Source: Scytolyngbya sp. HA4215-MV1 (GTDB lineage Bacteria; Cyanobacteriota; Cyanobacteriia; Leptolyngbyales; Leptolyngbyaceae). From it: DNA of 64,000 nucleotides. The notes under the pieces were generated by a model that was not told the DNA's origin, did not search any database, and worked only from the letters and a program-made list of their open reading frames with translations. Shown here piece by piece: positions 1 to 64,000 of the stretch (position 1 is its first letter; each line of letters opens with the position of its first letter). Both the position numbers and the translations under genes were made by a program. The stretch lies in contig JAHHIA010000008.1 of assembly GCA_019359045.1 (NCBI GenBank), forward strand, positions 1-64,000. Reading direction: 5' to 3'.

Positions 1-2262
1 AAAGTAGCTGAGGAGTTAAATGTTCCACTGGAGACAACTCGAAAAAAGATTGAAAGTTATTTTCTCTTCAATAATGAGGAGGATGGAGAAGACCGTTATA
101 AATTGTTGCTAACTCAGGGCGATCGCGAAACTTTTATTCGCTTGATCGAGGATCGAGAATTGCCAACAGAGGCTTCTAAGCGAATTGTTGAGAATTATCA
201 GTATTTTGAAAGCCAATTGCGGAAGCAGGACACTGACATAGGCAACATTTATCGGGGCATCAGTAAACTGATCATCGTAAACATTTCTCTGGAACGAGAT
301 CGCGACAATCCTCAGCTTATTTTTGAAAGCTTGAATTCTACAGGGCTAGACCTGTCTCAAGCCGATCTAATCCGAAACTATGTGTTGATGGGTTTAGCTC
401 CAAAAGTTCAGGAGAAGGTCTATAAGCACTACTGGTATCCAATGGAGCAACTATTTGACCAGGATGCCCAAACTGATTTGTTTGACCGCTTTATGCGAGA
501 TTATCTCACTCTTAAATCCCGGTCTGGCGCGATTCCCAATATTCGAGATGTTTACACCAGCTTTAAGACCTATGTGCAACGCCAAAGGGAAATTTCGATT
601 TCCGACGTTATGGCAGATGTCTACCGTTACTCAAAGCATTATGCAAAGTTAGTGCTCGATCAAGAACCAGACTCTGAAATCCAGCAGGCTTTAAGAGACA
701 TCAACATACTCAAAGTGGATGTAGCCTATCCCTTTTTGCTAGAGGTCTATGAGGACTATGCCCAAAATCTGCTAACTCGGCAAGACTTTATCGGTATTTT
801 GCGGTTAGTAGAAAGTTATGTATTTCGACGGGCGATCGCCGGAGTGCCTACAAACTCGATGAACAAAACGTTTGCCACCCTTGGTCGAGAAATTGACCAT
901 AACCACTATTTGGAAAGCATGGAATTGGCGCTAGTGCGAAAGGACGCTTATCGTCGATTTCCTGATGATGAAGAGTTCAGGCGGGAATTGGTAGTTAAGG
1001 ATGTTTACAACTTCCGCAGTCGAGGATATTTGCTCAGGAAGTTAGAGAACTTTAAGCGCACAAAAGAGTTAGTAGATCCTGAGAACTATACGATCGAACA
1101 CATCATGCCCCAGAATCCGAAGCTGTCTGTGGAGTGGCAAGCAGATTTGGGTGAGAACTGGAAAGAAATTCAGGCAAAGTATTTGCACACAATTGGCAAC
1201 CTGACGTTAACGGGTTACAACTCGGAATACAGCGATCGCTCTTTTCAAGAAAAACGGGATATGGAAGGGGGCTTTAAGGTTAGTCCCCTTTATCTCACTC
1301 AGGGGCTTGCCCAGCTTGATCACTGGAATGAGGAGACAATCAAAGATCGAGCAGCAGAATTAGCATCCTGGGCAGTCCAAATTTGGGCATATCCCAAGAG
1401 TGTCGTTCGGACACAAGAATTTGACTTACAAGCTTTGTTGATGGATGTCTTTTTAGATCAAGAGACTTTGGATGCAGCAAAAGTCTATGTGCAGGAAGTG
1501 GTCGATCTAATCGGCTATGACAAAATCGAACACATCCTAGCGATTACAGGTCGCAACGATCGTGCGATTTCGGTCAACCTAGGTCAGTGGTTGGTGCTGG
1601 GATTTCAGCGGCGGGGCAATGGGTTAAATGCCTCGTTTGTGCTCGATTGTACTGGGGAACATCATTTTGATGGGATAGATATCCAAAATCTGGAACTCTT
1701 TTCGGCTCGATGGGCTGGTGAGAAAGACATTCGGCTAGCACAGATATCCTGGAATCAAACAACTGTTTTACCGGAAGCATTTCTTACAGCATGGAAGCTA
1801 GCGATTTACCATGCCTACCAAGTGTTTAAGGGATGGGCATCTAGCAGTTATATCAACTATCATTTGCCGGAACTTGCTCAGGCACTTGTAGCAGAAACAG
1901 CCCGAAGCCGTCATGCAGAGTATCTTCAGGGTGACATTCTAAAGCTGTTTGAGGCGCTGCGAAAGCGAATTTTGAATCTGGATGCTTCAGTGCGAGAGGA
2001 ATTCAAGAAGCTTTATATCGCCTATAAAACGACAACAAACTTTGTGGACGTCGTGCCACAGAAAAATCGCTTACGCCTTTCTCTAAATATGCGTTTTGAT
2101 GAGATTGAGGATCCCAAGGGCTTATGTCGGGATATTACGGATGTGGGGAGATGGGGCAATGGGGACGTGGAATTGGGGGTGTCATCGCTAGATCAACTCG
2201 ATGATGTGATGGTTCTGATCCGTCAGGCATTTGAGAAACACAGTGAAGACCTTGCTACTTGA
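1..2262 (+). CDS. GmrSD-like DUF262/DUF1524 restriction protein, 5' partial
   Basis: The reading frame is open from base 1, so the true start lies upstream; about 753 codons are visible. Near codon 108 is FESLNSTG followed by LSQADLIRNY, the core signature of DUF262 (ParB-like, GmrS side). Near codon 367 is TIEHIMPQNP, the His-containing HNH-type motif of DUF1524 (GmrD side). The last ~300 residues resemble DUF5655, a C-terminal domain often fused to these proteins. GmrSD-type enzymes are known as NTP-dependent type IV restriction systems against modified DNA; that role here is inference from domains. The stop codon TGA (2260-2262) overlaps the ribosome-binding region of hsdR, so the gene is probably the first visible cistron of the defence operon. 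The catalytic residues of the DUF262 start are outside the window. Confidence 0.85.
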   Translation, partial: KVAEELNVPLETTRKKIESYFLFNNEEDGEDRYKLLLTQGDRETFIRLIEDRELPTEASKRIVENYQYFESQLRKQDTDIGNIYRGISKLIIVNISLERDRDNPQLIFESLNSTGLDLSQADLIRNYVLMGLAPKVQEKVYKHYWYPMEQLFDQDAQTDLFDRFMRDYLTLKSRSGAIPNIRDVYTSFKTYVQRQREISISDVMADVYRYSKHYAKLVLDQEPDSEIQQALRDINILKVDVAYPFLLEVYEDYAQNLLTRQDFIGILRLVESYVFRRAIAGVPTNSMNKTFATLGREIDHNHYLESMELALVRKDAYRRFPDDEEFRRELVVKDVYNFRSRGYLLRKLENFKRTKELVDPENYTIEHIMPQNPKLSVEWQADLGENWKEIQAKYLHTIGNLTLTGYNSEYSDRSFQEKRDMEGGFKVSPLYLTQGLAQLDHWNEETIKDRAAELASWAVQIWAYPKSVVRTQEFDLQALLMDVFLDQETLDAAKVYVQEVVDLIGYDKIEHILAITGRNDRAISVNLGQWLVLGFQRRGNGLNASFVLDCTGEHHFDGIDIQNLELFSARWAGEKDIRLAQISWNQTTVLPEAFLTAWKLAIYHAYQVFKGWASSSYINYHLPELAQALVAETARSRHAEYLQGDILKLFEALRKRILNLDASVREEFKKLYIAYKTTTNFVDVVPQKNRLRLSLNMRFDEIEDPKGLCRDITDVGRWGNGDVELGVSSLDQLDDVMVLIRQAFEKHSEDLAT

Positions 2263-2273
2263 GGACACAAGCA

Positions 2274-4664
2274 ATGGGACTCAATGAGGCGGATACCAGG
2301 GCAAAACTAATTGACCCAAAACTGCACACACGCGGCTGGATTGAGGATTACATCAAACGTGAGGAGACGGCTGGCAGCATTGAAATTGTTGGCGGCAAAG
2401 CCCGAAAGCGATCGCGTGGACGGCTCGACTATACCTTGCGAATTCAGGTGGGTGAAGAGACTCAACCCATCGCCGTTGCCTTAATCGAAGCCAAAGCCGA
2501 AGGCTTACCGCCAGGGCATGGGTTAGAGCAGGCAAAAGGCTATCAGCTTTGTAATCGCTTTAATGTGCCGTTTGTCTTCAGCACGAATGGACATTTATTT
2601 GTGGAGTTTGATCGCACCACTGGACTGACCAGCAAACCCAAAACATTGAGCCAGTTTCCCACGCCCAACGAGTTGCGATCGCGGTATGAGCAATACATCG
2701 GCTTCAGTCTCGAATCCGAAGTTGCCAAACCCTTGCTGACTCCCTATGCGGCGGGTGAATCGGTGCGACGCTATTACCAGGATGCGGCGATTCGAGCAGC
2801 GTTGGAAAAGATTGCTCAATGCCAGACACGGGGAGAACCAGGGCGGGTGTTGTTGACCCTGGCAACAGGAGCCGGAAAAACCTTTATTGCGGTTAACTTG
2901 CTGAAGCGGATTGCCGATGCAGGGCAGATGACACGGGCCTTATTTGTGTGCGATCGCGATGAGTTGAGAACTCAGGCATCTGGAGCCTTTCAAAACGTGT
3001 TTGGCTCCAATGCAGCGATCGTTTCAGCCAATAATCCTCAGAAAAATGCCCGCATCCTGATTGCGACCTATCAAACGCTGGATGTGGACACGGACGATGG
3101 CACAGCCAACTTTCTCACCAAAAACTATCCAGAGAACTACTTCAGCCACATCATCATTGATGAGTGTCATCGTTCTGCCTGGGGGCGATGGTCGCAAGTG
3201 CTGACTCGCAATGCCAACGCGGTGCAAATCGGCTTAACGGCAACGCCTCGCGAATTGGAGTTGACGGAAGAAACCCAGGAAACTCAGGCAGACCAGCAAA
3301 TCACAGCAGACAATATCCGCTACTTTGGTGAGCCAGTTTATGAGTATGACATTGCTCAGGGGATTGAGGATGGCTATTTAGCCGCCTGTGAGATCCAGCG
3401 CAGTCGAGTGAACCTGGATGAGACGGGGATTACGATCGCGCAAATTTTGGCACGTAATCCGACTGATGCCCGCACTGGATTACCCGTTAGCGAAGCCGAT
3501 TTACGAGAACTGTACGAAAATACCGCGTTTGAAAATCGGATTCTTTTGCCCGATCGCGTGTTGGCGATGTGTCAGGATTTATTTAACTATCTGCTGCAAA
3601 CCGGGACACCAGAACAAAAGACGGTGATCTTTTGTGTGCGGGATAGCCATGCCGATGCGGTGGCGATCGAACTCAACAATCTCTATGTGCAATGGTGCCA
3701 GCAGCAGGGACAAAAGCCCGTGACCAACTATGCATTCAAATGTACGGCAGAAAGTGGCGGCAAAGATTATCTGGCAGACCTAAAGGGCAGTAACCGAAAT
3801 TTCTTTATCGCCACCACAGTTGATTTGCTGTCTACTGGGGTGGATGTGCCCAGTCTGCGGAATGTGGTGTTTTTCAAATACATGCGATCGCCGATTACGT
3901 TCTATCAGATGGTGGGACGGGGCACGCGGTTGGATGCGGCAACCGAAAAGCTGATGTTCCGGCTGTATGACTATACCAATGCGACTCGGTTGTTTGGACA
4001 ATCCTTCCTCACCAAGCTGTCTCCTCAAAATCCTACCGAGCTAGGTGGGGACGGCGGCGAGTTTCCTGATCCACCCATTGATCCACCTGATCCACCAAGA
4101 ATCATTACTGTAGAAGGGTTTGATGTGCAAATTACATCTCAGGGGCGGTTTGTGCTGGCGACGGTGGATGGTCGGGCAATGCCTGTCCCGGTGGAAGAGT
4201 ATGAGGCACAGTTGGCAGAACGGTTAGTCACCATTGCCACGACTCCAGTGGAGTTTCGCTTGTGTTGGGTGGTGCGGGAGGAGCGGCGAGGCTTGCTCGA
4301 TCGCCTGGTGGCGGGGGGTGTGTCGCCGAGGGTGATTCAGTTGATTCGAGAGATGCAGGACTATGACCTGTATGATGTGTTGGGGCAGTTGGGCTATGGG
4401 CTAACTCCCCAAACCCGCACGATCCGGTTTGCGGAGTTTGCCCGCCAGCAAACGGAGTGGCTGAAGGTCATGCCGCCCCAAACGGCGCAAACGGTACAGG
4501 CGATCGCCCAACAGTTTGTGATTGCGGGGACGGATGGGCTGGAGGATGCGCGACTGTTCCAGGTGCCGGAAGTGGTTAGGGCGGGGGGCTTGAATGCCCT
4601 GAAGCTGTTGGGGAAACCCGTCGATGTGCTTCAGGAAACGAAGCTAAAATTGTTTTCAGCGTAG
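2274..4664 (+). CDS. hsdR: Type I restriction endonuclease, R (motor/nuclease) subunit
   Basis: HsdR translocates and cleaves DNA in a complex with HsdM and HsdS. Visible in order: an N-terminal nuclease region (LDYTL, then IEAKAE near residue 71, an E-x-K of the PD-(D/E)xK type); Walker A ATGAGKT near 197; DEAD-like box IDECHRS near 295; helicase motif VI MVGRGTRLD near 547; and an EcoEI-type C-terminal region. At 796 residues it matches the shorter EcoEI-like R subunits rather than EcoKI (about 1170). A TTG at 2259 is possible, but ATG 2274 follows a GAGGA at 2261-2265 by 8 nt and is preferred. parD follows 11 nt after its stop. All nuclease and ATPase motifs look intact. Confidence 0.93.
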   Translation: MGLNEADTRAKLIDPKLHTRGWIEDYIKREETAGSIEIVGGKARKRSRGRLDYTLRIQVGEETQPIAVALIEAKAEGLPPGHGLEQAKGYQLCNRFNVPFVFSTNGHLFVEFDRTTGLTSKPKTLSQFPTPNELRSRYEQYIGFSLESEVAKPLLTPYAAGESVRRYYQDAAIRAALEKIAQCQTRGEPGRVLLTLATGAGKTFIAVNLLKRIADAGQMTRALFVCDRDELRTQASGAFQNVFGSNAAIVSANNPQKNARILIATYQTLDVDTDDGTANFLTKNYPENYFSHIIIDECHRSAWGRWSQVLTRNANAVQIGLTATPRELELTEETQETQADQQITADNIRYFGEPVYEYDIAQGIEDGYLAACEIQRSRVNLDETGITIAQILARNPTDARTGLPVSEADLRELYENTAFENRILLPDRVLAMCQDLFNYLLQTGTPEQKTVIFCVRDSHADAVAIELNNLYVQWCQQQGQKPVTNYAFKCTAESGGKDYLADLKGSNRNFFIATTVDLLSTGVDVPSLRNVVFFKYMRSPITFYQMVGRGTRLDAATEKLMFRLYDYTNATRLFGQSFLTKLSPQNPTELGGDGGEFPDPPIDPPDPPRIITVEGFDVQITSQGRFVLATVDGRAMPVPVEEYEAQLAERLVTIATTPVEFRLCWVVREERRGLLDRLVAGGVSPRVIQLIREMQDYDLYDVLGQLGYGLTPQTRTIRFAEFARQQTEWLKVMPPQTAQTVQAIAQQFVIAGTDGLEDARLFQVPEVVRAGGLNALKLLGKPVDVLQETKLKLFSA

Positions 4665-4675
4665 GTCAACCATCT

Positions 4676-4942
4676 ATGAGCATTACCCTGAAACCAGAGC
4701 AAGAACAATTTATTCGAGAGCAGGTGGCGCGTGGTCGGTTCAAATCGGCAGATGAGGTGCTGGCACAGGCGTTTAAACTGCTGGAAGAAAAATATCAGGA
4801 GTACGAAGCCTGGACGGAACAGACTCGCCACCAGGTGAACGAGGCAGCGGCGGAGTTAGACCGGGGCGAGGGGATACCGCTGGAAACGGTGATGGAACAA
4901 CTCCAAACCAAGTTTCGACAAGCGCGGGAAGCTACTGAATGA
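4676..4942 (+). CDS. parD: ParD-like antitoxin
   Basis: An 88-residue protein. The start, MSITLKPEQEQFIREQVARG, has the ribbon-helix-helix pattern of ParD/CopG antitoxins, followed by FKSADEVLAQAFKLLEEK and a charged, probably flexible C terminus that would wrap the toxin. The next gene encodes a ParE-like toxin and overlaps it by 4 nt (ATGA), the usual coupling of these pairs. It sits between hsdR and hsdS of a type I restriction system, so the antitoxin may be transcribed with that system and may also bind its own operator upstream; no clear palindrome was identified in the 11-nt gap after hsdR. Family assignment is firm; a role in stabilising the R-M operon is inference. Confidence 0.88.
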   Translation: MSITLKPEQEQFIREQVARGRFKSADEVLAQAFKLLEEKYQEYEAWTEQTRHQVNEAAAELDRGEGIPLETVMEQLQTKFRQAREATE

Positions 4943-5238
4943 ATCGTTGTATCATTGCGCCCAGTGCCAGCCGCGACCTGAATGCGATCGCCGATTATTT
5001 TCTTGAGCACAATATTGAAGCAGGAGAACAATTGCTTCAGGAGTTTAACCAGAAGTGCCAAAAGCTGCTCCAGTTTCCCAACCTCGGAAAGCGATATGCC
5101 CAGCTTCGAGAGGACTTACGCGGCTTACCCTTGGATGGATATATCATCTTCTATCGAGTTCAAGGAAATGATGTAGAAATTCTGCGGGTTGGAAGTGGCA
5201 GGCAGGATTTAGCAGCTTTGTTTGAGGATGATGAATAG
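4939..5238 (+). CDS. parE: ParE/RelE-family toxin
   Basis: A 99-residue protein with the ParE pattern: PSASRDLNAIADYF near the start, then FPNLGKRY, and the C-terminal strand region YIIFYRVQGNDVEILRVGSGRQD. ParE toxins poison DNA gyrase and related RelE toxins cleave mRNA on the ribosome; which one applies cannot be read from the sequence. Its ATG overlaps the parD stop by 4 nt. hsdS starts 24 nt downstream, so the toxin lies inside the restriction operon rather than beside it. The ORF is full length and undisturbed, so the module is probably active. Confidence 0.88.
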   Translation: MNRCIIAPSASRDLNAIADYFLEHNIEAGEQLLQEFNQKCQKLLQFPNLGKRYAQLREDLRGLPLDGYIIFYRVQGNDVEILRVGSGRQDLAALFEDDE

Positions 5239-5262
5239 CGAAGGTGTGAGACGGGGTGAACA

Positions 5263-6510
5263 GTGACAAAGGCGATCGCGACCAAACAGGAGAAAGCAGA
5301 AAAGCCACTGCCAAAAGGTTGGAAACAATGCAAGCTCGGTAATGTTTGTGATATTGTTGCTCGACAGGTTGACCCAAAACTACCCCAATATGGAGCTTTA
5401 CCGCACGTTAATGGCGAAAATATTGAGGGGGGCACGTGCCGATTACTCTATCTTAGAACTGCTGCTGAAGAAGGTATGACTAGCGGCAAGTATCTATTTG
5501 AGTCTGGTAACGTACTTTACTCAAAATTGAGACCGTATTTGCGTAAGGCTATATATGTTGATTTTCGAGGTGTTTGCAGCGCAGACATGTATCCTCTCAC
5601 GGTCAATTCTGAAGTACTCGATCCTCACTTTCTAACTTGGCTGCTAATATCCGATGAATTTACAAGCTATGCGGATGCTCAATCAAGAAGAGCACGAATG
5701 CCTAAGCTTAATCGTGAACAACTATTTGATTGGGATGTATTATTACCTCCACTCTCTGAACAGCAGCAAATTGTCACTATCCTCAATCAGCAGATGGCAG
5801 CCGTGGAGCAAGCCCGCGCCGCCACCCTTACCCAACTCGCCGCCGCTAAAGCACTCCCCGCCGCCTACCTCCGCCAAGTCTTCGACAGCCCCGAAGCCCA
5901 AACTTGGAAACGCAAAAAGTTGGGGGATATAGCTTTAGTGTCAGGAGGTATCCAAAAGACTCCTAATCGATCTCCCCATTCTTTCCACCGTCCATATTTA
6001 ACTGTTAGAAATGTTCAACGCGGTTGGTTAGATTTGTCTGTGATTGAACGATTTGAAATCACAGATCTTGAACTTGAGCGGTGCCGTTTAGAATGTGGCG
6101 ATCTTCTCATTGTTGAGGGTAACGGCAGTATCGATCAGATTGGACGCAATGCAATTTATAGAGGCGAATTAGGAGAATGTATACATCAAAATCACCTGAT
6201 ACGGGTTCGCCTAGACCAAACCAAGGAAAATCCAGATTTTCTTAGTTTGTATTTGAACAGTGAGCTTGGCAAAATTCAGATGATTCAGAAGGCAATGACA
6301 ACTACAGGCCTACATACTTTGAGTGTTTCCAAAGTTCAACAACTAGCAATCCCTGTTGTCTCATTAGAGAAACAAAACAGAATCATCTCGCACATCAAGG
6401 AAAAACTCACAGTTGCAACCAGCTTGGCGAAATCTTTAGAAGATCAACTCGATGAGATCGCCCAACTCCCTACCGCCATTCTCCGACAAGCCTTTAATGG
6501 AGAACTATAA
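5263..6510 (+). CDS. hsdS: Type I restriction-modification specificity subunit S
   Basis: HsdS (415 residues) chooses the DNA target for both HsdM and HsdR. It shows two target-recognition domains, each starting with a K-x-L-G(D/N) element (KQCKLGNVCDI and KRKKLGDIALV) and each followed by a helical conserved region: LSEQQQIVTILNQQMAAVEQ with LPAAYLRQVF, and EKQNRIISHIKEKL with LPTAILRQAFNGEL. The start is GTG. Base composition is mosaic: the recognition domains are AT-rich, whereas the central helix (about 5780-5900) is very GC-rich. That fits exchange of recognition domains between alleles. The recognised DNA sequence cannot be deduced. Confidence 0.92.
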   Translation: MTKAIATKQEKAEKPLPKGWKQCKLGNVCDIVARQVDPKLPQYGALPHVNGENIEGGTCRLLYLRTAAEEGMTSGKYLFESGNVLYSKLRPYLRKAIYVDFRGVCSADMYPLTVNSEVLDPHFLTWLLISDEFTSYADAQSRRARMPKLNREQLFDWDVLLPPLSEQQQIVTILNQQMAAVEQARAATLTQLAAAKALPAAYLRQVFDSPEAQTWKRKKLGDIALVSGGIQKTPNRSPHSFHRPYLTVRNVQRGWLDLSVIERFEITDLELERCRLECGDLLIVEGNGSIDQIGRNAIYRGELGECIHQNHLIRVRLDQTKENPDFLSLYLNSELGKIQMIQKAMTTTGLHTLSVSKVQQLAIPVVSLEKQNRIISHIKEKLTVATSLAKSLEDQLDEIAQLPTAILRQAFNGEL

Positions 6511-6563
6511 TCAAGACACCCCGGCAAACCACCGTAACTTCCAGGCAATGACAGGCAATCGCT

Positions 6564-6920
6564 ATGCAAATCACGATCGATATCCCTGATGACATCGCCT
6601 CGCAGTTAGAACCGCTGAAGGATCAATTGCCTCAGATTTTGGCATTGGGAATGCAAGAACTCGCCGCCAACCCCTCCACAGGCTTTTCCGGGCTGACAGA
6701 AATCCTGGAATTTTTTGCCCAAATGCCTTCTGCTCAGGAAATCCTGAATTTACGTCTTTCCCCCTCTGTCCAGGCTGATATCGAAGCCCTACTCGAAAAA
6801 AATCGGACTGAAGGGTTTAACGATCGCGATCGTCAATTGTGGCAACACTACGAATTTATCGAACATCTGGTGCGGCTTGCCAAAGCTCAAGCTCTGCTTA
6901 AGCTACACCAGGCATCATGA
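6564..6920 (+). CDS. Conserved small hypothetical, partner of HNH gene
   Basis: A 118-residue protein beginning MQITIDIPDDIASQLEPL, followed by helical segments including LTEILEFFAQMP and a Leu/Ala-rich tail. I do not recognise a named family. The opening resembles the N-terminal strand of ribbon-helix-helix or antitoxin-like proteins common in cyanobacteria. Its stop overlaps the start of the HNH nuclease by 4 nt (ATGA), so the two are translationally coupled. It may be an inhibitor or accessory of that nuclease, but this is inferred only from coupling. It lies 53 nt after hsdS. Confidence 0.75.
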   Translation: MQITIDIPDDIASQLEPLKDQLPQILALGMQELAANPSTGFSGLTEILEFFAQMPSAQEILNLRLSPSVQADIEALLEKNRTEGFNDRDRQLWQHYEFIEHLVRLAKAQALLKLHQAS

Positions 6921-7348
6921 GCAAAACCTACGTGTCTGCCTCTCTGCGGCAGATGGTTCGCGATCGGGCAGGGGAATGCTGTGAATACTGTTTAATCCCA
7001 GAGCCGTTGTCCCTTGCAGCCCATCAAGTCGATCACATCATTGCCGAAAAACACGGCGGCAAAACCACAGAGGAGAATCTTGCCCTGTCCTGTACCTTGT
7101 GCAACCAGGCAAAAGGTAGCGATATTGCCTCGATCGATCCAGAAACAGGCGAAACCATCAGGCTCTACCATCCCCGCCAAGACCCCTGGACAGCGCATTT
7201 TTGCTTTGCAGCAGACAGTGGTATGATTCAGCCCTTAACGGCGATCGGGCGGGTCACAGTACAGTTACTCCGCTTGAACCGGGCGCAGGTTTTACCTGTT
7301 CGTCAAGTTTTGGCTCAAGCAAAAGCTCTGAGTATCCCCAATTCCTGA
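6917..7348 (+). CDS. HNH endonuclease
   Basis: A 143-residue protein with a complete HNH signature: C-E-Y-C near residue 22, HQVDHIIAEKHGG (paired His and Asp), N-x-A-L-S-C-T-L-C-N-Q-A-K-G. The two CxxC pairs would hold a structural zinc and the DHI/His pair is the catalytic beta-beta-alpha-metal site. Such small HNH proteins are widespread in cyanobacteria; the biological substrate is generally unknown. It overlaps the preceding gene by 4 nt and is followed 19 nt later by hsdM, placing a nuclease inside the type I R-M operon. It could be a restriction accessory or an unrelated cargo gene. Confidence 0.88.
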   Translation: MSKTYVSASLRQMVRDRAGECCEYCLIPEPLSLAAHQVDHIIAEKHGGKTTEENLALSCTLCNQAKGSDIASIDPETGETIRLYHPRQDPWTAHFCFAADSGMIQPLTAIGRVTVQLLRLNRAQVLPVRQVLAQAKALSIPNS

Positions 7349-7367
7349 ATCCATCTTCCAAAACCCA

Positions 7368-8942
7368 ATGGCACGCGCAGCAAAAAACGGTAACGGTAAC
7401 GGACGCAAATTCAACACCCAACAAAGCCTCGACGGATACATCAAATCCGCTTGCGACATCATGCGCCGTTCCAACTGTGCCGGAGCCTTGCAATATGTCC
7501 CTGAACTCACCTGGATTCTGTTTCTCCGCATCCTCGACGAACAAGAACAGCAAGAAGCTGAACATGCCGAAGCCGTCGGTGCCAGCTTCACCTATTCCCT
7601 TCAGCCGCCCTATCGCTGGCACGACTGGGCAGCCCCCTACAGCGAAGACCTGCTCACCCTTCGCGATGGACTAACTCAAGGCTGGAAACGCAAAGAACTT
7701 CAGGATGGCAAGATTAATGGATTTATTGACTTTGTGAATGGCGATCTCCTGCCCCATCTGAAAAAACTGCGTGAACAACCTAACGCAAAGCCACGCCAAA
7801 AGGTAATCAGCGAAATCCTTTCCGGCACCGAACGCACCCGCATCGACACCGAACGCAACCTGCTCGACATCCTGGATAAAGTCCACGAAATCAGCAGCCA
7901 GGTGATAGACGATACCCACATCTACACCCTATCCCAGGTCTACGAAGGCTTACTGCTGAAAATGGGCGAAAAAGGCAACGATGGCGGGCAATTCTTTACC
8001 CCCCGCGTTGTAGTGCGGGCAATGGTGCAAGCCATCAATCCCACAATTGGCGAAACGGTTTACGATGCAGGCTGCGGTACAGGTGGATTCCTGGCTCAAG
8101 CTTACGAGCACATGGCAGGTAAAAACAACGCCAACATCACCAGTGCCGAAGACCTGGAAATCCTCAAGCAAAAAACCTTCTACGGACGGGAAAAAGACAA
8201 CGCCATCTACCCGATCGCCCTCGCTAACCTCATCCTCCACGGCATCGATGCCCCCCAAATCTGGCATGGCAACACCCTCACTGGCGGCGAAACCTATGGC
8301 GGTTTGTTTACCACTGCCCCAGCCCTCTACGATGTTGCTCTGATGAATCCCCCCTTTGGCGGCAAAGAAGGCAAAGAAGCCCAAACCAACTTCCCTTACA
8401 AAACCAGTTCCACTCAGGTTCTATTTCTGCAACATGTCCTCAACAGCCTCAAACCAAAAGGACGCTGCGGCATCGTGCTAGATGAAGGGATTCTCTTTCG
8501 CACCAACGAAACCGCCTTTGTGCAAACCAAAAAGAAACTGCTGGATGATGCGGATGTTTGGTGTATCGTCAGCCTACCAGGAGGTGTCTTCACCACGGCT
8601 GGGGCGGGTGTAAAAACCAACCTTGTCTTTTTTACCAAAGGCAAATCCACCCAGCAAATCTGGTACTACGACCTCTCTGATCTCAAAGTTGCCAAAAAAT
8701 CTCCCCTCACCCTGGAACACTTCGAGGACTTCTTTCAGAGGTTGCCCGCCAGAGAAGAGAGCGATCGCAGTTGGACTGTCACCATTGAGGAAATTGAAGC
8801 TAAAAACTACGACCTCAAGGCAGTGAATCCCAATGCCAAGAGTACCGAAGACCTTCGTACACCGGATGAACTACTCGACGTGATCGAAACCAAGGGCAAA
8901 GAAGTGACACAAGCACTGGCAATTCTACGCGGTAGCAAATAG
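7368..8942 (+). CDS. hsdM: Type I restriction-modification DNA methyltransferase, M subunit
   Basis: HsdM is an N6-adenine methyltransferase (524 residues) that protects host DNA and forms the core of the type I complex. Visible are the helical HsdM N domain (residues ~15-150), then GGQFFTPRVVVRAM, the SAM-binding motif I DAGCGTGGF near 233, and catalytic motif IV NPPFGG near 326. It is the last gene of the operon. Usual orders keep hsdM beside hsdS, but here an HNH pair separates them. No clear terminator was seen right after the stop; the next feature is an antisense ORF remnant. Confidence 0.94.
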   Translation: MARAAKNGNGNGRKFNTQQSLDGYIKSACDIMRRSNCAGALQYVPELTWILFLRILDEQEQQEAEHAEAVGASFTYSLQPPYRWHDWAAPYSEDLLTLRDGLTQGWKRKELQDGKINGFIDFVNGDLLPHLKKLREQPNAKPRQKVISEILSGTERTRIDTERNLLDILDKVHEISSQVIDDTHIYTLSQVYEGLLLKMGEKGNDGGQFFTPRVVVRAMVQAINPTIGETVYDAGCGTGGFLAQAYEHMAGKNNANITSAEDLEILKQKTFYGREKDNAIYPIALANLILHGIDAPQIWHGNTLTGGETYGGLFTTAPALYDVALMNPPFGGKEGKEAQTNFPYKTSSTQVLFLQHVLNSLKPKGRCGIVLDEGILFRTNETAFVQTKKKLLDDADVWCIVSLPGGVFTTAGAGVKTNLVFFTKGKSTQQIWYYDLSDLKVAKKSPLTLEHFEDFFQRLPAREESDRSWTVTIEEIEAKNYDLKAVNPNAKSTEDLRTPDELLDVIETKGKEVTQALAILRGSK

Positions 8943-8953
8943 AGCTTCAAATG

Positions 8954-9202
8954 TTATACCGCTGCGATCGCAGTCTCAATCTTGCCAATTCGCTGGCGTA
9001 GAGCCTCAATCTGCCGATCCATCTGCTTGAGTTGCTTACCACGGGCGATCGCTGCCTCATACTCGCCGACTTCAGTCATTTTGAGATACTTCGACTTCTT
9101 GCCATCAAACAATGGCTTCCGGCTTCTCAAGTGGTAGTGAGCCTTTTGGGTTCTGGCAGTTCCGGCAATTTTAGACTGAGATAAAATTGCTGTCCCTGTC
9201 AG
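8954..9202 (-). pseudogene. ORF remnant without a start codon
   Basis: On the minus strand an open frame of 82 codons ends at TAA (8954-8956) and is bounded upstream by TAG (9203-9205). It reads ...TARTQKAHYHLRSRKPLFDG, then KKSKYLKMTEVGEYEAAI and a charged heptad-like tail ending in KIETAIAAV. It looks like real protein sequence (basic, Tyr-rich core plus coiled coil) but has no ATG, GTG or TTG start near its 5' end. It vaguely resembles small proteins with a short recognition strand followed by a helix found near mobile elements; I cannot name the family. It may be the 3' remnant of a gene truncated when the defence operon was acquired. Confidence 0.4.
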
Positions 9203-9248
9203 CTAAACACTAGTTGCAACCGTCCACCTGAAACAAATTTGGAAAGTA

Positions 9249-9279
9249 AAAGCCCTGAGCCTGTTTACTGCAGGGCTTT
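9249..9279 (-). terminator. Terminator of tRNA-Gly
   Basis: A perfect 9-bp stem (AAAGCCCTG / CAGGGCTTT) with a 13-nt loop lies just downstream of the tRNA on its strand. On the minus strand it is followed by a T-rich tract (TTTTACTTT). Confidence 0.65.
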
Positions 9280-9288
9280 CCATCTTGA

Positions 9289-9360
9289 AGCGGATGATCG
9301 GACTCGAACCGACGACATTCAGCTTGGGAAGCTGACGTTCTACCACTGAACTACACCCGC
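9289..9360 (-). tRNA. tRNA-Gly (anticodon CCC)
   Basis: The minus strand folds into a full cloverleaf of 72 nt: acceptor GCGGGTG pairing with CATCCGC (one G-U), D arm with GTTCAGTGG, anticodon stem TCAGC/GCTGA with loop TTCCCAA, and T arm GGTTCGAGTCC. The anticodon CCC is at 9326-9328. No CCA is encoded. It lies at the edge of the restriction operon, a common integration site class, although no duplicated 3' fragment of the tRNA was noticed nearby. Confidence 0.93.
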
Positions 9361-9536
9361 AGACTGTTGGTTAAGCTGACTCAGTAATCAGAATTGAATG
9401 ACCTGTAAATTATTACCTTTGATTATTATACAGTGGTTTTCAATGGCTATATCTTGCGCTTGTATGAGCAAGCCCAAACGATGGGGAAAAGATGTTTGGG
9501 AATGTAACGAGTTAGATCACGGTGTGCCGTGTGTGG

Positions 9537-10868
9537 TTAGAGCAAAGCCGTTGCTCGCTCTGCTAGGTGCGATCGTTCTCCCTTCAAGAGTGTGATATGG
9601 GCTGCCAGAGGGTCATGCTTAAAGCGATCGGCAACAAAAGTAAGTCCATTGCTAGCAGCATCGACATAGGGATTGTCAATTTGATCAGGATCGCCCGTCA
9701 GCACTACCTTAGTTCCCTCACCTGCTCGGGTGAGAATCGTTTTTACCTCATGTGGAGTTAGATTTTGGGCTTCATCCACAATCAAGAATTGCTTAGGCAC
9801 CGTGCGTCCCCGAATGTAAGTCAGTGGTTCGATCTGCAATAGCCCTAACTCCATCAGTTCTTCGTGCCCTCGCCGCCAGGCACCGCGCTTTTCAGAAATT
9901 TCTTGGGTGCCCGTGCCAAAAATTAGGTCAAAGTTATCGTAGAGGGGTTGCATCCAGGGGGTCAGTTTTTCCTTGATGTCGCCAGGGAGATAGCCAATAT
10001 CTCGACCCATCGGCACCACAGGGCGAGAGATTAGCAATCGGCTATAGATATGTTCGTCAGCCACTTTTTGGAGACCTGCGGCGATCGCCAGCAGCGTCTT
10101 GCCGGTTCCCGCTTTACCCACCAATGTCACCAGCGGAATCGAATCGCGCAACAACAACTCCAACGCAAACTGTTGCTCCCGATTGCGGGCATGGATATGC
10201 GAGACCCCGGCTCGCGGTAGCTTGTTTAGTGGCACAACTTGCCCATTTGCTCCATCGACGATCGCAAGCGCAGTATGAGCAGGGCGGGTTGCATCAACCA
10301 AAGTCAACGCTTGATTGGGAAAAAACTGTCCCTCGATTTTGGTCATTCCGTGTTTGAAGAGTTGCTCTAAAGTGCTGGCTTCGACCAAAACCTCGGTAGT
10401 CCCAGTGTAGAGTTCTCCAATGTCCACTTTATCCGTCTCATAATCTTCTGCCGTGAGACCTAAGGCATCCGCTTTGATGCGAACATTTGTGTCTTTACTC
10501 ACGAGCACAACTGGACAAAGGCATTGTTGCTGAAGCTCTAGGGCAACTGCCAGGATGGCATTGTCGCCATGTCCATTTTCCAACTCGGCAGAGAGCTTTT
10601 GAAGCGTTTCTCGATGACAAAGGGCAACTCGTAAAATACCCCCATGTTCCAGCGTCACCCCTTTAGTGAGATGCCCTTGTTGGCGTAATCCATCGAGCGT
10701 ACGAGAGGTTTGACGCGCATTCCTGCCCGTTACGTCTGCCTGTTTTTTGAAGCGATCGAGTTCTTCAATTACGGTGATCGGGAGTACAACATCATTATCC
10801 TCGAACCGCAGCATTGCATTAGGGTCATGCAGCAAAACATTGGTATCGAGAACAAAGGCTTTCTTCAT
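9537..10868 (-). CDS. PIN-PhoH family ATPase
   Basis: A protein of 443 residues with two domains. Residues ~3-130 form a PIN nuclease domain (FVLDTNVLLHDP, VIEELDRFK, with later acidic residues in HGDNAILAVALE and SKDTNVRIKA). Residues ~230-435 form a PhoH ATPase with Walker A GKAGTGKT near 251, Walker B FLIVDEAQN and GDPDQIDNP. Fused PIN-PhoH proteins are considered RNA helicase/RNase enzymes, with the PIN part cutting RNA. A TTG at 10886 would add six residues, but the conserved start MKKAFVLDTN begins at ATG 10868. No strong Shine-Dalgarno sequence is visible. It is transcribed toward the tRNA-Gly and is probably monocistronic. Confidence 0.92.
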   Translation of the reverse strand: MKKAFVLDTNVLLHDPNAMLRFEDNDVVLPITVIEELDRFKKQADVTGRNARQTSRTLDGLRQQGHLTKGVTLEHGGILRVALCHRETLQKLSAELENGHGDNAILAVALELQQQCLCPVVLVSKDTNVRIKADALGLTAEDYETDKVDIGELYTGTTEVLVEASTLEQLFKHGMTKIEGQFFPNQALTLVDATRPAHTALAIVDGANGQVVPLNKLPRAGVSHIHARNREQQFALELLLRDSIPLVTLVGKAGTGKTLLAIAAGLQKVADEHIYSRLLISRPVVPMGRDIGYLPGDIKEKLTPWMQPLYDNFDLIFGTGTQEISEKRGAWRRGHEELMELGLLQIEPLTYIRGRTVPKQFLIVDEAQNLTPHEVKTILTRAGEGTKVVLTGDPDQIDNPYVDAASNGLTFVADRFKHDPLAAHITLLKGERSHLAERATALL

Positions 10869-11104
10869 AGGTGAATGGGATAGCAAATCTGGCGCTCACT
10901 CAAAGTGGAGTGTAAAAAATAACTGAAGACTGGAGATCGGGAATCTGAGATTTCCCATTGAACCAACCTTGCGGTAGATCTGAGAAGGGCGATCGCAGAC
11001 ACTTGAATGCCCTCTCACCTGTACAATACACCTGTTCAGGGAGGTATTGGCGTTCTCTATCCCTTATATTAAAAAAAGTATCTTTAATTATAAGAAGGTA
11101 TCGG

Positions 11105-11110
11105 GTTATG
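11105..11110 (+). promoter_or_regulatory. Probable -10 box of the RPI-repeat protein gene
   Basis: TATGAT lies 47 nt before the ATG at 11157, within an AT-rich stretch; the -35 region is weak. A GGAGGG ribosome-binding site sits just before the start. Confidence 0.4.
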
Positions 11111-11156
11111 ATCTTTTATTAAAGACGCAAATCATTCAACTCGGAGGGATGAATCC

Positions 11157-11612
11157 ATGACCACCGAAGCAGAAAGCCTTAGTACATCCGAGGCTGACGC
11201 CAGCGAGGGCAAATCAGCTTCAGAAATGAGCGCGCGCGCGAGCAAGAGCCGTACCGTCGCCAAATCTAAGAATATCAAATCTGAACAGACCGCAATTCAA
11301 GTTTACAGTCCCGGTTCCCTATTGTACGAGCGCCCGGTTGCTGCAAGTGATTTAAAATTGCTCGAACACAGCACTCTACCGGGACATCGTCCCATCTCAG
11401 TCAGTGAACTGAAAGTTCTGGATGAAGTTTCTCCTGGTCGTCCCATTTTTGCGAATACGGTTCGCTTTATGGAATCGGATGGGCTTCCTCTGTTGCGCCC
11501 GATCTCTGCAAATACACTGGCAATTACTTATTCTCCTTACCTGCCCCAAAATCGCCCCGTTGCCTCAAACGACATTGACAGTGGCGTTGATCTAATGGGC
11601 TTCCTCGACTAA
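11157..11612 (+). CDS. Cyanobacterial RPI/RPV-repeat protein, unknown function
   Basis: A 151-residue protein with two parts. Residues 1-48 are Ser/Glu/Lys-rich and probably disordered, with a (GC)n run encoding SARAS. Residues ~57-142 carry five short repeats that each begin with Arg-Pro-(Val/Ile): RPVAASDLKLL, RPISVSELKVL, RPIFANTVRFM, RPISANTLAI and RPVASNDI, spaced 17-20 residues apart. I know of no function; similar RP-repeat proteins occur in cyanobacteria as hypotheticals. A strong GGAGGG site precedes the ATG and an intrinsic terminator follows, so it is a self-contained single-gene unit. There is no signal peptide or membrane segment; it is probably cytosolic. Confidence 0.8.
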   Translation: MTTEAESLSTSEADASEGKSASEMSARASKSRTVAKSKNIKSEQTAIQVYSPGSLLYERPVAASDLKLLEHSTLPGHRPISVSELKVLDEVSPGRPIFANTVRFMESDGLPLLRPISANTLAITYSPYLPQNRPVASNDIDSGVDLMGFLD

Positions 11613-11648
11613 AGATTTTCTTTTAGGCGTGACCAATCAGATTAAAGT

Positions 11649-11683
11649 TTCCCTCTGGATCAACCGATCTTGAGGGAATTTTA
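11649..11683 (+). terminator. Intrinsic terminator after the RPI-repeat gene
   Basis: A 7-bp perfect stem (TTCCCTC/GAGGGAA) with a 16-nt loop is followed by TTTTAGTTT, 37 nt after the stop codon. Confidence 0.6.
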
Positions 11684-11759
11684 GTTTGGCTCTTGCCATG
11701 CCATTTTTCCAGACCATTCAGATTTTGAATGGGCGATTGTGGCATGAAACACTACCCAG

Positions 11760-13508
11760 TTAATAATAACTACCTGTTTTACGGTGATACACTGCCGTCA
11801 TTGCCGTTTGATCCAGTACCTTGCCATTATCGACAGCAGCATAAATGAGCCAGTGATCGCCACATTCCATCCGATTTTGCACGGTGCATTCCAGATAAGC
11901 CAGGGCTTCAGTCAAAATTGGGCTACCATTGCTGGCTTCTTGAGTAGATACTTCTGAGAAGCGATTTTCTCCTGGTGCAAAAGGTTTTAGGAAGTGGCGG
12001 CGGAGATTTTTTCCTTCTTTGAGAACATTCAGGACAAAGTGATCGCCAATGTGAGTCAGGGGCTCTACAGCGCGTTCTTTAGCAACCGCAACCGTGACTC
12101 CGGGAGGATTGAAGGTTGCCTGAGAGACCCAGGAAGCCAACATACCACTGGCAACTTCACCCCGTTTGGCAGTAAGCACACAGAGTGAGCCAATAATTCG
12201 CCCAACTGCCTGCTCGGTGCGATCGCTCTGAGCATCCGTGACCGATTGCCGAGGTACTCTGACCTTTTTGGCTTTTTTGAGTGCCTGGGCGAAGTCAGTC
12301 CCTGCTTCCTCACACTGTTGCAAGGTGGTATCGGTGGGTTTGAACTTGACCCGAATGGTTTCAAAGCCAAAGCGATATCCCGCATCTTGCAACTTACTCT
12401 CAATCAGGTCGATTGCTTCTCCACTCCAACCATAGGAACCAAATACGCCTGCCAGCTTAGTTTTAGTCGCAGTGGATAGCACCGTGCCCAGTGCCGTTTG
12501 CACCTGCGTGGGAGCATGTCCACCCAGCGTGGGAGAGCCGATGATGAACCCATCACATTGCTCGATCGCGCCAACGATTTCAGTCGGTTCAGTAAATTCG
12601 CAATTCAGTGACTCGACCGCAACCCCGGCTCGTGTCAAGCCTCTGGCGATCGCTTGAGCAATAGTTGCCGTATTGCCATAGGCAGAGGCATACAGTAGGG
12701 CAACTTTGAAATCTTGATTGCTTTGCTGCTCACACCAGGTACGGTAATCGTGAGTCAGGCGACTGAGACTATAGCGCACCAGCGGCCCATGTCCTGGGGC
12801 ATAAGTTCTGGCATTGAAGGGAGCGAACTTATCCAGTGCTGCTTGCACGCGCCGCGCCTGGGCAGCATGGAGACAGTCAAAATAGTAACGCCGGTCTTCG
12901 TCAAGCAGTTTCCAGTTTTCATCAAAGACCACATCACTACAGATGTGGGCACCAAACAGTTTATCGGAGTAAAGAATACGGGTGGCAGGGTCGTAAGTGC
13001 ATAACCCATCGGGCCAACGCGGAGTTGGCGTGGGAATGAATTGTAACTCATGCCCATCCCCCAAATCTAGAACTTCTTCACCCCGCACGGCATAGATCTG
13101 CAATTCGCGATTGGGAAATGCAGCCTTTAGAGAAATTGCACCTGGCTTAGAACACACCAACGTCACCTGGGGAGCATATTCTAACAATGCTTTCAGCGTA
13201 ACCAGGCGATTGGGATTGATGTGCCCCAAGATCACATAGTTGAGTTTCTGAAAATAGGCGTGCTGATGTAGCTCATTCAAAAACGTATCAGTGAAGGATT
13301 CTCCGGGTGGGTCTAACAACGCAGTCTGACGCCCCTGAATCAGATAAGAGTTTGCTGTCGTACCCCGCTGGAGAGAATATTCCACTTCAAATTTGAGTCG
13401 GCTCCAGGTGCGCGATCGCAGCGCCAGAGTATTTGCACCAATTTCAGTCGTTTGGACATCACGGGGTTTGGCTGTGAAAAGTGAGGCGTGAGGCGTGAGG
13501 GGTTGCAT
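11760..13508 (-). CDS. flv1: Flavodiiron protein Flv1
   Basis: An A-type flavodiiron protein (582 residues): beta-lactamase-like diiron domain, flavodoxin-like domain (LLYASAYGNTATIAQAIARG) and C-terminal flavin reductase domain (GSLCVLTAKRG, ASWVSQATF). With Flv3 it reduces O2 to water after photosystem I without forming peroxide. The diiron motif reads GHINPNR instead of HxExDH, the altered ligand set typical of the Flv1/Flv2 class. Flv1 rather than Flv2 is favoured by resemblance (GTTANSYLIQG, PTPRWPDGLCTYDP) and by the absence of a small sll0218-like gene between the pair. It lies 107 nt downstream of flv3 on the same strand. Its first codons overlap a CCTCACG heptamer repeat, so the extreme N terminus (MQPLTPHASL) may be repeat-derived. 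Confidence 0.9.
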   Translation of the reverse strand: MQPLTPHASLFTAKPRDVQTTEIGANTLALRSRTWSRLKFEVEYSLQRGTTANSYLIQGRQTALLDPPGESFTDTFLNELHQHAYFQKLNYVILGHINPNRLVTLKALLEYAPQVTLVCSKPGAISLKAAFPNRELQIYAVRGEEVLDLGDGHELQFIPTPTPRWPDGLCTYDPATRILYSDKLFGAHICSDVVFDENWKLLDEDRRYYFDCLHAAQARRVQAALDKFAPFNARTYAPGHGPLVRYSLSRLTHDYRTWCEQQSNQDFKVALLYASAYGNTATIAQAIARGLTRAGVAVESLNCEFTEPTEIVGAIEQCDGFIIGSPTLGGHAPTQVQTALGTVLSTATKTKLAGVFGSYGWSGEAIDLIESKLQDAGYRFGFETIRVKFKPTDTTLQQCEEAGTDFAQALKKAKKVRVPRQSVTDAQSDRTEQAVGRIIGSLCVLTAKRGEVASGMLASWVSQATFNPPGVTVAVAKERAVEPLTHIGDHFVLNVLKEGKNLRRHFLKPFAPGENRFSEVSTQEASNGSPILTEALAYLECTVQNRMECGDHWLIYAAVDNGKVLDQTAMTAVYHRKTGSYY

Positions 13509-13545
13509 AAAAAAGTCAGGGAGTTAGGGGTGAGGCGTGAAGCGT
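13483..13545 (-). repeat. Short tandem heptamer repeat (CCTCACG-like)
   Basis: Two to three copies of CCTCACG (minus strand) run through the first codons of flv1, and a related CACGCCTCACCCCTAAC stretch lies in the flv3-flv1 gap. Such heptameric tandem repeats are a known class in cyanobacterial genomes. Confidence 0.55.
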
Positions 13546-13615
13546 TTTGAATAAAGCGTTTTGAGCGCTTGCATCCGTACCTGAATTGCTGCACTCAACT
13601 CAAAACGCCAAACTT

Positions 13616-15343
13616 TTAGTAGTGGTTGCCAACTTTACGATGGTGCACCGCAGTGAGCGCATCGGGTTTAGAGACTCGCCCAGTATCAATCGAACTGTAG
13701 ACGATCCAATGGTCACTACATTCCATGCGGCTGACGACTTTGCACTCCACATAAGCCAAGGCATCTGCCAGAATGGGTGACCCATTCTCGGCTGCGTAGA
13801 TTTTCACCTCGGCAAAGCGATCGGCACCGGGGGCAAACCGTTTGAGGAAGTGCTTCATCAGAGGTTGATAGTTGCCTTCTTCTAACACATTGAGAACGAA
13901 ATGATCGCCCACATGCATAAAGGACTCGATCGCCCGATCTTTGGCAACTGCAATGGTAATCCCCAATGGTTTGAAGCTGGCTTGCGATACCCAGGATGCC
14001 AGCATGGCACTGGAAATGCCCCCTTTCTTGGCAGTGATGATATACAGCCCACCGCTAAGCCTTCCCAAGGCTTTGTCCAGATCGCTGTCAAGGGATTTCA
14101 TTTGCTTGACGGTGCGATCGCGGGTGAGCCACTGACCCAAATCGGTTCCGGCTTCATTACAAAGCTGATAAAGGGCTTCGGTCGGAGTTTCCTTAATTTG
14201 AATCGGCGGAAAGACTTCGTGCACCCCCAACGATTGGAACTGGTTTCGCAACGGATAAACCGATTCATCATTGCCGCCCCCTGCTTCAAACAACCCCACC
14301 GATTGTTTGGCGTGAGCCGCAGCCAAAATAGTGCTCAGAGCAGAGCGCGTCGTTTCCACAGAAGCGCCTGACTGGGGGGGCATCCCAATGACCAAGCCAC
14401 TGGCAAGCCCAACTAGTTCCGCAACTTCTTGAGGATCAATGGATTTGAGATCCACCATCTCAACTGCAACATCCGTTTTAAGAATGCCGTTGGCGATCGC
14501 TTGCGCCAGACGATCGCTGTAGCCATAACCCGACACGTAAAATACCACCACTGTCGTTGCAGCTTTAGCCTGTGCCTGACTCCACTCACGATAGCAACCC
14601 ACCAATTCAGTCAAGTGGTACTGCAGCAAAGGACCATGCCCAGTGGCAATGGTGGTAATCTCTGGCAATTCGCCCATGCGTTTAAGCGCCGACAATACCG
14701 AACGCGCATTGGGACCCATGAGGCAGTCGTAATAGTAACGAAAATCTTCTTCGATTAGATTCAGATCTTCGTCGAAGGTGTAATCGTCACAATAGTGCAT
14801 ACCAAACGCATCGCAGGTGTAAAGAATCTGCGTAGCGTGGTCGTAGCTGAAGATGGTGTCGGGCCAATGCAGGTTGGGCGCAGAGACAAATTCCAAAATA
14901 TGCCCGTTGCCCAGGTCAAGCCGATCGCCATTCTTTACCAACATTCGCTGAAATGGTTGATGCACCATTTCTTCCAAAAATTGGATAGCGACCTTGGAGC
15001 CAACCACCGTTGCCTGGGGTGCCAGTTGTAAAATGTCCTTCACAAGGCCACTATGATCGGGTTCAGTATGACTGATCACCAAATAGTCGATTTGAGTCGG
15101 ATCAATAATTCCCTTTAAAGCATCGAGGTACAGTTGGCGAAACTTTTCGTGCGACGTATCGACCAATGCCAGTTTCTCGCCCTGGATCACATAAGAGTTA
15201 TAGGTCGTGCCGTTATTGAGAGCAAATTCGATATCGAAGCGATCGCGATCCCAATCGAGCGATCGAATCGTCGTTGTATCTCGCGCAAGATTAGCGGTCT
15301 GTATCGTCAGTCTGCGTTGAGCACGATCGGCAATTGCTACCAT
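13616..15343 (-). CDS. flv3: Flavodiiron protein Flv3
   Basis: An A-type flavodiiron protein (575 residues) with the canonical diiron ligands HTEPDHSG, then ATGHGPLL, a flavodoxin domain (FYVSGYGYSDRLAQAIANG) and a flavin reductase domain (GGLYIITAKKG, ASWVSQASF). It is the partner of Flv1 in light-driven O2 reduction and protects photosystem I in fluctuating light. The N-terminal stretch IRSLDWDRDRFDIEF matches Flv3. ATG 15343 is chosen because an AGGAGG lies 7 nt upstream (15350-15355); a longer frame to 15436 lacks such a site. It is the first gene of the probable flv3-flv1 operon. Flv4 is the alternative, but flv4 usually precedes an sll0218-like gene, which is absent. Confidence 0.92.
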   Translation of the reverse strand: MVAIADRAQRRLTIQTANLARDTTTIRSLDWDRDRFDIEFALNNGTTYNSYVIQGEKLALVDTSHEKFRQLYLDALKGIIDPTQIDYLVISHTEPDHSGLVKDILQLAPQATVVGSKVAIQFLEEMVHQPFQRMLVKNGDRLDLGNGHILEFVSAPNLHWPDTIFSYDHATQILYTCDAFGMHYCDDYTFDEDLNLIEEDFRYYYDCLMGPNARSVLSALKRMGELPEITTIATGHGPLLQYHLTELVGCYREWSQAQAKAATTVVVFYVSGYGYSDRLAQAIANGILKTDVAVEMVDLKSIDPQEVAELVGLASGLVIGMPPQSGASVETTRSALSTILAAAHAKQSVGLFEAGGGNDESVYPLRNQFQSLGVHEVFPPIQIKETPTEALYQLCNEAGTDLGQWLTRDRTVKQMKSLDSDLDKALGRLSGGLYIITAKKGGISSAMLASWVSQASFKPLGITIAVAKDRAIESFMHVGDHFVLNVLEEGNYQPLMKHFLKRFAPGADRFAEVKIYAAENGSPILADALAYVECKVVSRMECSDHWIVYSSIDTGRVSKPDALTAVHHRKVGNHY

Positions 15344-15489
15344 AGACGACCTCCTGCGGAAAGTGATGAACACAACATTTTTCTTCTTCTCTATTATCGG
15401 GCTGAATCTTGTTGATTGTAAAGTTTTGTTAGGCAAAGTTACCTATTAGTTCAACTTATCGGCTTTGTTCTCATTTAGCCTGACTGCTC

Positions 15490-16353
15490 ATGCCACTAGA
15501 TGCCAAAATGCCGTCTTTGCTTTCTCATTCCAATCATTGGCTGGCTTTAGTGATTGGCAACTCTCGACTGCATTGGGCATGGTTCATAGATGCTACGCTT
15601 CAATATGCCTGGGACACTTCTTATTTGTCGCCTGCGATCGTTCAACAGTTGTTGGCAAGTGGGCTGAACTTTGCAGCCAGTGCTGAAATGGGATTGCCTT
15701 GGATAAAAGCAATGCCCGACTTGCCTGCATTTCCCATCGGCAACCTGTGGCTGGCTTCCGTGGTGCCTGCCCAAACCGAACTCTGGCAAAGCAGTTACCC
15801 CACCCAAGTCATTACACTGGAGCAAATACCGCTCCGGCATACTTATGCCACGCTGGGCATCGATCGGGCACTCGCGGTTTGGGGAGCGATCGTGACCTGG
15901 GGGAGTCCCGTGTTGGTGATGGATGCTGGCACCGCCTTCACCTTTACCGGAGCCGATGCCAACCACAATTTGGTCGGCGGAGCAATTTTGCCAGGCATGG
16001 GTTTACAGTTTCAGGCGTTGGGACAAGCCACGGCTGCATTACCGTTGCTGGACTCCCAAACTTTGCAGAAATTTCCTAATCGTTGGGCAACCAACACTTC
16101 CGAGGCGATCGCCAGCGGTATCATCCATACCTTGCTGGCAGGCATCCAAAGTTTTGTCGAAGACTGGTGGCACCAGTTTCCCAACAGTCCCGTTGTGTTG
16201 ACGGGAGGAGACAGCCGGGGGGTAATGGATGCACTCAAGACCCAGAAACCTTCAATGGCAGCCAGAATAATGCGCGACCCGGATCTCATTTTTTGGGGCG
16301 TGCGATCGCTCCGCAATCTCGCAACCCAAAACGATTCTCAGCTTCGGTTCTAG
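15490..16353 (+). CDS. coaX: Type III pantothenate kinase
   Basis: CoaX phosphorylates pantothenate, the first step of coenzyme A synthesis. The 287-residue protein shows the acetate-kinase-fold signatures of type III enzymes: N-terminal LALVIGNSRLHWAWF (the phosphate loop, with D replaced by G as N-S), IDRALAVWGAI, VLVMDAGTAFTFTG, GGAILPGMGLQFQAL and C-terminal VVLTGGDSRGVMDAL. Length is typical. It is divergent from flv3 and convergent with the hydrolase gene at 16391. A later in-frame ATG (15508) could also be the start. Type III enzymes need a monovalent cation and are not inhibited by CoA; this is family knowledge. Confidence 0.9.
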   Translation: MPLDAKMPSLLSHSNHWLALVIGNSRLHWAWFIDATLQYAWDTSYLSPAIVQQLLASGLNFAASAEMGLPWIKAMPDLPAFPIGNLWLASVVPAQTELWQSSYPTQVITLEQIPLRHTYATLGIDRALAVWGAIVTWGSPVLVMDAGTAFTFTGADANHNLVGGAILPGMGLQFQALGQATAALPLLDSQTLQKFPNRWATNTSEAIASGIIHTLLAGIQSFVEDWWHQFPNSPVVLTGGDSRGVMDALKTQKPSMAARIMRDPDLIFWGVRSLRNLATQNDSQLRF

Positions 16354-16390
16354 ACAGACTGATCGTCTTCTTGAAACACGACCTCTTTGC

Positions 16391-17212
16391 CTAAGTTCCA
16401 GAAGCCTGGCTCATGTGAATAAACTCACGAATGCTTTGAGCCACCTCATCTGGTAAGTCTTGGGGTAAATTGTCGCCCGCGTAGGGGAGCGATCGCAGCT
16501 CCGCCAGCGGTACCTGGAGGGCATAGGCTTTGGCAAGCGACTCGGAAAGCAAATCTTCTCCATGCAAAATTAACACAGGAATGCGGAGCCAATCTAACTG
16601 TTCATGCAAGCGTTCAGCTTTAATTTCTGCCCATCGTCTCTGAAAGAGTAGTTTGCAAGCAGTGAGCGATCGTTGTAGTTGCTGTTGCGCTTGGAGCGCG
16701 CGATCGATCTGCTTGACAGCACCCAACCATCGGGCAATGGGACGCACCAGTTTGAGATACCCACGCCACCAGGAAGAAAACCGGACCCGCCAACGTAACC
16801 TCAGCCAGCGATGCTTTAACCCTTCTACCTTGCCCCCTTCGGGAGAAAGCAAAATTAATCCCTGCAACCGTTCTGGATGCTTGAGGGCATAACTGGCAGC
16901 AATCCAGCCGCCGATAGAATATCCAACCAAATAAATGCGCCGCAGTTTCAACGATTCCAGATATTCACTTAAACATTCGGCTTCCAGCGCGATCGAATAA
17001 TGGGTCTCAGCTCGTTCCGAATCACCAAACCCCAGCAAATCTGGTGCAAAACAGTGATAGTGACGCCCCAACTGTTCCATCACCGGCACCCATTGGCTGC
17101 CATCGTCCCAAGACCCATGCAAAAACACGATCGCCCCCCCTTGTCCAACCTCACGCCAGAAGATCTGACCTTGGGAGAGTTTGATGCGGGAATTGCGAAA
17201 AGGTAGAGGCAT
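16391..17212 (-). CDS. Alpha/beta-fold hydrolase with an altered catalytic His position
   Basis: A 273-residue alpha/beta hydrolase. It has the oxyanion segment VFLHGSWDDG, the nucleophile elbow GYSIGG (Ser) near residue 98, and a helical cap (about 130-195). An Asp lies in ILHGEDLLS. The spot that normally carries the catalytic His (G-H-N-L-P near the C terminus) reads YAGDNLPQDLP: His is replaced by Asp. The only later His is in EFIHMSQ. The protein may therefore be non-hydrolytic or use a different residue. The substrate is unknown. It ends 37 nt from coaX, convergently. Confidence 0.82.
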   Translation of the reverse strand: MPLPFRNSRIKLSQGQIFWREVGQGGAIVFLHGSWDDGSQWVPVMEQLGRHYHCFAPDLLGFGDSERAETHYSIALEAECLSEYLESLKLRRIYLVGYSIGGWIAASYALKHPERLQGLILLSPEGGKVEGLKHRWLRLRWRVRFSSWWRGYLKLVRPIARWLGAVKQIDRALQAQQQLQRSLTACKLLFQRRWAEIKAERLHEQLDWLRIPVLILHGEDLLSESLAKAYALQVPLAELRSLPYAGDNLPQDLPDEVAQSIREFIHMSQASGT

Positions 17213-17307
17213 TGGAAAAGGCAGGATGGAGGTGAAGAGGATGGAGAAAGTGGGAAAGCAGAGAACAAAAGGGGGAAAGTTTTGAGCTGAAAATTTTCAA
17301 AACTTAT

Positions 17308-17763
17308 TTATGCAAGCGTTACCAGCCCATTCAGATAATCTCGCAGTTGTTGTTCGTGATCGTGGGAGAGTTTGCCGGGCGGGAGGGCTGTGGGATAAAA
17401 TGCCTGCACGTCAGTCACTTCGTTAGGGTCATTGATCTGCATCGTTCCTTGGGCTTCGACCTCAGCCACGACACAGATTGAGTGAATTCTGGGATCGCGA
17501 TCGGGGGCAGAATAGACGCCTACTAAGCGAGTGATTTTGACCACTTCTAGCCCCGTTTCTTCCGTCAGTTCACGGTAAATCGTGGTTGGAATATCTTCTC
17601 CCCAAGACACCATACCTCCTGGCAAGCCCCATAATCCATTATCGCGTCGGCGAATTAAAACGATTCTGCCATCGGGTAATCGAGGAATAATGCTGGTGCC
17701 AATGACCGGATGGTGGAAAACGATGCCCAGCACAGCCTGAGCGAAATGCCATAGCCGTTTCAT
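17308..17763 (-). CDS. NUDIX hydrolase
   Basis: A 151-residue protein carrying a complete Nudix box: G-M-V-S-W-G-E, seven residues, then RELTEETGL, fitting GX5EX7REUXEEXGU. It is preceded by PRLPDGRIVLIRRRDNGLWGLPGG. These enzymes cleave nucleoside diphosphates linked to another group; the substrate cannot be told from sequence. An N-terminal hydrophobic stretch (LWHFAQAVLGIVFHHPVIG) is unusual but short. It follows the hydrolase gene on the same strand with a 95-nt gap and may be independent. Confidence 0.9.
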   Translation of the reverse strand: MKRLWHFAQAVLGIVFHHPVIGTSIIPRLPDGRIVLIRRRDNGLWGLPGGMVSWGEDIPTTIYRELTEETGLEVVKITRLVGVYSAPDRDPRIHSICVVAEVEAQGTMQINDPNEVTDVQAFYPTALPPGKLSHDHEQQLRDYLNGLVTLA

Positions 17764-17852
17764 AGTGATCTGTCAGGTTCGGTTTGAAGGATATTTTGGC
17801 TCATGCATTATCCAAAAGCACCCTTCACAATGATGCTTGAGCGATCAAATTG

Positions 17853-18320
17853 CTAGGATGCACCTGCCAGGTCAGCCAGAATTTCTCCAGCATGTCCCTC
17901 TGGTTTAACCTTTTTATAAATCTTCTCAATCCTACCATCGGGATTGATCACGAAGGTATTACGACTGATCCCCATGAACTCTTTGCCCATGAATTTTTTC
18001 AGCCCATAGCTATCGTAGGTGGCAGAAACCTTACCCTCTGCATCAATCAGCAAGGGAAAGGGAAGATTAAATTTGGTAGCAAATTTTTCGTGGGACTTGG
18101 CATCATCGGTATTGATACCCAAAACCACAATGTCTTGATCCTGAAACTCGGTGTAGGCATCTCGAAAGCTACAGGCTTCTTTATTACAGCCAGCGGTATT
18201 GTCACGCGGGTAGAAGTAAAGCACAACTCGCTTGCCCCGCAGGGCTGAAAGGCTTACAAGGTTACCTTTACCATCGGGCAAGCTAAAGTCAGGGGCAATA
18301 TCGCCAATATTGAGGGTCAT
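17853..18320 (-). CDS. bcp: Peroxiredoxin Q/BCP
   Basis: A thiol peroxidase of 155 residues that reduces peroxides with electrons from thioredoxin. It has FYPRDNTAGCNKEACSF: the peroxidatic Cys and a resolving Cys five residues later, the pattern of the PrxQ subgroup. The active-site Thr and Arg are present. A GGAGATAGA site precedes the ATG. Length is typical and there is no signal peptide, so it is cytosolic. Cyanobacteria carry several such PrxQ copies; which one this is cannot be decided. Confidence 0.94.
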   Translation of the reverse strand: MTLNIGDIAPDFSLPDGKGNLVSLSALRGKRVVLYFYPRDNTAGCNKEACSFRDAYTEFQDQDIVVLGINTDDAKSHEKFATKFNLPFPLLIDAEGKVSATYDSYGLKKFMGKEFMGISRNTFVINPDGRIEKIYKKVKPEGHAGEILADLAGAS

Positions 18321-18404
18321 TCTATCTCCGTACTTAGTCTTCTAGATTGGCGTTGCGTTATTGGGTAGTTCTGGCGCGACAGAATATGGGTAGTGCTTCA
18401 AAGG

Positions 18405-18461
18405 TGTTGTTGGTATTTTTGAAAGCTTTGCTCAGCAAAGCTTTCAAAAATACCAACAACA
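18405..18461. repeat. Perfect 28-bp-arm palindrome
   Basis: The left arm 18405-18432 and right arm 18434-18461 are exact reverse complements with a single-base centre (C 18433). The arms begin TGTTGTTGGTATTTTTGAAA. It sits inside the lprI-type pseudogene and its 57-nt length keeps the reading frame. Such a hairpin would be very stable. Confidence 0.9.
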
Positions 18462-18690
18462 TGCCTAGAACATAACCAGAATTGTCACTGTAATCAGCAC
18501 CGGAACGACCATCCCATCGTTCAAAAGCACAGGTGGCATCTCTATACTTGATCCAGGCAAGTTGAGCAACGCTCCGTTGCTGTTGCTTAGCGGTTCCCTG
18601 CAATTGCTTGACGATCTGTTGGTACAACTGATTGAGTTGCTAATCAGCTGAGGCAAACTCCTCAGACGCACAACGATTGATCCCAAGCGT

Positions 18691-18795
18691 AGTGGTCTAT
18701 CAAGACTGTTTTGAGGGATCGAAAACCCTCAAAACATCTCAAAAATGGTTTTTGGAGATTTGAGGGGACACTCAAATCTATCCTGACGGACTAGT
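18691..18795 (-). mobile_element. MITE-like element, copy A, inserted in lprI-type gene
   Basis: About 105 bp with imperfect terminal inverted repeats (minus strand: ACTAGTCCGTCAGGAT at one end; reverse complement of the other end AGTGGTCTATCAAGAC) and internal inverted repeats (TTTTGAGGG...CCCTCAAAA). It encodes nothing. Removing it, with a TA or ACT duplication, restores the continuous DUF1311 reading CQDETT-LGINRC, which shows insertion. A relative with the same ends and core is at 44148-44225. Confidence 0.7.
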
Positions 18796-18958
18796 AGTTT
18801 CATCCTGACAAACGATCGCAGGGTTGGCAACAGCTGGCATTGACTGAGCCAGTTGTGATTGCAAGCGAATCCCCAGCCCCATGAGACAGATGATTGAACG
18901 CTGAGCAATGCTTTGCCATTTCATTCTAGAGATATCCAATAACTGAGAATAATTGACC

Positions 18959-20380
18959 TTATTCCAGACCACTGAGGCAAGTCTGAGCAGCTTGAATGGC
19001 TTGCCTTACCTGGTCGAAGCCGGTGCCTCCATAGCTGTTGCGGGCAGCAACCACTTGGCGAGGCGCGATCGCTTCATAAATATCCGCCTCAAAGGCAGGA
19101 TGAAGGGTTTGCCACTCTGCCAAGGTCAAATCTTTGAGCAACTTACCAGCGGCAAGCGAGGTTTTCACAACTTTGCCCACTAGGTTATAGGCTTCACGGA
19201 AGGGTACGCCTTTGGCAGCGAGATAGTCGGCAACATCTGTAGCGTTGGAGAAATCTTCATTAACCGCTTCAGTCAGACGATCGCGGCGAAACTCCAACCC
19301 CTCTCTGAGCAAGATTGTGGTAGCTTCCAGACAAACCTGCACAGTTTTAACCGCATCAAACAACGCTTCCTTGTCTTCCTGCAAATCTTTGTTATACGCC
19401 AGGGGAAGTCCTTTCATGAGGACTAACATTGCCTGAAGATGCCCAAAAACCCGTCCAGTTTTGCCCCGTACCAGTTCTGGCACATCGGGATTCTTTTTCT
19501 GCGGCATAATGCTGGAGCCAGTAGCACAGCTGTCTTTGAGCGTGACGAAACTAAATTCTTGCGATGCCCACAAGATCACTTCTTCTGACAAACGGCTGAG
19601 GTGCACCATGATGAGGCTAGCGGCGCAGAGAAATTCGATTGCAAAGTCGCGATCGCTGACCCCATCCAGACTATTGGCATAAACGCCGCCAAAGTTGAGC
19701 AGTTCTGCAGTGTAGTGGCGATCAATGGGAAACGTTGTGCCTGCCAGTGCACCCGACCCCAGCGGCGAAACATTGACTCGCTGGTAGATTTCGCCCAGGC
19801 GTTGCCAGTCTCGCTGTGCCATCTGAAAGTACGCCAACAGGTGATGGGCAAGGCTAACGGGTTGTGCTCGTTGCAGGTGGGTGTAGCCAGGAATTAAGGT
19901 TTCGACATGCTGTTCTGCTAAATGCAGCAGCACAGACTGGAAATCGCGAAGTTGCGATCGCAGGTGGGTGATCTGATCACGCAAATATAGACGTGTATCC
20001 GTACCGACCTGGTCATTGCGCGATCGGGCAGTATGGAGCTTTTTACCAACATCTCCCACCAATTCGGTCAGGCGACGTTCCACCGCAAAATGGACATCTT
20101 CGGCATCCACACCGGGATGAAACTGCCCCTGACGATACTCTTGCCGAATTTGCTCCAATCCCTTGACCAATTGTTCACCTTCCTCCGCTGCAATAATGCC
20201 TGTCTTGGCAAGCATTTGAGCATGAGCCTGGGACCCAGTCAGGTCATATTCAATCAATTCAATATCAAACCCAATGCTGGCATTAAAACGCGCGATCGCA
20301 GGGTGCAAAGCAGACTCGAACCGCTGGCTCCAGGTTTTTGCTTCGGTGGTGGTAGCAGATAGATTCAGTTCAGGATTCAT
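18959..20380 (-). CDS. argH: Argininosuccinate lyase
   Basis: ArgH splits argininosuccinate into arginine and fumarate, the last step of arginine synthesis. The 473-residue protein has the fumarase/aspartase signature [12 protein letters not shown] (mobile serine loop), [10 protein letters not shown] and [11 protein letters not shown]. Length is typical. It is followed immediately by the broken lprI-type gene. No strong ribosome-binding site precedes the ATG. Cytosolic; regulation is not visible. Confidence 0.97.
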
Positions 20381-20748
20381 AATTACGAGTTTTGAGTTCT
20401 AAGGCGATTTCTAAGAAAGAGTTACCCCCGGACGGGGCATGAACCTGACGCACTTGCACACGATGGATAAGGTGTCGGCAATTTATTTTCTGGAAATCTC
20501 CTAAGTTTTGAGTTTTGAGCTTTGAATTTCAGTAGCTTGCCACTCAAAACTCAAAACTCGCCCCTCAACATTTCTAAGGAACGAGAATAAAGGCAACCAA
20601 TCTCTTTTCAGAGGCAAGTCTAGCAAGCCCTCCCAGTTTTTCAGGCAACATCGACTTCAGAGAGGAGCCTCCTACAGGAAAATCCTCTCTGGAGGAAACA
20701 ATGCCCTAGTCTCCACAGTTCAGGTCACCAGGGACGAACAATGCAATC
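20381..20748. other. Intergenic region with two hairpins, no gene
   Basis: No credible coding frame. It holds the 16-bp inverted repeat at 20504-20558 and a second 9-bp stem (CAGAGAGGA/TCCTCTCTG, 20658-20691, 16-nt loop) downstream of the small membrane protein gene on the minus strand. Confidence 0.6.
20504..20558. repeat. Inverted repeat AGTTTTGAGTTTTGAG
   Basis: A perfect 16-bp inverted repeat (20504-20519 and 20543-20558) with a 23-nt loop. ACTCAAAAC-type units recur at gene borders elsewhere in the window (for example near 20386, 13600 and 56001), which suggests a dispersed REP-like family. Confidence 0.75.
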
Positions 20749-20988
20749 TTAGGCTGCTGTCACGCTCCGCAACAAATACCCCAGGACAAATCCAATAATC
20801 ATTGCCCACAATTGCCCCGATTTCACAAAATTATTGAAGCCCTTTTGTAGGTCTCCCATAATGTCTTGATTGAAATATTGAGCCAAAACTGTCCAATCTG
20901 CGTTCCAGACCAGATCGCGTGCTGCATCACTCCAATGGGTCAAAATAGCAAACCAGGCAGTCAGTTCCGGCATCACGGTCATGTCCAT
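20749..20988 (-). CDS. Small conserved membrane protein
   Basis: A 79-residue protein: MDMTVMPELTAWFAILTHWS, an amphipathic middle (DIMGDLQKGFNNFVKSG) and one C-terminal membrane segment (LWAMIIGFVLGYLLRSV). I do not recognise the family; it looks like a cyanobacterial conserved hypothetical. ATG 20988 is preferred because GAGGAG lies about 9 nt upstream; ATG 20994 would add two residues and is closer to the site. It would sit in a membrane by its C-terminal segment. Neighbours give no functional clue. Confidence 0.65.
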   Translation of the reverse strand: MDMTVMPELTAWFAILTHWSDAARDLVWNADWTVLAQYFNQDIMGDLQKGFNNFVKSGQLWAMIIGFVLGYLLRSVTAA

Positions 20989-21194
20989 TCTCATTCTCTC
21001 CTCAGGCGAATTTCGTTCTTGGAGGCGATTTAGCCTCAACCAGCACTCTTCTTAGCACAAAGCGAATAGCGTTACTAGGGGAAGCTGGCATTTTGCAGTA
21101 ATTCTCAATTGAAAGCAAGTCCAGCGAGGCTTGTCAGACGACAGGGGCAAGTGGACTCTGCGTCTGCAAGATTACCAGGACTATCTAGTCAGTC

Positions 21195-22637
21195 TCAAGG
21201 GGCTATCGCATCGGATTGAATCTGCATCACGATCAGGGTCATGTCGTCGGCGTTACGAGTGTTGGGTTCAGAAAAGTTCTGCACTTGAGTAAAGAGATAC
21301 TCCAGGATGGCTTGGGGACCTTTGCAATGCTGACATGCCCATTGGAATGCCTGGGTCAGGTTTTCTTCGTCGAAGCGATCGCCATGCTGGTTTGCAGCAT
21401 CGGTAAAGCCATCGGTGTAATAAATTAACGTATCGCTAGGGTGGAGATAGACCTGAGCATCTTGATATTGGGTATCCGCATCTAACCCAATTAACATGCC
21501 CAACGTATCCAATCGTTTAATCGTGTTGGTGGCTGCTTGCCATAGTAAAGGAGGGTTATGGGCAGCGTTGCTATAGGAAAGAATACGAGTCTTGGGGTCG
21601 TATTCTGAATAGAACAGGGTAACAAAGCGATTAGAGTTTTCCAGATCGGCATACATGACCCGGTTCAAGTGTTGCAAGATCCGGGCAGGCGAATGCCCGT
21701 TTAGCACCTCTGCACGCAACATGCCTCGCGTCATGGTCATAATCAGTCCAGCGGGAACGCCTTTGCCCATGACATCGCCGATCGCTAGACTCCATCGCCC
21801 CGACTCCAACCCTTCTTCGCGTTTTGATCGCACCTGATCATAGCTGGCAGGGATGAAATCATAGTAATCTCCCCCCACACGATTCGCCGTTTTACACCGA
21901 GCCGCTAACTCGATACCTTCTATTTTGGGACATTGACGCGGCAACAACCGAAGCTGAATTTCTGCACCAATTTCTAACTCGCGATCAAGGCGTTCTTTCT
22001 TACGGAGTTCAACCGTGAGTTCATCATTTTCGATCGCCACAGCCGTCTGGTCTGCCACTAACCGCACCAGTTTTTGCCGGGTTTCTGTCCAGACATATTC
22101 GGGATCGCGACTGAAAACATAGAGTCGTCCTCGCTCAGCATTTTTGACCAAAATTGCTGTGCCAAACAACTGAATCTCAGTGCCCAGGTAATGGCTGATT
22201 TGATGATCGAGGGCAGCCGTCACGGCAGGTGTCAACGCCCCTGATTCATCTGTCGCCGCTGTCACCGAAGATGCCGTAATCTGGCGAGTTGCAGATTCTA
22301 AAGCTCGACGCAAATCTTGGCTCCAATGGCTATCTTGACAATGCAGTCGCTCTAGCCTGATCTGCCCATTGGGCTTATAAAGAATGAGTGCGCCTCCATC
22401 CGAATCAGTCACCCGACTTGCCATCAAGGGAATGAGTTCCAAAAACTGATTCAGATTGTTAAAACTGCGCAGAGCAAAACCCAGAGAACTCAGTAAATCT
22501 TGAATTTTGTGCTGTTCCCGATTCAGACGAGCCACCAGTTCCTTAAGGGCAAAAACTGGTGTAATCTCTGGCGAAGCACCACTTCCGGTGCGATCGGGTG
22601 GCTGAGATGGCTGTCTGGGAAACGGCACAGCAGTCAT
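21195..22637 (-). CDS. GAF-like/PP2C SpoIIE-type serine phosphatase
   Basis: A protein of about 480 residues. The N-terminal half is a GAF-like sensory domain (LLSSLGFALRSFNNLNQF, then DGGALILYKPNGQI). A coiled linker (RKKERLDRELEIGAEIQLRLLP) leads to an RsbU/SpoIIE phosphatase with metal-binding motifs GGDYYDF, AIGDVMGKGVPAGL and IYYTDGFTDA. Such enzymes dephosphorylate STAS-domain anti-anti-sigma factors in partner switching; no STAS or anti-sigma gene is next to it. ATG 22637 (MTAVPFPRQ) is chosen over an upstream start at 22739 that adds a non-conserved stretch. It is divergent from the lipoxygenase gene. Confidence 0.9.
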   Translation of the reverse strand: MTAVPFPRQPSQPPDRTGSGASPEITPVFALKELVARLNREQHKIQDLLSSLGFALRSFNNLNQFLELIPLMASRVTDSDGGALILYKPNGQIRLERLHCQDSHWSQDLRRALESATRQITASSVTAATDESGALTPAVTAALDHQISHYLGTEIQLFGTAILVKNAERGRLYVFSRDPEYVWTETRQKLVRLVADQTAVAIENDELTVELRKKERLDRELEIGAEIQLRLLPRQCPKIEGIELAARCKTANRVGGDYYDFIPASYDQVRSKREEGLESGRWSLAIGDVMGKGVPAGLIMTMTRGMLRAEVLNGHSPARILQHLNRVMYADLENSNRFVTLFYSEYDPKTRILSYSNAAHNPPLLWQAATNTIKRLDTLGMLIGLDADTQYQDAQVYLHPSDTLIYYTDGFTDAANQHGDRFDEENLTQAFQWACQHCKGPQAILEYLFTQVQNFSEPNTRNADDMTLIVMQIQSDAIAP

Positions 22638-23177
22638 TAGAAGAAAAATAAATTGACCAGACTGAACAGCGATCTGGGAACTCCAGAACACCCTTTGAGG
22701 ATTGCTTGATTGAGGGTGATTGGAAGCATAGCTTAGCACTGTTTTAGGAAGAGAGCTTGAACAATTTGTAGCAAAATCCAGATTTTCTTAGAGAACTCAT
22801 TATTCTTAGAAATCCAGTAAAGCGCTGCGTTCTCCGATCACGACTGATAAGTCTGCAAATTAGTGATCCCCCTTTAGCCAGAGACCTGCGCTATCTTCTT
22901 TTGTGCCCCGATCGTAGCGAACTGGCTAGCAACCAGCGTGATCAGCTTTACTAGTTTGGGTGATTTGCCCCTTTTCTGGTAGCAGCTACATTAGAAAAGT
23001 CGCCAAGTTGCAAAATGACCCAGGCACTCTAGGCAGTTTTCTTTGCAATGGGTTAAAATCCAGATTTCAAATTTTTATGTCGCCGAAGCGATGCGATCGC
23101 TGAAACATTGCTCAACCTTTTAGTTTTTAATTGGCTCGAAAGACTGGACTTCCACAGCCCTTTACCCCCCATTGTTT
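22638..23177. other. Divergent intergenic region
   Basis: A 540-nt non-coding stretch (less if the upstream phosphatase start is used) between the phosphatase and the lipoxygenase. It must hold both promoters. I found no strong hairpin, repeat or RNA motif. Confidence 0.4.
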
Positions 23178-25154
23178 ATGGCTTTCTATACTCCTCCCTC
23201 CCGGCAACAAGGTCTGTATCGTTATACCCCGAAATATCTGAAGCGCGGCGGTCCTTCCCGCTTATTTCCAGCCGTGGGTGAAGATGGTACTCTGCGTTTT
23301 TTGATGAGAGAACTTCGTCAGGCGTTAATTAAGCGGGGGCAATTGTCAGAGCCTGTGAGTCTCATGTTGCAACAAGTAGACACCACACTGACCAAACTGG
23401 ATGATCAGTGGAATGTCTTGGGCACTTTACTGGTCGATTGGCAAATCTTTCAGTCTCCTTGGCTCAACTTTGCCCTGCCTCCAGGAGAGCAGTTTGACGT
23501 CGTTTATATCAGCGATCGCAAAAAAATGGCACAAGTGTTAGTCGCTGCCAGAAAAGCTGCCCGAGGTGAGCATCCAGACGAGTTGACAGAAACGCTAACG
23601 AAACTTTTTGCACCAGTCCCCGCTCGCCCACCCGCTCCACCTAATTTGGCTGCATTCTATCGAACTCTAGAACAACAGGGACGACATCGTCCGCGAGTCA
23701 TGGCGGTACATGAACGGGATGGGGGGCTAAGCGATCGCGAGTTTGCTCGACAACGTCTGGCAGGCACCAACCCCATGATTTTGCATCGGGTGCGTGGAGC
23801 CGAACAAGAGATACTTCAACCTTGGGCAACTCAACCGTCTTACCTACTGGCAACTGGAGAAACCATTCATCTTACCGAAGCCGCTGCTCAAAATCGCCTC
23901 TTTCTTGCCGAATATCCCTTACTCAGCGCCCTAACCCAAACCGATCTCCAAGCTGGCAGATATGTCGGTAGCCCTCGCGCCTTGTTCTTTCGCTCCGAGC
24001 AGGGACTTTACCCCGTGTTGGTACAGCTAGAACCGGGCGGCAAAGTCTTTACCCCGGATGGGCAAACTGATGACTGGGTTCGCGCCAAACTCTACACCCA
24101 AATTGCCGATGTTACCCATCATGAGTTGATTGACCACCTGTGTCATACGCACCTGAGTATGGAGGCGTTTGCCATTGCGACCCCCCGCCAACTCCCCCCC
24201 ACGCATCCGCTTTCTCAGTTGCTGCTGCCCCACTTTAAGTTTCTGCTGGCAATTAATAACCGGGGAAATAAAATTTTGTTAGCCGAAGGAGCCGCGATCG
24301 ACTCGCTGCTGGCACCGCTGGGCTCTGTGGCAATGGAGCTGATGAACCGTGCTTTCCGGAACCGCACTTTCCAGGACTATGGGTTGCCTAACAACATACA
24401 GCAGCGGGGACTGGAAGCCGAATTTTTGCCAGAGTTTGCCTATCGGGATGATGCTAGCCTGCTGTGGCAGGCGATCGAAGACTATGCCGCTGCCTTTCTA
24501 AAACGCTATTACCCCACTGACCAAGCCGTGCAGCAAGACCCCTACCTGCAAGCCTGGGCAGCAGAACTGGGTGCACCCCTCAACACCCGTCCCTTAAATG
24601 AATTTCCTACCTTACCTGCTTGGGTACCGTCTGACCTGGCAGCTCAGGTTGGCTTAGCCCTGACAACCGAAGATTTGCCCAATCATCCCCGTATCCCTGG
24701 TTTCCCAACCCCAGAGGCACCAGGCACCATCACCAGCCTGCAACAATTAATCGCGATTGCAACCAGAATCATTTTTATCTGTGGTCCCCAACATGCCGCT
24801 GTCAATTTCAGCCAGTTTGATTACATCGGCTATACAGCCAACGCCCCCATGGCAGCCTATGTCCGACCAGAAACCAGTGCAACCCTCGACCAATTCTTAC
24901 CTTCAGAAGAACAAAAACTCAAACAAACAGAGTTGACCTTCGCCCTCAGTGGCATCATCTGGAGTCGATTGGGTAATGAGAAATTCATCCGTTTCTCTCA
25001 TGAAAGCGATCGCCAAATCCTGCGAGCGTTTCAGCATCGTCTAGCCGACATCGAAACCGAAATCCAAACCCGCAACCAGCAACGTTTGCAAAAAGACGGC
25101 ATCGATTACCCCTATCTGTTGCCCTCGCAAATTCCAAATAGCATCAATATCTAA
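23178..25154 (+). CDS. Lipoxygenase
   Basis: Lipoxygenases add O2 to polyunsaturated fatty acids to form hydroperoxides. The 658-residue protein carries the full iron-ligand set: H-x4-H in HHELIDHLCHTH (about residues 313-325), QHAAVNF with His and Asn (near 540), and a C-terminal Ile (SINI). It also has the family patterns HPLSQLLLPHF and ANAPMAAYVRP. No N-terminal PLAT domain is evident; the first ~150 residues resemble those of other bacterial or cyanobacterial forms. No signal peptide is seen, so it is probably cytosolic. ATG 23178 is preferred to TTG 23172. Product regiospecificity cannot be predicted here. No oxylipin partner gene is adjacent. Confidence 0.93.
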   Translation: MAFYTPPSRQQGLYRYTPKYLKRGGPSRLFPAVGEDGTLRFLMRELRQALIKRGQLSEPVSLMLQQVDTTLTKLDDQWNVLGTLLVDWQIFQSPWLNFALPPGEQFDVVYISDRKKMAQVLVAARKAARGEHPDELTETLTKLFAPVPARPPAPPNLAAFYRTLEQQGRHRPRVMAVHERDGGLSDREFARQRLAGTNPMILHRVRGAEQEILQPWATQPSYLLATGETIHLTEAAAQNRLFLAEYPLLSALTQTDLQAGRYVGSPRALFFRSEQGLYPVLVQLEPGGKVFTPDGQTDDWVRAKLYTQIADVTHHELIDHLCHTHLSMEAFAIATPRQLPPTHPLSQLLLPHFKFLLAINNRGNKILLAEGAAIDSLLAPLGSVAMELMNRAFRNRTFQDYGLPNNIQQRGLEAEFLPEFAYRDDASLLWQAIEDYAAAFLKRYYPTDQAVQQDPYLQAWAAELGAPLNTRPLNEFPTLPAWVPSDLAAQVGLALTTEDLPNHPRIPGFPTPEAPGTITSLQQLIAIATRIIFICGPQHAAVNFSQFDYIGYTANAPMAAYVRPETSATLDQFLPSEEQKLKQTELTFALSGIIWSRLGNEKFIRFSHESDRQILRAFQHRLADIETEIQTRNQQRLQKDGIDYPYLLPSQIPNSINI

Positions 25155-25488
25155 ATCCAATCAGTCTCAAAGGAGGGGAGGAGAGGCAAAGCAAGGAACG
25201 CCAGAAAAAAGGTAGGACTGATACAAGCTGCCATCCTATGAGGCTCAATAGAGGACGACTGCCCCCAACCGCTGAAAGGCATCGCCTTTAAGAAGCGTTT
25301 CCTAAACGAAGCATGGTAACGAGAAATCATGTCCTCTACTCCTCCTCACCCCACTGCTTCACTCCTTCGCCCCTCTACTCCTTTACCCCTTCCTCAAACC
25401 AAAAAAAAGCCCGACCAAAGCCGGACTTGAGCACTCTCTCTGAAAATTACTTGAAATATTTTGAAATTAGTCACTAAAAGAAATGGGC
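25155..25488. other. Intergenic region with small hairpins and psb30 terminator
   Basis: It contains two consecutive small hairpins (AAAGGC-ATC-GCCTTT and CGTTT-CCT-AAACG, about 25276-25306) just after the lipoxygenase and the psb30 terminator at 25401-25428. No coding frame is credible. Confidence 0.5.
25401..25428 (-). terminator. Intrinsic terminator of psb30
   Basis: On the minus strand an 8-bp stem with two G-U pairs (AGTCCGGC/GTCGGGCT, loop TTTG) is followed by a run of eight T. Confidence 0.75.
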
Positions 25489-25629
25489 TTACAGATTGCC
25501 ACCACGGAAGGCTAGCAAAAAGATCACGACAGGACCTGCAATTACAATGAGCGCCAACATGGTGAGTTGCGCGATCGCTTCCCAATTAATTCCAGCAATG
25601 ACATTTAAAATGCCGTCTAATATCTCCAT
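25489..25629 (-). CDS. psb30: Photosystem II protein Psb30 (Ycf12)
   Basis: A 46-residue single-span protein: MEILDGILNVIAGINWEAIA, then QLTMLALIVIAGPVVIFLL and the end AFRGGNL. This matches Psb30/Ycf12, a small PSII core subunit that stabilises the complex in the thylakoid. A GGGAGGG site lies a few bases before the ATG, and a good intrinsic terminator follows. It stands alone, divergent from the cysteine-cluster gene. Confidence 0.93.
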   Translation of the reverse strand: MEILDGILNVIAGINWEAIAQLTMLALIVIAGPVVIFLLAFRGGNL

Positions 25630-25781
25630 CTGCCCTCCCAAACTAGCCAGTTGAAACTACCATTGATTGTAATAATCGAAATTATTCTATCTGGATCGCA
25701 GCCCCAATCTTAAGAGAGTTTGCAAAACTTTAAGAAGAATCCGCAACAATCCTTTGCTTTTATCATTTGGAATGTTTACCT

Positions 25782-26132
25782 ATGCCAACCTGGCGTTGTG
25801 TCAAGCAGTGTGGAGCTTGTTGCCATCTCGATCCGACGGATCGTCCCGATTTGGGGGAATATCTTCTGCCCCAAGAATTAGAGCTTTACTTGAGCCTGGT
25901 GGGGGAAGATGGCTGGTGTGTGCATTTTGATCAGGACAGTCGCGAGTGTGGTATCTACGCGCACCGTCCCCAATTTTGTCGGGTACAGGCAGATACCTTT
26001 GGCGAAATGTATGGTATTGAGCCTGAAGAGCTGAACGATTTTGCGATCGAATGCTGTCGCCAACAAATCGAAGGGGTTTACGGCGATCTCAGTCTAGAAA
26101 TGCTGCGCTTCGATCGTGAAATTGGTTTCTAA
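25782..26132 (+). CDS. YkgJ-family cysteine-cluster protein
   Basis: A 116-residue protein with the metal-binding pattern of the YkgJ family: CVKQCGACCHLD near the start, then CGIYAHRPQFCRV and the late ECCRQQ. The Cys residues probably bind zinc or an iron-sulfur cluster. Function is unknown in general. ATG 25782 is chosen; an upstream TTG at 25767 would add five residues. It is divergent from psb30, an arrangement that could reflect a link to PSII, but that is only positional. Confidence 0.88.
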   Translation: MPTWRCVKQCGACCHLDPTDRPDLGEYLLPQELELYLSLVGEDGWCVHFDQDSRECGIYAHRPQFCRVQADTFGEMYGIEPEELNDFAIECCRQQIEGVYGDLSLEMLRFDREIGF

Positions 26133-26326
26133 GGAGCGAATGTCCGGTCAAGGCAAAATTAGGGATGGTACAGCCTTTTGCTCAAGTTCTGATCAGGAGG
26201 CTCCCTCTGTTAAGCCATCCAAAAGCAAGCTGACAGCCTATTCGTGACTTCTACAATTTCCTGACAAATTCATTGCATTTTCCAGGAGAGTCGCAGATAA
26301 TGAAAAGAAAATGAAAGCTTTTTTGA

Positions 26327-26830
26327 GTGGTCTTGACTGTGACTTTCTCCCCAATTTCTGAACGTATTGGCGCTCCATCGATTTCAGACCTGCCTGAGCC
26401 AATGCTTGCTCCTGCTCCAGCAGATTCTGCTGATACCACCTTGATTATTGAGGATACTCGATCGCCCAATGCGCTTCATGAGTGGGTAGAGTCCTCGGAC
26501 GCAGCCATTCAGACGCCGGGCAAACAGCCATCAGCAGATAAAAAACATGTTTTTTTCAACGTGTTTCTCTCAACTTTCTTCACCATCTTTTTGGCAGAAC
26601 TAGGAGACAAAACTCAGATTGCTACCTTGCTGATGAGTGCTGAATCCCACGCCCCATGGATTGTGTTTGCAGGCGCAGCCACAGCCTTGATAGCCACCAG
26701 CCTCATTGGGGTTTTGGTGGGTCACTGGCTATCCAGCCGTCTGTCTCCCAAAACGCTAGATAATACAGCTGGCATGACATTGCTCATGGTTTCGGTGTTG
26801 CTGACCTGGGATGTATTGGGAGGATCATAG
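26327..26830 (+). CDS. GDT1/UPF0016 half-transporter, first of a pair
   Basis: A 167-residue protein. About 75 residues of variable, probably cytosolic N terminus precede a three-helix half of the GDT1/UPF0016 family with the signature ELGDKTQIATLL. Family members move Mn2+ or Ca2+ out of the cytosol (Mnx in Synechocystis is a full-length one). This half-size protein should pair with the next gene's product. The start is uncertain: GTG 26327, TTG 26333 and GTG 26339 are all possible and none has a clear ribosome-binding site. The stop (26828-26830) directly abuts the next ATG. Confidence 0.88.
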   Translation: MVLTVTFSPISERIGAPSISDLPEPMLAPAPADSADTTLIIEDTRSPNALHEWVESSDAAIQTPGKQPSADKKHVFFNVFLSTFFTIFLAELGDKTQIATLLMSAESHAPWIVFAGAATALIATSLIGVLVGHWLSSRLSPKTLDNTAGMTLLMVSVLLTWDVLGGS

Positions 26831-27133
26831 ATGGATTGGCATTTAATCGGTCTGAGCTTTATTACCGTGTTTTTGGCAGAATTGGGCGACAAGAGTCAAC
26901 TCGCCGCGATCGCCCTAAGCGGTAGTTCCAAATCCCCAAAAGCGGTCTTTTTGGGAGCGGTTGCAGCGTTGTTATTAGCAAGCTTGCTGGGAGTCGTTTT
27001 GGGAGAAGGTACTGCCCAACTGCTGCCAGCTCGTTGGGTGAAGGCGATCGCGGCATTGGGTTTTGCTATCCTGGCACTCCGCCTGCTGTTCTTCAAAGAG
27101 GACTCAACCCCTGACGCAGAAGAAACGCTGTAG
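26831..27133 (+). CDS. GDT1/UPF0016 half-transporter, second of a pair
   Basis: A 100-residue, three-helix protein with ELGDKSQLAAIAL, the second half signature of the GDT1 family. It begins at the base after the preceding stop, so the two are translationally coupled and probably form a heterodimeric Mn2+ (or Ca2+) exporter in the plasma or thylakoid membrane. The pair corresponds to the hemi-exchanger arrangement known in some cyanobacteria. The C terminus is short and charged (FFKEDSTPDAEE). Substrate is inferred from the family. Confidence 0.9.
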   Translation: MDWHLIGLSFITVFLAELGDKSQLAAIALSGSSKSPKAVFLGAVAALLLASLLGVVLGEGTAQLLPARWVKAIAALGFAILALRLLFFKEDSTPDAEETL

Positions 27134-27629
27134 CACCGTGCGATAATGTGCCTTTCCCAGCCCCTCCCCTACCTAATAGGCTCCTAACTCATCACTGCCC
27201 AGGCGTTGCTGAATCAAGGGATGAATTGAGCGTTAGATGGTGAATAGAAACTTTGTCCCAATTTATCCTGGTATTCAAAAACACCACTGCAAGAGACCCC
27301 GAATCTTGTTAGACTAGAACCTCCCTGACGCAGGGGGACTCCCTTACTAACTCAAGAAGTCACTTTTGCACGGAATTTTGATCCTTGACATTGGCTCATC
27401 AACTGAGGGACGTTTCGACTACGTCCCAACTTCGGTTTTTGAGTCTCGAAGGCGAGCGCTAAAACCGCTTTCAGTTTTTTCCGGTCAGTTATTGAAATTC
27501 CAGTTTTTAGAGTAAGCTACGAGTTTTCTCAAGTGAGACGATCGCCTAAAGAGCTGTCCAATGGCTTGAGTCCCATCGACAGCTTTTTCCGCATTGATTT
27601 TTAACTCGACTCAACTCAGATTTGCTCGA
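27134..27629. other. Intergenic region with repeat fragments
   Basis: No gene is evident in 496 nt. It holds GGCGTTGCTGAATCAAGGGA at about 27193-27212, which resembles insertion-sequence termini common in cyanobacteria, and small hairpins (GGGACG-N9-CGTCCC near 27412; CGGTTTT...AAAACCG near 27433-27467). It is probably a graveyard of small repeats. Confidence 0.4.
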
Positions 27630-28196
<567 letters not shown>

Positions 28197-28399
28197 CTAG
28201 TATATCCTCAGTATTTTCCTTTATATAGCTTCTCCGGAATTCAGTTGATCGGCTCAATTCATGATTCAAAAAAACTGGTTGAGTATAAAACTATATCAAA
28301 CGACCCGAAAATAAGATGTTTAACGGATAGCGACTCAGGTTTTGCTTCCATTATTTTTTAATTTTTCATCATCATATCTCACGCGAGTTGCACCCTCCT

Positions 28400-29125
28400 A
28401 TGGCACTGGGTCTAAAACCAACCACCCTGGACTTGCTCAAGCGCTTCAACCGAGCGTTTCCCCAGTTTTATGAGCAATTTGTCAGCAGTGAGATCCAACT
28501 GCAAAACCTCCGCTTGGCGTATCAACTTTACAAAAGTAAACAAGCTGTTATTGAGCTAAAGCCGGAGGGAAGCAAGAGTGCCCTGCATTTTGCCTACCGC
28601 AATCAGTCCTTTTTACTGAGCGACATCTTTGGGGTGCTGGCTGCCTACGGACTCACCATTCATAGCTTGAGTCTGTATGGACAGATCTATCCGCCCATGC
28701 TGGTCTTTATCAAGCTGATTGTGTCCCGCAGTGGCAAAGCCTTAACTGAAAAAACTTCTGAGAACGTCTGTCGAGCCATTCGAGAAGCTTTGGCAGGACG
28801 GTTTGAGGTGGAAGAGATGCTGGCAGTCGAGTTCAACCTCGATGCTGGTTTAGAACAAGTTGAAACCGAATTCTATGTAGACCCAGTTTTTCATCTACCG
28901 GCGCTGCTGATTGAAGCAGACAACCAGCCAGGGCTGTTCTACAAGGTAATGTACGCAGTTTGGCAAGAAGATTTGTTAGTGGTTAACGCCAATCTACTGG
29001 TCTGGCGCGGCAGAACTCGGTTGATTTTGTACTTGTTGGGACCAAACGAGAGCCTGATTCCAGAATATTTAGGACAGAAGATTGCCGAAGGGGTGAAACA
29101 ACGGCTGCTAGGACGACGATTTTAA
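28400..29125 (+). CDS. ACT-domain protein
   Basis: A 241-residue protein with two ACT-like regions: FAYRNQSFLLSDIFGVLAAY (about 65-140) and LPALLIEADNQPGLFYKVMY (about 170-230), each with the strand-helix pattern DxPGLL-like of small-molecule-binding regulatory domains. It recalls the tandem ACT end of GlnD but lacks any nucleotidyltransferase part. A regulatory role by amino-acid binding is likely by family; the ligand is unknown. ATG 28400 is chosen over TTG 28388. It is a stand-alone gene. Confidence 0.8.
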   Translation: MALGLKPTTLDLLKRFNRAFPQFYEQFVSSEIQLQNLRLAYQLYKSKQAVIELKPEGSKSALHFAYRNQSFLLSDIFGVLAAYGLTIHSLSLYGQIYPPMLVFIKLIVSRSGKALTEKTSENVCRAIREALAGRFEVEEMLAVEFNLDAGLEQVETEFYVDPVFHLPALLIEADNQPGLFYKVMYAVWQEDLLVVNANLLVWRGRTRLILYLLGPNESLIPEYLGQKIAEGVKQRLLGRRF

Positions 29126-29154
29126 TTTTTTTCCAGAATTCCTTGGGCAGACTG

Positions 29155-29637
29155 CTAAGTTGATAATTTCACCAGGGCATCTTTCACCACTGGGGGAAGT
29201 TGACGCAAGATTTTACCCTTCTCCCGATCGAGTGCAACGAGCGTGACCACTCCGGTCAGGTACAATTCCTGCCCGTCAGTAGACTCAACCTGATACTGCC
29301 AGTTAATTCTTACGCCTGTCATTTCAGTCATGCGTGTCTTGACGATCGCCGTCATTCCCATCCGAATCGATTGATGATAGCGCAGGGATAGCTCAACCAC
29401 TGGCAAATCACATCCCAACGAGACCAAATCGGCAAACTCTACCCCAATCGATCTCAAGCATTCTACCCGGGCTTCTTCCATCCAGGTGAGATAAGTGCCA
29501 TGCCAAACAATCCCTGCATAATCCGTTTGGTGAGGATATGCCTGAACCGGATACTCAAACCACTGCCCCAAACTCGTCTCCGAGGGCTTTTGGATAGCGC
29601 TGCCTGATTCAAGCTGAAGCGGTTGCTCTGTAGTCAT
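29155..29637 (-). CDS. Hot-dog acyl-CoA thioesterase, possible DHNA-CoA hydrolase
   Basis: A 160-residue protein of the 4-hydroxybenzoyl-CoA thioesterase family: HQTDYAGIVWHGTYLTWMEEARVE carries the catalytic Asp and the H-x3-Y pattern. Residues 1-25 are a variable extension. Cyanobacterial members such as Slr0204 hydrolyse 1,4-dihydroxy-2-naphthoyl-CoA in phylloquinone synthesis; that assignment is likely but not proven. It is convergent with the ACT-domain gene (29-nt gap). Confidence 0.85.
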   Translation of the reverse strand: MTTEQPLQLESGSAIQKPSETSLGQWFEYPVQAYPHQTDYAGIVWHGTYLTWMEEARVECLRSIGVEFADLVSLGCDLPVVELSLRYHQSIRMGMTAIVKTRMTEMTGVRINWQYQVESTDGQELYLTGVVTLVALDREKGKILRQLPPVVKDALVKLST

Positions 29638-29842
29638 TGATTCAACTGCCTTAAAAATCCAAATTTCTCACAACACTTTTATATTACTTATTTAATTCGT
29701 TTAAGTTTATTTGTCGAAATAAATTAAATACTAAGTTGCTTCACAAAATGATGAGAAATCAATTTTGAAATTGTGATGCTTCTTTATAAAAAAGGAAATA
29801 TTGCGTTCTTTAAAGCCATTTCAAGAAGTGATTATCTGGGAG

Positions 29843-29848
29843 TATAAT
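29843..29848 (+). promoter_or_regulatory. TATAAT -10 box
   Basis: A consensus TATAAT with a weak -35 (TTTCAA, 18-nt spacer). Predicted transcription start is near 29855, 64 nt before a terminator. Confidence 0.5.
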
Positions 29849-29854
29849 TACTCA

Positions 29855-29919
29855 TGAAAGGCTTGATTGATCAACTTTAAAGCAATTCTTGAAGACAATT
29901 CTTTTTAGAATTGTTTTTT
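29855..29919 (+). ncRNA. Putative small RNA or leader upstream of the USP gene
   Basis: From the predicted start after TATAAT the RNA would run about 65 nt to the intrinsic terminator. It includes a small stem (TTGAT-TG-ATCAA) and two copies of CAATTC (29883-29888, 29896-29901), either of which can pair with GAATTG in the terminator. An eight-codon ATG frame starts at 29854, too near the predicted start for a normal leader. It may be a small RNA or an attenuator for the USP gene. Confidence 0.35.
29895..29919 (+). terminator. Intrinsic terminator not linked to an upstream gene
   Basis: A perfect 7-bp stem (ACAATTC/GAATTGT, loop TTTTTA) is followed by TTTTTC. The closest upstream gene is on the other strand, so it must end a separate transcript or a leader. 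Confidence 0.65.
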
Positions 29920-29989
29920 CCCAATGATTTGTATTCTGTGCTTCTGAAATCGCGTCAATTTGGATTTTTTTAACGAGTGAGGCAGAAAA

Positions 29990-30850
29990 ATGATAGAGAA
30001 AATTTTGTTAGCTGATTCTGGAACCGGTCACTCCGAAGAAATGCTCAAAGCCCTGATGCAAATTCCTTCAATTCAGAGAGCAACGGTTACAGTTTTACAT
30101 GTTGTCCCTCCCCAGGTCACCTCCGAAGCAATGACCGAAAAATGGGAAGAAGGAGGTAAGTTTCTGGCAGCGGCGATCCAATCATTGAAGCTCGATCCAG
30201 ACCATGTTTCAGCCATCTTACGTCAGGGTGATCCTAAAACGGTGGTTTGCAAGGTCGCAGAAGAATTAGACGCTGATCTAATTATTATGGGTTCGCGGGG
30301 TTTGAAGCGGTTGGTATCGATTTTGGAAAACTCGGTCAGCCAGTATGTTTTTCAGTTATCTGCTCGCCCCATGTTGCTGGTTAAAGACGACCTTTACACC
30401 GTTAGACCGATTCATCGCGTCATGGTCGCCATGGATAAGTCGGATGCAGCTCAGCAGTGTTTGAAATTGGCATTCTTTTTGCTCAGAGATATCAAAGATG
30501 GGCAATTGATCCTGACGCACGTCACTCCAGATCTGAAATCTAATTCTGATAAGAATGAGGTAGTAGGGGCTGAGGCAGAAAAAGATCCCATTTTGGCTCC
30601 AGCAGTCACAGAAGCCAAGCGGCTAGGGATCAAATATCGCTGCGTGATCAGTCAAGGAAAGGCGGGTGAAGAAATTTGTCGCATTGCGGAAGAATTCCAT
30701 ACTGATTTATTGATGCTGGGGTCTCCCGATCGCCGCCCCTCCATCGCCAAAGGCTTACCTGATCTCGATCGCCTCCTTGGGACTTCGCTGTCAGATTATG
30801 TGCGAGTTTATGCTAATTGTCCTGTGTTACTGACTCGTCCAGTCGCTTAG
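29990..30850 (+). CDS. Tandem universal stress protein
   Basis: A 286-residue protein of two UspA domains (about 1-133 and 138-283). Domain 1 has IIMGSRGLKRLVSILENSVSQYV and domain 2 LLMLGSPDRRPSI...TSLSDYV; these are relatives of the G-x2-G-x9-G-(S/T) nucleotide loop, though in domain 1 an Asn takes the last Gly position. Such proteins bind ATP or other ligands in stress responses. A possible attenuator lies upstream. A 10-bp hairpin follows the gene at 30924-30962. Cytosolic. Confidence 0.9.
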   Translation: MIEKILLADSGTGHSEEMLKALMQIPSIQRATVTVLHVVPPQVTSEAMTEKWEEGGKFLAAAIQSLKLDPDHVSAILRQGDPKTVVCKVAEELDADLIIMGSRGLKRLVSILENSVSQYVFQLSARPMLLVKDDLYTVRPIHRVMVAMDKSDAAQQCLKLAFFLLRDIKDGQLILTHVTPDLKSNSDKNEVVGAEAEKDPILAPAVTEAKRLGIKYRCVISQGKAGEEICRIAEEFHTDLLMLGSPDRRPSIAKGLPDLDRLLGTSLSDYVRVYANCPVLLTRPVA

Positions 30851-30923
30851 AAGAGAATCTGCGAACCAAGCAGATAATGCGACCTTATTGGTTTTCGCGA
30901 TCGAGATCTCATTACTCCAGCAA

Positions 30924-30962
30924 ACTGCACAGAAAAGGAGCTGATTCCCAACTCTGTGCAGT
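30924..30962 (+). terminator. Hairpin terminator after the USP gene
   Basis: A perfect 10-bp stem (ACTGCACAGA/TCTGTGCAGT) with a 19-nt loop, then CTGGCTTTT. The T-run is short, so efficiency is uncertain. Confidence 0.5.
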
Positions 30963-31030
30963 CTGGCTTTTGAAGGTCGTTGAGACAACCATCAGCCTCT
31001 AAATTCAATGGGGGACATTAGATAGGCAAT

Positions 31031-32110
31031 GTGGATTGGTCAAACTCAACTCACGCAAGTTTTTCTGAAGAAAAATTTGTTCAATCTTCGAAAACTGACG
31101 ACATAATTGCTCATGATGCCTCCGATTCGACTCATCAATTAAACTTGACGCAGAAAATTACCGCTCCTCAAAACCGCACCCTCACCCTCACAGAAACGGA
31201 ACAACTGCAATATCGTTCCAGGTTACTGCGAGTTGAATCACCCACTTCAGTTCAAGCCATTTTGAACCGAACGCTTTGTCAAGATCTGTTTGAAGTTTTA
31301 AAAAACTTGCCTGAAGGTTTCGTCGATCTCTTATTTGTGGATCCTCCGTACAACCTCAATAAGACCTTCAACCAGCGATTGGTACGACGTAGAACGGTGC
31401 AAGAATATACCGACTGGGTTGATTGCTGGCTTTCTCAATTGGTAAGGCTCCTGAAACCTAACGCATCGGTTTATCTGTGTGGCGATTGGCGTTCTTCTTA
31501 TGCCTTATCTGCAATTGCAGAAAAATATTTTGTGATCCGCAATCGCATTACTTGGGAACGCGAAAAAGGCAGAGGCGCCAAGGCTAACTGGAAAAACTGT
31601 GCTGAAGATATCTGGTTTTGCACCGTTAGCCAAAACTATTACTTCAACGCGGAAGCCGTCCAGCTCAAACGACAAGTCCGTGCACCTTACACTGACGCAA
31701 ACGGCAACCCCAAAGACTGGAAAAGCACTGCCTCCGGCAACTTTCGCTTAACCGCTGCCTCGAATCTTTGGACTGACCTCACCATTCCCTTTTGGTCAAT
31801 GCCAGAGAACACCAGCCATCCCACCCAAAAACCGGAAAAGCTGCTTGCCAAAATTATCTTAGCGAGTTCCCCACTTGGTGCTGTTGTTTTCGACCCTTTT
31901 CTGGGTTCTGGGACAACGTCGGTCGTCGCTAAAAAACTCGATCGGCAATTTGTGGGAATTGAAATTGATGAGTATTATGCTTGCTTAGCCGAAAAAAGAT
32001 TGCACCTGGCAGAAACCGATCGTCAGATTCAGGGTTATCAAGATTTTGTCTTTTGGGAACGCAATAGCTTGCCATTGCAAAGGAAAGACAAAGTAAGAGA
32101 CAGGGGGTAG
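31031..32110 (+). CDS. Orphan beta-class DNA methyltransferase (N6-adenine or N4-cytosine)
   Basis: A 359-residue methyltransferase. Catalytic motif IV DPPYNLNK (near residue 108) comes before the SAM-binding part FDPFLGSGTTSVVAKKL and GIEIDEYYA (about 295-325), the order of beta-class enzymes. The region between them (about 150-260) holds the target recognition segment. DPPY allows either N6-adenine or N4-cytosine methylation. The first ~80 residues are variable and probably not catalytic. The start is GTG. No restriction gene adjoins it, so it is a solitary methylase, perhaps epigenetic or a remnant of an R-M system. The target is unknown. Confidence 0.9.
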   Translation: MDWSNSTHASFSEEKFVQSSKTDDIIAHDASDSTHQLNLTQKITAPQNRTLTLTETEQLQYRSRLLRVESPTSVQAILNRTLCQDLFEVLKNLPEGFVDLLFVDPPYNLNKTFNQRLVRRRTVQEYTDWVDCWLSQLVRLLKPNASVYLCGDWRSSYALSAIAEKYFVIRNRITWEREKGRGAKANWKNCAEDIWFCTVSQNYYFNAEAVQLKRQVRAPYTDANGNPKDWKSTASGNFRLTAASNLWTDLTIPFWSMPENTSHPTQKPEKLLAKIILASSPLGAVVFDPFLGSGTTSVVAKKLDRQFVGIEIDEYYACLAEKRLHLAETDRQIQGYQDFVFWERNSLPLQRKDKVRDRG

Positions 32111-32155
32111 CGGTTAGAGATTGGGTTCTATGGAAAAAAGATAAACATACACAAC

Positions 32156-32182
32156 AAAAGCGTCAGAGCTTTCCTCTAACGC
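32156..32182 (-). terminator. Terminator of psbM
   Basis: A 9-bp stem with one mismatch (GCGTTAGAG/CTCTGACGC on the minus strand, loop GAAAG) is followed by TTTTGTT, about 60 nt after the psbM stop. Confidence 0.6.
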
Positions 32183-32242
32183 CTCTCAAATAGAGCAGCC
32201 AATTTCATCAAGATCCTGACTGCGATCGCCCAAATATTGCGA

Positions 32243-32356
32243 TTATTCCTTATTTGCCTCACGGCTAGCAGTCTGGATATACAGGATTAACAAAAATACG
32301 GCGGGAACCAAAACAAACAAAATACTTGCAACAAAACCCAGATCATTAACAGCCAT
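32243..32356 (-). CDS. psbM: Photosystem II protein PsbM
   Basis: A 37-residue single-span subunit: [20 protein letters not shown] then [17 protein letters not shown]. This is the classic PsbM sequence. PsbM lies at the PSII dimer interface in the thylakoid membrane. AGAGGT lies 8 nt before the ATG. It is downstream of the ferredoxin gene on the same strand (139-nt gap). Confidence 0.95.
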
Positions 32357-32495
32357 ACAAGCGACCTCTATCTCGTCTCAGCATCTACATGTTACACAAT
32401 ACCATTCTGGTATCCGTCTCAGTTTGGAAAAACTGGTTAACACTCGGTAGGCAATGGGTTAACTTCACAAGCTGCCCAATGGGAATCGGGCCGGA

Positions 32496-32792
32496 TTATG
32501 GCTTTGTTTTCACCAAAACAGGCCCGTTGACCATGGTCTGACAGGCAAGACGATAGGTATCAGGCTTTTTCTTCAACTTGCGGTTTTCCACATCTGTACG
32601 GGGCGAAAGATTTTCCATCCCTTCCACAATCTCAACCACGCAAGTACCACACTGACCATATCCCCCGCAATTCATCATCTTGCCCATCAGGGTATAAAGA
32701 TCGACGCCATTCTCTAGGGCTTTAAGCCTCAAATTTGCCCCGTCTGCGGCGATCACTTCTCGGTCTTCGTTAACAAACTTAATGTTAGCCAC
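32496..32792 (-). CDS. 2Fe-2S ferredoxin
   Basis: A 98-residue protein with the cluster motif [10 protein letters not shown] followed by RLACQT, four Cys in the plant/cyanobacterial 2Fe-2S pattern. It differs from the main photosynthetic ferredoxin PetF (fewer acidic residues, basic [11 protein letters not shown]), so it is an accessory ferredoxin whose partner is unknown. The start is GTG. It is divergent from psbB and upstream of psbM, so it lies in a PSII gene neighbourhood. Confidence 0.9.
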
Positions 32793-33168
32793 AGTCTATC
32801 CTACCTTGGTCATTCATCGTAATAATCGTAATATTTGCCTGGCTCATTCTCTATCGCTTATTTATCCGTCACTTCAAATCATGAGGTTGCCCTATCCATC
32901 ACTCCGTAACCAGAATATTCTCACTGAATGGTTGAGAACTCTCAAACTTGCTTGCAATAGGTACTCACACTAGTTACACTACTTCATACACTTTCATTTT
33001 TACTGATGCGTTGTCAAACCTCTACTCCACCTGACCTAAGGTTATGAGTGGAGAGGGGCTAGAAAGTTTGTAGAAGGCTCTGGTGCAGTCATTTACCTGC
33101 CCCTGACTCTTTAATAAAATGCTGAGAGAAGCGTTGCACTAGACGTAATCAAAGGAGGAGCGTAGTCA
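32793..33168. other. Ferredoxin-psbB divergent control region
   Basis: A 376-nt region with the psbB promoter (32952-32980) and a long 5' leader. AAAGGAGGAG lies just before the psbB start. No coding frame is credible. Confidence 0.5.
32952..32980 (+). promoter_or_regulatory. Probable psbB promoter
   Basis: TTGCAA at 32952-32957 and TACACT at 32975-32980 are separated by 17 nt, a sigma70-type arrangement. The leader to psbB would be about 180 nt. Confidence 0.5.
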
Positions 33169-34701
33169 ATGGGACTACCCTGGTATCGAGTACATACAGT
33201 CGTCCTGAATGACCCAGGGCGGCTGATTGCTGTGCACCTAATGCATACGGCATTGGTGGCAGGTTGGGCTGGCTCTATGGCTCTGTACGAGTTGGCAATT
33301 TTTGACCCCAGTGATCCCGTTCTGAATCCCATGTGGCGGCAAGGGATGTTTGTGTTGCCCTTCATGGCGCGCTTGGGTGTCACAGGTTCTTGGGGCGGTT
33401 GGAGTATTACCGGCGAGGCTGGAGCCAACCCCGGATTCTGGTCGTTTGAAGGCGTTGCAGCAGCCCACATCATCCTCTCTGGTTTGTTGTTTCTGGCGGC
33501 TGTTTGGCACTGGGTTTATTGGGATCTGGAACTTTTTAGAGATCCTCGCACAGGCGAACCTGCACTCGATTTGCCAAAAATGTTTGGCATTCACTTGTTC
33601 TTATCTGGTTTGCTTTGCTTTGGGTTTGGGGCTTTCCACCTGACCGGACTATTTGGTCCTGGTATGTGGGTCTCTGACCCCTACGGATTGACCGGAAGTA
33701 TTCAGCCGGTTTCTCCAGAATGGGGACCCTCTGGCTTTAATCCTTTCAACCCCGGTGGGATTGTGGCCCACCATATTGCAGCTGGGATTGTTGGGATTAT
33801 TGCGGGTCTGTTCCATCTCAGTGTTCGTCCTCCGGAGCGGCTTTACAAAGCCCTGCGGATGGGGAATATCGAGACTGTGCTTTCCAGTAGTATTGCTGCA
33901 GTTTTCTTCGCTGCTTTTGTCGTTGCTGGCACTATGTGGTATGGCAATGCGGCGACTCCGATTGAGTTGTTTGGACCAACTCGCTATCAGTGGGACAGCA
34001 GTTATTTCCAGAAGGAAATTAACCGTCGCGTACAGTCTGATATTGCAGAGGGTGCAACCCCAGCGGCAGCTTGGGCGGCAATTCCTGAGAAACTTGCTTT
34101 CTATGACTATGTTGGCAATAGCCCTGCCAAGGGTGGTTTGTTCCGTACTGGTGCAATGGTGAAAGGCGATGGCATTGCTGAAGCTTGGTTGGGACACCCT
34201 GTTTTCACTGACAGCGAAGGGCGTGAGCTTTTTGTTCGTCGGATGCCAAACTTCTTTGAAAACTTCCCCGTAGTTTTAACCGATAAAGATGGCATTGTCC
34301 GCGCTGATATTCCCTTCCGTCGGGCTGAATCGAAGTACAGCTTTGAGCAAGCTGGTGTGACAGTCAGTTTCTATGGCGGTCAGTTGAATGGTCAAAAGTT
34401 CTCTGATCCGGCGGCAGTAAAGCGCTATGCGCGGGCCTCTCAATTGGGCGAACCATTTGAGTTCGATCGTGAAACGTTGAATTCTGATGGGGTGTTCCGC
34501 ACTAGCCCCAGAGGGTGGTTTACCTTCGGTCACGCGGTCTTTGCCCTCCTCTTCTTCTTCGGTCATATCTGGCACGGTTCTCGCACCATCTTCCGGGATG
34601 TGTTTGCAGGGATTGACCCAGACTTGTCTGAAGAGCAAGTCGAGTGGGGTTTCTTCCAGAAGCTGGGTGATAAGACCACCCGACGGAAGGAAGCGATTTA
34701 A
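33169..34701 (+). CDS. psbB: Photosystem II CP47 chlorophyll protein
   Basis: CP47 is the inner antenna of photosystem II, binding chlorophyll and passing energy to the reaction centre. The 510-residue protein begins [20 protein letters not shown], the invariant N terminus, and has six membrane helices with the chlorophyll-ligand His residues ([28 protein letters not shown]) and the large lumenal loop between helices V and VI. Length is exactly as expected. An AGGAGG precedes the ATG by about 9 nt. psbT follows at 34900 beyond a hairpin. Confidence 0.98.
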
Positions 34702-34724
34702 GCTCCCTGGTTAAAACCAAAAAT

Positions 34725-34777
34725 AGGTCTGACAACTCGTGGATTTATGAAGCAAGCTCACTTGTCAGACCTGTTTT
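34725..34777 (+). terminator. Hairpin between psbB and psbT
   Basis: An 11-bp perfect stem (AGGTCTGACAA/TTGTCAGACCT) with a 26-nt loop is followed by GTTTTTAT. It would end psbB mRNA, or act as a processing/attenuation site before psbT. Confidence 0.7.
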
Positions 34778-34899
34778 TATCGAGACAAGTCTGGTAATGC
34801 AAGCAAAATTTTTCTTTAGAGTTTTGGCAGAATGTATTTTCCAGAAATGTTTGGGTTACTTGGTAGACTAATAGTTGCTGGTAGTCAGGAATCGGTGAT

Positions 34900-34995
34900 A
34901 TGGAGAGTGTTGCTTACATTTTGATTTTGACGTTGGCTTTGGGTGTCCTGTTCTTTGCCATTGCTTTTCGTGAACCACCCAGAATTGGCAAATAA
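34900..34995 (+). CDS. psbT: Photosystem II protein PsbT
   Basis: A 31-residue single-span protein: [20 protein letters not shown] then [11 protein letters not shown], matching PsbT almost exactly. It sits beside CP47 at the PSII dimer interface in the thylakoid. It follows psbB after 198 nt as in many cyanobacteria. Confidence 0.95.
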
Positions 34996-35714
34996 TGCCC
35001 CTCATTTGAAGGAAGCACATCCCTAGAGCGTTCCTAAAATTGACCCCTATCAATTAAATGAGGAATTACGTTTTTGCGTAACATGATGGTTTTGCCACTG
35101 GAGCATCGGTTCCAGGGCTTTTTTATTCAGAGATCTGGCTTTAATCGGCAGGATGTCAGAATTTAGAAAAACTCAATTTCGATCGATTACATTTGCTGAA
35201 TTCCTGATAGTACGGGCATTTTGCTGTATAGGCTAAGATGCCCGTATTGTTAGGTTCTCCATAGGGGGCAAGTCTGCGCCGCAATCCGCTCAGTTTGCTA
35301 CAACAGACCGTTCTTTAACGCTTGTCTGCTTTCCCATGAAGGTTGCTGGCATGAAACTTTTTAGTAGTTTGGCAAATTCTTGAAAGAAACTTTATCTTTG
35401 GGATTTGGACTGAAAAATTTTCTTGAGGAATTAAAAAACGAAATTATTTTTCAACGATTATATAAATTGACTAAGTAGAGGTTCAGGGAATATCTGATTA
35501 TATTTTGAAAGTGAAATATTTTTTATCGTCGGTCGGATACACTTAGCAAGGCAGGATTACGGCGGGGCGATCGAGGATAATTTTGCTGAGGCAGTACTGG
35601 GTATCATTCCATCCCAGATGATTTTCAGGAGTAGAGGTCAATTTCTTCTGTAGTAAGGCGCAATTCAAAATCCTTTTATTACGATTATTAGGGCTACCGA
35701 CTTATCTGAGTGTT
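34996..35714. other. Long intergenic region after psbT
   Basis: A 719-nt region without a gene. A weak terminator-like hairpin follows psbT (35098-35123: CTGGA...TCCAG then TTTTTTATT). A 9-bp stem (TACGGGCAT 35211-35219/ATGCCCGTA 35238-35246) lies before a GC-rich patch at about 35265-35300 (GGGGGCAAGTCTGCGCCGC). The rest is AT-rich. A non-coding RNA is possible but not supported by a promoter. Confidence 0.4.
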
Positions 35715-36326
35715 GTGGAAACTTTTTTTTCTTCTTCAAATTCCTTTGAGCAAGGGGCAACGGGGCGATCGTCCGCTGCCTCAACTGTGGCAGTCCGCTC
35801 AGCCCAATCTAAAGACCTGAGCGATTTGGCAGACGTTTTGACGGATAGTTTTCATCCCCCTTCTGGGATCGTTCGTTGGGTTTCTCCGCTATTGCGCTTA
35901 GGAATTTATGAAGATCTCCGCAATCGCTTACGCTCGACAGCTCCTAATTATGCCTGTCTAGTAGCTGTAGATGGGCCGGCTCGGAATATAGACGCTTACG
36001 ATTACTTGATTGGGACTATCGAGGTGACCCTCCGCACCACCCACCTCTGGCAGTCACGCCAAGCTCAGCATCCTTATCTTTCAAACCTGGCTGTACGGGA
36101 AGAATTTCGCCGACGTGGAGTGGCGCAACAGTTGTTAACTTCGTGCGAACGCATTGTTCTAGACTGGGGATTCGAGGATATTTATTTACATGTATTAGAA
36201 AATAACCATGCAGCAAAACGCCTTTACTTTAAGGCGGGATATCGCCTACAGCAAACTGAGTTGGACTGGAGTTGTTGGCTCTTGGGTCGTCCGCGGCGAT
36301 TGTTTTTGCATAAGCGGTTGACTTAG
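35715..36326 (+). CDS. GNAT-family N-acetyltransferase
   Basis: A 203-residue acetyltransferase. The GNAT core is clear: VAVRSAQSKDLSDLADVL, LSNLAVREEFRRRGVAQQLL with R-R-x-G-V-A as the acetyl-CoA loop, and HVLENNHAAKRLYFKAGYRL. It resembles the cyanobacterial/plant plastid GNAT group. Residues 1-25 are Ser-rich and variable. The start is GTG. The substrate is unknown. It is convergent with, and overlaps by 4 nt, the phosphatase-like gene on the other strand. Confidence 0.87.
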   Translation: METFFSSSNSFEQGATGRSSAASTVAVRSAQSKDLSDLADVLTDSFHPPSGIVRWVSPLLRLGIYEDLRNRLRSTAPNYACLVAVDGPARNIDAYDYLIGTIEVTLRTTHLWQSRQAQHPYLSNLAVREEFRRRGVAQQLLTSCERIVLDWGFEDIYLHVLENNHAAKRLYFKAGYRLQQTELDWSCWLLGRPRRLFLHKRLT

Positions 36327-36784
36327 CAGTCAATGCCAGCTTGCTGGAGAACCTGAGTGATCAAAGCTTGCCAGCGATCGTTGGGTGTCCAGATTTGCTG
36401 CAAGGTATTTTTAGCCGTGACTTCATCGATCCTCAAACAAACGCGGCGGTAGAGATAAACAAAGGCGGACACTCGCATATTGGCAGCACAGTGAACAAAT
36501 ACAGGTCGATCGGCATTTTCCTGCATTACCTGAAAAAATTGCTGTACCTCAGAAATGGTTGGGTTTTCCCAAACCACCGGAATATGAATGTATTGCATCC
36601 CTAAAGATTGGACGATCGTCTCCTCCTCTTGCAGAGCACGAGGAGAGTCCAGCAGTGCCAGATTGACGACTACCTGATAACCAGTTGCTTGGATTAAGGC
36701 AAATTGTTCAGCGGTTGGCTGTCCAGCAGTGGCTAATCCATCTGAAATTTTTAGAAATTGGTAAATTGCCTCAAGCGAGCTCAT
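36323..36784 (-). CDS. Tyrosine-phosphatase-like protein (DUF442 type)
   Basis: A 153-residue protein with the PTP-like P-loop HCAANMRVS (H-C-x5-R-S/V), preceded by LATAGQPTAEQF, the usual start of DUF442/dual-specificity-like bacterial proteins. The active Cys and Arg are present. These proteins occur alone or fused to sulfurtransferase-type domains; a phosphatase or sulfur role is not settled. The 3' end overlaps the GNAT gene by 4 nt, convergently. Confidence 0.83.
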   Translation of the reverse strand: MSSLEAIYQFLKISDGLATAGQPTAEQFALIQATGYQVVVNLALLDSPRALQEEETIVQSLGMQYIHIPVVWENPTISEVQQFFQVMQENADRPVFVHCAANMRVSAFVYLYRRVCLRIDEVTAKNTLQQIWTPNDRWQALITQVLQQAGIDC

Positions 36785-36865
36785 CGATCGTTGTAGATTC
36801 TCTAATAATTTAAGGGTGCTAATTTAAGGTGCTCTTCAGACCGGGAAGAGCGAGATTGAACCGAG

Positions 36866-38440
36866 TCAATTTTTCAGTCTGACCAAACGAATTTCCGTGC
36901 GCTGGTTGCGAGTATCCGTAGGGGCAATCCCTGGTAGAGGTTGATTAAAGCCTTTACCCTCCGCCAAAATCGAGTGTTGCACGCCTTGTTGTCGCAAATA
37001 GTTGACCACAACTTGAGCACGTTGCTGGCTCAAGGACTGATTAAAACCTGCTGATCCGGTACGAGAGGTATGTCCGATAACCTGAACAGCTACAGTACCC
37101 GTATTGAATTCAGCAATTTCTTGGGCAAGATGATCCAGGGTTTGGGTACTTTGTCCAGTCAGGTCAGCCGATCCGACGCCAAAGGAAACCTCTCCCCGCA
37201 CCTGGAGGTTGCCAATGGCAGGGGCAGATTTTACTTGAGCGGCACTAATCTTAGGCTTTGCTATGGTGATCGCTTGGGTCTTGCCGGCTAACCGATCTGC
37301 CAGTTCGGGATTATCTGCCCGCACCAAATCAATCAGGGTTTGAGTATTGCTAGCAGCTTGATTAATAAACTGGTTTGCCAGCAGACTATTAGGATTCGCA
37401 GGGACGTTATTCATTCGTCCCGCTAGCACCAGTACAGCAGCGGTCGCACCAATGCGCTTTGCGAGTGTGCCATGGGACAGCCAGTCTTTTGCTTCCGCCG
37501 CCGTAAAGAACTCAATTCCCTGTAAGACTGCTGCAGCATCGGTTGGAGCCAGTTTGCCATCTTCAGCGAGCTGTTTTTGCAGTTGAGAAGAGTCGCGCAC
37601 ATTGGCATCAATGCGGCGATAATATGCAGTTAAAAAGGCTTCGATCATCTGCGGCTTGGATTGAATCAACTGATCAGAGGCAACCACCACATCCAAAATA
37701 GTGCCAGGCGCATCTGCGCTCGATAATACAACCGTGTAGCTATTTTGTCGTGCCTGGGTAACATATGGCTCCCAAATGACTGCGATCGCTATATTTTTAC
37801 TGGGATCTTGCAACAAGTTCCAGGCTTCCGACGCATCCGTGACCTTAGTGATTTGAAAATCAGCGAGATTAAACGCCTCAAATTTGGTATCCAGCACCAA
37901 TGCTAGATACTCGCTAGGGGTATCTCCGGCAAACGTCATCCCCAACTGCTGACCCTGCGATCGCGACTGCTGCACCAGTTGGTTCAAATCAATTAGAGAC
38001 TTGAGATTGGGATACTTAGGCGTATTGAGCACTACCGCATCTGCACCAACTGTGCGATCGATCAGCGCCACAATTTTTCCCTGCGGCTTTTGTTTCAAAA
38101 ACTGATCCAACGTGGTCACTAACACATCTGCTTGCCCCTGGTTTAAGCGCTCTGCTCGTTTTGCCTGGTCAAACTCGTCTTCGTAGTGCAGACTCAAGCC
38201 ACTTTCTTTGAGTGCATCTTGAAACGCAGGACTGCGAAATGTGCTGTAACCACTAAATGTATCGCCCAAAATTCTCAATTCACCTTGAGTTTGAGGCGAG
38301 TCCGAGCGACCCGAAGATGGGTTGCTTATTCCAGGCAGCAATCCTGGTGCAATTTTACCTAACAGCCAAATTCCTCCTACACTCAATCCTGCCGTAATCA
38401 CAAATGCCAGAATTAGAGCCGGATCAATTCGTTTACTCAT
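36866..38440 (-). CDS. Substrate-binding domain fused to OmpA domain
   Basis: A 524-residue membrane-anchored periplasmic protein. Residues ~8-30 are one membrane segment (LILAFVITAGLSVGGIWLLG). Residues ~55-330 form a type 2 periplasmic binding fold (GELRILGDTFSGYSTF, NQGQADVLVTTLDQFLKQKP), like NMT1/SsuA proteins. Residues ~410-520 form an OmpA-like peptidoglycan-binding domain (VSFGVGSADLTGQS, VQVIGHTSRTGS, LSQQRAQVVVNYLRQQGV). No permease or ATPase gene adjoins it. It may be a cell-wall-anchored ligand sensor rather than a transporter part. Confidence 0.87.
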   Translation of the reverse strand: MSKRIDPALILAFVITAGLSVGGIWLLGKIAPGLLPGISNPSSGRSDSPQTQGELRILGDTFSGYSTFRSPAFQDALKESGLSLHYEDEFDQAKRAERLNQGQADVLVTTLDQFLKQKPQGKIVALIDRTVGADAVVLNTPKYPNLKSLIDLNQLVQQSRSQGQQLGMTFAGDTPSEYLALVLDTKFEAFNLADFQITKVTDASEAWNLLQDPSKNIAIAVIWEPYVTQARQNSYTVVLSSADAPGTILDVVVASDQLIQSKPQMIEAFLTAYYRRIDANVRDSSQLQKQLAEDGKLAPTDAAAVLQGIEFFTAAEAKDWLSHGTLAKRIGATAAVLVLAGRMNNVPANPNSLLANQFINQAASNTQTLIDLVRADNPELADRLAGKTQAITIAKPKISAAQVKSAPAIGNLQVRGEVSFGVGSADLTGQSTQTLDHLAQEIAEFNTGTVAVQVIGHTSRTGSAGFNQSLSQQRAQVVVNYLRQQGVQHSILAEGKGFNQPLPGIAPTDTRNQRTEIRLVRLKN

Positions 38441-38616
38441 TCACTGTGCTACTAAGCTTTAAACTCTTTGATATTCTGTCTCAATCCAAGTCGTTGTAGC
38501 ACGTTATAAAAAGTCACAATAAAAGTTAACTGATCGCCCCAATCGAGCCAGTACTTTAGGAGTTCGCGGTTCATGATGGGCTGTGAGCACTCGTCAACTT
38601 AAATCTTTTCATGCCG

Positions 38617-39004
38617 ATGTCTACTTCCCAAACTCGTCAATCCGTTTACGAAGGTGGTTGCCATTGTGGCGCAGTTCGCTTTCGGGTCACTGTTTCAGAC
38701 TATAGAGTGCAAGATTGTAATTGTTCGATTTGTCGCAAAAAGGGATTTTTGCATTTGATTATACCTGCTGAAAATTTTACGCTGCTTTCTGGGGACGATC
38801 GGCTCAGTACTTACACTTTCAATACTGGAATTGCCAAGCATTTATTTTGTCAGGTGTGTGGAGTGCATTCGTTTTATCGTCCCCGCGCATCCTGATGGCA
38901 TTGATGTCAATGTGCGATGTCTCGATGGCAATGTGCTTGCCCACTTCAATATCGAACCCTTTGATGGGGAAAATTGGGAGCAAAACGTAGAGAGTATTCG
39001 CTAA
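38617..39004 (+). pseudogene. GFA-family zinc protein, frameshifted
   Basis: The gene starts MSTSQTRQSVYEGGCHCGAV and has the GFA-family zinc ligands (CHCGAV, CNCSICRKKG, CQVCG). The first frame stops at 38893-38895 after FYRPRAS. One frame over, the sequence continues GVPAHPDGIDVNVRCLDG...NVESIR to a stop at 39002-39004, which is the expected family C terminus. Removing one base near 38878 restores FYVPAHPDG. Either the gene is a recent pseudogene or the read has a one-base error. GFA proteins are related to S-hydroxymethylglutathione synthase, but most have unknown roles. Confidence 0.8.
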
Positions 39005-39014
39005 AATTACCTGC

Positions 39015-41345
39015 TCAGCTTCCTGACAGTCGATTAGCAGCATTTGACTTGGACTGGAATCCTTTACCAGAAGTTTTCTCACCTGAGACCGTTTCCTCCA
39101 TGATGGCAATGTAGGTATCCCATAACAAAAGCATGATGGCAAACGCAATAAGCGCGATCGCTTCTGGTTTGTTCAGCAATTCTGCTTTAGGTGCCTGACT
39201 AATACCGGGAGGGGCTGTTTCTCCAAGGGGAGCAAGTTCTATGGAGTCTGGTTCGATAAGCGTCGATTCTACACGATCGTCTTGGGGTAGCCCGGTTGCT
39301 GGAAGTTCCGGCATTGAAGTTTCAGGGGTGGAAATATCATCGTTCTGAGCCATATTACTGCCTTCAGATGTGGCTGCCACATCCATTTGAACGTAATTTT
39401 CAGATTGAATGCAATTTTCTGGCTGAATACGATGTTCGAGCTGAATCGGTTCTACATTCTGAATCGAGATCTCTTCTTGCCCAAAAATCAGTGCGGTATC
39501 AGAGATAACCTCTGATTCTAGATCGAGAAATAGGGATTCTGAAATCTCTTTTATTTCTGATATTTCGTCCTCTCCTTCTAATATTTCATCATCGTCTTCT
39601 GGCAAAGAAAACGATAAATTATCCAGATCGGTAAGCGATTCTATTACGGATACTTCACCAGCATTCTCTAATAAAGAGAACGATAAACTATCTGGCTCTG
39701 AAGGCTCTTCAATGGGCATAGTTACCTCGTTCTCTTCTAGCAAAGAGAACGATAAATCGTCCAACCCTAAAACCTCCGCTGGTTCTGATATGTCATTGTG
39801 ATTTTCCAGCAAAGAGAACGATAAGCTATCTGGCTCTAAAACCCCTTCCGGTGGTAGTGCTGCATCATCAATTTCCGGCAAAGCCAACGATAGAGCATCC
39901 GACACAGCACTTTCTTCTGCTTCTGATATATCGTCACAATTCTCTAATAAGGAGAATGATAGGGTATCTGATTCTAGAGGTACTTCGATCGGTAATGTCA
40001 CCCTGCTTTCTTCTAGAAAAGCAACCGATAGAGCATCTGGCTCTAAGATCTCCTCTATCGTAGACATTTCGCTATTATCCTCCAGTAAAGATAATAATAG
40101 CGTATCTGGCTCCAAAACTTCCGGGGGTTCTAATATCTCATCATTATCTTCAATTAAAGAAAACGATAGATTATCTGATTCTAAAGGCTTCTCAATTGAG
40201 AATGTAGCATCGCTCTCTTCTAACAATGCCAGTGAGAGATCATCTGATTCTGAAAATTCCGAGATCGTGGATACTTCATTGTTCTCATCTAACAAGGAGA
40301 AGGATAGAGGCGCTGGCTTTGAAATCTCCTCTGTTTCTGATAGCTCATTGCTATTTTTTAAAACCGATGAGTCATCTAGCTCCAAAGATTCTTCGATTGG
40401 TAAAGTTGTATTGTTCTCTTCTAGCAACGCAAACGATAACGCATCGGGCTCTGAAATTTCTTCTGTAGCAGGCATGGCATCGATCGTCTCTAATTCAGAG
40501 AACGATACAGCCTCGGATATCGGAGTTTCTTCAGACGACGTAAATGTTTCGTCAATCGCATCCTGTAAAGAAAAGATTGACCCATCGAACTCTGAAACTT
40601 CTTCGTTTTGGGTTGGTTCAATGGCATCCACTAAACCAAAAGATAAAGAATCGGATGTTGAAACCGCTTCTACATCCGGCATTGCAAGATTCGTATCTTG
40701 CCAAGCAAAAGATGAAGCATCCAGTTCTGAGATGTCTTCTTCGGTTGCAAGGGTCTGATTGCTCTCATCCTGAAAAGCGAATGATGAAACGTGTGACTCT
40801 AAAACTTCATCGACTACAGGTGCGTTTTCATCAACATCTTGCAACGAAAAGGTTGCCAGATCAGAGGGTGCAACCTTTTCACCCAAAAGCTCTGAATCCT
40901 CAACACTCAGGACATTTTGAACTATCTTTTCCTCGTGTCGAGGGATCGGAGCAGCCTCCTCTATTTCTGTTCTTTCAGTCACAACCTCTTGTTGATCAGA
41001 AGCAGGGGATATATCAGATTCAGATATTAATGGAGAAGAATCAGATTGGGGTAGAGAGAGGGATATTTTTTCGTACCAATTGATCGATTTTTGCCCCAAC
41101 CTCCGCCCATAAATCTGAACCAATTCAATATTTGGGCTTTGCAAATTGGTTAGGACTTGTTGAACTAAATTGACTGCAGGCGTTTGATTAATAATTCGCT
41201 CTGCTTCTAATAAGACATGTAAACAATTACTTTTCCAATGTGTTCTTACAGCGACATTTCGGGATTTCAATAGATGGTTTAAAATTGCGGCGATCGCTCT
41301 AGGCTCCCCCCGTTTTGCCAGTTCTAAAATGTCTGATTGAGACAT
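39015..41345 (-). CDS. Acidic 23-residue-repeat membrane protein, unknown function
   Basis: A 776-residue protein. Residues ~1-90 (SDILELAKRGEPRAIAAILN...) are a domain found at the N terminus of several cyanobacterial proteins, of unknown role. From about 165 to 570 there are roughly 19 imperfect repeats of about 23 residues with consensus E-(P/S)-D-x-L-S-F-S-L-L-E-(D/E)-N, then an acidic linker. The region is very acidic, with almost no Lys or Arg. A single membrane segment lies near the C terminus (ALIAFAIMLLLWDTYIAI), followed by a short basic tail (GEKTSGKGFQSKSN). The last residues overlap none of the neighbours but end 10 nt from the GFA gene. ATG 41345 is preferred over TTG 41360. I do not know its function; a scaffold is a guess. 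Confidence 0.75.
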   Translation of the reverse strand: MSQSDILELAKRGEPRAIAAILNHLLKSRNVAVRTHWKSNCLHVLLEAERIINQTPAVNLVQQVLTNLQSPNIELVQIYGRRLGQKSINWYEKISLSLPQSDSSPLISESDISPASDQQEVVTERTEIEEAAPIPRHEEKIVQNVLSVEDSELLGEKVAPSDLATFSLQDVDENAPVVDEVLESHVSSFAFQDESNQTLATEEDISELDASSFAWQDTNLAMPDVEAVSTSDSLSFGLVDAIEPTQNEEVSEFDGSIFSLQDAIDETFTSSEETPISEAVSFSELETIDAMPATEEISEPDALSFALLEENNTTLPIEESLELDDSSVLKNSNELSETEEISKPAPLSFSLLDENNEVSTISEFSESDDLSLALLEESDATFSIEKPLESDNLSFSLIEDNDEILEPPEVLEPDTLLLSLLEDNSEMSTIEEILEPDALSVAFLEESRVTLPIEVPLESDTLSFSLLENCDDISEAEESAVSDALSLALPEIDDAALPPEGVLEPDSLSFSLLENHNDISEPAEVLGLDDLSFSLLEENEVTMPIEEPSEPDSLSFSLLENAGEVSVIESLTDLDNLSFSLPEDDDEILEGEDEISEIKEISESLFLDLESEVISDTALIFGQEEISIQNVEPIQLEHRIQPENCIQSENYVQMDVAATSEGSNMAQNDDISTPETSMPELPATGLPQDDRVESTLIEPDSIELAPLGETAPPGISQAPKAELLNKPEAIALIAFAIMLLLWDTYIAIMEETVSGEKTSGKGFQSKSNAANRLSGS

Positions 41346-41576
41346 AAACGCCCCCGCCAATGCAACTCAAAAACTGGAAATTCAGACAAGCCACCGCTTA
41401 AAAATAACAAGATTTAAATGGCAATTTAATCTCATTGTTAAGCCGAACTTGAGAAATCAGGCTTCGTTTTTTATTAAAATCCCATTTTGAGCAGCTGAAC
41501 TTCACTGAATCCCTTTAATTTTCTCACAGCCTGTTCCCTCGGATGCTGTTTCTGGAGAGGGAGATTTTTAGGGAGC

Positions 41577-42791
41577 CTATTCCAACACGGCAAGAACTGC
41601 TTTGGGCGACAGTTGGTCTTTGAACCAAACGATTGGAATGTTGATTTCCGAGATTTTGACCCCTGCTTTCTCCAAATTCAAACGTTCTGAAATTGCCAAA
41701 ATCAAATCATCTCGTCCAGAGTGGCGTACTTGAGAGAATTTTTTTCTCAGATAATCTGCGCGCCAATAGCCAACGATCTCTAACAAAAAGCTGCGCCCAT
41801 CCGGATGAACCAATCGAAAATCGGGGATCATGACACTCCCAGGGATGGGGATCAAGTCTACTTCACGTTCTAGTCGCCATTCAGTTTTGGTTTTGAACCA
41901 GCGATCGACAAAGCTTTCTTCCAGCATACTGTCATAAGTTTTGCCAGGGGGATAGTGGCTCACCAAGCCACAGTCAGCATTCAACGTAAAACGCCCCACC
42001 CGAGTTTTGCCAGCGTAGGTGTCGTTGATCTGTAACTCTGCCACCAGGCTCCACTTGGTCACATGCAGCAGTGCAGGTAGCAATTTTGCCAGCGCCAGCC
42101 CATAGCGCGGAGTCGATTTAAATAGACTGGTGGGTCCGTCGATCGTCAAAGTAAACCCATGATCGGCATCCCCTTCGATATAAGACATCAATTGAAACAA
42201 TTTAAGATAGCGAAATAGCAGCTTATATTCTCCTGGATCATTGCGATGAGCATTGAGGGTAATCCGACTGGCGCGATAGAAAACACCCTGCACTTGCGCT
42301 AGATTGTAGCGATGCAGCAAGGCATCCGCAGTTGGAGGTTCAAATTGGGTCAAAATCTGATTTTCAGGCAAATCAGCATACAAGCCAGTTTGAATCTGGG
42401 TAGGCAAAATTTCTCTCGCGAGTTCCTGGCTAAGTGCTTCTGCCAACTGCTGTAAAGTCTGCTGGGTTGCTACGCTTCCCGGTGCTGTTTGGGCAGACAG
42501 GGCAAAGATCCGCTCCCGCAACATCGGAGGTTCCAGGGGACTGTGGGTCTCAAATGTGCTGAATGCTGTGGTTAGCAAATGTGCTAACCCACGCTTGATC
42601 CGATAGTCGGTATCTTCTCCTTCAAGTTCTTGGAGTTGGCGGTTGAGTTCGCCTTTGGTGCCGCCTGTCGCTTGTTGAAACAGCAAGATCAATTCCTGCG
42701 CGATCGCCCGATTATCTTTACTCATGGCTAAAGATTTGGGGATCACGGCTTCGCCATTTGACCGATGGATCAGTAATTCGGTAGGGAGCAT
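41577..42791 (-). CDS. DUF790 (Bax1-like) nuclease-family protein
   Basis: A 404-residue DUF790 protein. The N terminus is MLPTELLIHRSNGEAVIPKS; the C-terminal part has IPGSVMIPDFRLVHPDGRSF, LLEIVGYWRADYLRKK, in which D, E and a following basic residue form a PD-(D/E)xK-like site. In archaea the DUF790 protein Bax1 is the nuclease partner of the XPB helicase. Here no helicase gene is next to it, so the partner, if any, is elsewhere. Function is inferred from the archaeal family. Confidence 0.85.
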   Translation of the reverse strand: MLPTELLIHRSNGEAVIPKSLAMSKDNRAIAQELILLFQQATGGTKGELNRQLQELEGEDTDYRIKRGLAHLLTTAFSTFETHSPLEPPMLRERIFALSAQTAPGSVATQQTLQQLAEALSQELAREILPTQIQTGLYADLPENQILTQFEPPTADALLHRYNLAQVQGVFYRASRITLNAHRNDPGEYKLLFRYLKLFQLMSYIEGDADHGFTLTIDGPTSLFKSTPRYGLALAKLLPALLHVTKWSLVAELQINDTYAGKTRVGRFTLNADCGLVSHYPPGKTYDSMLEESFVDRWFKTKTEWRLEREVDLIPIPGSVMIPDFRLVHPDGRSFLLEIVGYWRADYLRKKFSQVRHSGRDDLILAISERLNLEKAGVKISEINIPIVWFKDQLSPKAVLAVLE

Positions 42792-43037
42792 TAATTAAAG
42801 AAATGGGGGGATCAGTTATCTTTGCTGGATCAGAGGAGTTTGATAGATATTGGATTTGTACCAAAAATGCTCGATCGGCTGTGATTTTTGCTACTGCCAT
42901 TGATCTTGCATTCAGGGAAAATTAAGACATCTGTTATCGTAGTGTCGTTACCTGACTTGATTTTGAGCCTCGCGCCAGCCAGGTTCTCATTGGTTACTTT
43001 TTTTATTAAACTGCTTTGTTCCTTAATGGCTGTATTC

Positions 43038-44108
43038 ATGAATCTGACTCATCGACAACAGCACATTCTTTGGGCAACGATCCGGCATTACATCACCACT
43101 GCGGAACCCGTTGGCTCAAAGGCACTGGTGGAGGAATATAACCTGAATGTGAGTCCTGCCACCATTCGCAATGCGATGAGTTTTTTGGAGAAGGCAGGCT
43201 TACTCTACCAACCCCACACTTCAGCAGGACGAATTCCTTCGGACTCCGGTTATCGAATTTATGTTGATCAGTTGATTACACCCTCTAACGAAATGGCACA
43301 TGAGGTTGATCAACTGCTCAATGGGCGACTGGGTTGGGATAGCTGGAGTTTGGAAGCCCTCTTGCGAGGAGCCGCCCAAATCCTGGCGACTGTCAGTGGT
43401 TACATTGCGCTAATTACCATGCCGCAACCCCGTGCTGCGTTTATCCGCCATGTCCAGTTAGTACAGGTTGATCCGGGGCGGATCATGCTGATTGTTGTGA
43501 CCGACAATTATGAAACGCAGTCGGTACTGATGGAGCTCCCTCAACCAGACGCTGCGGTACCCCTAGATACGGAGTTGTTCGATCGCGAACTCAAGATTCT
43601 ATCTAATTTTTTAAGTGAACATTTGAACACACGCTCCCTCAGTGACCTTTCTACACTTGATTGGGGCGAATTGGGACGGGATTTTGAGCACTATGCCGCT
43701 TGCCTTAAAACGGTTCAAAGCGAGTTAGCAAAACGATTTCAAGTACCAACCTCAACTCACATTTTTATCAGCGGCGTTTCAGAAGTTTTGCGTCGCCAAC
43801 CCGAATTTTCAGAACTCCATCAAGTGCAAGCAATTTTACACCTGTTAGAAGAGGGACAAGATCAACTTTTACCTCTTATCTTTGAAGATGCCGACCCTGA
43901 CCCTCTCGCAAGACGAGTTAATGTTCGGATTGGGTCAGAAAATCCTTTAGAAACCATTCGGACTTGTACACTCATTTCTTCAACTTATTCCAAAGGAACG
44001 GTGCCCGTCGGGAGCGTTGGCGTTTTGGGACCAACTCGCATGGTTTATGAAAATGCGATCGCTGTCGTTGCTGCTGCCGCCGATTATCTGTCTGAAGCAA
44101 TTGGATGA
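43038..44108 (+). CDS. hrcA: Heat-inducible transcription repressor HrcA
   Basis: HrcA binds CIRCE operators and represses groESL and related chaperone genes. The 356-residue protein has the winged-helix N terminus ([55 protein letters not shown]) and the C-terminal domain ending [23 protein letters not shown] 43038 is preferred; ATG 43026 would add four residues. No ribosome-binding site is obvious. No CIRCE element (TTAGCACTC-N9-GAGTGCTAA) was found near it, so autoregulation is not supported here. Confidence 0.96.
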
Positions 44109-44147
44109 GTTTTGGCGCTCAGGCAAGTGTCAAATTTTATTAAACTG

Positions 44148-44225
44148 AGCAGTTTGTCAGGATAAATTTGAGGTTTAAAGTGTTTGAGGGTTGGAAAATC
44201 CTCAAAGCGGTCTCGACAGACTACT
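44148..44225 (+). mobile_element. MITE-like element, copy B
   Basis: About 78 bp sharing ends and core with copy A: AGTTTGTCAGGATAAATTTG at one end, the inner inverted repeat TTTGAGGGTT...ATCCTCAAA, and GTCTCGACAGACTACT at the other. It is shorter than copy A by an internal deletion and lies in the hrcA-ctaE gap. Confidence 0.6.
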
Positions 44226-44317
44226 CATAACGACGAAGCATTAGGGATTCGGCGATTAGCACCTCACAAGCTTTTACCCAAATGCCTCGTCTTCATTGCA
44301 TCAAATCAGATGCATGA

Positions 44318-44950
44318 TCACAAAATGTAGAGCAGCAAGAACAAAACGATCCAAACCACATCAACAAAGTGCCAGTAAAGCTCCGCTGCCTCCACCCCAA
44401 AGTGGTGCTCGCTACTGTAGTGGTCAGCTTTGAGCGATCGCCAAAGCACACCCAGCAAAAGCACCACCCCAAAAGTCACGTGTAGACCGTGAAATCCAGT
44501 CAGTACATAAAATGTACTGGCAAAGATATTTGTGGTGAGACCAAATTCAAGGTGATGATATTCATACAACTGCCCTGTCAGAAAGATGACTCCCATTAAG
44601 GCAGTAATCGCAAACCACTTGCGTAGCCCTTTGACATCATTTTTCTTAATCGCGGTGTCTGCATTGTGTGCGACAAAGCTACTGGAAATCAGAATAATGG
44701 TGTTGATTCCAGGCAGAAGTAATTCTAGGCGCGGTGTTCCGTCAGGGGGCCATACAGGTGCTGTTACTCGAAATGCCAAATAAGCACTAAATAGCCCCAG
44801 AAAGATCATGCTTTCTGCAATCAGGAAAACAATCACACCTGTTAGCCGATGATCGGGATGCTCGCTATGACCATGAGCGGTCTCAACGGCATGGTGATAA
44901 TTGAGAACTGTTTTTGAGGGATCGATGGTTGAGCCTTGCATGAATCTCAA
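44318..44950 (-). CDS. ctaE: Cytochrome c oxidase subunit III
   Basis: A 210-residue membrane protein with about five helices and the subunit III patterns HPDHRLTGVIVFLIAESMIFLG, TGFHGLHVTFGV and WHFVDVVWIVLF. Length is typical for cyanobacteria, which lack the first two helices of longer forms. It is the third gene of ctaC-ctaD-ctaE, 52 nt after ctaD. It supports the aa3-type terminal oxidase in the thylakoid or plasma membrane. Confidence 0.95.
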   Translation of the reverse strand: MRFMQGSTIDPSKTVLNYHHAVETAHGHSEHPDHRLTGVIVFLIAESMIFLGLFSAYLAFRVTAPVWPPDGTPRLELLLPGINTIILISSSFVAHNADTAIKKNDVKGLRKWFAITALMGVIFLTGQLYEYHHLEFGLTTNIFASTFYVLTGFHGLHVTFGVVLLLGVLWRSLKADHYSSEHHFGVEAAELYWHFVDVVWIVLFLLLYIL

Positions 44951-45002
44951 AGAGTAAAGTGCTGTGTGAGGGCAGAGGGAAGTCTAAGAGCCGTTTTTTC
45001 CC

Positions 45003-46745
45003 TTAACGATCGTCAGGATGAGCCGCAACCGAAGGGTCAGGGTCAGCTCGGAGGGCAGAATTGGGTCCCGCTGCCAGAACTGGTTCTCGAGGATCTGAAA
45101 AGGGGACATCCACATTTGTGGCACGATCTCCCATCCCATAGTCGTAAGGACCCACCACCAGGATGGGATCTTGATCAAAATTTTCTACTGGGGGAGGCGA
45201 GGTAGTCATCCATTCTAGGGTTAACGCGCGCCAAGGATTATTACCCGCTTTAGGACCCGATAACCAACTAGAGATGGCGTTATAGATGAAGGGAAAGGTT
45301 GAAACTGCCAGGATGTAGGTGCCGATCGTGCAAATCAAATTCAACGTAGCAAATTTGGGATCATACTCGGCAACTCGACGATTCATACCTTCTAACCCCA
45401 GCTTATGCATGGGCATGAATGCCAGGTTAAAGCCAATAAAAGTCAACGCAAAGTGAATTTTCCCAAGTGTCTCATTCATCATGCGTCCAGTCATTTTGGG
45501 GAACCAGTGATAGAACCCGGCATAAATCCCGAAAACACTGCCGCCAAATAGCACATAGTGCAAATGAGCCACAACGAAGTAGGTGTCGTGAACATGGATG
45601 TCGAACGGTACGGCTGCCACCATCACACCACTAATGCCACCCACCACAAACATAGAGACAAAACCCATGGCAAATAGCAGAGCGCTGTTGAGGTTGAGCT
45701 TACCGCCCCACAGAGTTGCTAGCCAACTAAATACCTTGATCCCGGTCGGGACGGCAATCACCATCGTGGTGAACATGAAGAACATACGTAACCAAGGCGG
45801 CGTGCCACTGGTAAACATATGGTGTGCCCAGACAATTAAACCAAGAAAGCTAATGGCAAGACTGGAATAGGCGATCGCTTTATAGCCAAAAATGGGTTTG
45901 CGGGCGTGAACTGGCAGTATCTCCGAGATCATGCCAAACACCGGCAAGATCATGATGTAGACCGCTGGATGAGAGTAGAACCAGAAAAGATGCTGGTAAA
46001 CAATCGGATCGCCCCCCCCGGTCGGGTTGAAGAACGCTGTCCCAGCAATCAAATCAAAACTGAGCAAAATTAAGGCACCTGCCAATACGGGGGTCGCAAT
46101 CAACGCTAACGCCGAGGTTGCCATCATTGCCCAGCAGAACAGTGGCATGTCATTAAAGCCCATCCCAGCAACCCGCATTTTCACGATGGTAACCAAAAAA
46201 TTCACCGCTGCCAGGATGGAAGAAGTCCCCAAAAGTAACACACTGAGAATCCAGATAAATTCTCCAGGCTTGCCACTGACTAAACTGAGGGGTGGGTAGG
46301 AAGTCCAACCAGAGGCGGGAGCACCGACCAAAAAGCTACTCAGCAACAGCAGCCCACCCGGCGGAATCAGCCAAAACGCGATCGCATTCAATCGAGGGAA
46401 TGCCATATCCCTTGCCCCAATCATCAATGGCACCAGAAAGTTGCCAAATCCTCCAGTCGTAGCTGGCACAATCCACAAGAAGATCATCACTGTCGCGTGG
46501 ACTGTAAATAAGCTGTTGTAGAGTTCACGGCTGACAAAATCGACTTCTGGGGTTGCCAGTTCGGTTCGCACTGCAGCTGCGAGTGCCCCCCCCACTAGAT
46601 AAAAGAGAAAGGTCGTCACCAGATATTGAATACCGATGACCTTATGGTCGGTACTGAAGCCAAAATATTCTCGCCAGTTGGGCTTGTGATGTTCAGAGTC
46701 TGAGGCGAGAAGATTAGCGTCTTCTTGAAGCTGCGCTTGTGTCAT
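45003..46745 (-). CDS. ctaD: Cytochrome c oxidase subunit I
   Basis: The catalytic subunit (580 residues, 12 helices) with the heme a, a3 and CuB ligands: HATVMIFLW, the helix VI block FWFYSHPAVYI, AHHMFTSG and HDTYFVVAHLHYVLFGG. It reduces O2 to water and pumps protons. The C-terminal extension (about 515-580) is hydrophilic and variable. It lies 73 nt after ctaC and is followed by ctaE. The residues needed for catalysis are all present. Confidence 0.97.
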   Translation of the reverse strand: MTQAQLQEDANLLASDSEHHKPNWREYFGFSTDHKVIGIQYLVTTFLFYLVGGALAAAVRTELATPEVDFVSRELYNSLFTVHATVMIFLWIVPATTGGFGNFLVPLMIGARDMAFPRLNAIAFWLIPPGGLLLLSSFLVGAPASGWTSYPPLSLVSGKPGEFIWILSVLLLGTSSILAAVNFLVTIVKMRVAGMGFNDMPLFCWAMMATSALALIATPVLAGALILLSFDLIAGTAFFNPTGGGDPIVYQHLFWFYSHPAVYIMILPVFGMISEILPVHARKPIFGYKAIAYSSLAISFLGLIVWAHHMFTSGTPPWLRMFFMFTTMVIAVPTGIKVFSWLATLWGGKLNLNSALLFAMGFVSMFVVGGISGVMVAAVPFDIHVHDTYFVVAHLHYVLFGGSVFGIYAGFYHWFPKMTGRMMNETLGKIHFALTFIGFNLAFMPMHKLGLEGMNRRVAEYDPKFATLNLICTIGTYILAVSTFPFIYNAISSWLSGPKAGNNPWRALTLEWMTTSPPPVENFDQDPILVVGPYDYGMGDRATNVDVPFSDPREPVLAAGPNSALRADPDPSVAAHPDDR

Positions 46746-46818
46746 GAAAAAATCCCATTTCTTCTAGCGGTTTGAGATGCTCTCACATCCTGAGTATCCA
46801 TCACAGGAAACTGACAAC

Positions 46819-47880
46819 CTAACTGGCAGGATGATAATGTCCCGCTGCAGGGTGAAGTTGCGTTAATTGATCGGGCTGTACTCCGATGGATTGAACAAAA
46901 GGAGACAGAAATTGATCAACCGATTGGTCAACTGCGCTTGTCGCGATCGCTTGCTGCAAGCCCTCAGCACTGGCAACTTGCTGACTGGTTATCCAAGCAT
47001 CATAGTCGCTAGCAGAGTGAACCACGACCTTAGTTCGCATGGCTCCGTGGTAAGCCCCACAGAGTTCCGCACAAATCACTGGATATTCACCTTCTTTACT
47101 GGGAGTAAAGCTCAATTCTGATTGCCGCCCCGGAATGGCATCCTGCTTAAGGCGAAATTCTGGAACCCAGAAAGCGTGAAGCACATCATTGGCGGTAATA
47201 TTCAGCAAAACTTCTCGTCCCAAGGGCACATGCAATTCGCCCGAAACCACGCCGGTGTCTGGATAAGTAAAGATCCAGGCATACTGTAAGCCTGCCACAT
47301 TAACCGTCAATTCGGTAGGAGAATTTTGTTGCTCAGGGGTTGAGCCAATGCCAATGTTGCTACTAGCGATGGGCTGGGAACTCGCAGAAGGGTCAGAAGC
47401 AGAGGCAGTCATCCCTGTGCTCAGTGGTTCTGAGGCTGCTGGCAAAGTAGCGGCGATCGCAGCCCCGGGCATATGAGCAACTGATTTCTCGCTTTTGCCA
47501 TGCGCCATAGAGTGATTCATCGGGTCAATTCCGCCCATTTCGTTATAGACATCAAAACTGTAGATAGAGATGCCTAACACTAAAATCGCTGGAATTGCCG
47601 TCCACAGAATTTCCAAAGGAATGTTGCCGTGAACAGGTTCAGCATCTGCTTCGTCCCCACGACGGCGACGAAACTTGATAGCAGAGATGATGAGGACTCC
47701 CTGGACTAGGATAAACAACCCGGTAGAAATGGTCATCATCGTATTGAATAAGCCATCTACCAAAGGCGCTTCTTTAGAAGCCGCAACAGGCATCAGACCA
47801 TGATTCTGACCATACCAGATGCTAACCAGGGTTAGCACGATACCGATAAGCATTGTTGTGATTGAACTGGGAATGTTCAC
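46819..47880 (-). CDS. ctaC: Cytochrome c oxidase subunit II
   Basis: Subunit II (353 residues) takes electrons from cytochrome c6 or plastocyanin through the CuA centre. It has an N-terminal membrane segment, a second one (about 42-70), and a periplasmic cupredoxin domain with HAFWVPEFRLKQDAIPG and the CuA motif CAELCGAYHGAM. Between the two lies an Ala/Ser-rich insertion of about 60 residues (around 130-185) not essential to the fold. First gene of the cta cluster; divergent from ctaA across 511 nt. Confidence 0.95.
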   Translation of the reverse strand: MNIPSSITTMLIGIVLTLVSIWYGQNHGLMPVAASKEAPLVDGLFNTMMTISTGLFILVQGVLIISAIKFRRRRGDEADAEPVHGNIPLEILWTAIPAILVLGISIYSFDVYNEMGGIDPMNHSMAHGKSEKSVAHMPGAAIAATLPAASEPLSTGMTASASDPSASSQPIASSNIGIGSTPEQQNSPTELTVNVAGLQYAWIFTYPDTGVVSGELHVPLGREVLLNITANDVLHAFWVPEFRLKQDAIPGRQSELSFTPSKEGEYPVICAELCGAYHGAMRTKVVVHSASDYDAWITSQQVASAEGLQQAIATSAVDQSVDQFLSPFVQSIGVQPDQLTQLHPAAGHYHPAS

Positions 47881-48391
47881 GGCTGATTAAGACTCACTGA
47901 AATGAAACTTTTGCGATAAGGCGAATTCAGAAATCAAAACGAAGGTTCGACTGAACTTAATCAGAGGCTTTCAGACTGTATAGCGAGATGAAGCAGTTCT
48001 AACAATCAGCAGTTTGACTCACCTACCAAGTTAAACCAGTCCGCTGGCAAACAGAGTGTATTGCATGACTATCTTTAAGAATCTCTTTGGGATCTAACAG
48101 GGAAAAGGGATACGGGATTGTTGGGAATGGAAAAGATTCTTAAGAAGTGGCATGGGAAGGAGAACGCAAAGCTGCAAAGATCGGCTTGAGAGGTTGAGTC
48201 AGTTGGGCGCCCCTTCGTTTTACCCCTCCCAGGACCTCGCAATCCAAAGAAATTCCTAAAGGTTTTGGATTGTTTCAATTCCGTTATTAAAGTAATAGCG
48301 GTATCGTTTTCGCAACATAGCGTTAGATTCAAGGTAGATCCTGCTTGGCAATTGATTAAGTTTTGACTCCAAATTTTCTTTCGATTTTTGA
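47881..48391. other. ctaC-ctaA divergent control region
   Basis: A 511-nt gap that should contain promoters for both the oxidase operon and ctaA. Two hairpins lie in the ctaA leader: a 9-bp stem CAATCCAAA/TTTGGATTG (48240-48272) and an 8-bp stem with one G-U, CCGTTATT/AATAGCGG (about 48282-48302). No coding frame is credible. Confidence 0.5.
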
Positions 48392-49408
48392 ATGCCCTTG
48401 AATGCCCTGAAGCCCATGACTGACTTTATCCTGCATCAACCCAATATTTCTTCTGCTCAAAATTTATCTCGTCAGGAATCATCCTACCCCCACGAGTGGA
48501 TTTGTCGCTTCGTGTTGGGTCTGGCGATCGCCACCCTATTTCTCATGGCATTGGGGAGCGCCACCCGCGTCATGAATGCAGGGCTATCCTGTCCTGATTG
48601 GCCCCTCTGTTACGGGGAACTAGTTCCCCGCCAGCAAATGAATCTCCGGGTATTTCTGGAATGGTTTCATCGACTTGTGGCTTCCTGCATGGGGTTGGCA
48701 GTCATTGGGCTGACAGGATTTGCCTGGTGGTATCGCCGTGTTCTACCCAATTGGACGCCTTGGGCTGCCACATTGGCATTAGGGTTAGTGGTCTTTCAGG
48801 GGATTTTGGGTGGGTTGACAGTCACCGAGTTACTCCGGTTTGACATTGTCACCGCGCATTTGGGAACTGGGTTGCTGTTTTTTACCACTCTGCTAGTAAC
48901 GGGTGTTGCCTTGTTGCCCTATCGAGGAACAGGAAATGTCGGGAATTTGCCCTGGTTTGGTCTGATTGCTGCCGTAATGGTCTATTTGCAAAGCATTCTG
49001 GGTGGTCTGGTTGCGTCACAATGGGCATTACACCAATGCTTCAGTACCTCAAAACTTTGTGCCGTGATGTATAGCCACATGGGGGGTGTCGTGCCGGCAA
49101 GTGTGGCAACCCTAGTGATGGTGTTTTTTGTTTGGCGTACGCCTGCATTAAACCCTTTGCTGCGGGGGCTAAGTCGATTGGCAACTGCTTTGTTAGTTTT
49201 GCAGGCAAGCTTGGGAGTGGCAGCTTTTCGACTGCATTTGCAAGTGGAGCCTTTAACAGTGGCGCATCAGGCGATCGGTGCAGCTTTGTTAGGGAGCCTA
49301 GTTGCCTTTACAGTTCTGGCATTTCGGGACATCTCGACAGTAGCGCAGGTCATTCCAACCACCGCTTTGCAAAGTTCTGATACCAATCAGCCAGCAAATA
49401 CTGATTAA
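48392..49408 (+). CDS. ctaA: Heme A synthase (COX15/CtaA)
   Basis: CtaA oxidises heme O to heme A for the aa3 oxidase. The 338-residue, eight-helix membrane protein has the conserved MALGSATRVMNAGLSCPDWPLCYG, WFHRLVASCMGL, GGLTVTELL and, in the second half, VAHQAIGAALLGSLV with paired His residues. It precedes ctaB and is divergent from ctaCDE, the classic cyanobacterial layout. ATG 48416 (MTDFILHQ) is an alternative start. Confidence 0.93.
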   Translation: MPLNALKPMTDFILHQPNISSAQNLSRQESSYPHEWICRFVLGLAIATLFLMALGSATRVMNAGLSCPDWPLCYGELVPRQQMNLRVFLEWFHRLVASCMGLAVIGLTGFAWWYRRVLPNWTPWAATLALGLVVFQGILGGLTVTELLRFDIVTAHLGTGLLFFTTLLVTGVALLPYRGTGNVGNLPWFGLIAAVMVYLQSILGGLVASQWALHQCFSTSKLCAVMYSHMGGVVPASVATLVMVFFVWRTPALNPLLRGLSRLATALLVLQASLGVAAFRLHLQVEPLTVAHQAIGAALLGSLVAFTVLAFRDISTVAQVIPTTALQSSDTNQPANTD

Positions 49409-49596
49409 AGCAGAATAGGCTGTAAGCATCGGTCAATCTCACTCCTGAACCAGATGAAAACTCCAATGCTCTAGCGTGCTCGACCAATCAAAATTATGGG
49501 ATTTGCGATTTGCGCTCTGGACGAATTGATTAGCCAACAACGCCACCGAAATTTCTTCATTAGCTCGGTTTTGCGTTTTTCTTAGGAAGATTACGA

Positions 49597-50574
49597 ATGC
49601 AAGAAACTATCTGCAACGGCGTCTCCCGCCATCACCAAAATTTCTTTCAAGTCATTCAGAGTTACTTTCAACTCACTAAGCCACGCATTATTCTGTTGTT
49701 ATTAATTACAACCGCAGGCGGAATGTGGGTTGCGGCAGATGGGCAGGTTGATCCTGTACTGTTGCTCGTAACTTTGTTGAGCGGAGCGTTTGCCTCTGGG
49801 GCGGCAAACACGATTAATTGTCTCTACGATCGCGATATTGATTACATTATGGAGCGCACCCGCCACCGTCCGTTACCATCGGGTCGGGTGCAGCCGCGTG
49901 ATGCTCTGATCTTTGCGATCGTCCTAACCATTCTTTCTTTCAGCCTGCTCACCGTCTTTGCTAATTTGCTCAGTGCGCTGCTGGCAATGTCCGGCATCGT
50001 CTTTTACGTGCTGATCTATACCCACTGGTTGAAACGTCACAGTACCCAAAATATCGTCATCGGCGGTGCAGCAGGAGCCATTCCCCCCCTCGTGGGATGG
50101 GCAGCGGTTACTGGAGATCTCAGTTGGGCTGCTTGGGTTTTGTTTGCCATTGTCTTTCTGTGGACGCCTCCTCACTTCTGGGCACTTGCCGTCATGATTC
50201 GGGATGACTATGCCAAGGTGGGGGTACCGATGCTGCCAGTGATCGTGGGGGATGAACCGACCAGTCACCAGATTTTCTACTATACGTTGGCATTAATTCC
50301 GGTGACTTTGCTGTTGGTGTATCCCCTACATGTGATGGGGGCAATTTACAGCGCGATCGCGCTGTTTCTGGGTGGATTGTTTGTCCAAAAAGCCTGGAAG
50401 CTCATGCAAACTCCGTCTGACCAGCAAGTGGCACGATCGCTATTTAAGTACTCCATCCTTTACATGATGTTGCTCTGTGCAGGCATGGCGATCGACAGCC
50501 TACCCCTCAGCCATCAACTCACCACAGCCTTCGTGGAAAACTGGCAAGTGCTGATGAGTGCGGTGCCGAGCTAA
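49597..50574 (+). CDS. ctaB: Protoheme IX farnesyltransferase
   Basis: CtaB adds a farnesyl group to protoheme to make heme O, the step before CtaA. The 325-residue membrane protein has the UbiA-type prenyl-binding motifs [24 protein letters not shown] (N-x3-D-x3-D) and [21 protein letters not shown]. Nine helices are expected. It follows ctaA after 188 nt. Confidence 0.95.
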
Positions 50575-50610
50575 GGAACTTTCATGAAAATAAAATACCA
50601 GCGGTTTGGA

Positions 50611-50672
50611 TTTCGACTACGCTCAATCCGTGACGTCAATCCGTGAAGACTGAAGGCTGAGCGCAGTCGAAA
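50611..50672. repeat. REP-like inverted repeat (TTTCGACTRCGCTCA)
   Basis: TTTCGACTACGCTCA (50611-50625) and TGAGCGCAGTCGAAA (50658-50672) form a 15-bp stem with one mismatch. The loop contains a direct repeat TCAATCCGTGA. Such hairpin repeats are widely scattered in cyanobacterial genomes. Confidence 0.65.
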
Positions 50673-50792
50673 CCTGACTGCTTGGTACACTATTAATCCG
50701 CAGATCCCTAAGCTCGATAATGTAAAATCCCAAATCCCTCTCTTCTTCCTCGCTAAAATAAGGATGCAATTGTAACTATCTGTTGGTGCACA

Positions 50793-51812
50793 ATGGCTCC
50801 TGCTGTTCTCATTCATAAGCTCCAAAAACGCTACGGTACTACAGATGCCGTCAAAGATGTCTCGCTTCAAGTCGAAGCGGGAGAAATCTTTGGATTGCTC
50901 GGTCCAAACGGAGCCGGAAAAACAACCACCCTGCGTTGTCTTTGTACACTAACCCAGCCGAATGCCGGAACCCTTGAGGTATCCGGCATTTCTGTGGTAG
51001 AGAATCCTCGTTTGGTACGACAACACTTGGGCTATGTGGCGCAAGAAGTTGCTCTAGATAAAGTACTGACTGGACGAGAACTGTTAGAGTTACAGGCATC
51101 GCTCTACCACTTGCCCCGTGCCGTGATTAAGACACGCATTAATACGGTGATTCAGCTACTGGGATTAGAGGCTTGGGCAGACAACAAAACTGGCACCTAT
51201 TCGGGCGGGATTCGCAAACGCTTAGATCTTGCGGCTGGATTGCTGCACCAACCCGATGTGCTGGTGCTGGATGAACCAACTGTCGGCTTAGATATTGAAA
51301 GCCGGGTAGCCGTATGGAACTTTTTGCGACAGCTACGCGAGCAGGGAACGACGGTATTGCTGACCAGCCATTATCTAGAGGAAGTGGATGCTCTGGCGGA
51401 TCGGGTGGCAATTATTGACCAGGGTGTGGTGATTGCGGCAGATACGCCTTCGGCATTAAAGGATCAGGTGGGGGGCGATCGTGTAACGCTCCGGATTCGC
51501 GAATTTGCTCCCCTGGCGGAAGCAGAGCAAGCCAAATCTTTGTTGCAAACTTTACCCTTCGTGCAAGAGGCTTTGATTAACTCGGCACAGGGGAACTCGT
51601 TGAATCTGGTGGTTGCCGCGCAAAGCGATGCCCTGATTACGATTCAACAGACTCTGCAAACAGCCGGATTACCGACGTTTGGCATTGCCCAGTCACGTCC
51701 CAGTTTGGATGATGTGTATCTAGCAGCAACGGGGCGGACTTTGCTGGATGCAGAGTTGGCAGCCTCTAGTAGCCGTGATCCCAAAGCGGAACGCAAGAAA
51801 AATATGCGATGA
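50793..51812 (+). CDS. ABC-2 exporter ATP-binding protein (DrrA-like)
   Basis: A 339-residue ABC ATPase: Walker A GPNGAGKTT near residue 39, the Q-loop CTLTQPNAG region, signature YSGGIRKRLDL, Walker B VLVLDEP and the H-loop TSHYLEEVD. A C-terminal extension (about 225-339) is typical of DrrA-type exporters. The permease gene follows 81 nt later. In cyanobacteria such a pair is often found after ctaA-ctaB. The substrate is unknown; a role in oxidase assembly is only suggested by position. Confidence 0.93.
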   Translation: MAPAVLIHKLQKRYGTTDAVKDVSLQVEAGEIFGLLGPNGAGKTTTLRCLCTLTQPNAGTLEVSGISVVENPRLVRQHLGYVAQEVALDKVLTGRELLELQASLYHLPRAVIKTRINTVIQLLGLEAWADNKTGTYSGGIRKRLDLAAGLLHQPDVLVLDEPTVGLDIESRVAVWNFLRQLREQGTTVLLTSHYLEEVDALADRVAIIDQGVVIAADTPSALKDQVGGDRVTLRIREFAPLAEAEQAKSLLQTLPFVQEALINSAQGNSLNLVVAAQSDALITIQQTLQTAGLPTFGIAQSRPSLDDVYLAATGRTLLDAELAASSSRDPKAERKKNMR

Positions 51813-51893
51813 ACCTAGAGTCATGACCTCGTCTCAATCCTGGAGTGATGCAAGAAAATCCGAAGAAAAAAGTTCATTTAACCCAATTTTTAT

Positions 51894-52805
51894 ATGAGTC
51901 AAACGACTATTCCCCCCAAACCCGACCTTGAACCAGAGAATATGCCCTTGCAGCCTGGAAGATCGAGTTCACCGGTGAGCGTTGGGGCATCCAGTTCATT
52001 GGGCGATTTTGTTCAAGAAACAACTGGTCTGACCCGTCGTCTTTTTATTCAGCTCCAACGACGACCTACCACCCTGGTAGCGGGCGTGATCCAACCTTTG
52101 ATGTGGCTGGTTTTGTTTGGTGCGCTGTTTCAGAACGTGCCCCAGGGATTGTTTGGGGAAAGCCAAAACTATGGTCAGTTTTTGGGGGCTGGAGTGATTG
52201 TCTTCACTGCCTTTGGCGGTGCGCTCAATGCTGGGTTACCGGTGATGTTCGATCGCGAGTTTGGCTTTTTGAACCGTCTGCTGGTTGCGCCACTGGTTTC
52301 CCGGTTTTCCATTGTGCTGGCATCTGCCATTTTTATCACCACAATGAGTTTGATTCAAACGGCAGCGATCGTTGCGACGAGTGCCTTTTTAGGTGCAGGG
52401 CTACCTGATCCTATAGGAATTGCCCTGGTAACCGCGATCGTGCTCTTACTCGTGTTGGGAGTGACTGCGCTGAGCCTGGGTCTGGCATTTAGCCTACCCG
52501 GACACATCGAACTCATTGCCGTCATTTTTGTCACAAACTTGCCCTTGCTATTTGCCAGCACGGCATTGGTTCCGCTTTCCTTTATGCCGAGGTGGCTACA
52601 GGTCGTCGCATCGCTAAACCCGCTGAGCTACGCGATCGAACCGATTCGTTACCTTTACCTGCACTCCGATTGGAGTTTTGCCAGTGTAGTGATGCAGGCA
52701 CCCTGGGGCGCTGTGACATTAGGGATCGCACTTCTGGTTTTAGTAGGTTTTGCCGGCGCCTCTCTTGTTGCCATCCAGCCAGTCCTACGCCGTCGCCTCG
52801 CTTGA
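51894..52805 (+). CDS. ABC-2 exporter permease (DrrB-like)
   Basis: A 303-residue protein with about six membrane helices and the ABC-2 pattern: PLMWLVLFGALFQNVP, FDREFGFLNRLLVAPLVSR, and NPLSYAIEPIRYLYLHSDW. It should form a dimer with the preceding ATPase. Residues 1-45 are variable and cytosolic. The last 21 nt overlap the 3' end of the PfkB gene on the other strand. Confidence 0.92.
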   Translation: MSQTTIPPKPDLEPENMPLQPGRSSSPVSVGASSSLGDFVQETTGLTRRLFIQLQRRPTTLVAGVIQPLMWLVLFGALFQNVPQGLFGESQNYGQFLGAGVIVFTAFGGALNAGLPVMFDREFGFLNRLLVAPLVSRFSIVLASAIFITTMSLIQTAAIVATSAFLGAGLPDPIGIALVTAIVLLLVLGVTALSLGLAFSLPGHIELIAVIFVTNLPLLFASTALVPLSFMPRWLQVVASLNPLSYAIEPIRYLYLHSDWSFASVVMQAPWGAVTLGIALLVLVGFAGASLVAIQPVLRRRLA

Positions 52806-53657
52806 ATACTCCATCCATTCGCGGGTGCCAAAAAACTGACAAGCGCGAGAAGCAATTGAGGCGGCATTGTCTAAAGCAGTGACAAAATCCTGTTGAATCA
52901 GATAGTGGCAAAAAGCACCGTGAAAAATGTCGCCTGCACCCAGCGTATCGACTGCTTGAATTTGGGAAACTTGTAGCCAGCCAGTGCCCCCTGCACTGAC
53001 GTAGTGAATGGGCTGTTCGCCATGGGTAATGGCGATGTGGGCAATTCCCAAATGGCTGAGATAGTCAATGACCGCCGTCTCAGTTGAGCATCCCGGTGGC
53101 AAAAAGTTGGCAGAACACACCGCATAATCGATCAGTGGTAAGACCGTCTCAAACCCTGGCTTCCAACTGCCACAGTCTGCTACAACCGGAATGTTCAGCG
53201 CTTTTGCCTGGGTCGCGATCGCTCGACCCACTGTCATCTGGTGAGCATCAATCATCACCACCGCTACATCCTGTAAGATGCCAGGAGGAATCTCATCCAC
53301 ACAGGCTTGAGTTTTTTGGGCATTGAGCGAAACCACTGCCCGGTCGCCCGTAGATTCGGTTACCAGAATGGAAGAAACCGGAGGCGCTTCCAATCGAGCT
53401 GGCATGAGATCGGCGATCGTTACTCCACATGCTGCCAGATCCGCCCGGATTAATTGGGTAATCGGATGTTGACCCAACAAACTTAACAGAACCGCGCGAT
53501 CGCCCAAATGACTGAACGCGACCGCCGCATTGGTGGCAGGTCCCCCCGCTGCAATCTTATAATCACTTGCCACAATTTTTTGATTACTGCTGGGAACCTG
53601 ATCCACTCGATAGATCAAATCCATCGTCACCAACCCCACAAACAATCCCCGCTTCAT
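52785..53657 (-). CDS. PfkB-family sugar kinase
   Basis: A 290-residue kinase with the PfkB pattern: GLVTMDLIYRVD, the sugar-binding AAGGPATNAAVAFSHLG and the ATP-site motif VDTLGAGDIFHGAF with the catalytic Asp. The substrate (ribose, fructose or another sugar) is not evident. ATG 53657 is used; GTG 53672 would add five residues. It is divergent from rsmI with only 26 nt between starts. Confidence 0.9.
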   Translation of the reverse strand: MKRGLFVGLVTMDLIYRVDQVPSSNQKIVASDYKIAAGGPATNAAVAFSHLGDRAVLLSLLGQHPITQLIRADLAACGVTIADLMPARLEAPPVSSILVTESTGDRAVVSLNAQKTQACVDEIPPGILQDVAVVMIDAHQMTVGRAIATQAKALNIPVVADCGSWKPGFETVLPLIDYAVCSANFLPPGCSTETAVIDYLSHLGIAHIAITHGEQPIHYVSAGGTGWLQVSQIQAVDTLGAGDIFHGAFCHYLIQQDFVTALDNAASIASRACQFFGTREWMEYSSEATA

Positions 53658-53683
53658 CCCTTCACCTTTCACTTCATCCCCCT

Positions 53684-54538
53684 ATGCCCACCGATCCCAA
53701 ACCCAGCACCCTTTACCTGGTGGCAACCCCCATCGGCAACCTGGAAGATATGACCTTCCGAGCTGTGCGGATTTTGCAATCTGTGGATTTGATTGCGGCG
53801 GAAGACACTCGTCATACGGGGAAATTGCTTCAGCACTTTCAGATTACAACGCCCCAGTTGAGCTATCACGACCATAATCGTCAGGCTCGTCATCCGGAGT
53901 TGCTGACACGGTTGCAACGAGGGCAAGCGATCGCGCTGGTCACCGATGCGGGAATGCCGGGGATTTCAGATCCGGGCTGTGAATTGGTGCAAGTCTGCAC
54001 TGAAGCAGGGTTTGCGGTGGTGCCGATTCCTGGTTGCACAGCGGCGATCTCGGCACTGAGTGCCTCAGGATTGCCAACCGATCGCTTTGTGTTTGAGGGG
54101 TTTCTGCCTGCCAAAGCGCAAGCACGGCGGGAATGGCTGGAATCACTCCAAGCAGAAAGTCGGACGCTGATTTTCTATGAAGCGCCTCATCGGCTGAAAT
54201 CAACCTTACAAGACGTGGCAGCCATGCTGGGAGAAACCCGAGAAATCGCCCTGGCAAGAGAGTTGACAAAACTGCATGAAGAATTTTGGCGCGGTACGGT
54301 AGCAGCGGCGATCGAGCATTACACCCAACACGAACCTCAAGGCGAATTTACCCTGGTGGTTGCTGGAGCAGCCCCCAGAGAGATTTTACTTTCAGAAACC
54401 ATGCTAAAAGCAGAACTTCAGAACTTGATTATGCAAGGGTTATCTCGTTCTCAGGCAAGCCGTCAATTGGCACAGCAAACTTCGCTCTCTCGCCGCCAGA
54501 TTTATCAATTGGCGCTCTCGATTGACCAGGAGGGATAG
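53684..54538 (+). CDS. rsmI: 16S rRNA 2'-O-ribose methyltransferase RsmI
   Basis: RsmI methylates the 2'-O of C1402 in 16S rRNA. The 284-residue protein has LYLVATPIGNLEDMTFRAVRIL, AEDTRHTGKLL, VTDAGMPGISDPG and FYEAPHRL, all family signatures of the SAM-binding tetrapyrrole-methylase fold. ATG 53684 is chosen to start just before the conserved core; a longer frame to 53567 overlaps the divergent PfkB start. C-terminal helical domain (about 235-284) is present. Confidence 0.95.
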   Translation: MPTDPKPSTLYLVATPIGNLEDMTFRAVRILQSVDLIAAEDTRHTGKLLQHFQITTPQLSYHDHNRQARHPELLTRLQRGQAIALVTDAGMPGISDPGCELVQVCTEAGFAVVPIPGCTAAISALSASGLPTDRFVFEGFLPAKAQARREWLESLQAESRTLIFYEAPHRLKSTLQDVAAMLGETREIALARELTKLHEEFWRGTVAAAIEHYTQHEPQGEFTLVVAGAAPREILLSETMLKAELQNLIMQGLSRSQASRQLAQQTSLSRRQIYQLALSIDQEG

Positions 54539-54715
54539 AAGGTCCAGAATCCAGCCTTTCCTTTCATCCCAGCAACCCATCTTCTACCGATCGCCCAAAG
54601 CCTGCCAAAAGGGGTGAAACCCTCTTAAAAAAAAGGTGTGCTGTCCTAGAAAGTGGGGTATAAGAGTGGAGAAAATTATCTCCATCTTGGTGTGGGTATA
54701 TAAGGAAGGGCAGCC

Positions 54716-55996
54716 GTGTTTCTATTGCTAACCCGAATCCTGCTTTGGGTGCTAATTGCTTTTATTCTGTGGAACTTATTTTCGTTAATCTCCGGTGCGT
54801 TCGGTAAAATCGGCAGGGTTTTAATTTTAATCTTGCTCGCCTGGGCATTTTTTGATCCAGCGAATCCCGCGATCGGGTTAATTGGACAGATTTTGTTATT
54901 TCCGCTTAAACCGCTCGGTTTATCCCTCGTCTTGCTGGTGGGCGCGGGTGGAATGTGGGGACATGGCAAAGCCAAGAATGCCGCTCGACAATTGACCATT
55001 GCCTTTTTGGTGTTGCTGCTTTCCAGTGTGCCGATCGTTGCTTACTGGATGGCACAACAGTCAGAACTCGGCGCCATCGATTTGGAAAGGCGGCTCCAGC
55101 GAGTATGTGAGCAACAGTGTCCAGCAGGAATTCAACCCGGTTCTGCCCAACCTCCCCAAGCCATTATTGTCATGGGTCAGGGACCACGCGGTTCAGTCCC
55201 TTACCTGACGCAAGCCCAGACCGCTGACACCAGCGATCGGCTGATCTATGCTGCCCAACTTTACAAGAGTTCCGGTAGCAACCCCTTTGTCATTATTAGC
55301 ACTGATGCATCTCCGACTGCTAGGGCGGTAATTCCCACCCCAACGGAAGCCGCTGGGGGAAGCGTCTCCACCGCAACACCTGGAACCACAACCGCTCCTG
55401 TCAGTGGCGGAACAGCCGCAGAACGGTTGCGCGCCCGCGCCCTCAATGCTGCTCCCGGTGGGGATACGACGCCTGGCACCGTTGCGGGTACGCCATCAGC
55501 TACCTCGCCTGAACCCTCCACGCCTATTCCTTTACCTAACACCACCGCCGATGAATCAGGCGTCAGGGCACTATTGACCGAGTTAGGGGTGCCTGGCGAT
55601 CGCATCTATGTTGAACCTAGCGCCTCCGACGTCTATAACAGCGCAGTTTCAGTCAAACGGCGACTGGACGATCTCCAGGTTAGGCGAGTGGTGGTGGTCG
55701 CTCCTGTGTTAACCAGTCGGCGAGTCGCCCTTTCCTTCAATCAATTGGGAATTGAAGCAACCCCACGATCGGCAGATACCTATATTCGCCAATTAACCCC
55801 CTTCCCAACAGTTGTCAGCACCACACCAGAAGGAACTTGCTCAAATGTGACACTGCGAATTTGTAATCTCAATCAGCTGCGATTCGTTGACTTTATCCCG
55901 AATCCAGATGCGCTGGCTCTTACCAGCAAGGTTTGGGAAGAGTTTTTGCTATCGATTTACTATTTCTTGCGCGGTTGGTTATCGCCACTCGTGTAA
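54716..55996 (+). CDS. YdcF-like (DUF218) membrane protein with Thr/Pro-rich insert
   Basis: A 426-residue protein. Three membrane segments fill residues ~1-110. The DUF218/YdcF Rossmann-like domain begins at AIIVMGQGPRGSVPYLTQAQ, with RLIYAAQLYKSSGSNPFVIIS, then RIYVEPSASDVYNSAVSVKR and RRVVVVAPVLTSRRVALSF. Between them (about 200-280) lies a Thr/Pro/Ala-rich insert, probably disordered. DUF218 proteins include SanA/ElyC, linked to envelope integrity. The start is GTG. A perfect intrinsic terminator follows. Confidence 0.82.
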   Translation: MFLLLTRILLWVLIAFILWNLFSLISGAFGKIGRVLILILLAWAFFDPANPAIGLIGQILLFPLKPLGLSLVLLVGAGGMWGHGKAKNAARQLTIAFLVLLLSSVPIVAYWMAQQSELGAIDLERRLQRVCEQQCPAGIQPGSAQPPQAIIVMGQGPRGSVPYLTQAQTADTSDRLIYAAQLYKSSGSNPFVIISTDASPTARAVIPTPTEAAGGSVSTATPGTTTAPVSGGTAAERLRARALNAAPGGDTTPGTVAGTPSATSPEPSTPIPLPNTTADESGVRALLTELGVPGDRIYVEPSASDVYNSAVSVKRRLDDLQVRRVVVVAPVLTSRRVALSFNQLGIEATPRSADTYIRQLTPFPTVVSTTPEGTCSNVTLRICNLNQLRFVDFIPNPDALALTSKVWEEFLLSIYYFLRGWLSPLV

Positions 55997-56022
55997 GAGA
56001 AGTTTTGAGTGCAAGTTTTGAA

Positions 56023-56058
56023 GGATGAGTTGTTTACTAGCAACTCATCCTTTTTGTT
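56023..56058 (+). terminator. Strong intrinsic terminator after the YdcF-like gene
   Basis: A perfect 10-bp stem (GGATGAGTTG/CAACTCATCC, extendable to 12 bp with flanking A-T pairs), 8-nt loop, followed by TTTTTGTT. Confidence 0.85.
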
Positions 56059-56140
56059 AATGATTCCTCACTTTTCACCTTGAAACGAACGGCTAGAATG
56101 GAGGTGTTGCGTTGGGAGCCAGCAACCTGGCAAAGCGCCT

Positions 56141-57826
56141 ATCGAGACTATTTACGGTAATCTTCAGGGTCTAAAGTCTAGCCAGATCAGGCAACTACAG
56201 CGCCTGTATCACCAGCGTTTACCAGGCGATCGTCTGACTACGTCCGAATTTGCTCAGCGATTGGCAGCGATTAGTACAGAAATTAACCAACCTACGTGCG
56301 TTTATGTCAATCGGCGTGGACAGGTGATCCGCGTCGGTGTGGGCACACCGGGTCAAACCCAGATTCCTCCGATGGAACTGCCACGCTACGGTGCAGAGCG
56401 GTTGAGCGGAATTCGTTGCCTTTCTACCCAACTTAAATCGAATCCTCCGGGTGACGCCATGCTCACGGCAATGGCACTTCAGCGGCTAGATGCTTTGGTT
56501 GTGTTGACCCTTTCAGGAGGGGGATTTGAGCGTCGTGGTGGCGGTGCAACCGGGTATGTCAAAGAAACTTATCTAGCGCATCTTGTGCCTCATCCTGAGG
56601 TCAGTTGGACTGTTTCTCCTGCCATCGGACTAGAGGAATTGGCAAATCAGGATTTTCTAGATCTAGTAGAAAATCTAGAAACCGAATTTCGGCGCGAATA
56701 TGTTGCCCGTCAGGTCGATCTGAATCACGATCGGGTATTGCTGGTGGGCGTCTTAACCGACAAGGTTTCTCCTCGACGCTTTCAAGATGGGCTGTCCGAA
56801 GTCGCACGGCTAGTCGAAACAGCCGGCGGAGAAGTGTTGGAAACGCTGACTCAGCGACGCCCCCGCCTGCATCCCCAGACAGTAGTTGGAACGGGTAAAG
56901 TGCAAGAAATTGCGCTAGCTGCCCAGAGTATTGGGGCAAATCTGGTGGTTTTCGATCGTGACCTCTCGCCTGCTCAAGTTCGAAATTTGGAAATGCAGAT
57001 TGGCATCCGCGTGGTCGATCGCACGGAAGTCATCTTGGATATTTTTGCCCAGCGGGCTCAATCAGGTGCTGGAAAATTGCAGGTCGAACTGGCGCAGTTA
57101 GAATACATGCTGCCTCGCCTAACCGGACGTGGACAGGCAATGTCCCGATTAGGGGGGGGCATTGGTACAAGGGGTCCGGGCGAAACCAAGCTGGAGACCG
57201 AACGACGGGCAATTCAGCGCCGCATTGCCCGCCTGCAGCAAGAAGTGAACCAGCTCCAGGCACATCGTGCTCGGCTTCGACAACGACGTCAGCACCAGGA
57301 AGTGCCTTCGATTGCAGTTGTAGGTTACACCAATGCGGGCAAATCCACGCTGCTGAATGTGTTGACTAATGCCGAAGTGTATACCGCCGATCAACTCTTT
57401 GCTACCCTCGATCCCACTACCCGGCGGTTACTGATAGTTGATCCAGTCACGCAACAGTCGCAATCGATCTTGCTGACGGATACGGTGGGATTCATTCATG
57501 AGTTGCCGCCCCCTCTGGTCGATGCTTTCCGGGCAACGCTAGAAGAAGTGACTGAAGCAGATGCGTTATTACATTTGGTGGATTTATCCCATCCAGCATG
57601 GCAAAGCCAGATCCGATCCGTCATGGGCATCTTATCCGAAATGCCGATCGCCCCAGGACCCATTCTGCTGGCATTCAACAAAATTGATCAGGTAGATAGT
57701 GACACGTTGCTGCTGGCTCAAGAAGAATTTCCGCAAGCAGTATTTATTTCTGCCAGCGATCGCTTTGGGCTGGAAACACTGCGCCAGAGATTATCTCACC
57801 TGGTTCACTATGCTGTGGTTTCTTGA
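56141..57826 (+). CDS. hflX: GTPase HflX, conserved N terminus lacks a standard start codon
   Basis: HflX is a ribosome-binding GTPase that splits stalled or idle ribosomes. It has the N-terminal HflX domain (DRVLLVGVLTDK, ETLTQRRPRLHPQTVVGTGK), the glycine-rich loop (RGPGETKLETERR), a coiled linker, and the G domain: GYTNAGKSTLLN (G1), DTVGFI (G3), NKID (G4). The conserved start reads ETIYGNLQGLKSSQIRQL in frame, but its first codon (56141-56143) is ATC rather than ATG. No ATG, GTG or TTG precedes it in that frame before a TGA at 56081. The next ordinary start is TTG 56261, which would lose about 40 conserved residues. A start at AUC, a mutation, or a read error are all possible. Length from 56141 is 561 residues. 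Confidence 0.88.
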   Translation: METIYGNLQGLKSSQIRQLQRLYHQRLPGDRLTTSEFAQRLAAISTEINQPTCVYVNRRGQVIRVGVGTPGQTQIPPMELPRYGAERLSGIRCLSTQLKSNPPGDAMLTAMALQRLDALVVLTLSGGGFERRGGGATGYVKETYLAHLVPHPEVSWTVSPAIGLEELANQDFLDLVENLETEFRREYVARQVDLNHDRVLLVGVLTDKVSPRRFQDGLSEVARLVETAGGEVLETLTQRRPRLHPQTVVGTGKVQEIALAAQSIGANLVVFDRDLSPAQVRNLEMQIGIRVVDRTEVILDIFAQRAQSGAGKLQVELAQLEYMLPRLTGRGQAMSRLGGGIGTRGPGETKLETERRAIQRRIARLQQEVNQLQAHRARLRQRRQHQEVPSIAVVGYTNAGKSTLLNVLTNAEVYTADQLFATLDPTTRRLLIVDPVTQQSQSILLTDTVGFIHELPPPLVDAFRATLEEVTEADALLHLVDLSHPAWQSQIRSVMGILSEMPIAPGPILLAFNKIDQVDSDTLLLAQEEFPQAVFISASDRFGLETLRQRLSHLVHYAVVS

Positions 57827-58433
57827 GTAAAGGTTGCTTTCAAAAATTAACACTTCGGCGATCGCTGTCAAGCTGCTGCCGAAAGAAGTCCCCAGGAAAC
57901 ATTTATTGCTGCACACATCAGCGTGTACTAATTGGCTTCTCAGCTAGGCTACAAATCCCCACTTCCAGTAAGAATCTGATGATTCAATGAATTGGGAAAA
58001 ATGAGATTAATCACAAAGAAATATAAAGAAAGAGGGGCGATCCCGAAATTAGAAGGAAGTGTCAGTATTTGAGGCTTTTTAAACTTATATAAAGCACTCG
58101 ATTTGTACTAGTGATTCATTGACTCAAAATTGATAGATGATAAAGCTTGTGAAGTTTGTTTCGCAGGGGTTTCAGCATCTCAAAAAAACTTGTCAGAACT
58201 GCATATAATTCAGTAATTGAAAGGATCTCAGCAAATTTAAGTTTTCATCTATACCCCAAAAAAACGGTCTTGCAAACCGCAATCATTCGAGCTTAATGTA
58301 AATTTTATTAAAACTGAGATCATCTTTGAAGAAGGTCTATTTATACTAAGTCACACCCGATCTTTTTATCTGGGATCACTCAAACAGAATTTCACCAACC
58401 CCAATTAACTTTTTAACTCCAGGAGGGAGAAGT
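57827..58433. other. Intergenic region upstream of a small membrane protein
   Basis: A 607-nt AT-rich gap. A TATACT at about 58344 is a possible -10 box and AGGAGGGAG precedes the next gene. I see no repeat, RNA or coding frame. Confidence 0.4.
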
Positions 58434-58808
58434 ATGGCTCTAGCCGAAAGCCGAAGCCTCAAGAGTGCCTATTCCTTGTTAACGATCAAAAGTTTCTTGA
58501 TTTGGACTTTCACATTAACGGTTTGTTTGTTAGTAATTGGTTTTCCACTCATCGTTTTAATGGCAACTGTTGGAGCTTTATTGGCAGTGACATTGCAATA
58601 TGTCATGCCGATGAGCGCGGTTTTACTGGTCGCTGGTGGCATTATTGGCGCAAACCTCTTCGTAGTGATGGTTGGTGCAGCTGCGTTAACGCTTCAGGGA
58701 GTTCATCCCCAGGAAGTGGGCTGGCTACGGTGGCTGCATGGCGAGGAAAATCCAAAACACACCTCGGTTTATGCCTCTTGTCCGCTCACATGTGACGTTG
58801 ATCACTAA
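58434..58808 (+). CDS. Small hydrophobic membrane protein
   Basis: A 124-residue protein with two or three membrane helices (FLIWTFTLTVCLLVIGFPLIV, AVLLVAGGIIGANLFVVMVG) and a cytosolic or lumenal C terminus. I do not recognise the family; it resembles cyanobacterial conserved hypotheticals. A strong AGGAGGGAG site precedes the ATG, and an intrinsic terminator follows, so it is a stand-alone unit, probably well expressed. Confidence 0.7.
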   Translation: MALAESRSLKSAYSLLTIKSFLIWTFTLTVCLLVIGFPLIVLMATVGALLAVTLQYVMPMSAVLLVAGGIIGANLFVVMVGAAALTLQGVHPQEVGWLRWLHGEENPKHTSVYASCPLTCDVDH

Positions 58809-58866
58809 GCTTAGCTTTCAGGCAATTTCAAGCTTGCTTCTCAGTTTTTTGGTGAGAGGGTCATAT

Positions 58867-58890
58867 AACCCGGTTCAATCCGGGTTTTTT
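58867..58890 (+). terminator. Intrinsic terminator
   Basis: A perfect 7-bp stem (AACCCGG/CCGGGTT, 6-nt loop) followed by TTTT, downstream of the small membrane protein gene. Confidence 0.75.
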
Positions 58891-59007
58891 ATTACTTTAA
58901 TCGGGGGGTTGGGTTCAACGTCCCGATTTATTTTCTTTATGAACTGGTCATGGCAAGGAATTGCTTAAGCCACTTATTATCGTTGTTGGAATCTCCGTTA
59001 AGTGGCA

Positions 59008-60132
59008 ATGCAGAAATTTCCTATCACGATCGGCATTATTTTAGGGACTCGCCCCGAAGCCATCAAAATGGCTCCCGTGATTCAACAATTCAGGCAATCT
59101 CCTGCGTTCAGCACTCAGGTTATTTTGACCGGACAGCATCGGGAAATGGTTGAGCAAGTCATGCAACTATTTGATCTCGAGGCAGATCATGACTTGGCAA
59201 TTATGCAGCCCAAACAAACCCTAACTGACATCACCTGCCGCAGTTTACAAGGATTACAGACGCTCTATCAACAACTTCAGTTGCAAATGGTGCTGGTGCA
59301 AGGAGATACCACTACGGCTTTTGCCGCTGCCCTAGCAGCGTTTTACCAACAGATTCCGGTCGGTCATGTCGAGGCAGGACTGCGAACCGATGATCTGTTT
59401 AACCCCTACCCCGAAGAAGCTAACCGCCGACTCATTTCTCAGTTAACCCAACTCAACTTTGCTCCAACCCCTCTGGCCGTAGAACACTTACAGCGATCGG
59501 GTATTGTGGGCGAAATCCACCAGACGGGCAATACTGTGATCGATGCCTTGCTCTCCGTTGCTGCCCGACAACCTGCCTGCCAGATACCCAACTTGGACTG
59601 GGAAAAATATCGAGTGCTGCTTGCAACGGTACACCGGCGAGAAAATTGGGGTTCCCCCCTGCACGACATTGGCACTGGCTTTTTGAAGGTTTTGGCTCAA
59701 TTTCCCGATACTGCCTTGTTGCTCCCCTTGCACCGCAACCCGACTGTGCGTGGCCCCCTGCAAAAATTGCTCGGAGATCATCCTCGCATCTTTTTAACCG
59801 AACCATTGGACTATGCGGAACTAGTTGGTGCTATCCAGCGCTGTTACTTGCTGCTCACAGATTCAGGTGGACTCCAGGAAGAGGCGCCCAGCCTTGGCAA
59901 ACCAGTGTTGGTACTGCGCGAAACCACCGAACGCCCCGAAGCGATCGTCGCAGGCACCGCCAAACTCATCGGCACCCACCCCACCCAAATCGCTAATGCT
60001 GCGGCTGAACTGCTGAGCAACCCTACTGCCTATCAAACCATGGCAACTGCCATCAACCCTTTTGGGGATGGTCATGCGGCTAAGCGCATCTGCCAAATTG
60101 TTGAGGACTATTTCAGCAAACGTCAAGCTTAA
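59008..60132 (+). CDS. wecB: UDP-N-acetylglucosamine 2-epimerase
   Basis: WecB interconverts UDP-GlcNAc and UDP-ManNAc for polysaccharide synthesis. The 374-residue protein has GTRPEAIKMAPVI at the N terminus, VQGDTTTAFAAALAAFY, GHVEAGLRTDDLFNPYPEE and LLTDSGGLQEEAPSLGKPVLVLRETTERPEA, all epimerase signatures. ATG 59008 is preferred; GTG 59002 is two codons upstream. A family 2 glycosyltransferase gene lies about 1 kb downstream, but not in the same operon. Confidence 0.95.
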   Translation: MQKFPITIGIILGTRPEAIKMAPVIQQFRQSPAFSTQVILTGQHREMVEQVMQLFDLEADHDLAIMQPKQTLTDITCRSLQGLQTLYQQLQLQMVLVQGDTTTAFAAALAAFYQQIPVGHVEAGLRTDDLFNPYPEEANRRLISQLTQLNFAPTPLAVEHLQRSGIVGEIHQTGNTVIDALLSVAARQPACQIPNLDWEKYRVLLATVHRRENWGSPLHDIGTGFLKVLAQFPDTALLLPLHRNPTVRGPLQKLLGDHPRIFLTEPLDYAELVGAIQRCYLLLTDSGGLQEEAPSLGKPVLVLRETTERPEAIVAGTAKLIGTHPTQIANAAAELLSNPTAYQTMATAINPFGDGHAAKRICQIVEDYFSKRQA

Positions 60133-60135
60133 GCC

Positions 60136-60408
60136 TTACTCTTCTGGAGAAGGGCTATCTGGAGGATAAATTTTATCTAAAAGATTTTTTTTGGATGCTT
60201 TTAAATCGCTCCAGAGTTGCTTGATTTGCTTGTAAGCTTCTCCGGGTGGGAGTTTTCCGCCAGTTTCCAAGCCACAGATGAGGGAGACTCGTTGAGCAAA
60301 CTCTTGTAAGTTCGCATTAAACGCTAAATGCTCCGGAGTAAATTCGCCACGGTAGCGCCCAATCGGGTAAAGAAATCTATCCTTGCTATTTTCGAGATTG
60401 TCTGACAC
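60136..60408 (-). CDS. Conserved cyanobacterial protein, unknown function
   Basis: A 90-residue protein with KDRFLYPIGRYRGEFTPEHL, AFNANLQEFAQRVSLICGLET and a charged C-terminal helix (LWSDLKASKKNLLDKIYPP). The pattern is one I know only as a cyanobacterial domain of unknown function; I cannot name it reliably. It has no membrane segment and is probably cytosolic. Convergent with wecB (3-nt gap). Confidence 0.75.
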   Translation of the reverse strand: MSDNLENSKDRFLYPIGRYRGEFTPEHLAFNANLQEFAQRVSLICGLETGGKLPPGEAYKQIKQLWSDLKASKKNLLDKIYPPDSPSPEE

Positions 60409-60537
60409 GGCGATGAATCCTAAGTAAGGTTTGAATGTTTGACGAAACCTTAGACCGAAGCTTTATCGAGCTAATCCTGATCAGGATTCCCTAGAAATTA
60501 CCTGATGAGAACTAACTTGCTTATTTTAGATGGTTCG

Positions 60538-61044
60538 CTATTTTCTGTGTTTAGGCACATCTAAAATTTGTCGCAGGATGCCCCTTGCCGCCTCAGGACA
60601 ATGAGCAATCCAAACCGCATCTGCTGCCAAATGCCGAAAAAACATTTGACTTTCCTCAGACTGATTGAGCAAAACAACCGGTTTGTGAGCTTTGAGGGCA
60701 AGCGCGATTTCTGAAACTGTGCCTGCGCCTAATCCACAAGCCACCACTCCATCACTCGACAGGACATTGATGTTATTCCGAGCATTGCCCATACCCGTAA
60801 GGATGGGAATATCCACAGCCGCCGAAATGTCATTGCTATGATTGGTGGGGAGAATGCCGATCGTTAAACCATGAGCACTCTTTGCGCCCCGACAAGCTGC
60901 GTCCATTACCCCCGTATTCCTGCCACCCGTGAGCACAACCCATCCATCCAACGCGATCGCTCGACCCAACTCATAAGCAACCGTTAAATCTCGATCGGTT
61001 GCACCTTCACCGGGTCCCATAACGCCAATAATGATTTTTTTCAT
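60538..61044 (-). CDS. LOG/SLOG-family protein (TIGR00725-like)
   Basis: A 168-residue protein with the SLOG Rossmann-like nucleotide fold: IIIGVMGPGEGATDRD, VVLTGGRNTGVMDAACRGAK, and the late GLGAGTVSEIALALKAHKPVVLL. It resembles TIGR00725 proteins, once called molybdenum cofactor carrier-like. The LOG motif PGGxGTxxE is altered (G-L-G-A-G-T-V-S-E), so cytokinin-riboside phosphorylase activity is doubtful. GAGAAGG lies before ATG 61044. Function unknown. Divergent from the glycosyltransferase (45 nt). Confidence 0.82.
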   Translation of the reverse strand: MKKIIIGVMGPGEGATDRDLTVAYELGRAIALDGWVVLTGGRNTGVMDAACRGAKSAHGLTIGILPTNHSNDISAAVDIPILTGMGNARNNINVLSSDGVVACGLGAGTVSEIALALKAHKPVVLLNQSEESQMFFRHLAADAVWIAHCPEAARGILRQILDVPKHRK

Positions 61045-61089
61045 CACCTTCTCTCATCGCCTCTACTTTTTCACCTCTCCCCTCTCCCC

Positions 61090-62124
61090 ATGACCTCCAG
61101 TCCCCTCTCTCTTGCCATTCATGAGGCAAACTTGCCCAAAGTTTCTGTCATTGTGCCAATTTACAACGGCGAAGCAGATTTGCCGGAGTTGATGGCCTGT
61201 CTGCAAGCACAGACTTATCCTAGAGAGCGAGTGGAGTATTTGCTGGTAGACAACAACAGTCGCGATCGCACCGCTAGTTTACTTCAGACTTCGGCGGCGG
61301 CGTTGCAGGCAGGAGGAGTCCATTTGCGCCCGCTGTCAGAAAAGCAAATCCAGAGTTCTTATGCAGCGCGTAATACGGGTATTCGAGCCGCGATCGGGGA
61401 AATTGTGGTATTTACGGATGCGGATTGTCGTCCTCTGCCGGGTTGGTTGATGGCACTGGTGCAACCGTTTGCTGATGCAGCCGTAGGGTTGGTGGTTGGG
61501 GAAATCCAAGCATTGTCTGGACAGACATTGCTAGAGCAATATGCCGATCGTCAAGATACTTTGTCCCAGAAACATACGCTGGCACATTCATTTTGTCCTT
61601 ATGGGCAAACAGCAAATCTGGCAGTTCGCTACGAAGTGTTGAAAGAAGTAGGATTGTTTCGTCCTTATCTGACGACGGGGGGAGATGCTGATTTCTGTTG
61701 GCGAATTTTGCGCCAAACTACCTGGCAATATGCCTTTGCCGAGCAGGCGATCGTCCAGCATCGACACCGCACCACCCTGAAAGAATTTCAAAGTCAGTGG
61801 CGCAGATATGGCACCTCCAATCGCTATTTACACGAACTGCATGGCGTCGCCTTAATGCGTGATATCACCTGGCAGGAAGTGAGTTATCGTCTCAGTCGTT
61901 GGGTTTTGAAAGAACTGCCGATCGCCACTGGCAAAATCCTGGCAGGCAAAGCAACGCTGGTTGACCTGGTCAATACGCCGATCGGTCTACTGAGCAGTTG
62001 GCACCGCGCATCTGGGCAACGCAATACCAAGCTACCTGTAGAGGCGAAGCAGATCGTTCAGTTAGAGGATGAAGGGTCAATTAAACTCCAAAATGACGAG
62101 CACACTAACCCGCGCAGGTCATAA
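61090..62124 (+). CDS. Family 2 glycosyltransferase
   Basis: A 344-residue enzyme with the GT-A fold of family 2: KVSVIVPIYNGEADLPELMA, LLVDNNSRDRT, the D-x-D-like VFTDADCRPL near residue 117, and the acceptor-side GGDADFCWR. Residues ~250-300 hold amphipathic helices. It transfers a sugar onto a lipid or polysaccharide; donor and acceptor are unknown. An upstream CT-rich stretch (61050-61089) is low in complexity. Confidence 0.9.
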   Translation: MTSSPLSLAIHEANLPKVSVIVPIYNGEADLPELMACLQAQTYPRERVEYLLVDNNSRDRTASLLQTSAAALQAGGVHLRPLSEKQIQSSYAARNTGIRAAIGEIVVFTDADCRPLPGWLMALVQPFADAAVGLVVGEIQALSGQTLLEQYADRQDTLSQKHTLAHSFCPYGQTANLAVRYEVLKEVGLFRPYLTTGGDADFCWRILRQTTWQYAFAEQAIVQHRHRTTLKEFQSQWRRYGTSNRYLHELHGVALMRDITWQEVSYRLSRWVLKELPIATGKILAGKATLVDLVNTPIGLLSSWHRASGQRNTKLPVEAKQIVQLEDEGSIKLQNDEHTNPRRS

Positions 62125-62558
62125 TAGCATTGGTTAATCGTATCTTAAACAGGGTAAAGCATCACCCGATCGATCGTATCGACTGTTCACGGGTAATAGG
62201 AAGATAAGTGCCCCCTGACAGTTTCATCTAACACTCATTGCCACCGATATTTCAACTCAATAAACTATTTTAGTAAGTAATGGCTGTAATTGAATTGAAG
62301 AGGTTTTTAGGAGTGGAGGGGGTAAAATTCCTTGCCTGGGGTCATAGCCTTCAAACCTCTTTCTTACGATTAGTTGGGGCTAACTTACTGATAAGTCATT
62401 TTCTGGCGTAATTTTTAGCGATTTATCGTAAATTAAAATGCACTCAAATCGGTTCGATAAGAAATCGCGGATAAATTTTGGAAGTAAGTCATTACGTTCA
62501 GCGATGGGCAAGGTTGAATGAAAAAATCGCCAGTTCATCCTAGATTTGCAGGTCGATT
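62125..62558. other. Intergenic region before the SBP lipoprotein gene
   Basis: A 434-nt AT-rich gap, presumably with the promoter of the lipoprotein-sensor pair. I see no clear hairpin, repeat or RNA. Confidence 0.4.
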
Positions 62559-63617
62559 ATGAAATTTAATATCATCCCTTACTTCTATCTGGGTAGTAGA
62601 CAAAGGACTCAGTGCAATCTCAAGCCCCCTCGCTTTGCTGGATTGCTAATTATCACTTTCTTACTGTGCTTCGTTCTCAATGCCTGTGGAATTGGGCAAC
62701 CCCAACCACTCCAACCCCTCAAAATCGGCATTACGACCTGGCCCGGTTTTGATATCGTGCTTTATGCTCAGCAAACTGGTCAGTTCAAGAAGCGAGGCTT
62801 GCAGGTTGAGATTACCCGATTTGAGAATCAACAGGACTCTGCCCGTGCTGTGCTGCGCGGTTCTCTAGACGCAGCTTTTACCTCTTTATGGGATGTGGTA
62901 CAAGTCGATCCAGGGAACGACAAACCTGTAGTGGTGTTGGTCACCAACATCTCTCATGGCTCTGATGGCATTGTTACCCAGTCCAAAATTAAATCCGTAC
63001 AAGACTTGCGCGGTAAAAAGGTCGGAGCCAAGCTAGGAACTGTCAATCATTTAATTTTACTGGAAGCATTAAAACTGCATCATATTAAACCCGCTGACGT
63101 AGAAATTGAAGATATTTCTAACGAAAGTTCTGCTCAACTAATAGAAGAAAAAAAATTGGATGGGGCAGTACTCTGGCAACCACTATTAGGTGGTACTGCT
63201 CAAAAGATTAAGGGGAATATTGTATTTACAACCAAAGAAATTGACAGTCTGGTCATTGATACCCTCGTCTCTAGTTCTGAAGCGGTGCATTCTAAACGGG
63301 AAGAAATGATCCAATTTGTTTCGACCTGGCTGGATGTGATGTATGCAGTGGAGACGAAACCAACGGAAGTTTTTGCAGTAGTTGGGAAAGTACTGGGACA
63401 GAGTGGTCAGTCATTTGGTAGTGACTATGCGGGACTTAAAAAGGGTGATATCGCTCTGCAACAACGAATGTTCCAGTCGGAGAGCCGATTGAAACAGGCA
63501 ATTCAGCAGATGTCCCAGTTATTGCAGGAAGATCCCCGTTCGGGACGAATTCCTCGTGAGGATGTGGAAATTAATGGTGACCTTATCACTGCTGCAATTA
63601 AGCAATGGAAACCTTGA
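62559..63617 (+). CDS. NMT1/SsuA-type substrate-binding lipoprotein
   Basis: A 352-residue periplasmic binding protein. A signal stretch (LLIITFLLCFVLNAC) ends in the lipobox LNAC, so it should be lipid-anchored on the periplasmic face. The fold begins LKIGITTWPGFDIVLYAQQTG, with RAVLRGSLDAAFTSLWDV and LRGKKVGAKLGTVNHLI, as in SsuA/ThiY/NMT1 proteins. No permease or ATPase adjoins it. Instead the next gene overlaps it by 14 nt and encodes a membrane sensor, so it may deliver a ligand signal rather than feed a transporter. Confidence 0.9.
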   Translation: MKFNIIPYFYLGSRQRTQCNLKPPRFAGLLIITFLLCFVLNACGIGQPQPLQPLKIGITTWPGFDIVLYAQQTGQFKKRGLQVEITRFENQQDSARAVLRGSLDAAFTSLWDVVQVDPGNDKPVVVLVTNISHGSDGIVTQSKIKSVQDLRGKKVGAKLGTVNHLILLEALKLHHIKPADVEIEDISNESSAQLIEEKKLDGAVLWQPLLGGTAQKIKGNIVFTTKEIDSLVIDTLVSSSEAVHSKREEMIQFVSTWLDVMYAVETKPTEVFAVVGKVLGQSGQSFGSDYAGLKKGDIALQQRMFQSESRLKQAIQQMSQLLQEDPRSGRIPREDVEINGDLITAAIKQWKP

Positions 63618-64000
63618 AAGAATCACCAAAAGTACGTCAAAAAAGTTTGTCAAAACAGCTGTTGTTAGGACTTGGGCTTTCCCTGGCAACGGTGGGGTTA
63701 GCAACTTTTTGGGGCAATTACCGCCAATTCCAATCAGATCTAGAGAAGCAGGTTAAAACTAGGGCGCAGTCGATTACAGAATCCCTGGAGTTTGCCACGG
63801 AAGGTACGCTGGAACTGGAGGATCACAACTTATTACAACGGGTTGTTCAGAACTATGCCACACTCCCGGCTGTCGTCGAGATTGCGATCGTTAGTCCCAA
63901 TGGCGCTACATTGGCACATAGTTCGGGTGAGTCAAACCCACCTCCCTTTCGTTCTGTCTATCCCCAACTGGCTGATGACATGGAACAGAGCGCTATTCAG
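63604..64000 (+). CDS. Membrane sensor protein (kinase or cyclase), 3' partial
   Basis: The gene begins at ATG 63604, inside the end of the lipoprotein gene, and runs out of the window after 132 codons. It has a short cytosolic start (METLKESPKVRQKSLSKQ), one membrane segment (LLLGLGLSLATVGLATFWG), a coiled stretch and the start of a periplasmic sensing domain (QRVVQNYATLPAVVEIAIVS, PNGATLAHS). This is the usual plan of histidine kinases or GGDEF proteins, but the output domain is not seen. Overlap with the lipoprotein gene implies joint expression. Confidence 0.75.

Follow-up and report, generated by a model that had tools for sequence, protein, structure and literature searches.

The window analyzed here is a 64,000-nucleotide stretch of DNA from the cyanobacterium Scytolyngbya sp. 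HA4215-MV1 (contig JAHHIA010000008.1, positions 1 to 64,000), and the gene that concerns us is a long minus-strand open reading frame encoding a head domain, an acidic linker that contains tandem repeats, a membrane helix, and a short tail (Table 1). An in-frame TTG at 41360 is a possible alternative start. Ten bases separate the stop codon of the gene from the end of a convergent gene of the GFA type; the frame of that neighbor breaks near 38880, after which a different frame stays open until a stop at 39002 to 39004, and the break could be either a real lesion or a sequencing error. Promoter-like and terminator-like sites were no more frequent than, or about as frequent as, expected.

Table 1. 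Features of the repeat gene and its convergent neighbor (positions in the window)
Feature	Position	Strand	Description or basis
Whole repeat gene	39015..41345	−	Open reading frame of 776 codons plus stop, ATG start
Head domain, aa 1-95	41061..41345	−	Paralogues and relatives; AlphaFold block means 90-98 over aa 1-100
Whole acidic linker, about aa 96-720	39186..41060	−	Low-confidence prediction throughout
Repeat region, aa 155-590	39576..40883	−	19 units of ~23 residues, E-P-D-x-LSFSLLE type
Membrane helix motif P-E-x13-W-x-x-Y, aa 727-745	39111..39167	−	Spacing shared with family rows; model helix
Short tail, aa 752-776, replacing the family's winged helix-turn-helix	39018..39092	−	Family profile match stops early
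Convergent GFA-type gene, frame broken (neighbor, not part of the repeat protein)	38611..39004	+	Pfam GFA match

An earlier sequence-only reading of this DNA had described the protein as about 19 acidic repeats of 23 residues between a cyanobacterial N-terminal domain and a single C-terminal membrane anchor with a basic tail, a plan that it took to be without parallel and that a match to a characterized repeat family would have called into question. Such a match did not appear: Pfam and NCBIfam gave no family for the protein at E values up to 10, the best match among solved chains had an E value of only 0.2, and the literature searches returned no paper on it. One further search for a known repeat or domain family found none and returned weak matches only.

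The repeat count of that reading held up. All 19 units can be aligned in a single register, which was set partly by eye, with a spacing of 23 residues save one of 24 and one of 21, and the commonest letters within the unit are D8, L10, S11, F12, S13, L14, L15, and E16. The substitution-score autocorrelation of aa 161 to 625 peaked at lags of 69, 23, and 46 (0.77, 0.69, and 0.62, respectively), and the best value over all lags in 500 shuffled controls never exceeded −0.05. A hidden Markov model built from the 19 units found 19 matches above 5 bits in the linker and none in 30 shuffles. The acidic character also proved real, the linker carrying a net charge of −151 over 622 residues (aa 96 to 717). 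At the DNA level the repeats have drifted apart, pairs of units one to six apart being 42 to 71% identical (among 12 units); Tandem Repeats Finder did not report the 69-base unit, and the only repeat that it listed there was a 46-base stretch of period 21 immediately after the last unit. When a profile of the unit was run against 388 cyanobacterial genomes, only the genome of origin was hit (0 of 387 others at E ≤ 1e-6), in a search whose sensitivity was lowered because MAFFT had set the alignment partly out of register (92 columns for rows of 69).

The strict spacing of 23 residues and the hydrophobic core of every unit could also be the mark of a regular folded rod or solenoid acting as a stiff spacer. 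We consider this very improbable, as AlphaFold placed neither helix nor strand in the repeat region, and nearly all of aa 116 to 720 had a pLDDT below 50. No other alignment row covers the linker, so that the low pLDDT is weak evidence for disorder and counts less against a rod than it would if the alignment had depth in that region; Asp and Glu make up about a quarter of the linker, which also fits a rod poorly.

The repeats have been conserved as well as repeated, a point on which the sequence-only reading had staked itself. In register, 12 units gave a pN/pS of 0.50 (pS of 0.68), compared with a mean of 0.96 and a minimum of 0.92 in 50 off-register draws; over all 19 units the whole-unit ratio was weaker, at 0.64. 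The dN/dS ratio was 0.11 inside the D-x-LSFSLLE stretch and 0.39 outside it, a contrast that is partly circular because the stretch was picked for being conserved. All of these ratios are rough, since synonymous changes are near saturation, and as long-term averages they may reach back to a time before the loss of a C-terminal domain described below. Taken at that value, they indicate that the repeat units are old and constrained. Because docking sites would show constraint, we count the difference between the registers in favor of a docking role.

The N-terminal domain is indeed cyanobacterial and is not confined to this gene. Its fold is predicted with high confidence (Table 1) as helix, helix, two strands, helix, two strands, in a model of aa 1 to 100 computed with 29 other head rows. 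A head profile matched aa 1 to 94 of the protein at an E value of 3e-33, with the window row itself in the profile, and the head was also matched pairwise, independently of the profile. Heads lie at seven places in the genome of origin at E < 0.001, the window gene included, and in 34 of 38 other genomes (35 of 39 counting its own). A Pfam scan of 30 head rows gave nothing below an E value of 0.014, and Foldseek gave no match to the head at E ≤ 0.001. Structural comparison left the fold of the head ambiguous among those listed, the KH, BolA, and ring-building-motif folds included: the best Z was 8.6, followed by many unrelated small alpha/beta domains at about 6 to 8.

Within the same genome, relatives of the head are joined to a protein kinase with ankyrin repeats, to an ATPase part of the STAND/NB-ARC type (below Pfam cut-offs), and to a PGA_cap domain. 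The head precedes varied parts in L002, L003, L170, L171, L172, and L173, all of that genome, and in L012 from elsewhere; a DUF1574-like part stands behind several head copies, and a TrkA-like part was judged by eye in another genome. In L170 (G000:C7) the ankyrin array behind the head and kinase is very regular, with near-identical stretches. From its occurrence the head looks like a general cyanobacterial adaptor module that deserves a family entry of its own, and its union with kinase, ATPase, PGA_cap, and TrkA-like parts suggests that it is cytoplasmic.

At the other end of the protein, the AlphaFold model contains one hydrophobic helix (aa 727 to 754), in agreement with the single anchor proposed earlier. 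The C-terminal 89 residues matched proteins in 10 of 38 other genomes, and all ten of these proteins also carry the head (L059 at an E value of 6.5e-6). Nine of the ten have a further C-terminal domain, which is a winged helix-turn-helix (HTH) in the AlphaFold model of L091; HTH-type Pfam matches of the full members fall below cut-offs. A longer C-terminal query hit 8 of 57 other genomes, in every case at a place belonging to the same group of proteins. The spacing P-[E/K]-x13-W-x-x-Y in the helix is shared by the window protein and all 31 family rows (29 distinct members, one duplicate, and one cut by its contig). There is thus a family whose plan is an alpha/beta head of about 95 residues, an acidic linker of 49 to 1533 residues, a helix with this spacing, and usually a winged HTH, and we found no entry for it in Pfam or NCBIfam. 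The comparisons identify the window gene as a diverged member of this cyanobacterial family, so the claim of a plan without parallel fell: other cyanobacteria share it, with linkers that differ in sequence and length.

At E ≤ 1e-5, a profile of helix plus HTH matched 180 of the 388 genomes from this class, many of them through the HTH alone; matches that also cover the helix (starting at model position 1 to 3) occur in at least 47 of the 388, counted by hand among the matches listed. Named carriers include Leptolyngbyaceae and Oculatellaceae, examples being L090 from Leptolyngbyaceae cyanobacterium C42_A2020_001 and L096 from Leptolyngbya sp. FACHB-8. Among 30 helix-plus-HTH loci, 26 have the head (23 within the locus itself and three, those of G025, G028, and G076, once the stretch was extended to L057, L052, and L175), three are short frames with helix and HTH and no head (L082, L087, and L089), and one (G049) could not be judged. 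In a tree of 68 heads, the window head grouped with 28 of 29 heads of the HTH family and with two heads of other architecture at a support of 91/96, in an analysis whose bootstrap had not settled and in which no starred branch holds the window; by path, the nearest row to the window is a head outside the family. We looked for conserved gene order around the window gene and found none, the nearby matches being single genes: the protein at 50793 to 51812 (24 to 32% identity), GFA near L056, 31031 to 32110 near L098, and 15490 to 16353 near L052.

What sets the window protein apart within its family is the missing winged HTH. The family profile matched its C terminus only to model position 43 of 88 (13.2 bits, with a best score of 3.3 in 200 shuffles), which makes it an HTH-less relative rather than a full member, and a search of the other two frames behind the stop found no hidden HTH above shuffles. 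Directly after the stop, the letters NFSEYS recall the family's NFSxWS, a resemblance that the profile does not register. In place of the domain stand the 25 residues TVSGEKTSGKGFQSKSNAANRLSGS, so that the tail foreseen by the sequence-only reading is present and its basic character is only mild.

The missing domain, present in nine of ten relatives, raises the possibility that the gene stopped working when the HTH was lost and is becoming a pseudogene, its repeats a relic under weak constraint. The broken frame of the neighboring GFA gene would suit such decay, and the genomes compared include no second species of the genus that could show conservation. We nevertheless regard decay as unlikely: 776 codons remain open, the nearly invariant positions of the head are given as residues of the window protein itself, and the unit pN/pS speaks for constraint. 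The second HTH-less relative, L059, moreover indicates that head and helix can persist alone. On sequence grounds, then, the window protein does not stand alone: it is related to an uncatalogued family of cyanobacteria but lacks the HTH and carries a repeat specific to its lineage.

The conserved ends of this family enclose a linker that changes fast and keeps its charge. In the 29 members and the window (L177, which repeats L084, was dropped, and L174, its gene cut off by the contig end, is not represented), linkers run from 49 to 1533 residues with net charges from 0 to −463, and longer linkers are more acidic per residue (rho of −0.76, n = 30, uncorrected for kinship). Periodicity is seen in eight of the nine linkers of at least 268 residues (none of 100 shuffles scored as high), the exception being L051 (49 of 100); none of the 21 shorter ones is periodic at that level (3 to 82 of 100 shuffles as high). 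The duplicate L177 scored 1 of 100 against 0 for its twin L084. The best lags differ, at 29 in L052, 18 in L056, 15 in L057, 44 in L096, and 8 in L098, and the unit profile of the window matched none of the other family linkers above shuffles (14 best rows). From the differing periods and sequences we infer a separate origin of the members' repeats.

Acidic repeats of their own, in the same linker, are also seen in L052, L056, L057, L175, L084, L096, and L098. Two members of one genus, L057 and L175, are 96% identical in the head and 93% at the C terminus and only 72% identical in the linker, with 190 gap columns; gaps of many residues fall within the repeats. It is possible, if somewhat doubtful, that separate lineages (seven have their own acidic linker repeats, one genus being counted once) each built different acidic tandem repeats into the same linker under selection for length, charge, and spaced hydrophobic cores and not for sequence. 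That would make the linker a tunable electrostatic tether that connects a cytoplasmic adaptor head to the membrane and, in full members, to a winged HTH on the far side of a single-pass helix. In any case, with linkers of about 50 to 1500 residues, the family provides ready-made material for studying the evolution and function of disordered tethers.

For the window protein itself we tentatively favor a flexible negative tether that holds the head off the membrane, with the LSFSLLE cores as weak repeated docking sites, in a diverged family member without the HTH. The helix would serve as the anchor, leaving the head in the cytoplasm, and the linker would act as a flexible, negatively charged tether keeping the head away from the bilayer, its length and charge mattering more than its exact sequence. 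In the window lineage, a partner may make weak contact with the regularly spaced cores one after another; candidates are a different protein with a head domain, the protein's own head, or a basic surface of some kind. The unit presumably arose long ago by tandem duplication and was then kept by selection. In favor of a tether we count the wide range of linker length and charge, the differing periods, the divergence of the linker between conserved ends within one genus, the greater acidity of longer linkers, and the low pLDDT; the relatives that join the head to a protein kinase favor a head on the inside.

The acidity of the linker could instead make it an electrostatic decoy, a nucleic-acid mimic that folds back on the head (and on the winged HTH in full members) and tunes DNA or RNA binding. 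Head net charge does rise with linker length (rho of 0.46, P = 0.01, n = 30), although the correlation is weak and uncorrected for kinship; the stretch behind the helix averages +2.6 (30 rows, window tail included); and KH-type and other RNA-linked domains are among the structural matches of the head, at Z below 9, although such values are common for small alpha/beta domains. As the window copy has no HTH and nucleic-acid binding is hypothetical, we think a decoy quite improbable.

The tether reading assigns the protein an orientation, which in full members meets a difficulty. The C-terminal winged-HTH domain (..WSxxxDPDGIAWxY..) occurs widely among cyanobacteria (L099, L112, L114, and L169), where it likewise forms the last part of a P-type ATPase, of a response regulator, and of small proteins that have hydrophobic stretches near the N terminus. 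Its presence on a response regulator and a P-type ATPase suggests that the HTH, too, is cytoplasmic. The charges beside the helix (means of −0.7 before and −2.9 after, in 30 rows) favor a C terminus on the outside. A single-pass helix would put head and HTH of full members on opposite sides, in conflict with the cytoplasmic hints for both, and if that arrangement is true the winged HTH is placed across the membrane from the head. The conflict does not touch the window protein, because it has no HTH.

The closest system is the family itself, which shares with the window protein the head, the acidic linker, and the P-[E/K]-x13-W-x-x-Y helix in the same order and differs from it in carrying the winged HTH and in lacking, in the 14 best rows of other linkers, the 23-residue unit. 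The C-terminal linker of FtsZ is a fast-changing disordered linker between conserved ends in a bacterial protein. The window family resembles it in having conserved ends and a linker variable in length and sequence, but the window protein, unlike FtsZ, has a membrane helix, a strong negative charge, and tandem repeats. In regulators of the CadC/ToxR type, which are bound to the membrane, an N-terminal, cytoplasmic, DNA-binding winged HTH is joined to a membrane helix. Full family members likewise join a winged HTH to one membrane helix, but theirs is C-terminal, and the window copy has none. The Pfam models of a further group, the effector-associated adaptor domains of multicellular bacteria, matched none of the 30 head rows at E ≤ 0.1. 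These are reported to be small N-terminal domains on kinases and STAND-like ATPases (PMC7159879), and the head domain is like them in its small size, its N-terminal position, and its occurrence in multicellular cyanobacteria on a kinase and an ATPase-like part of STAND type.
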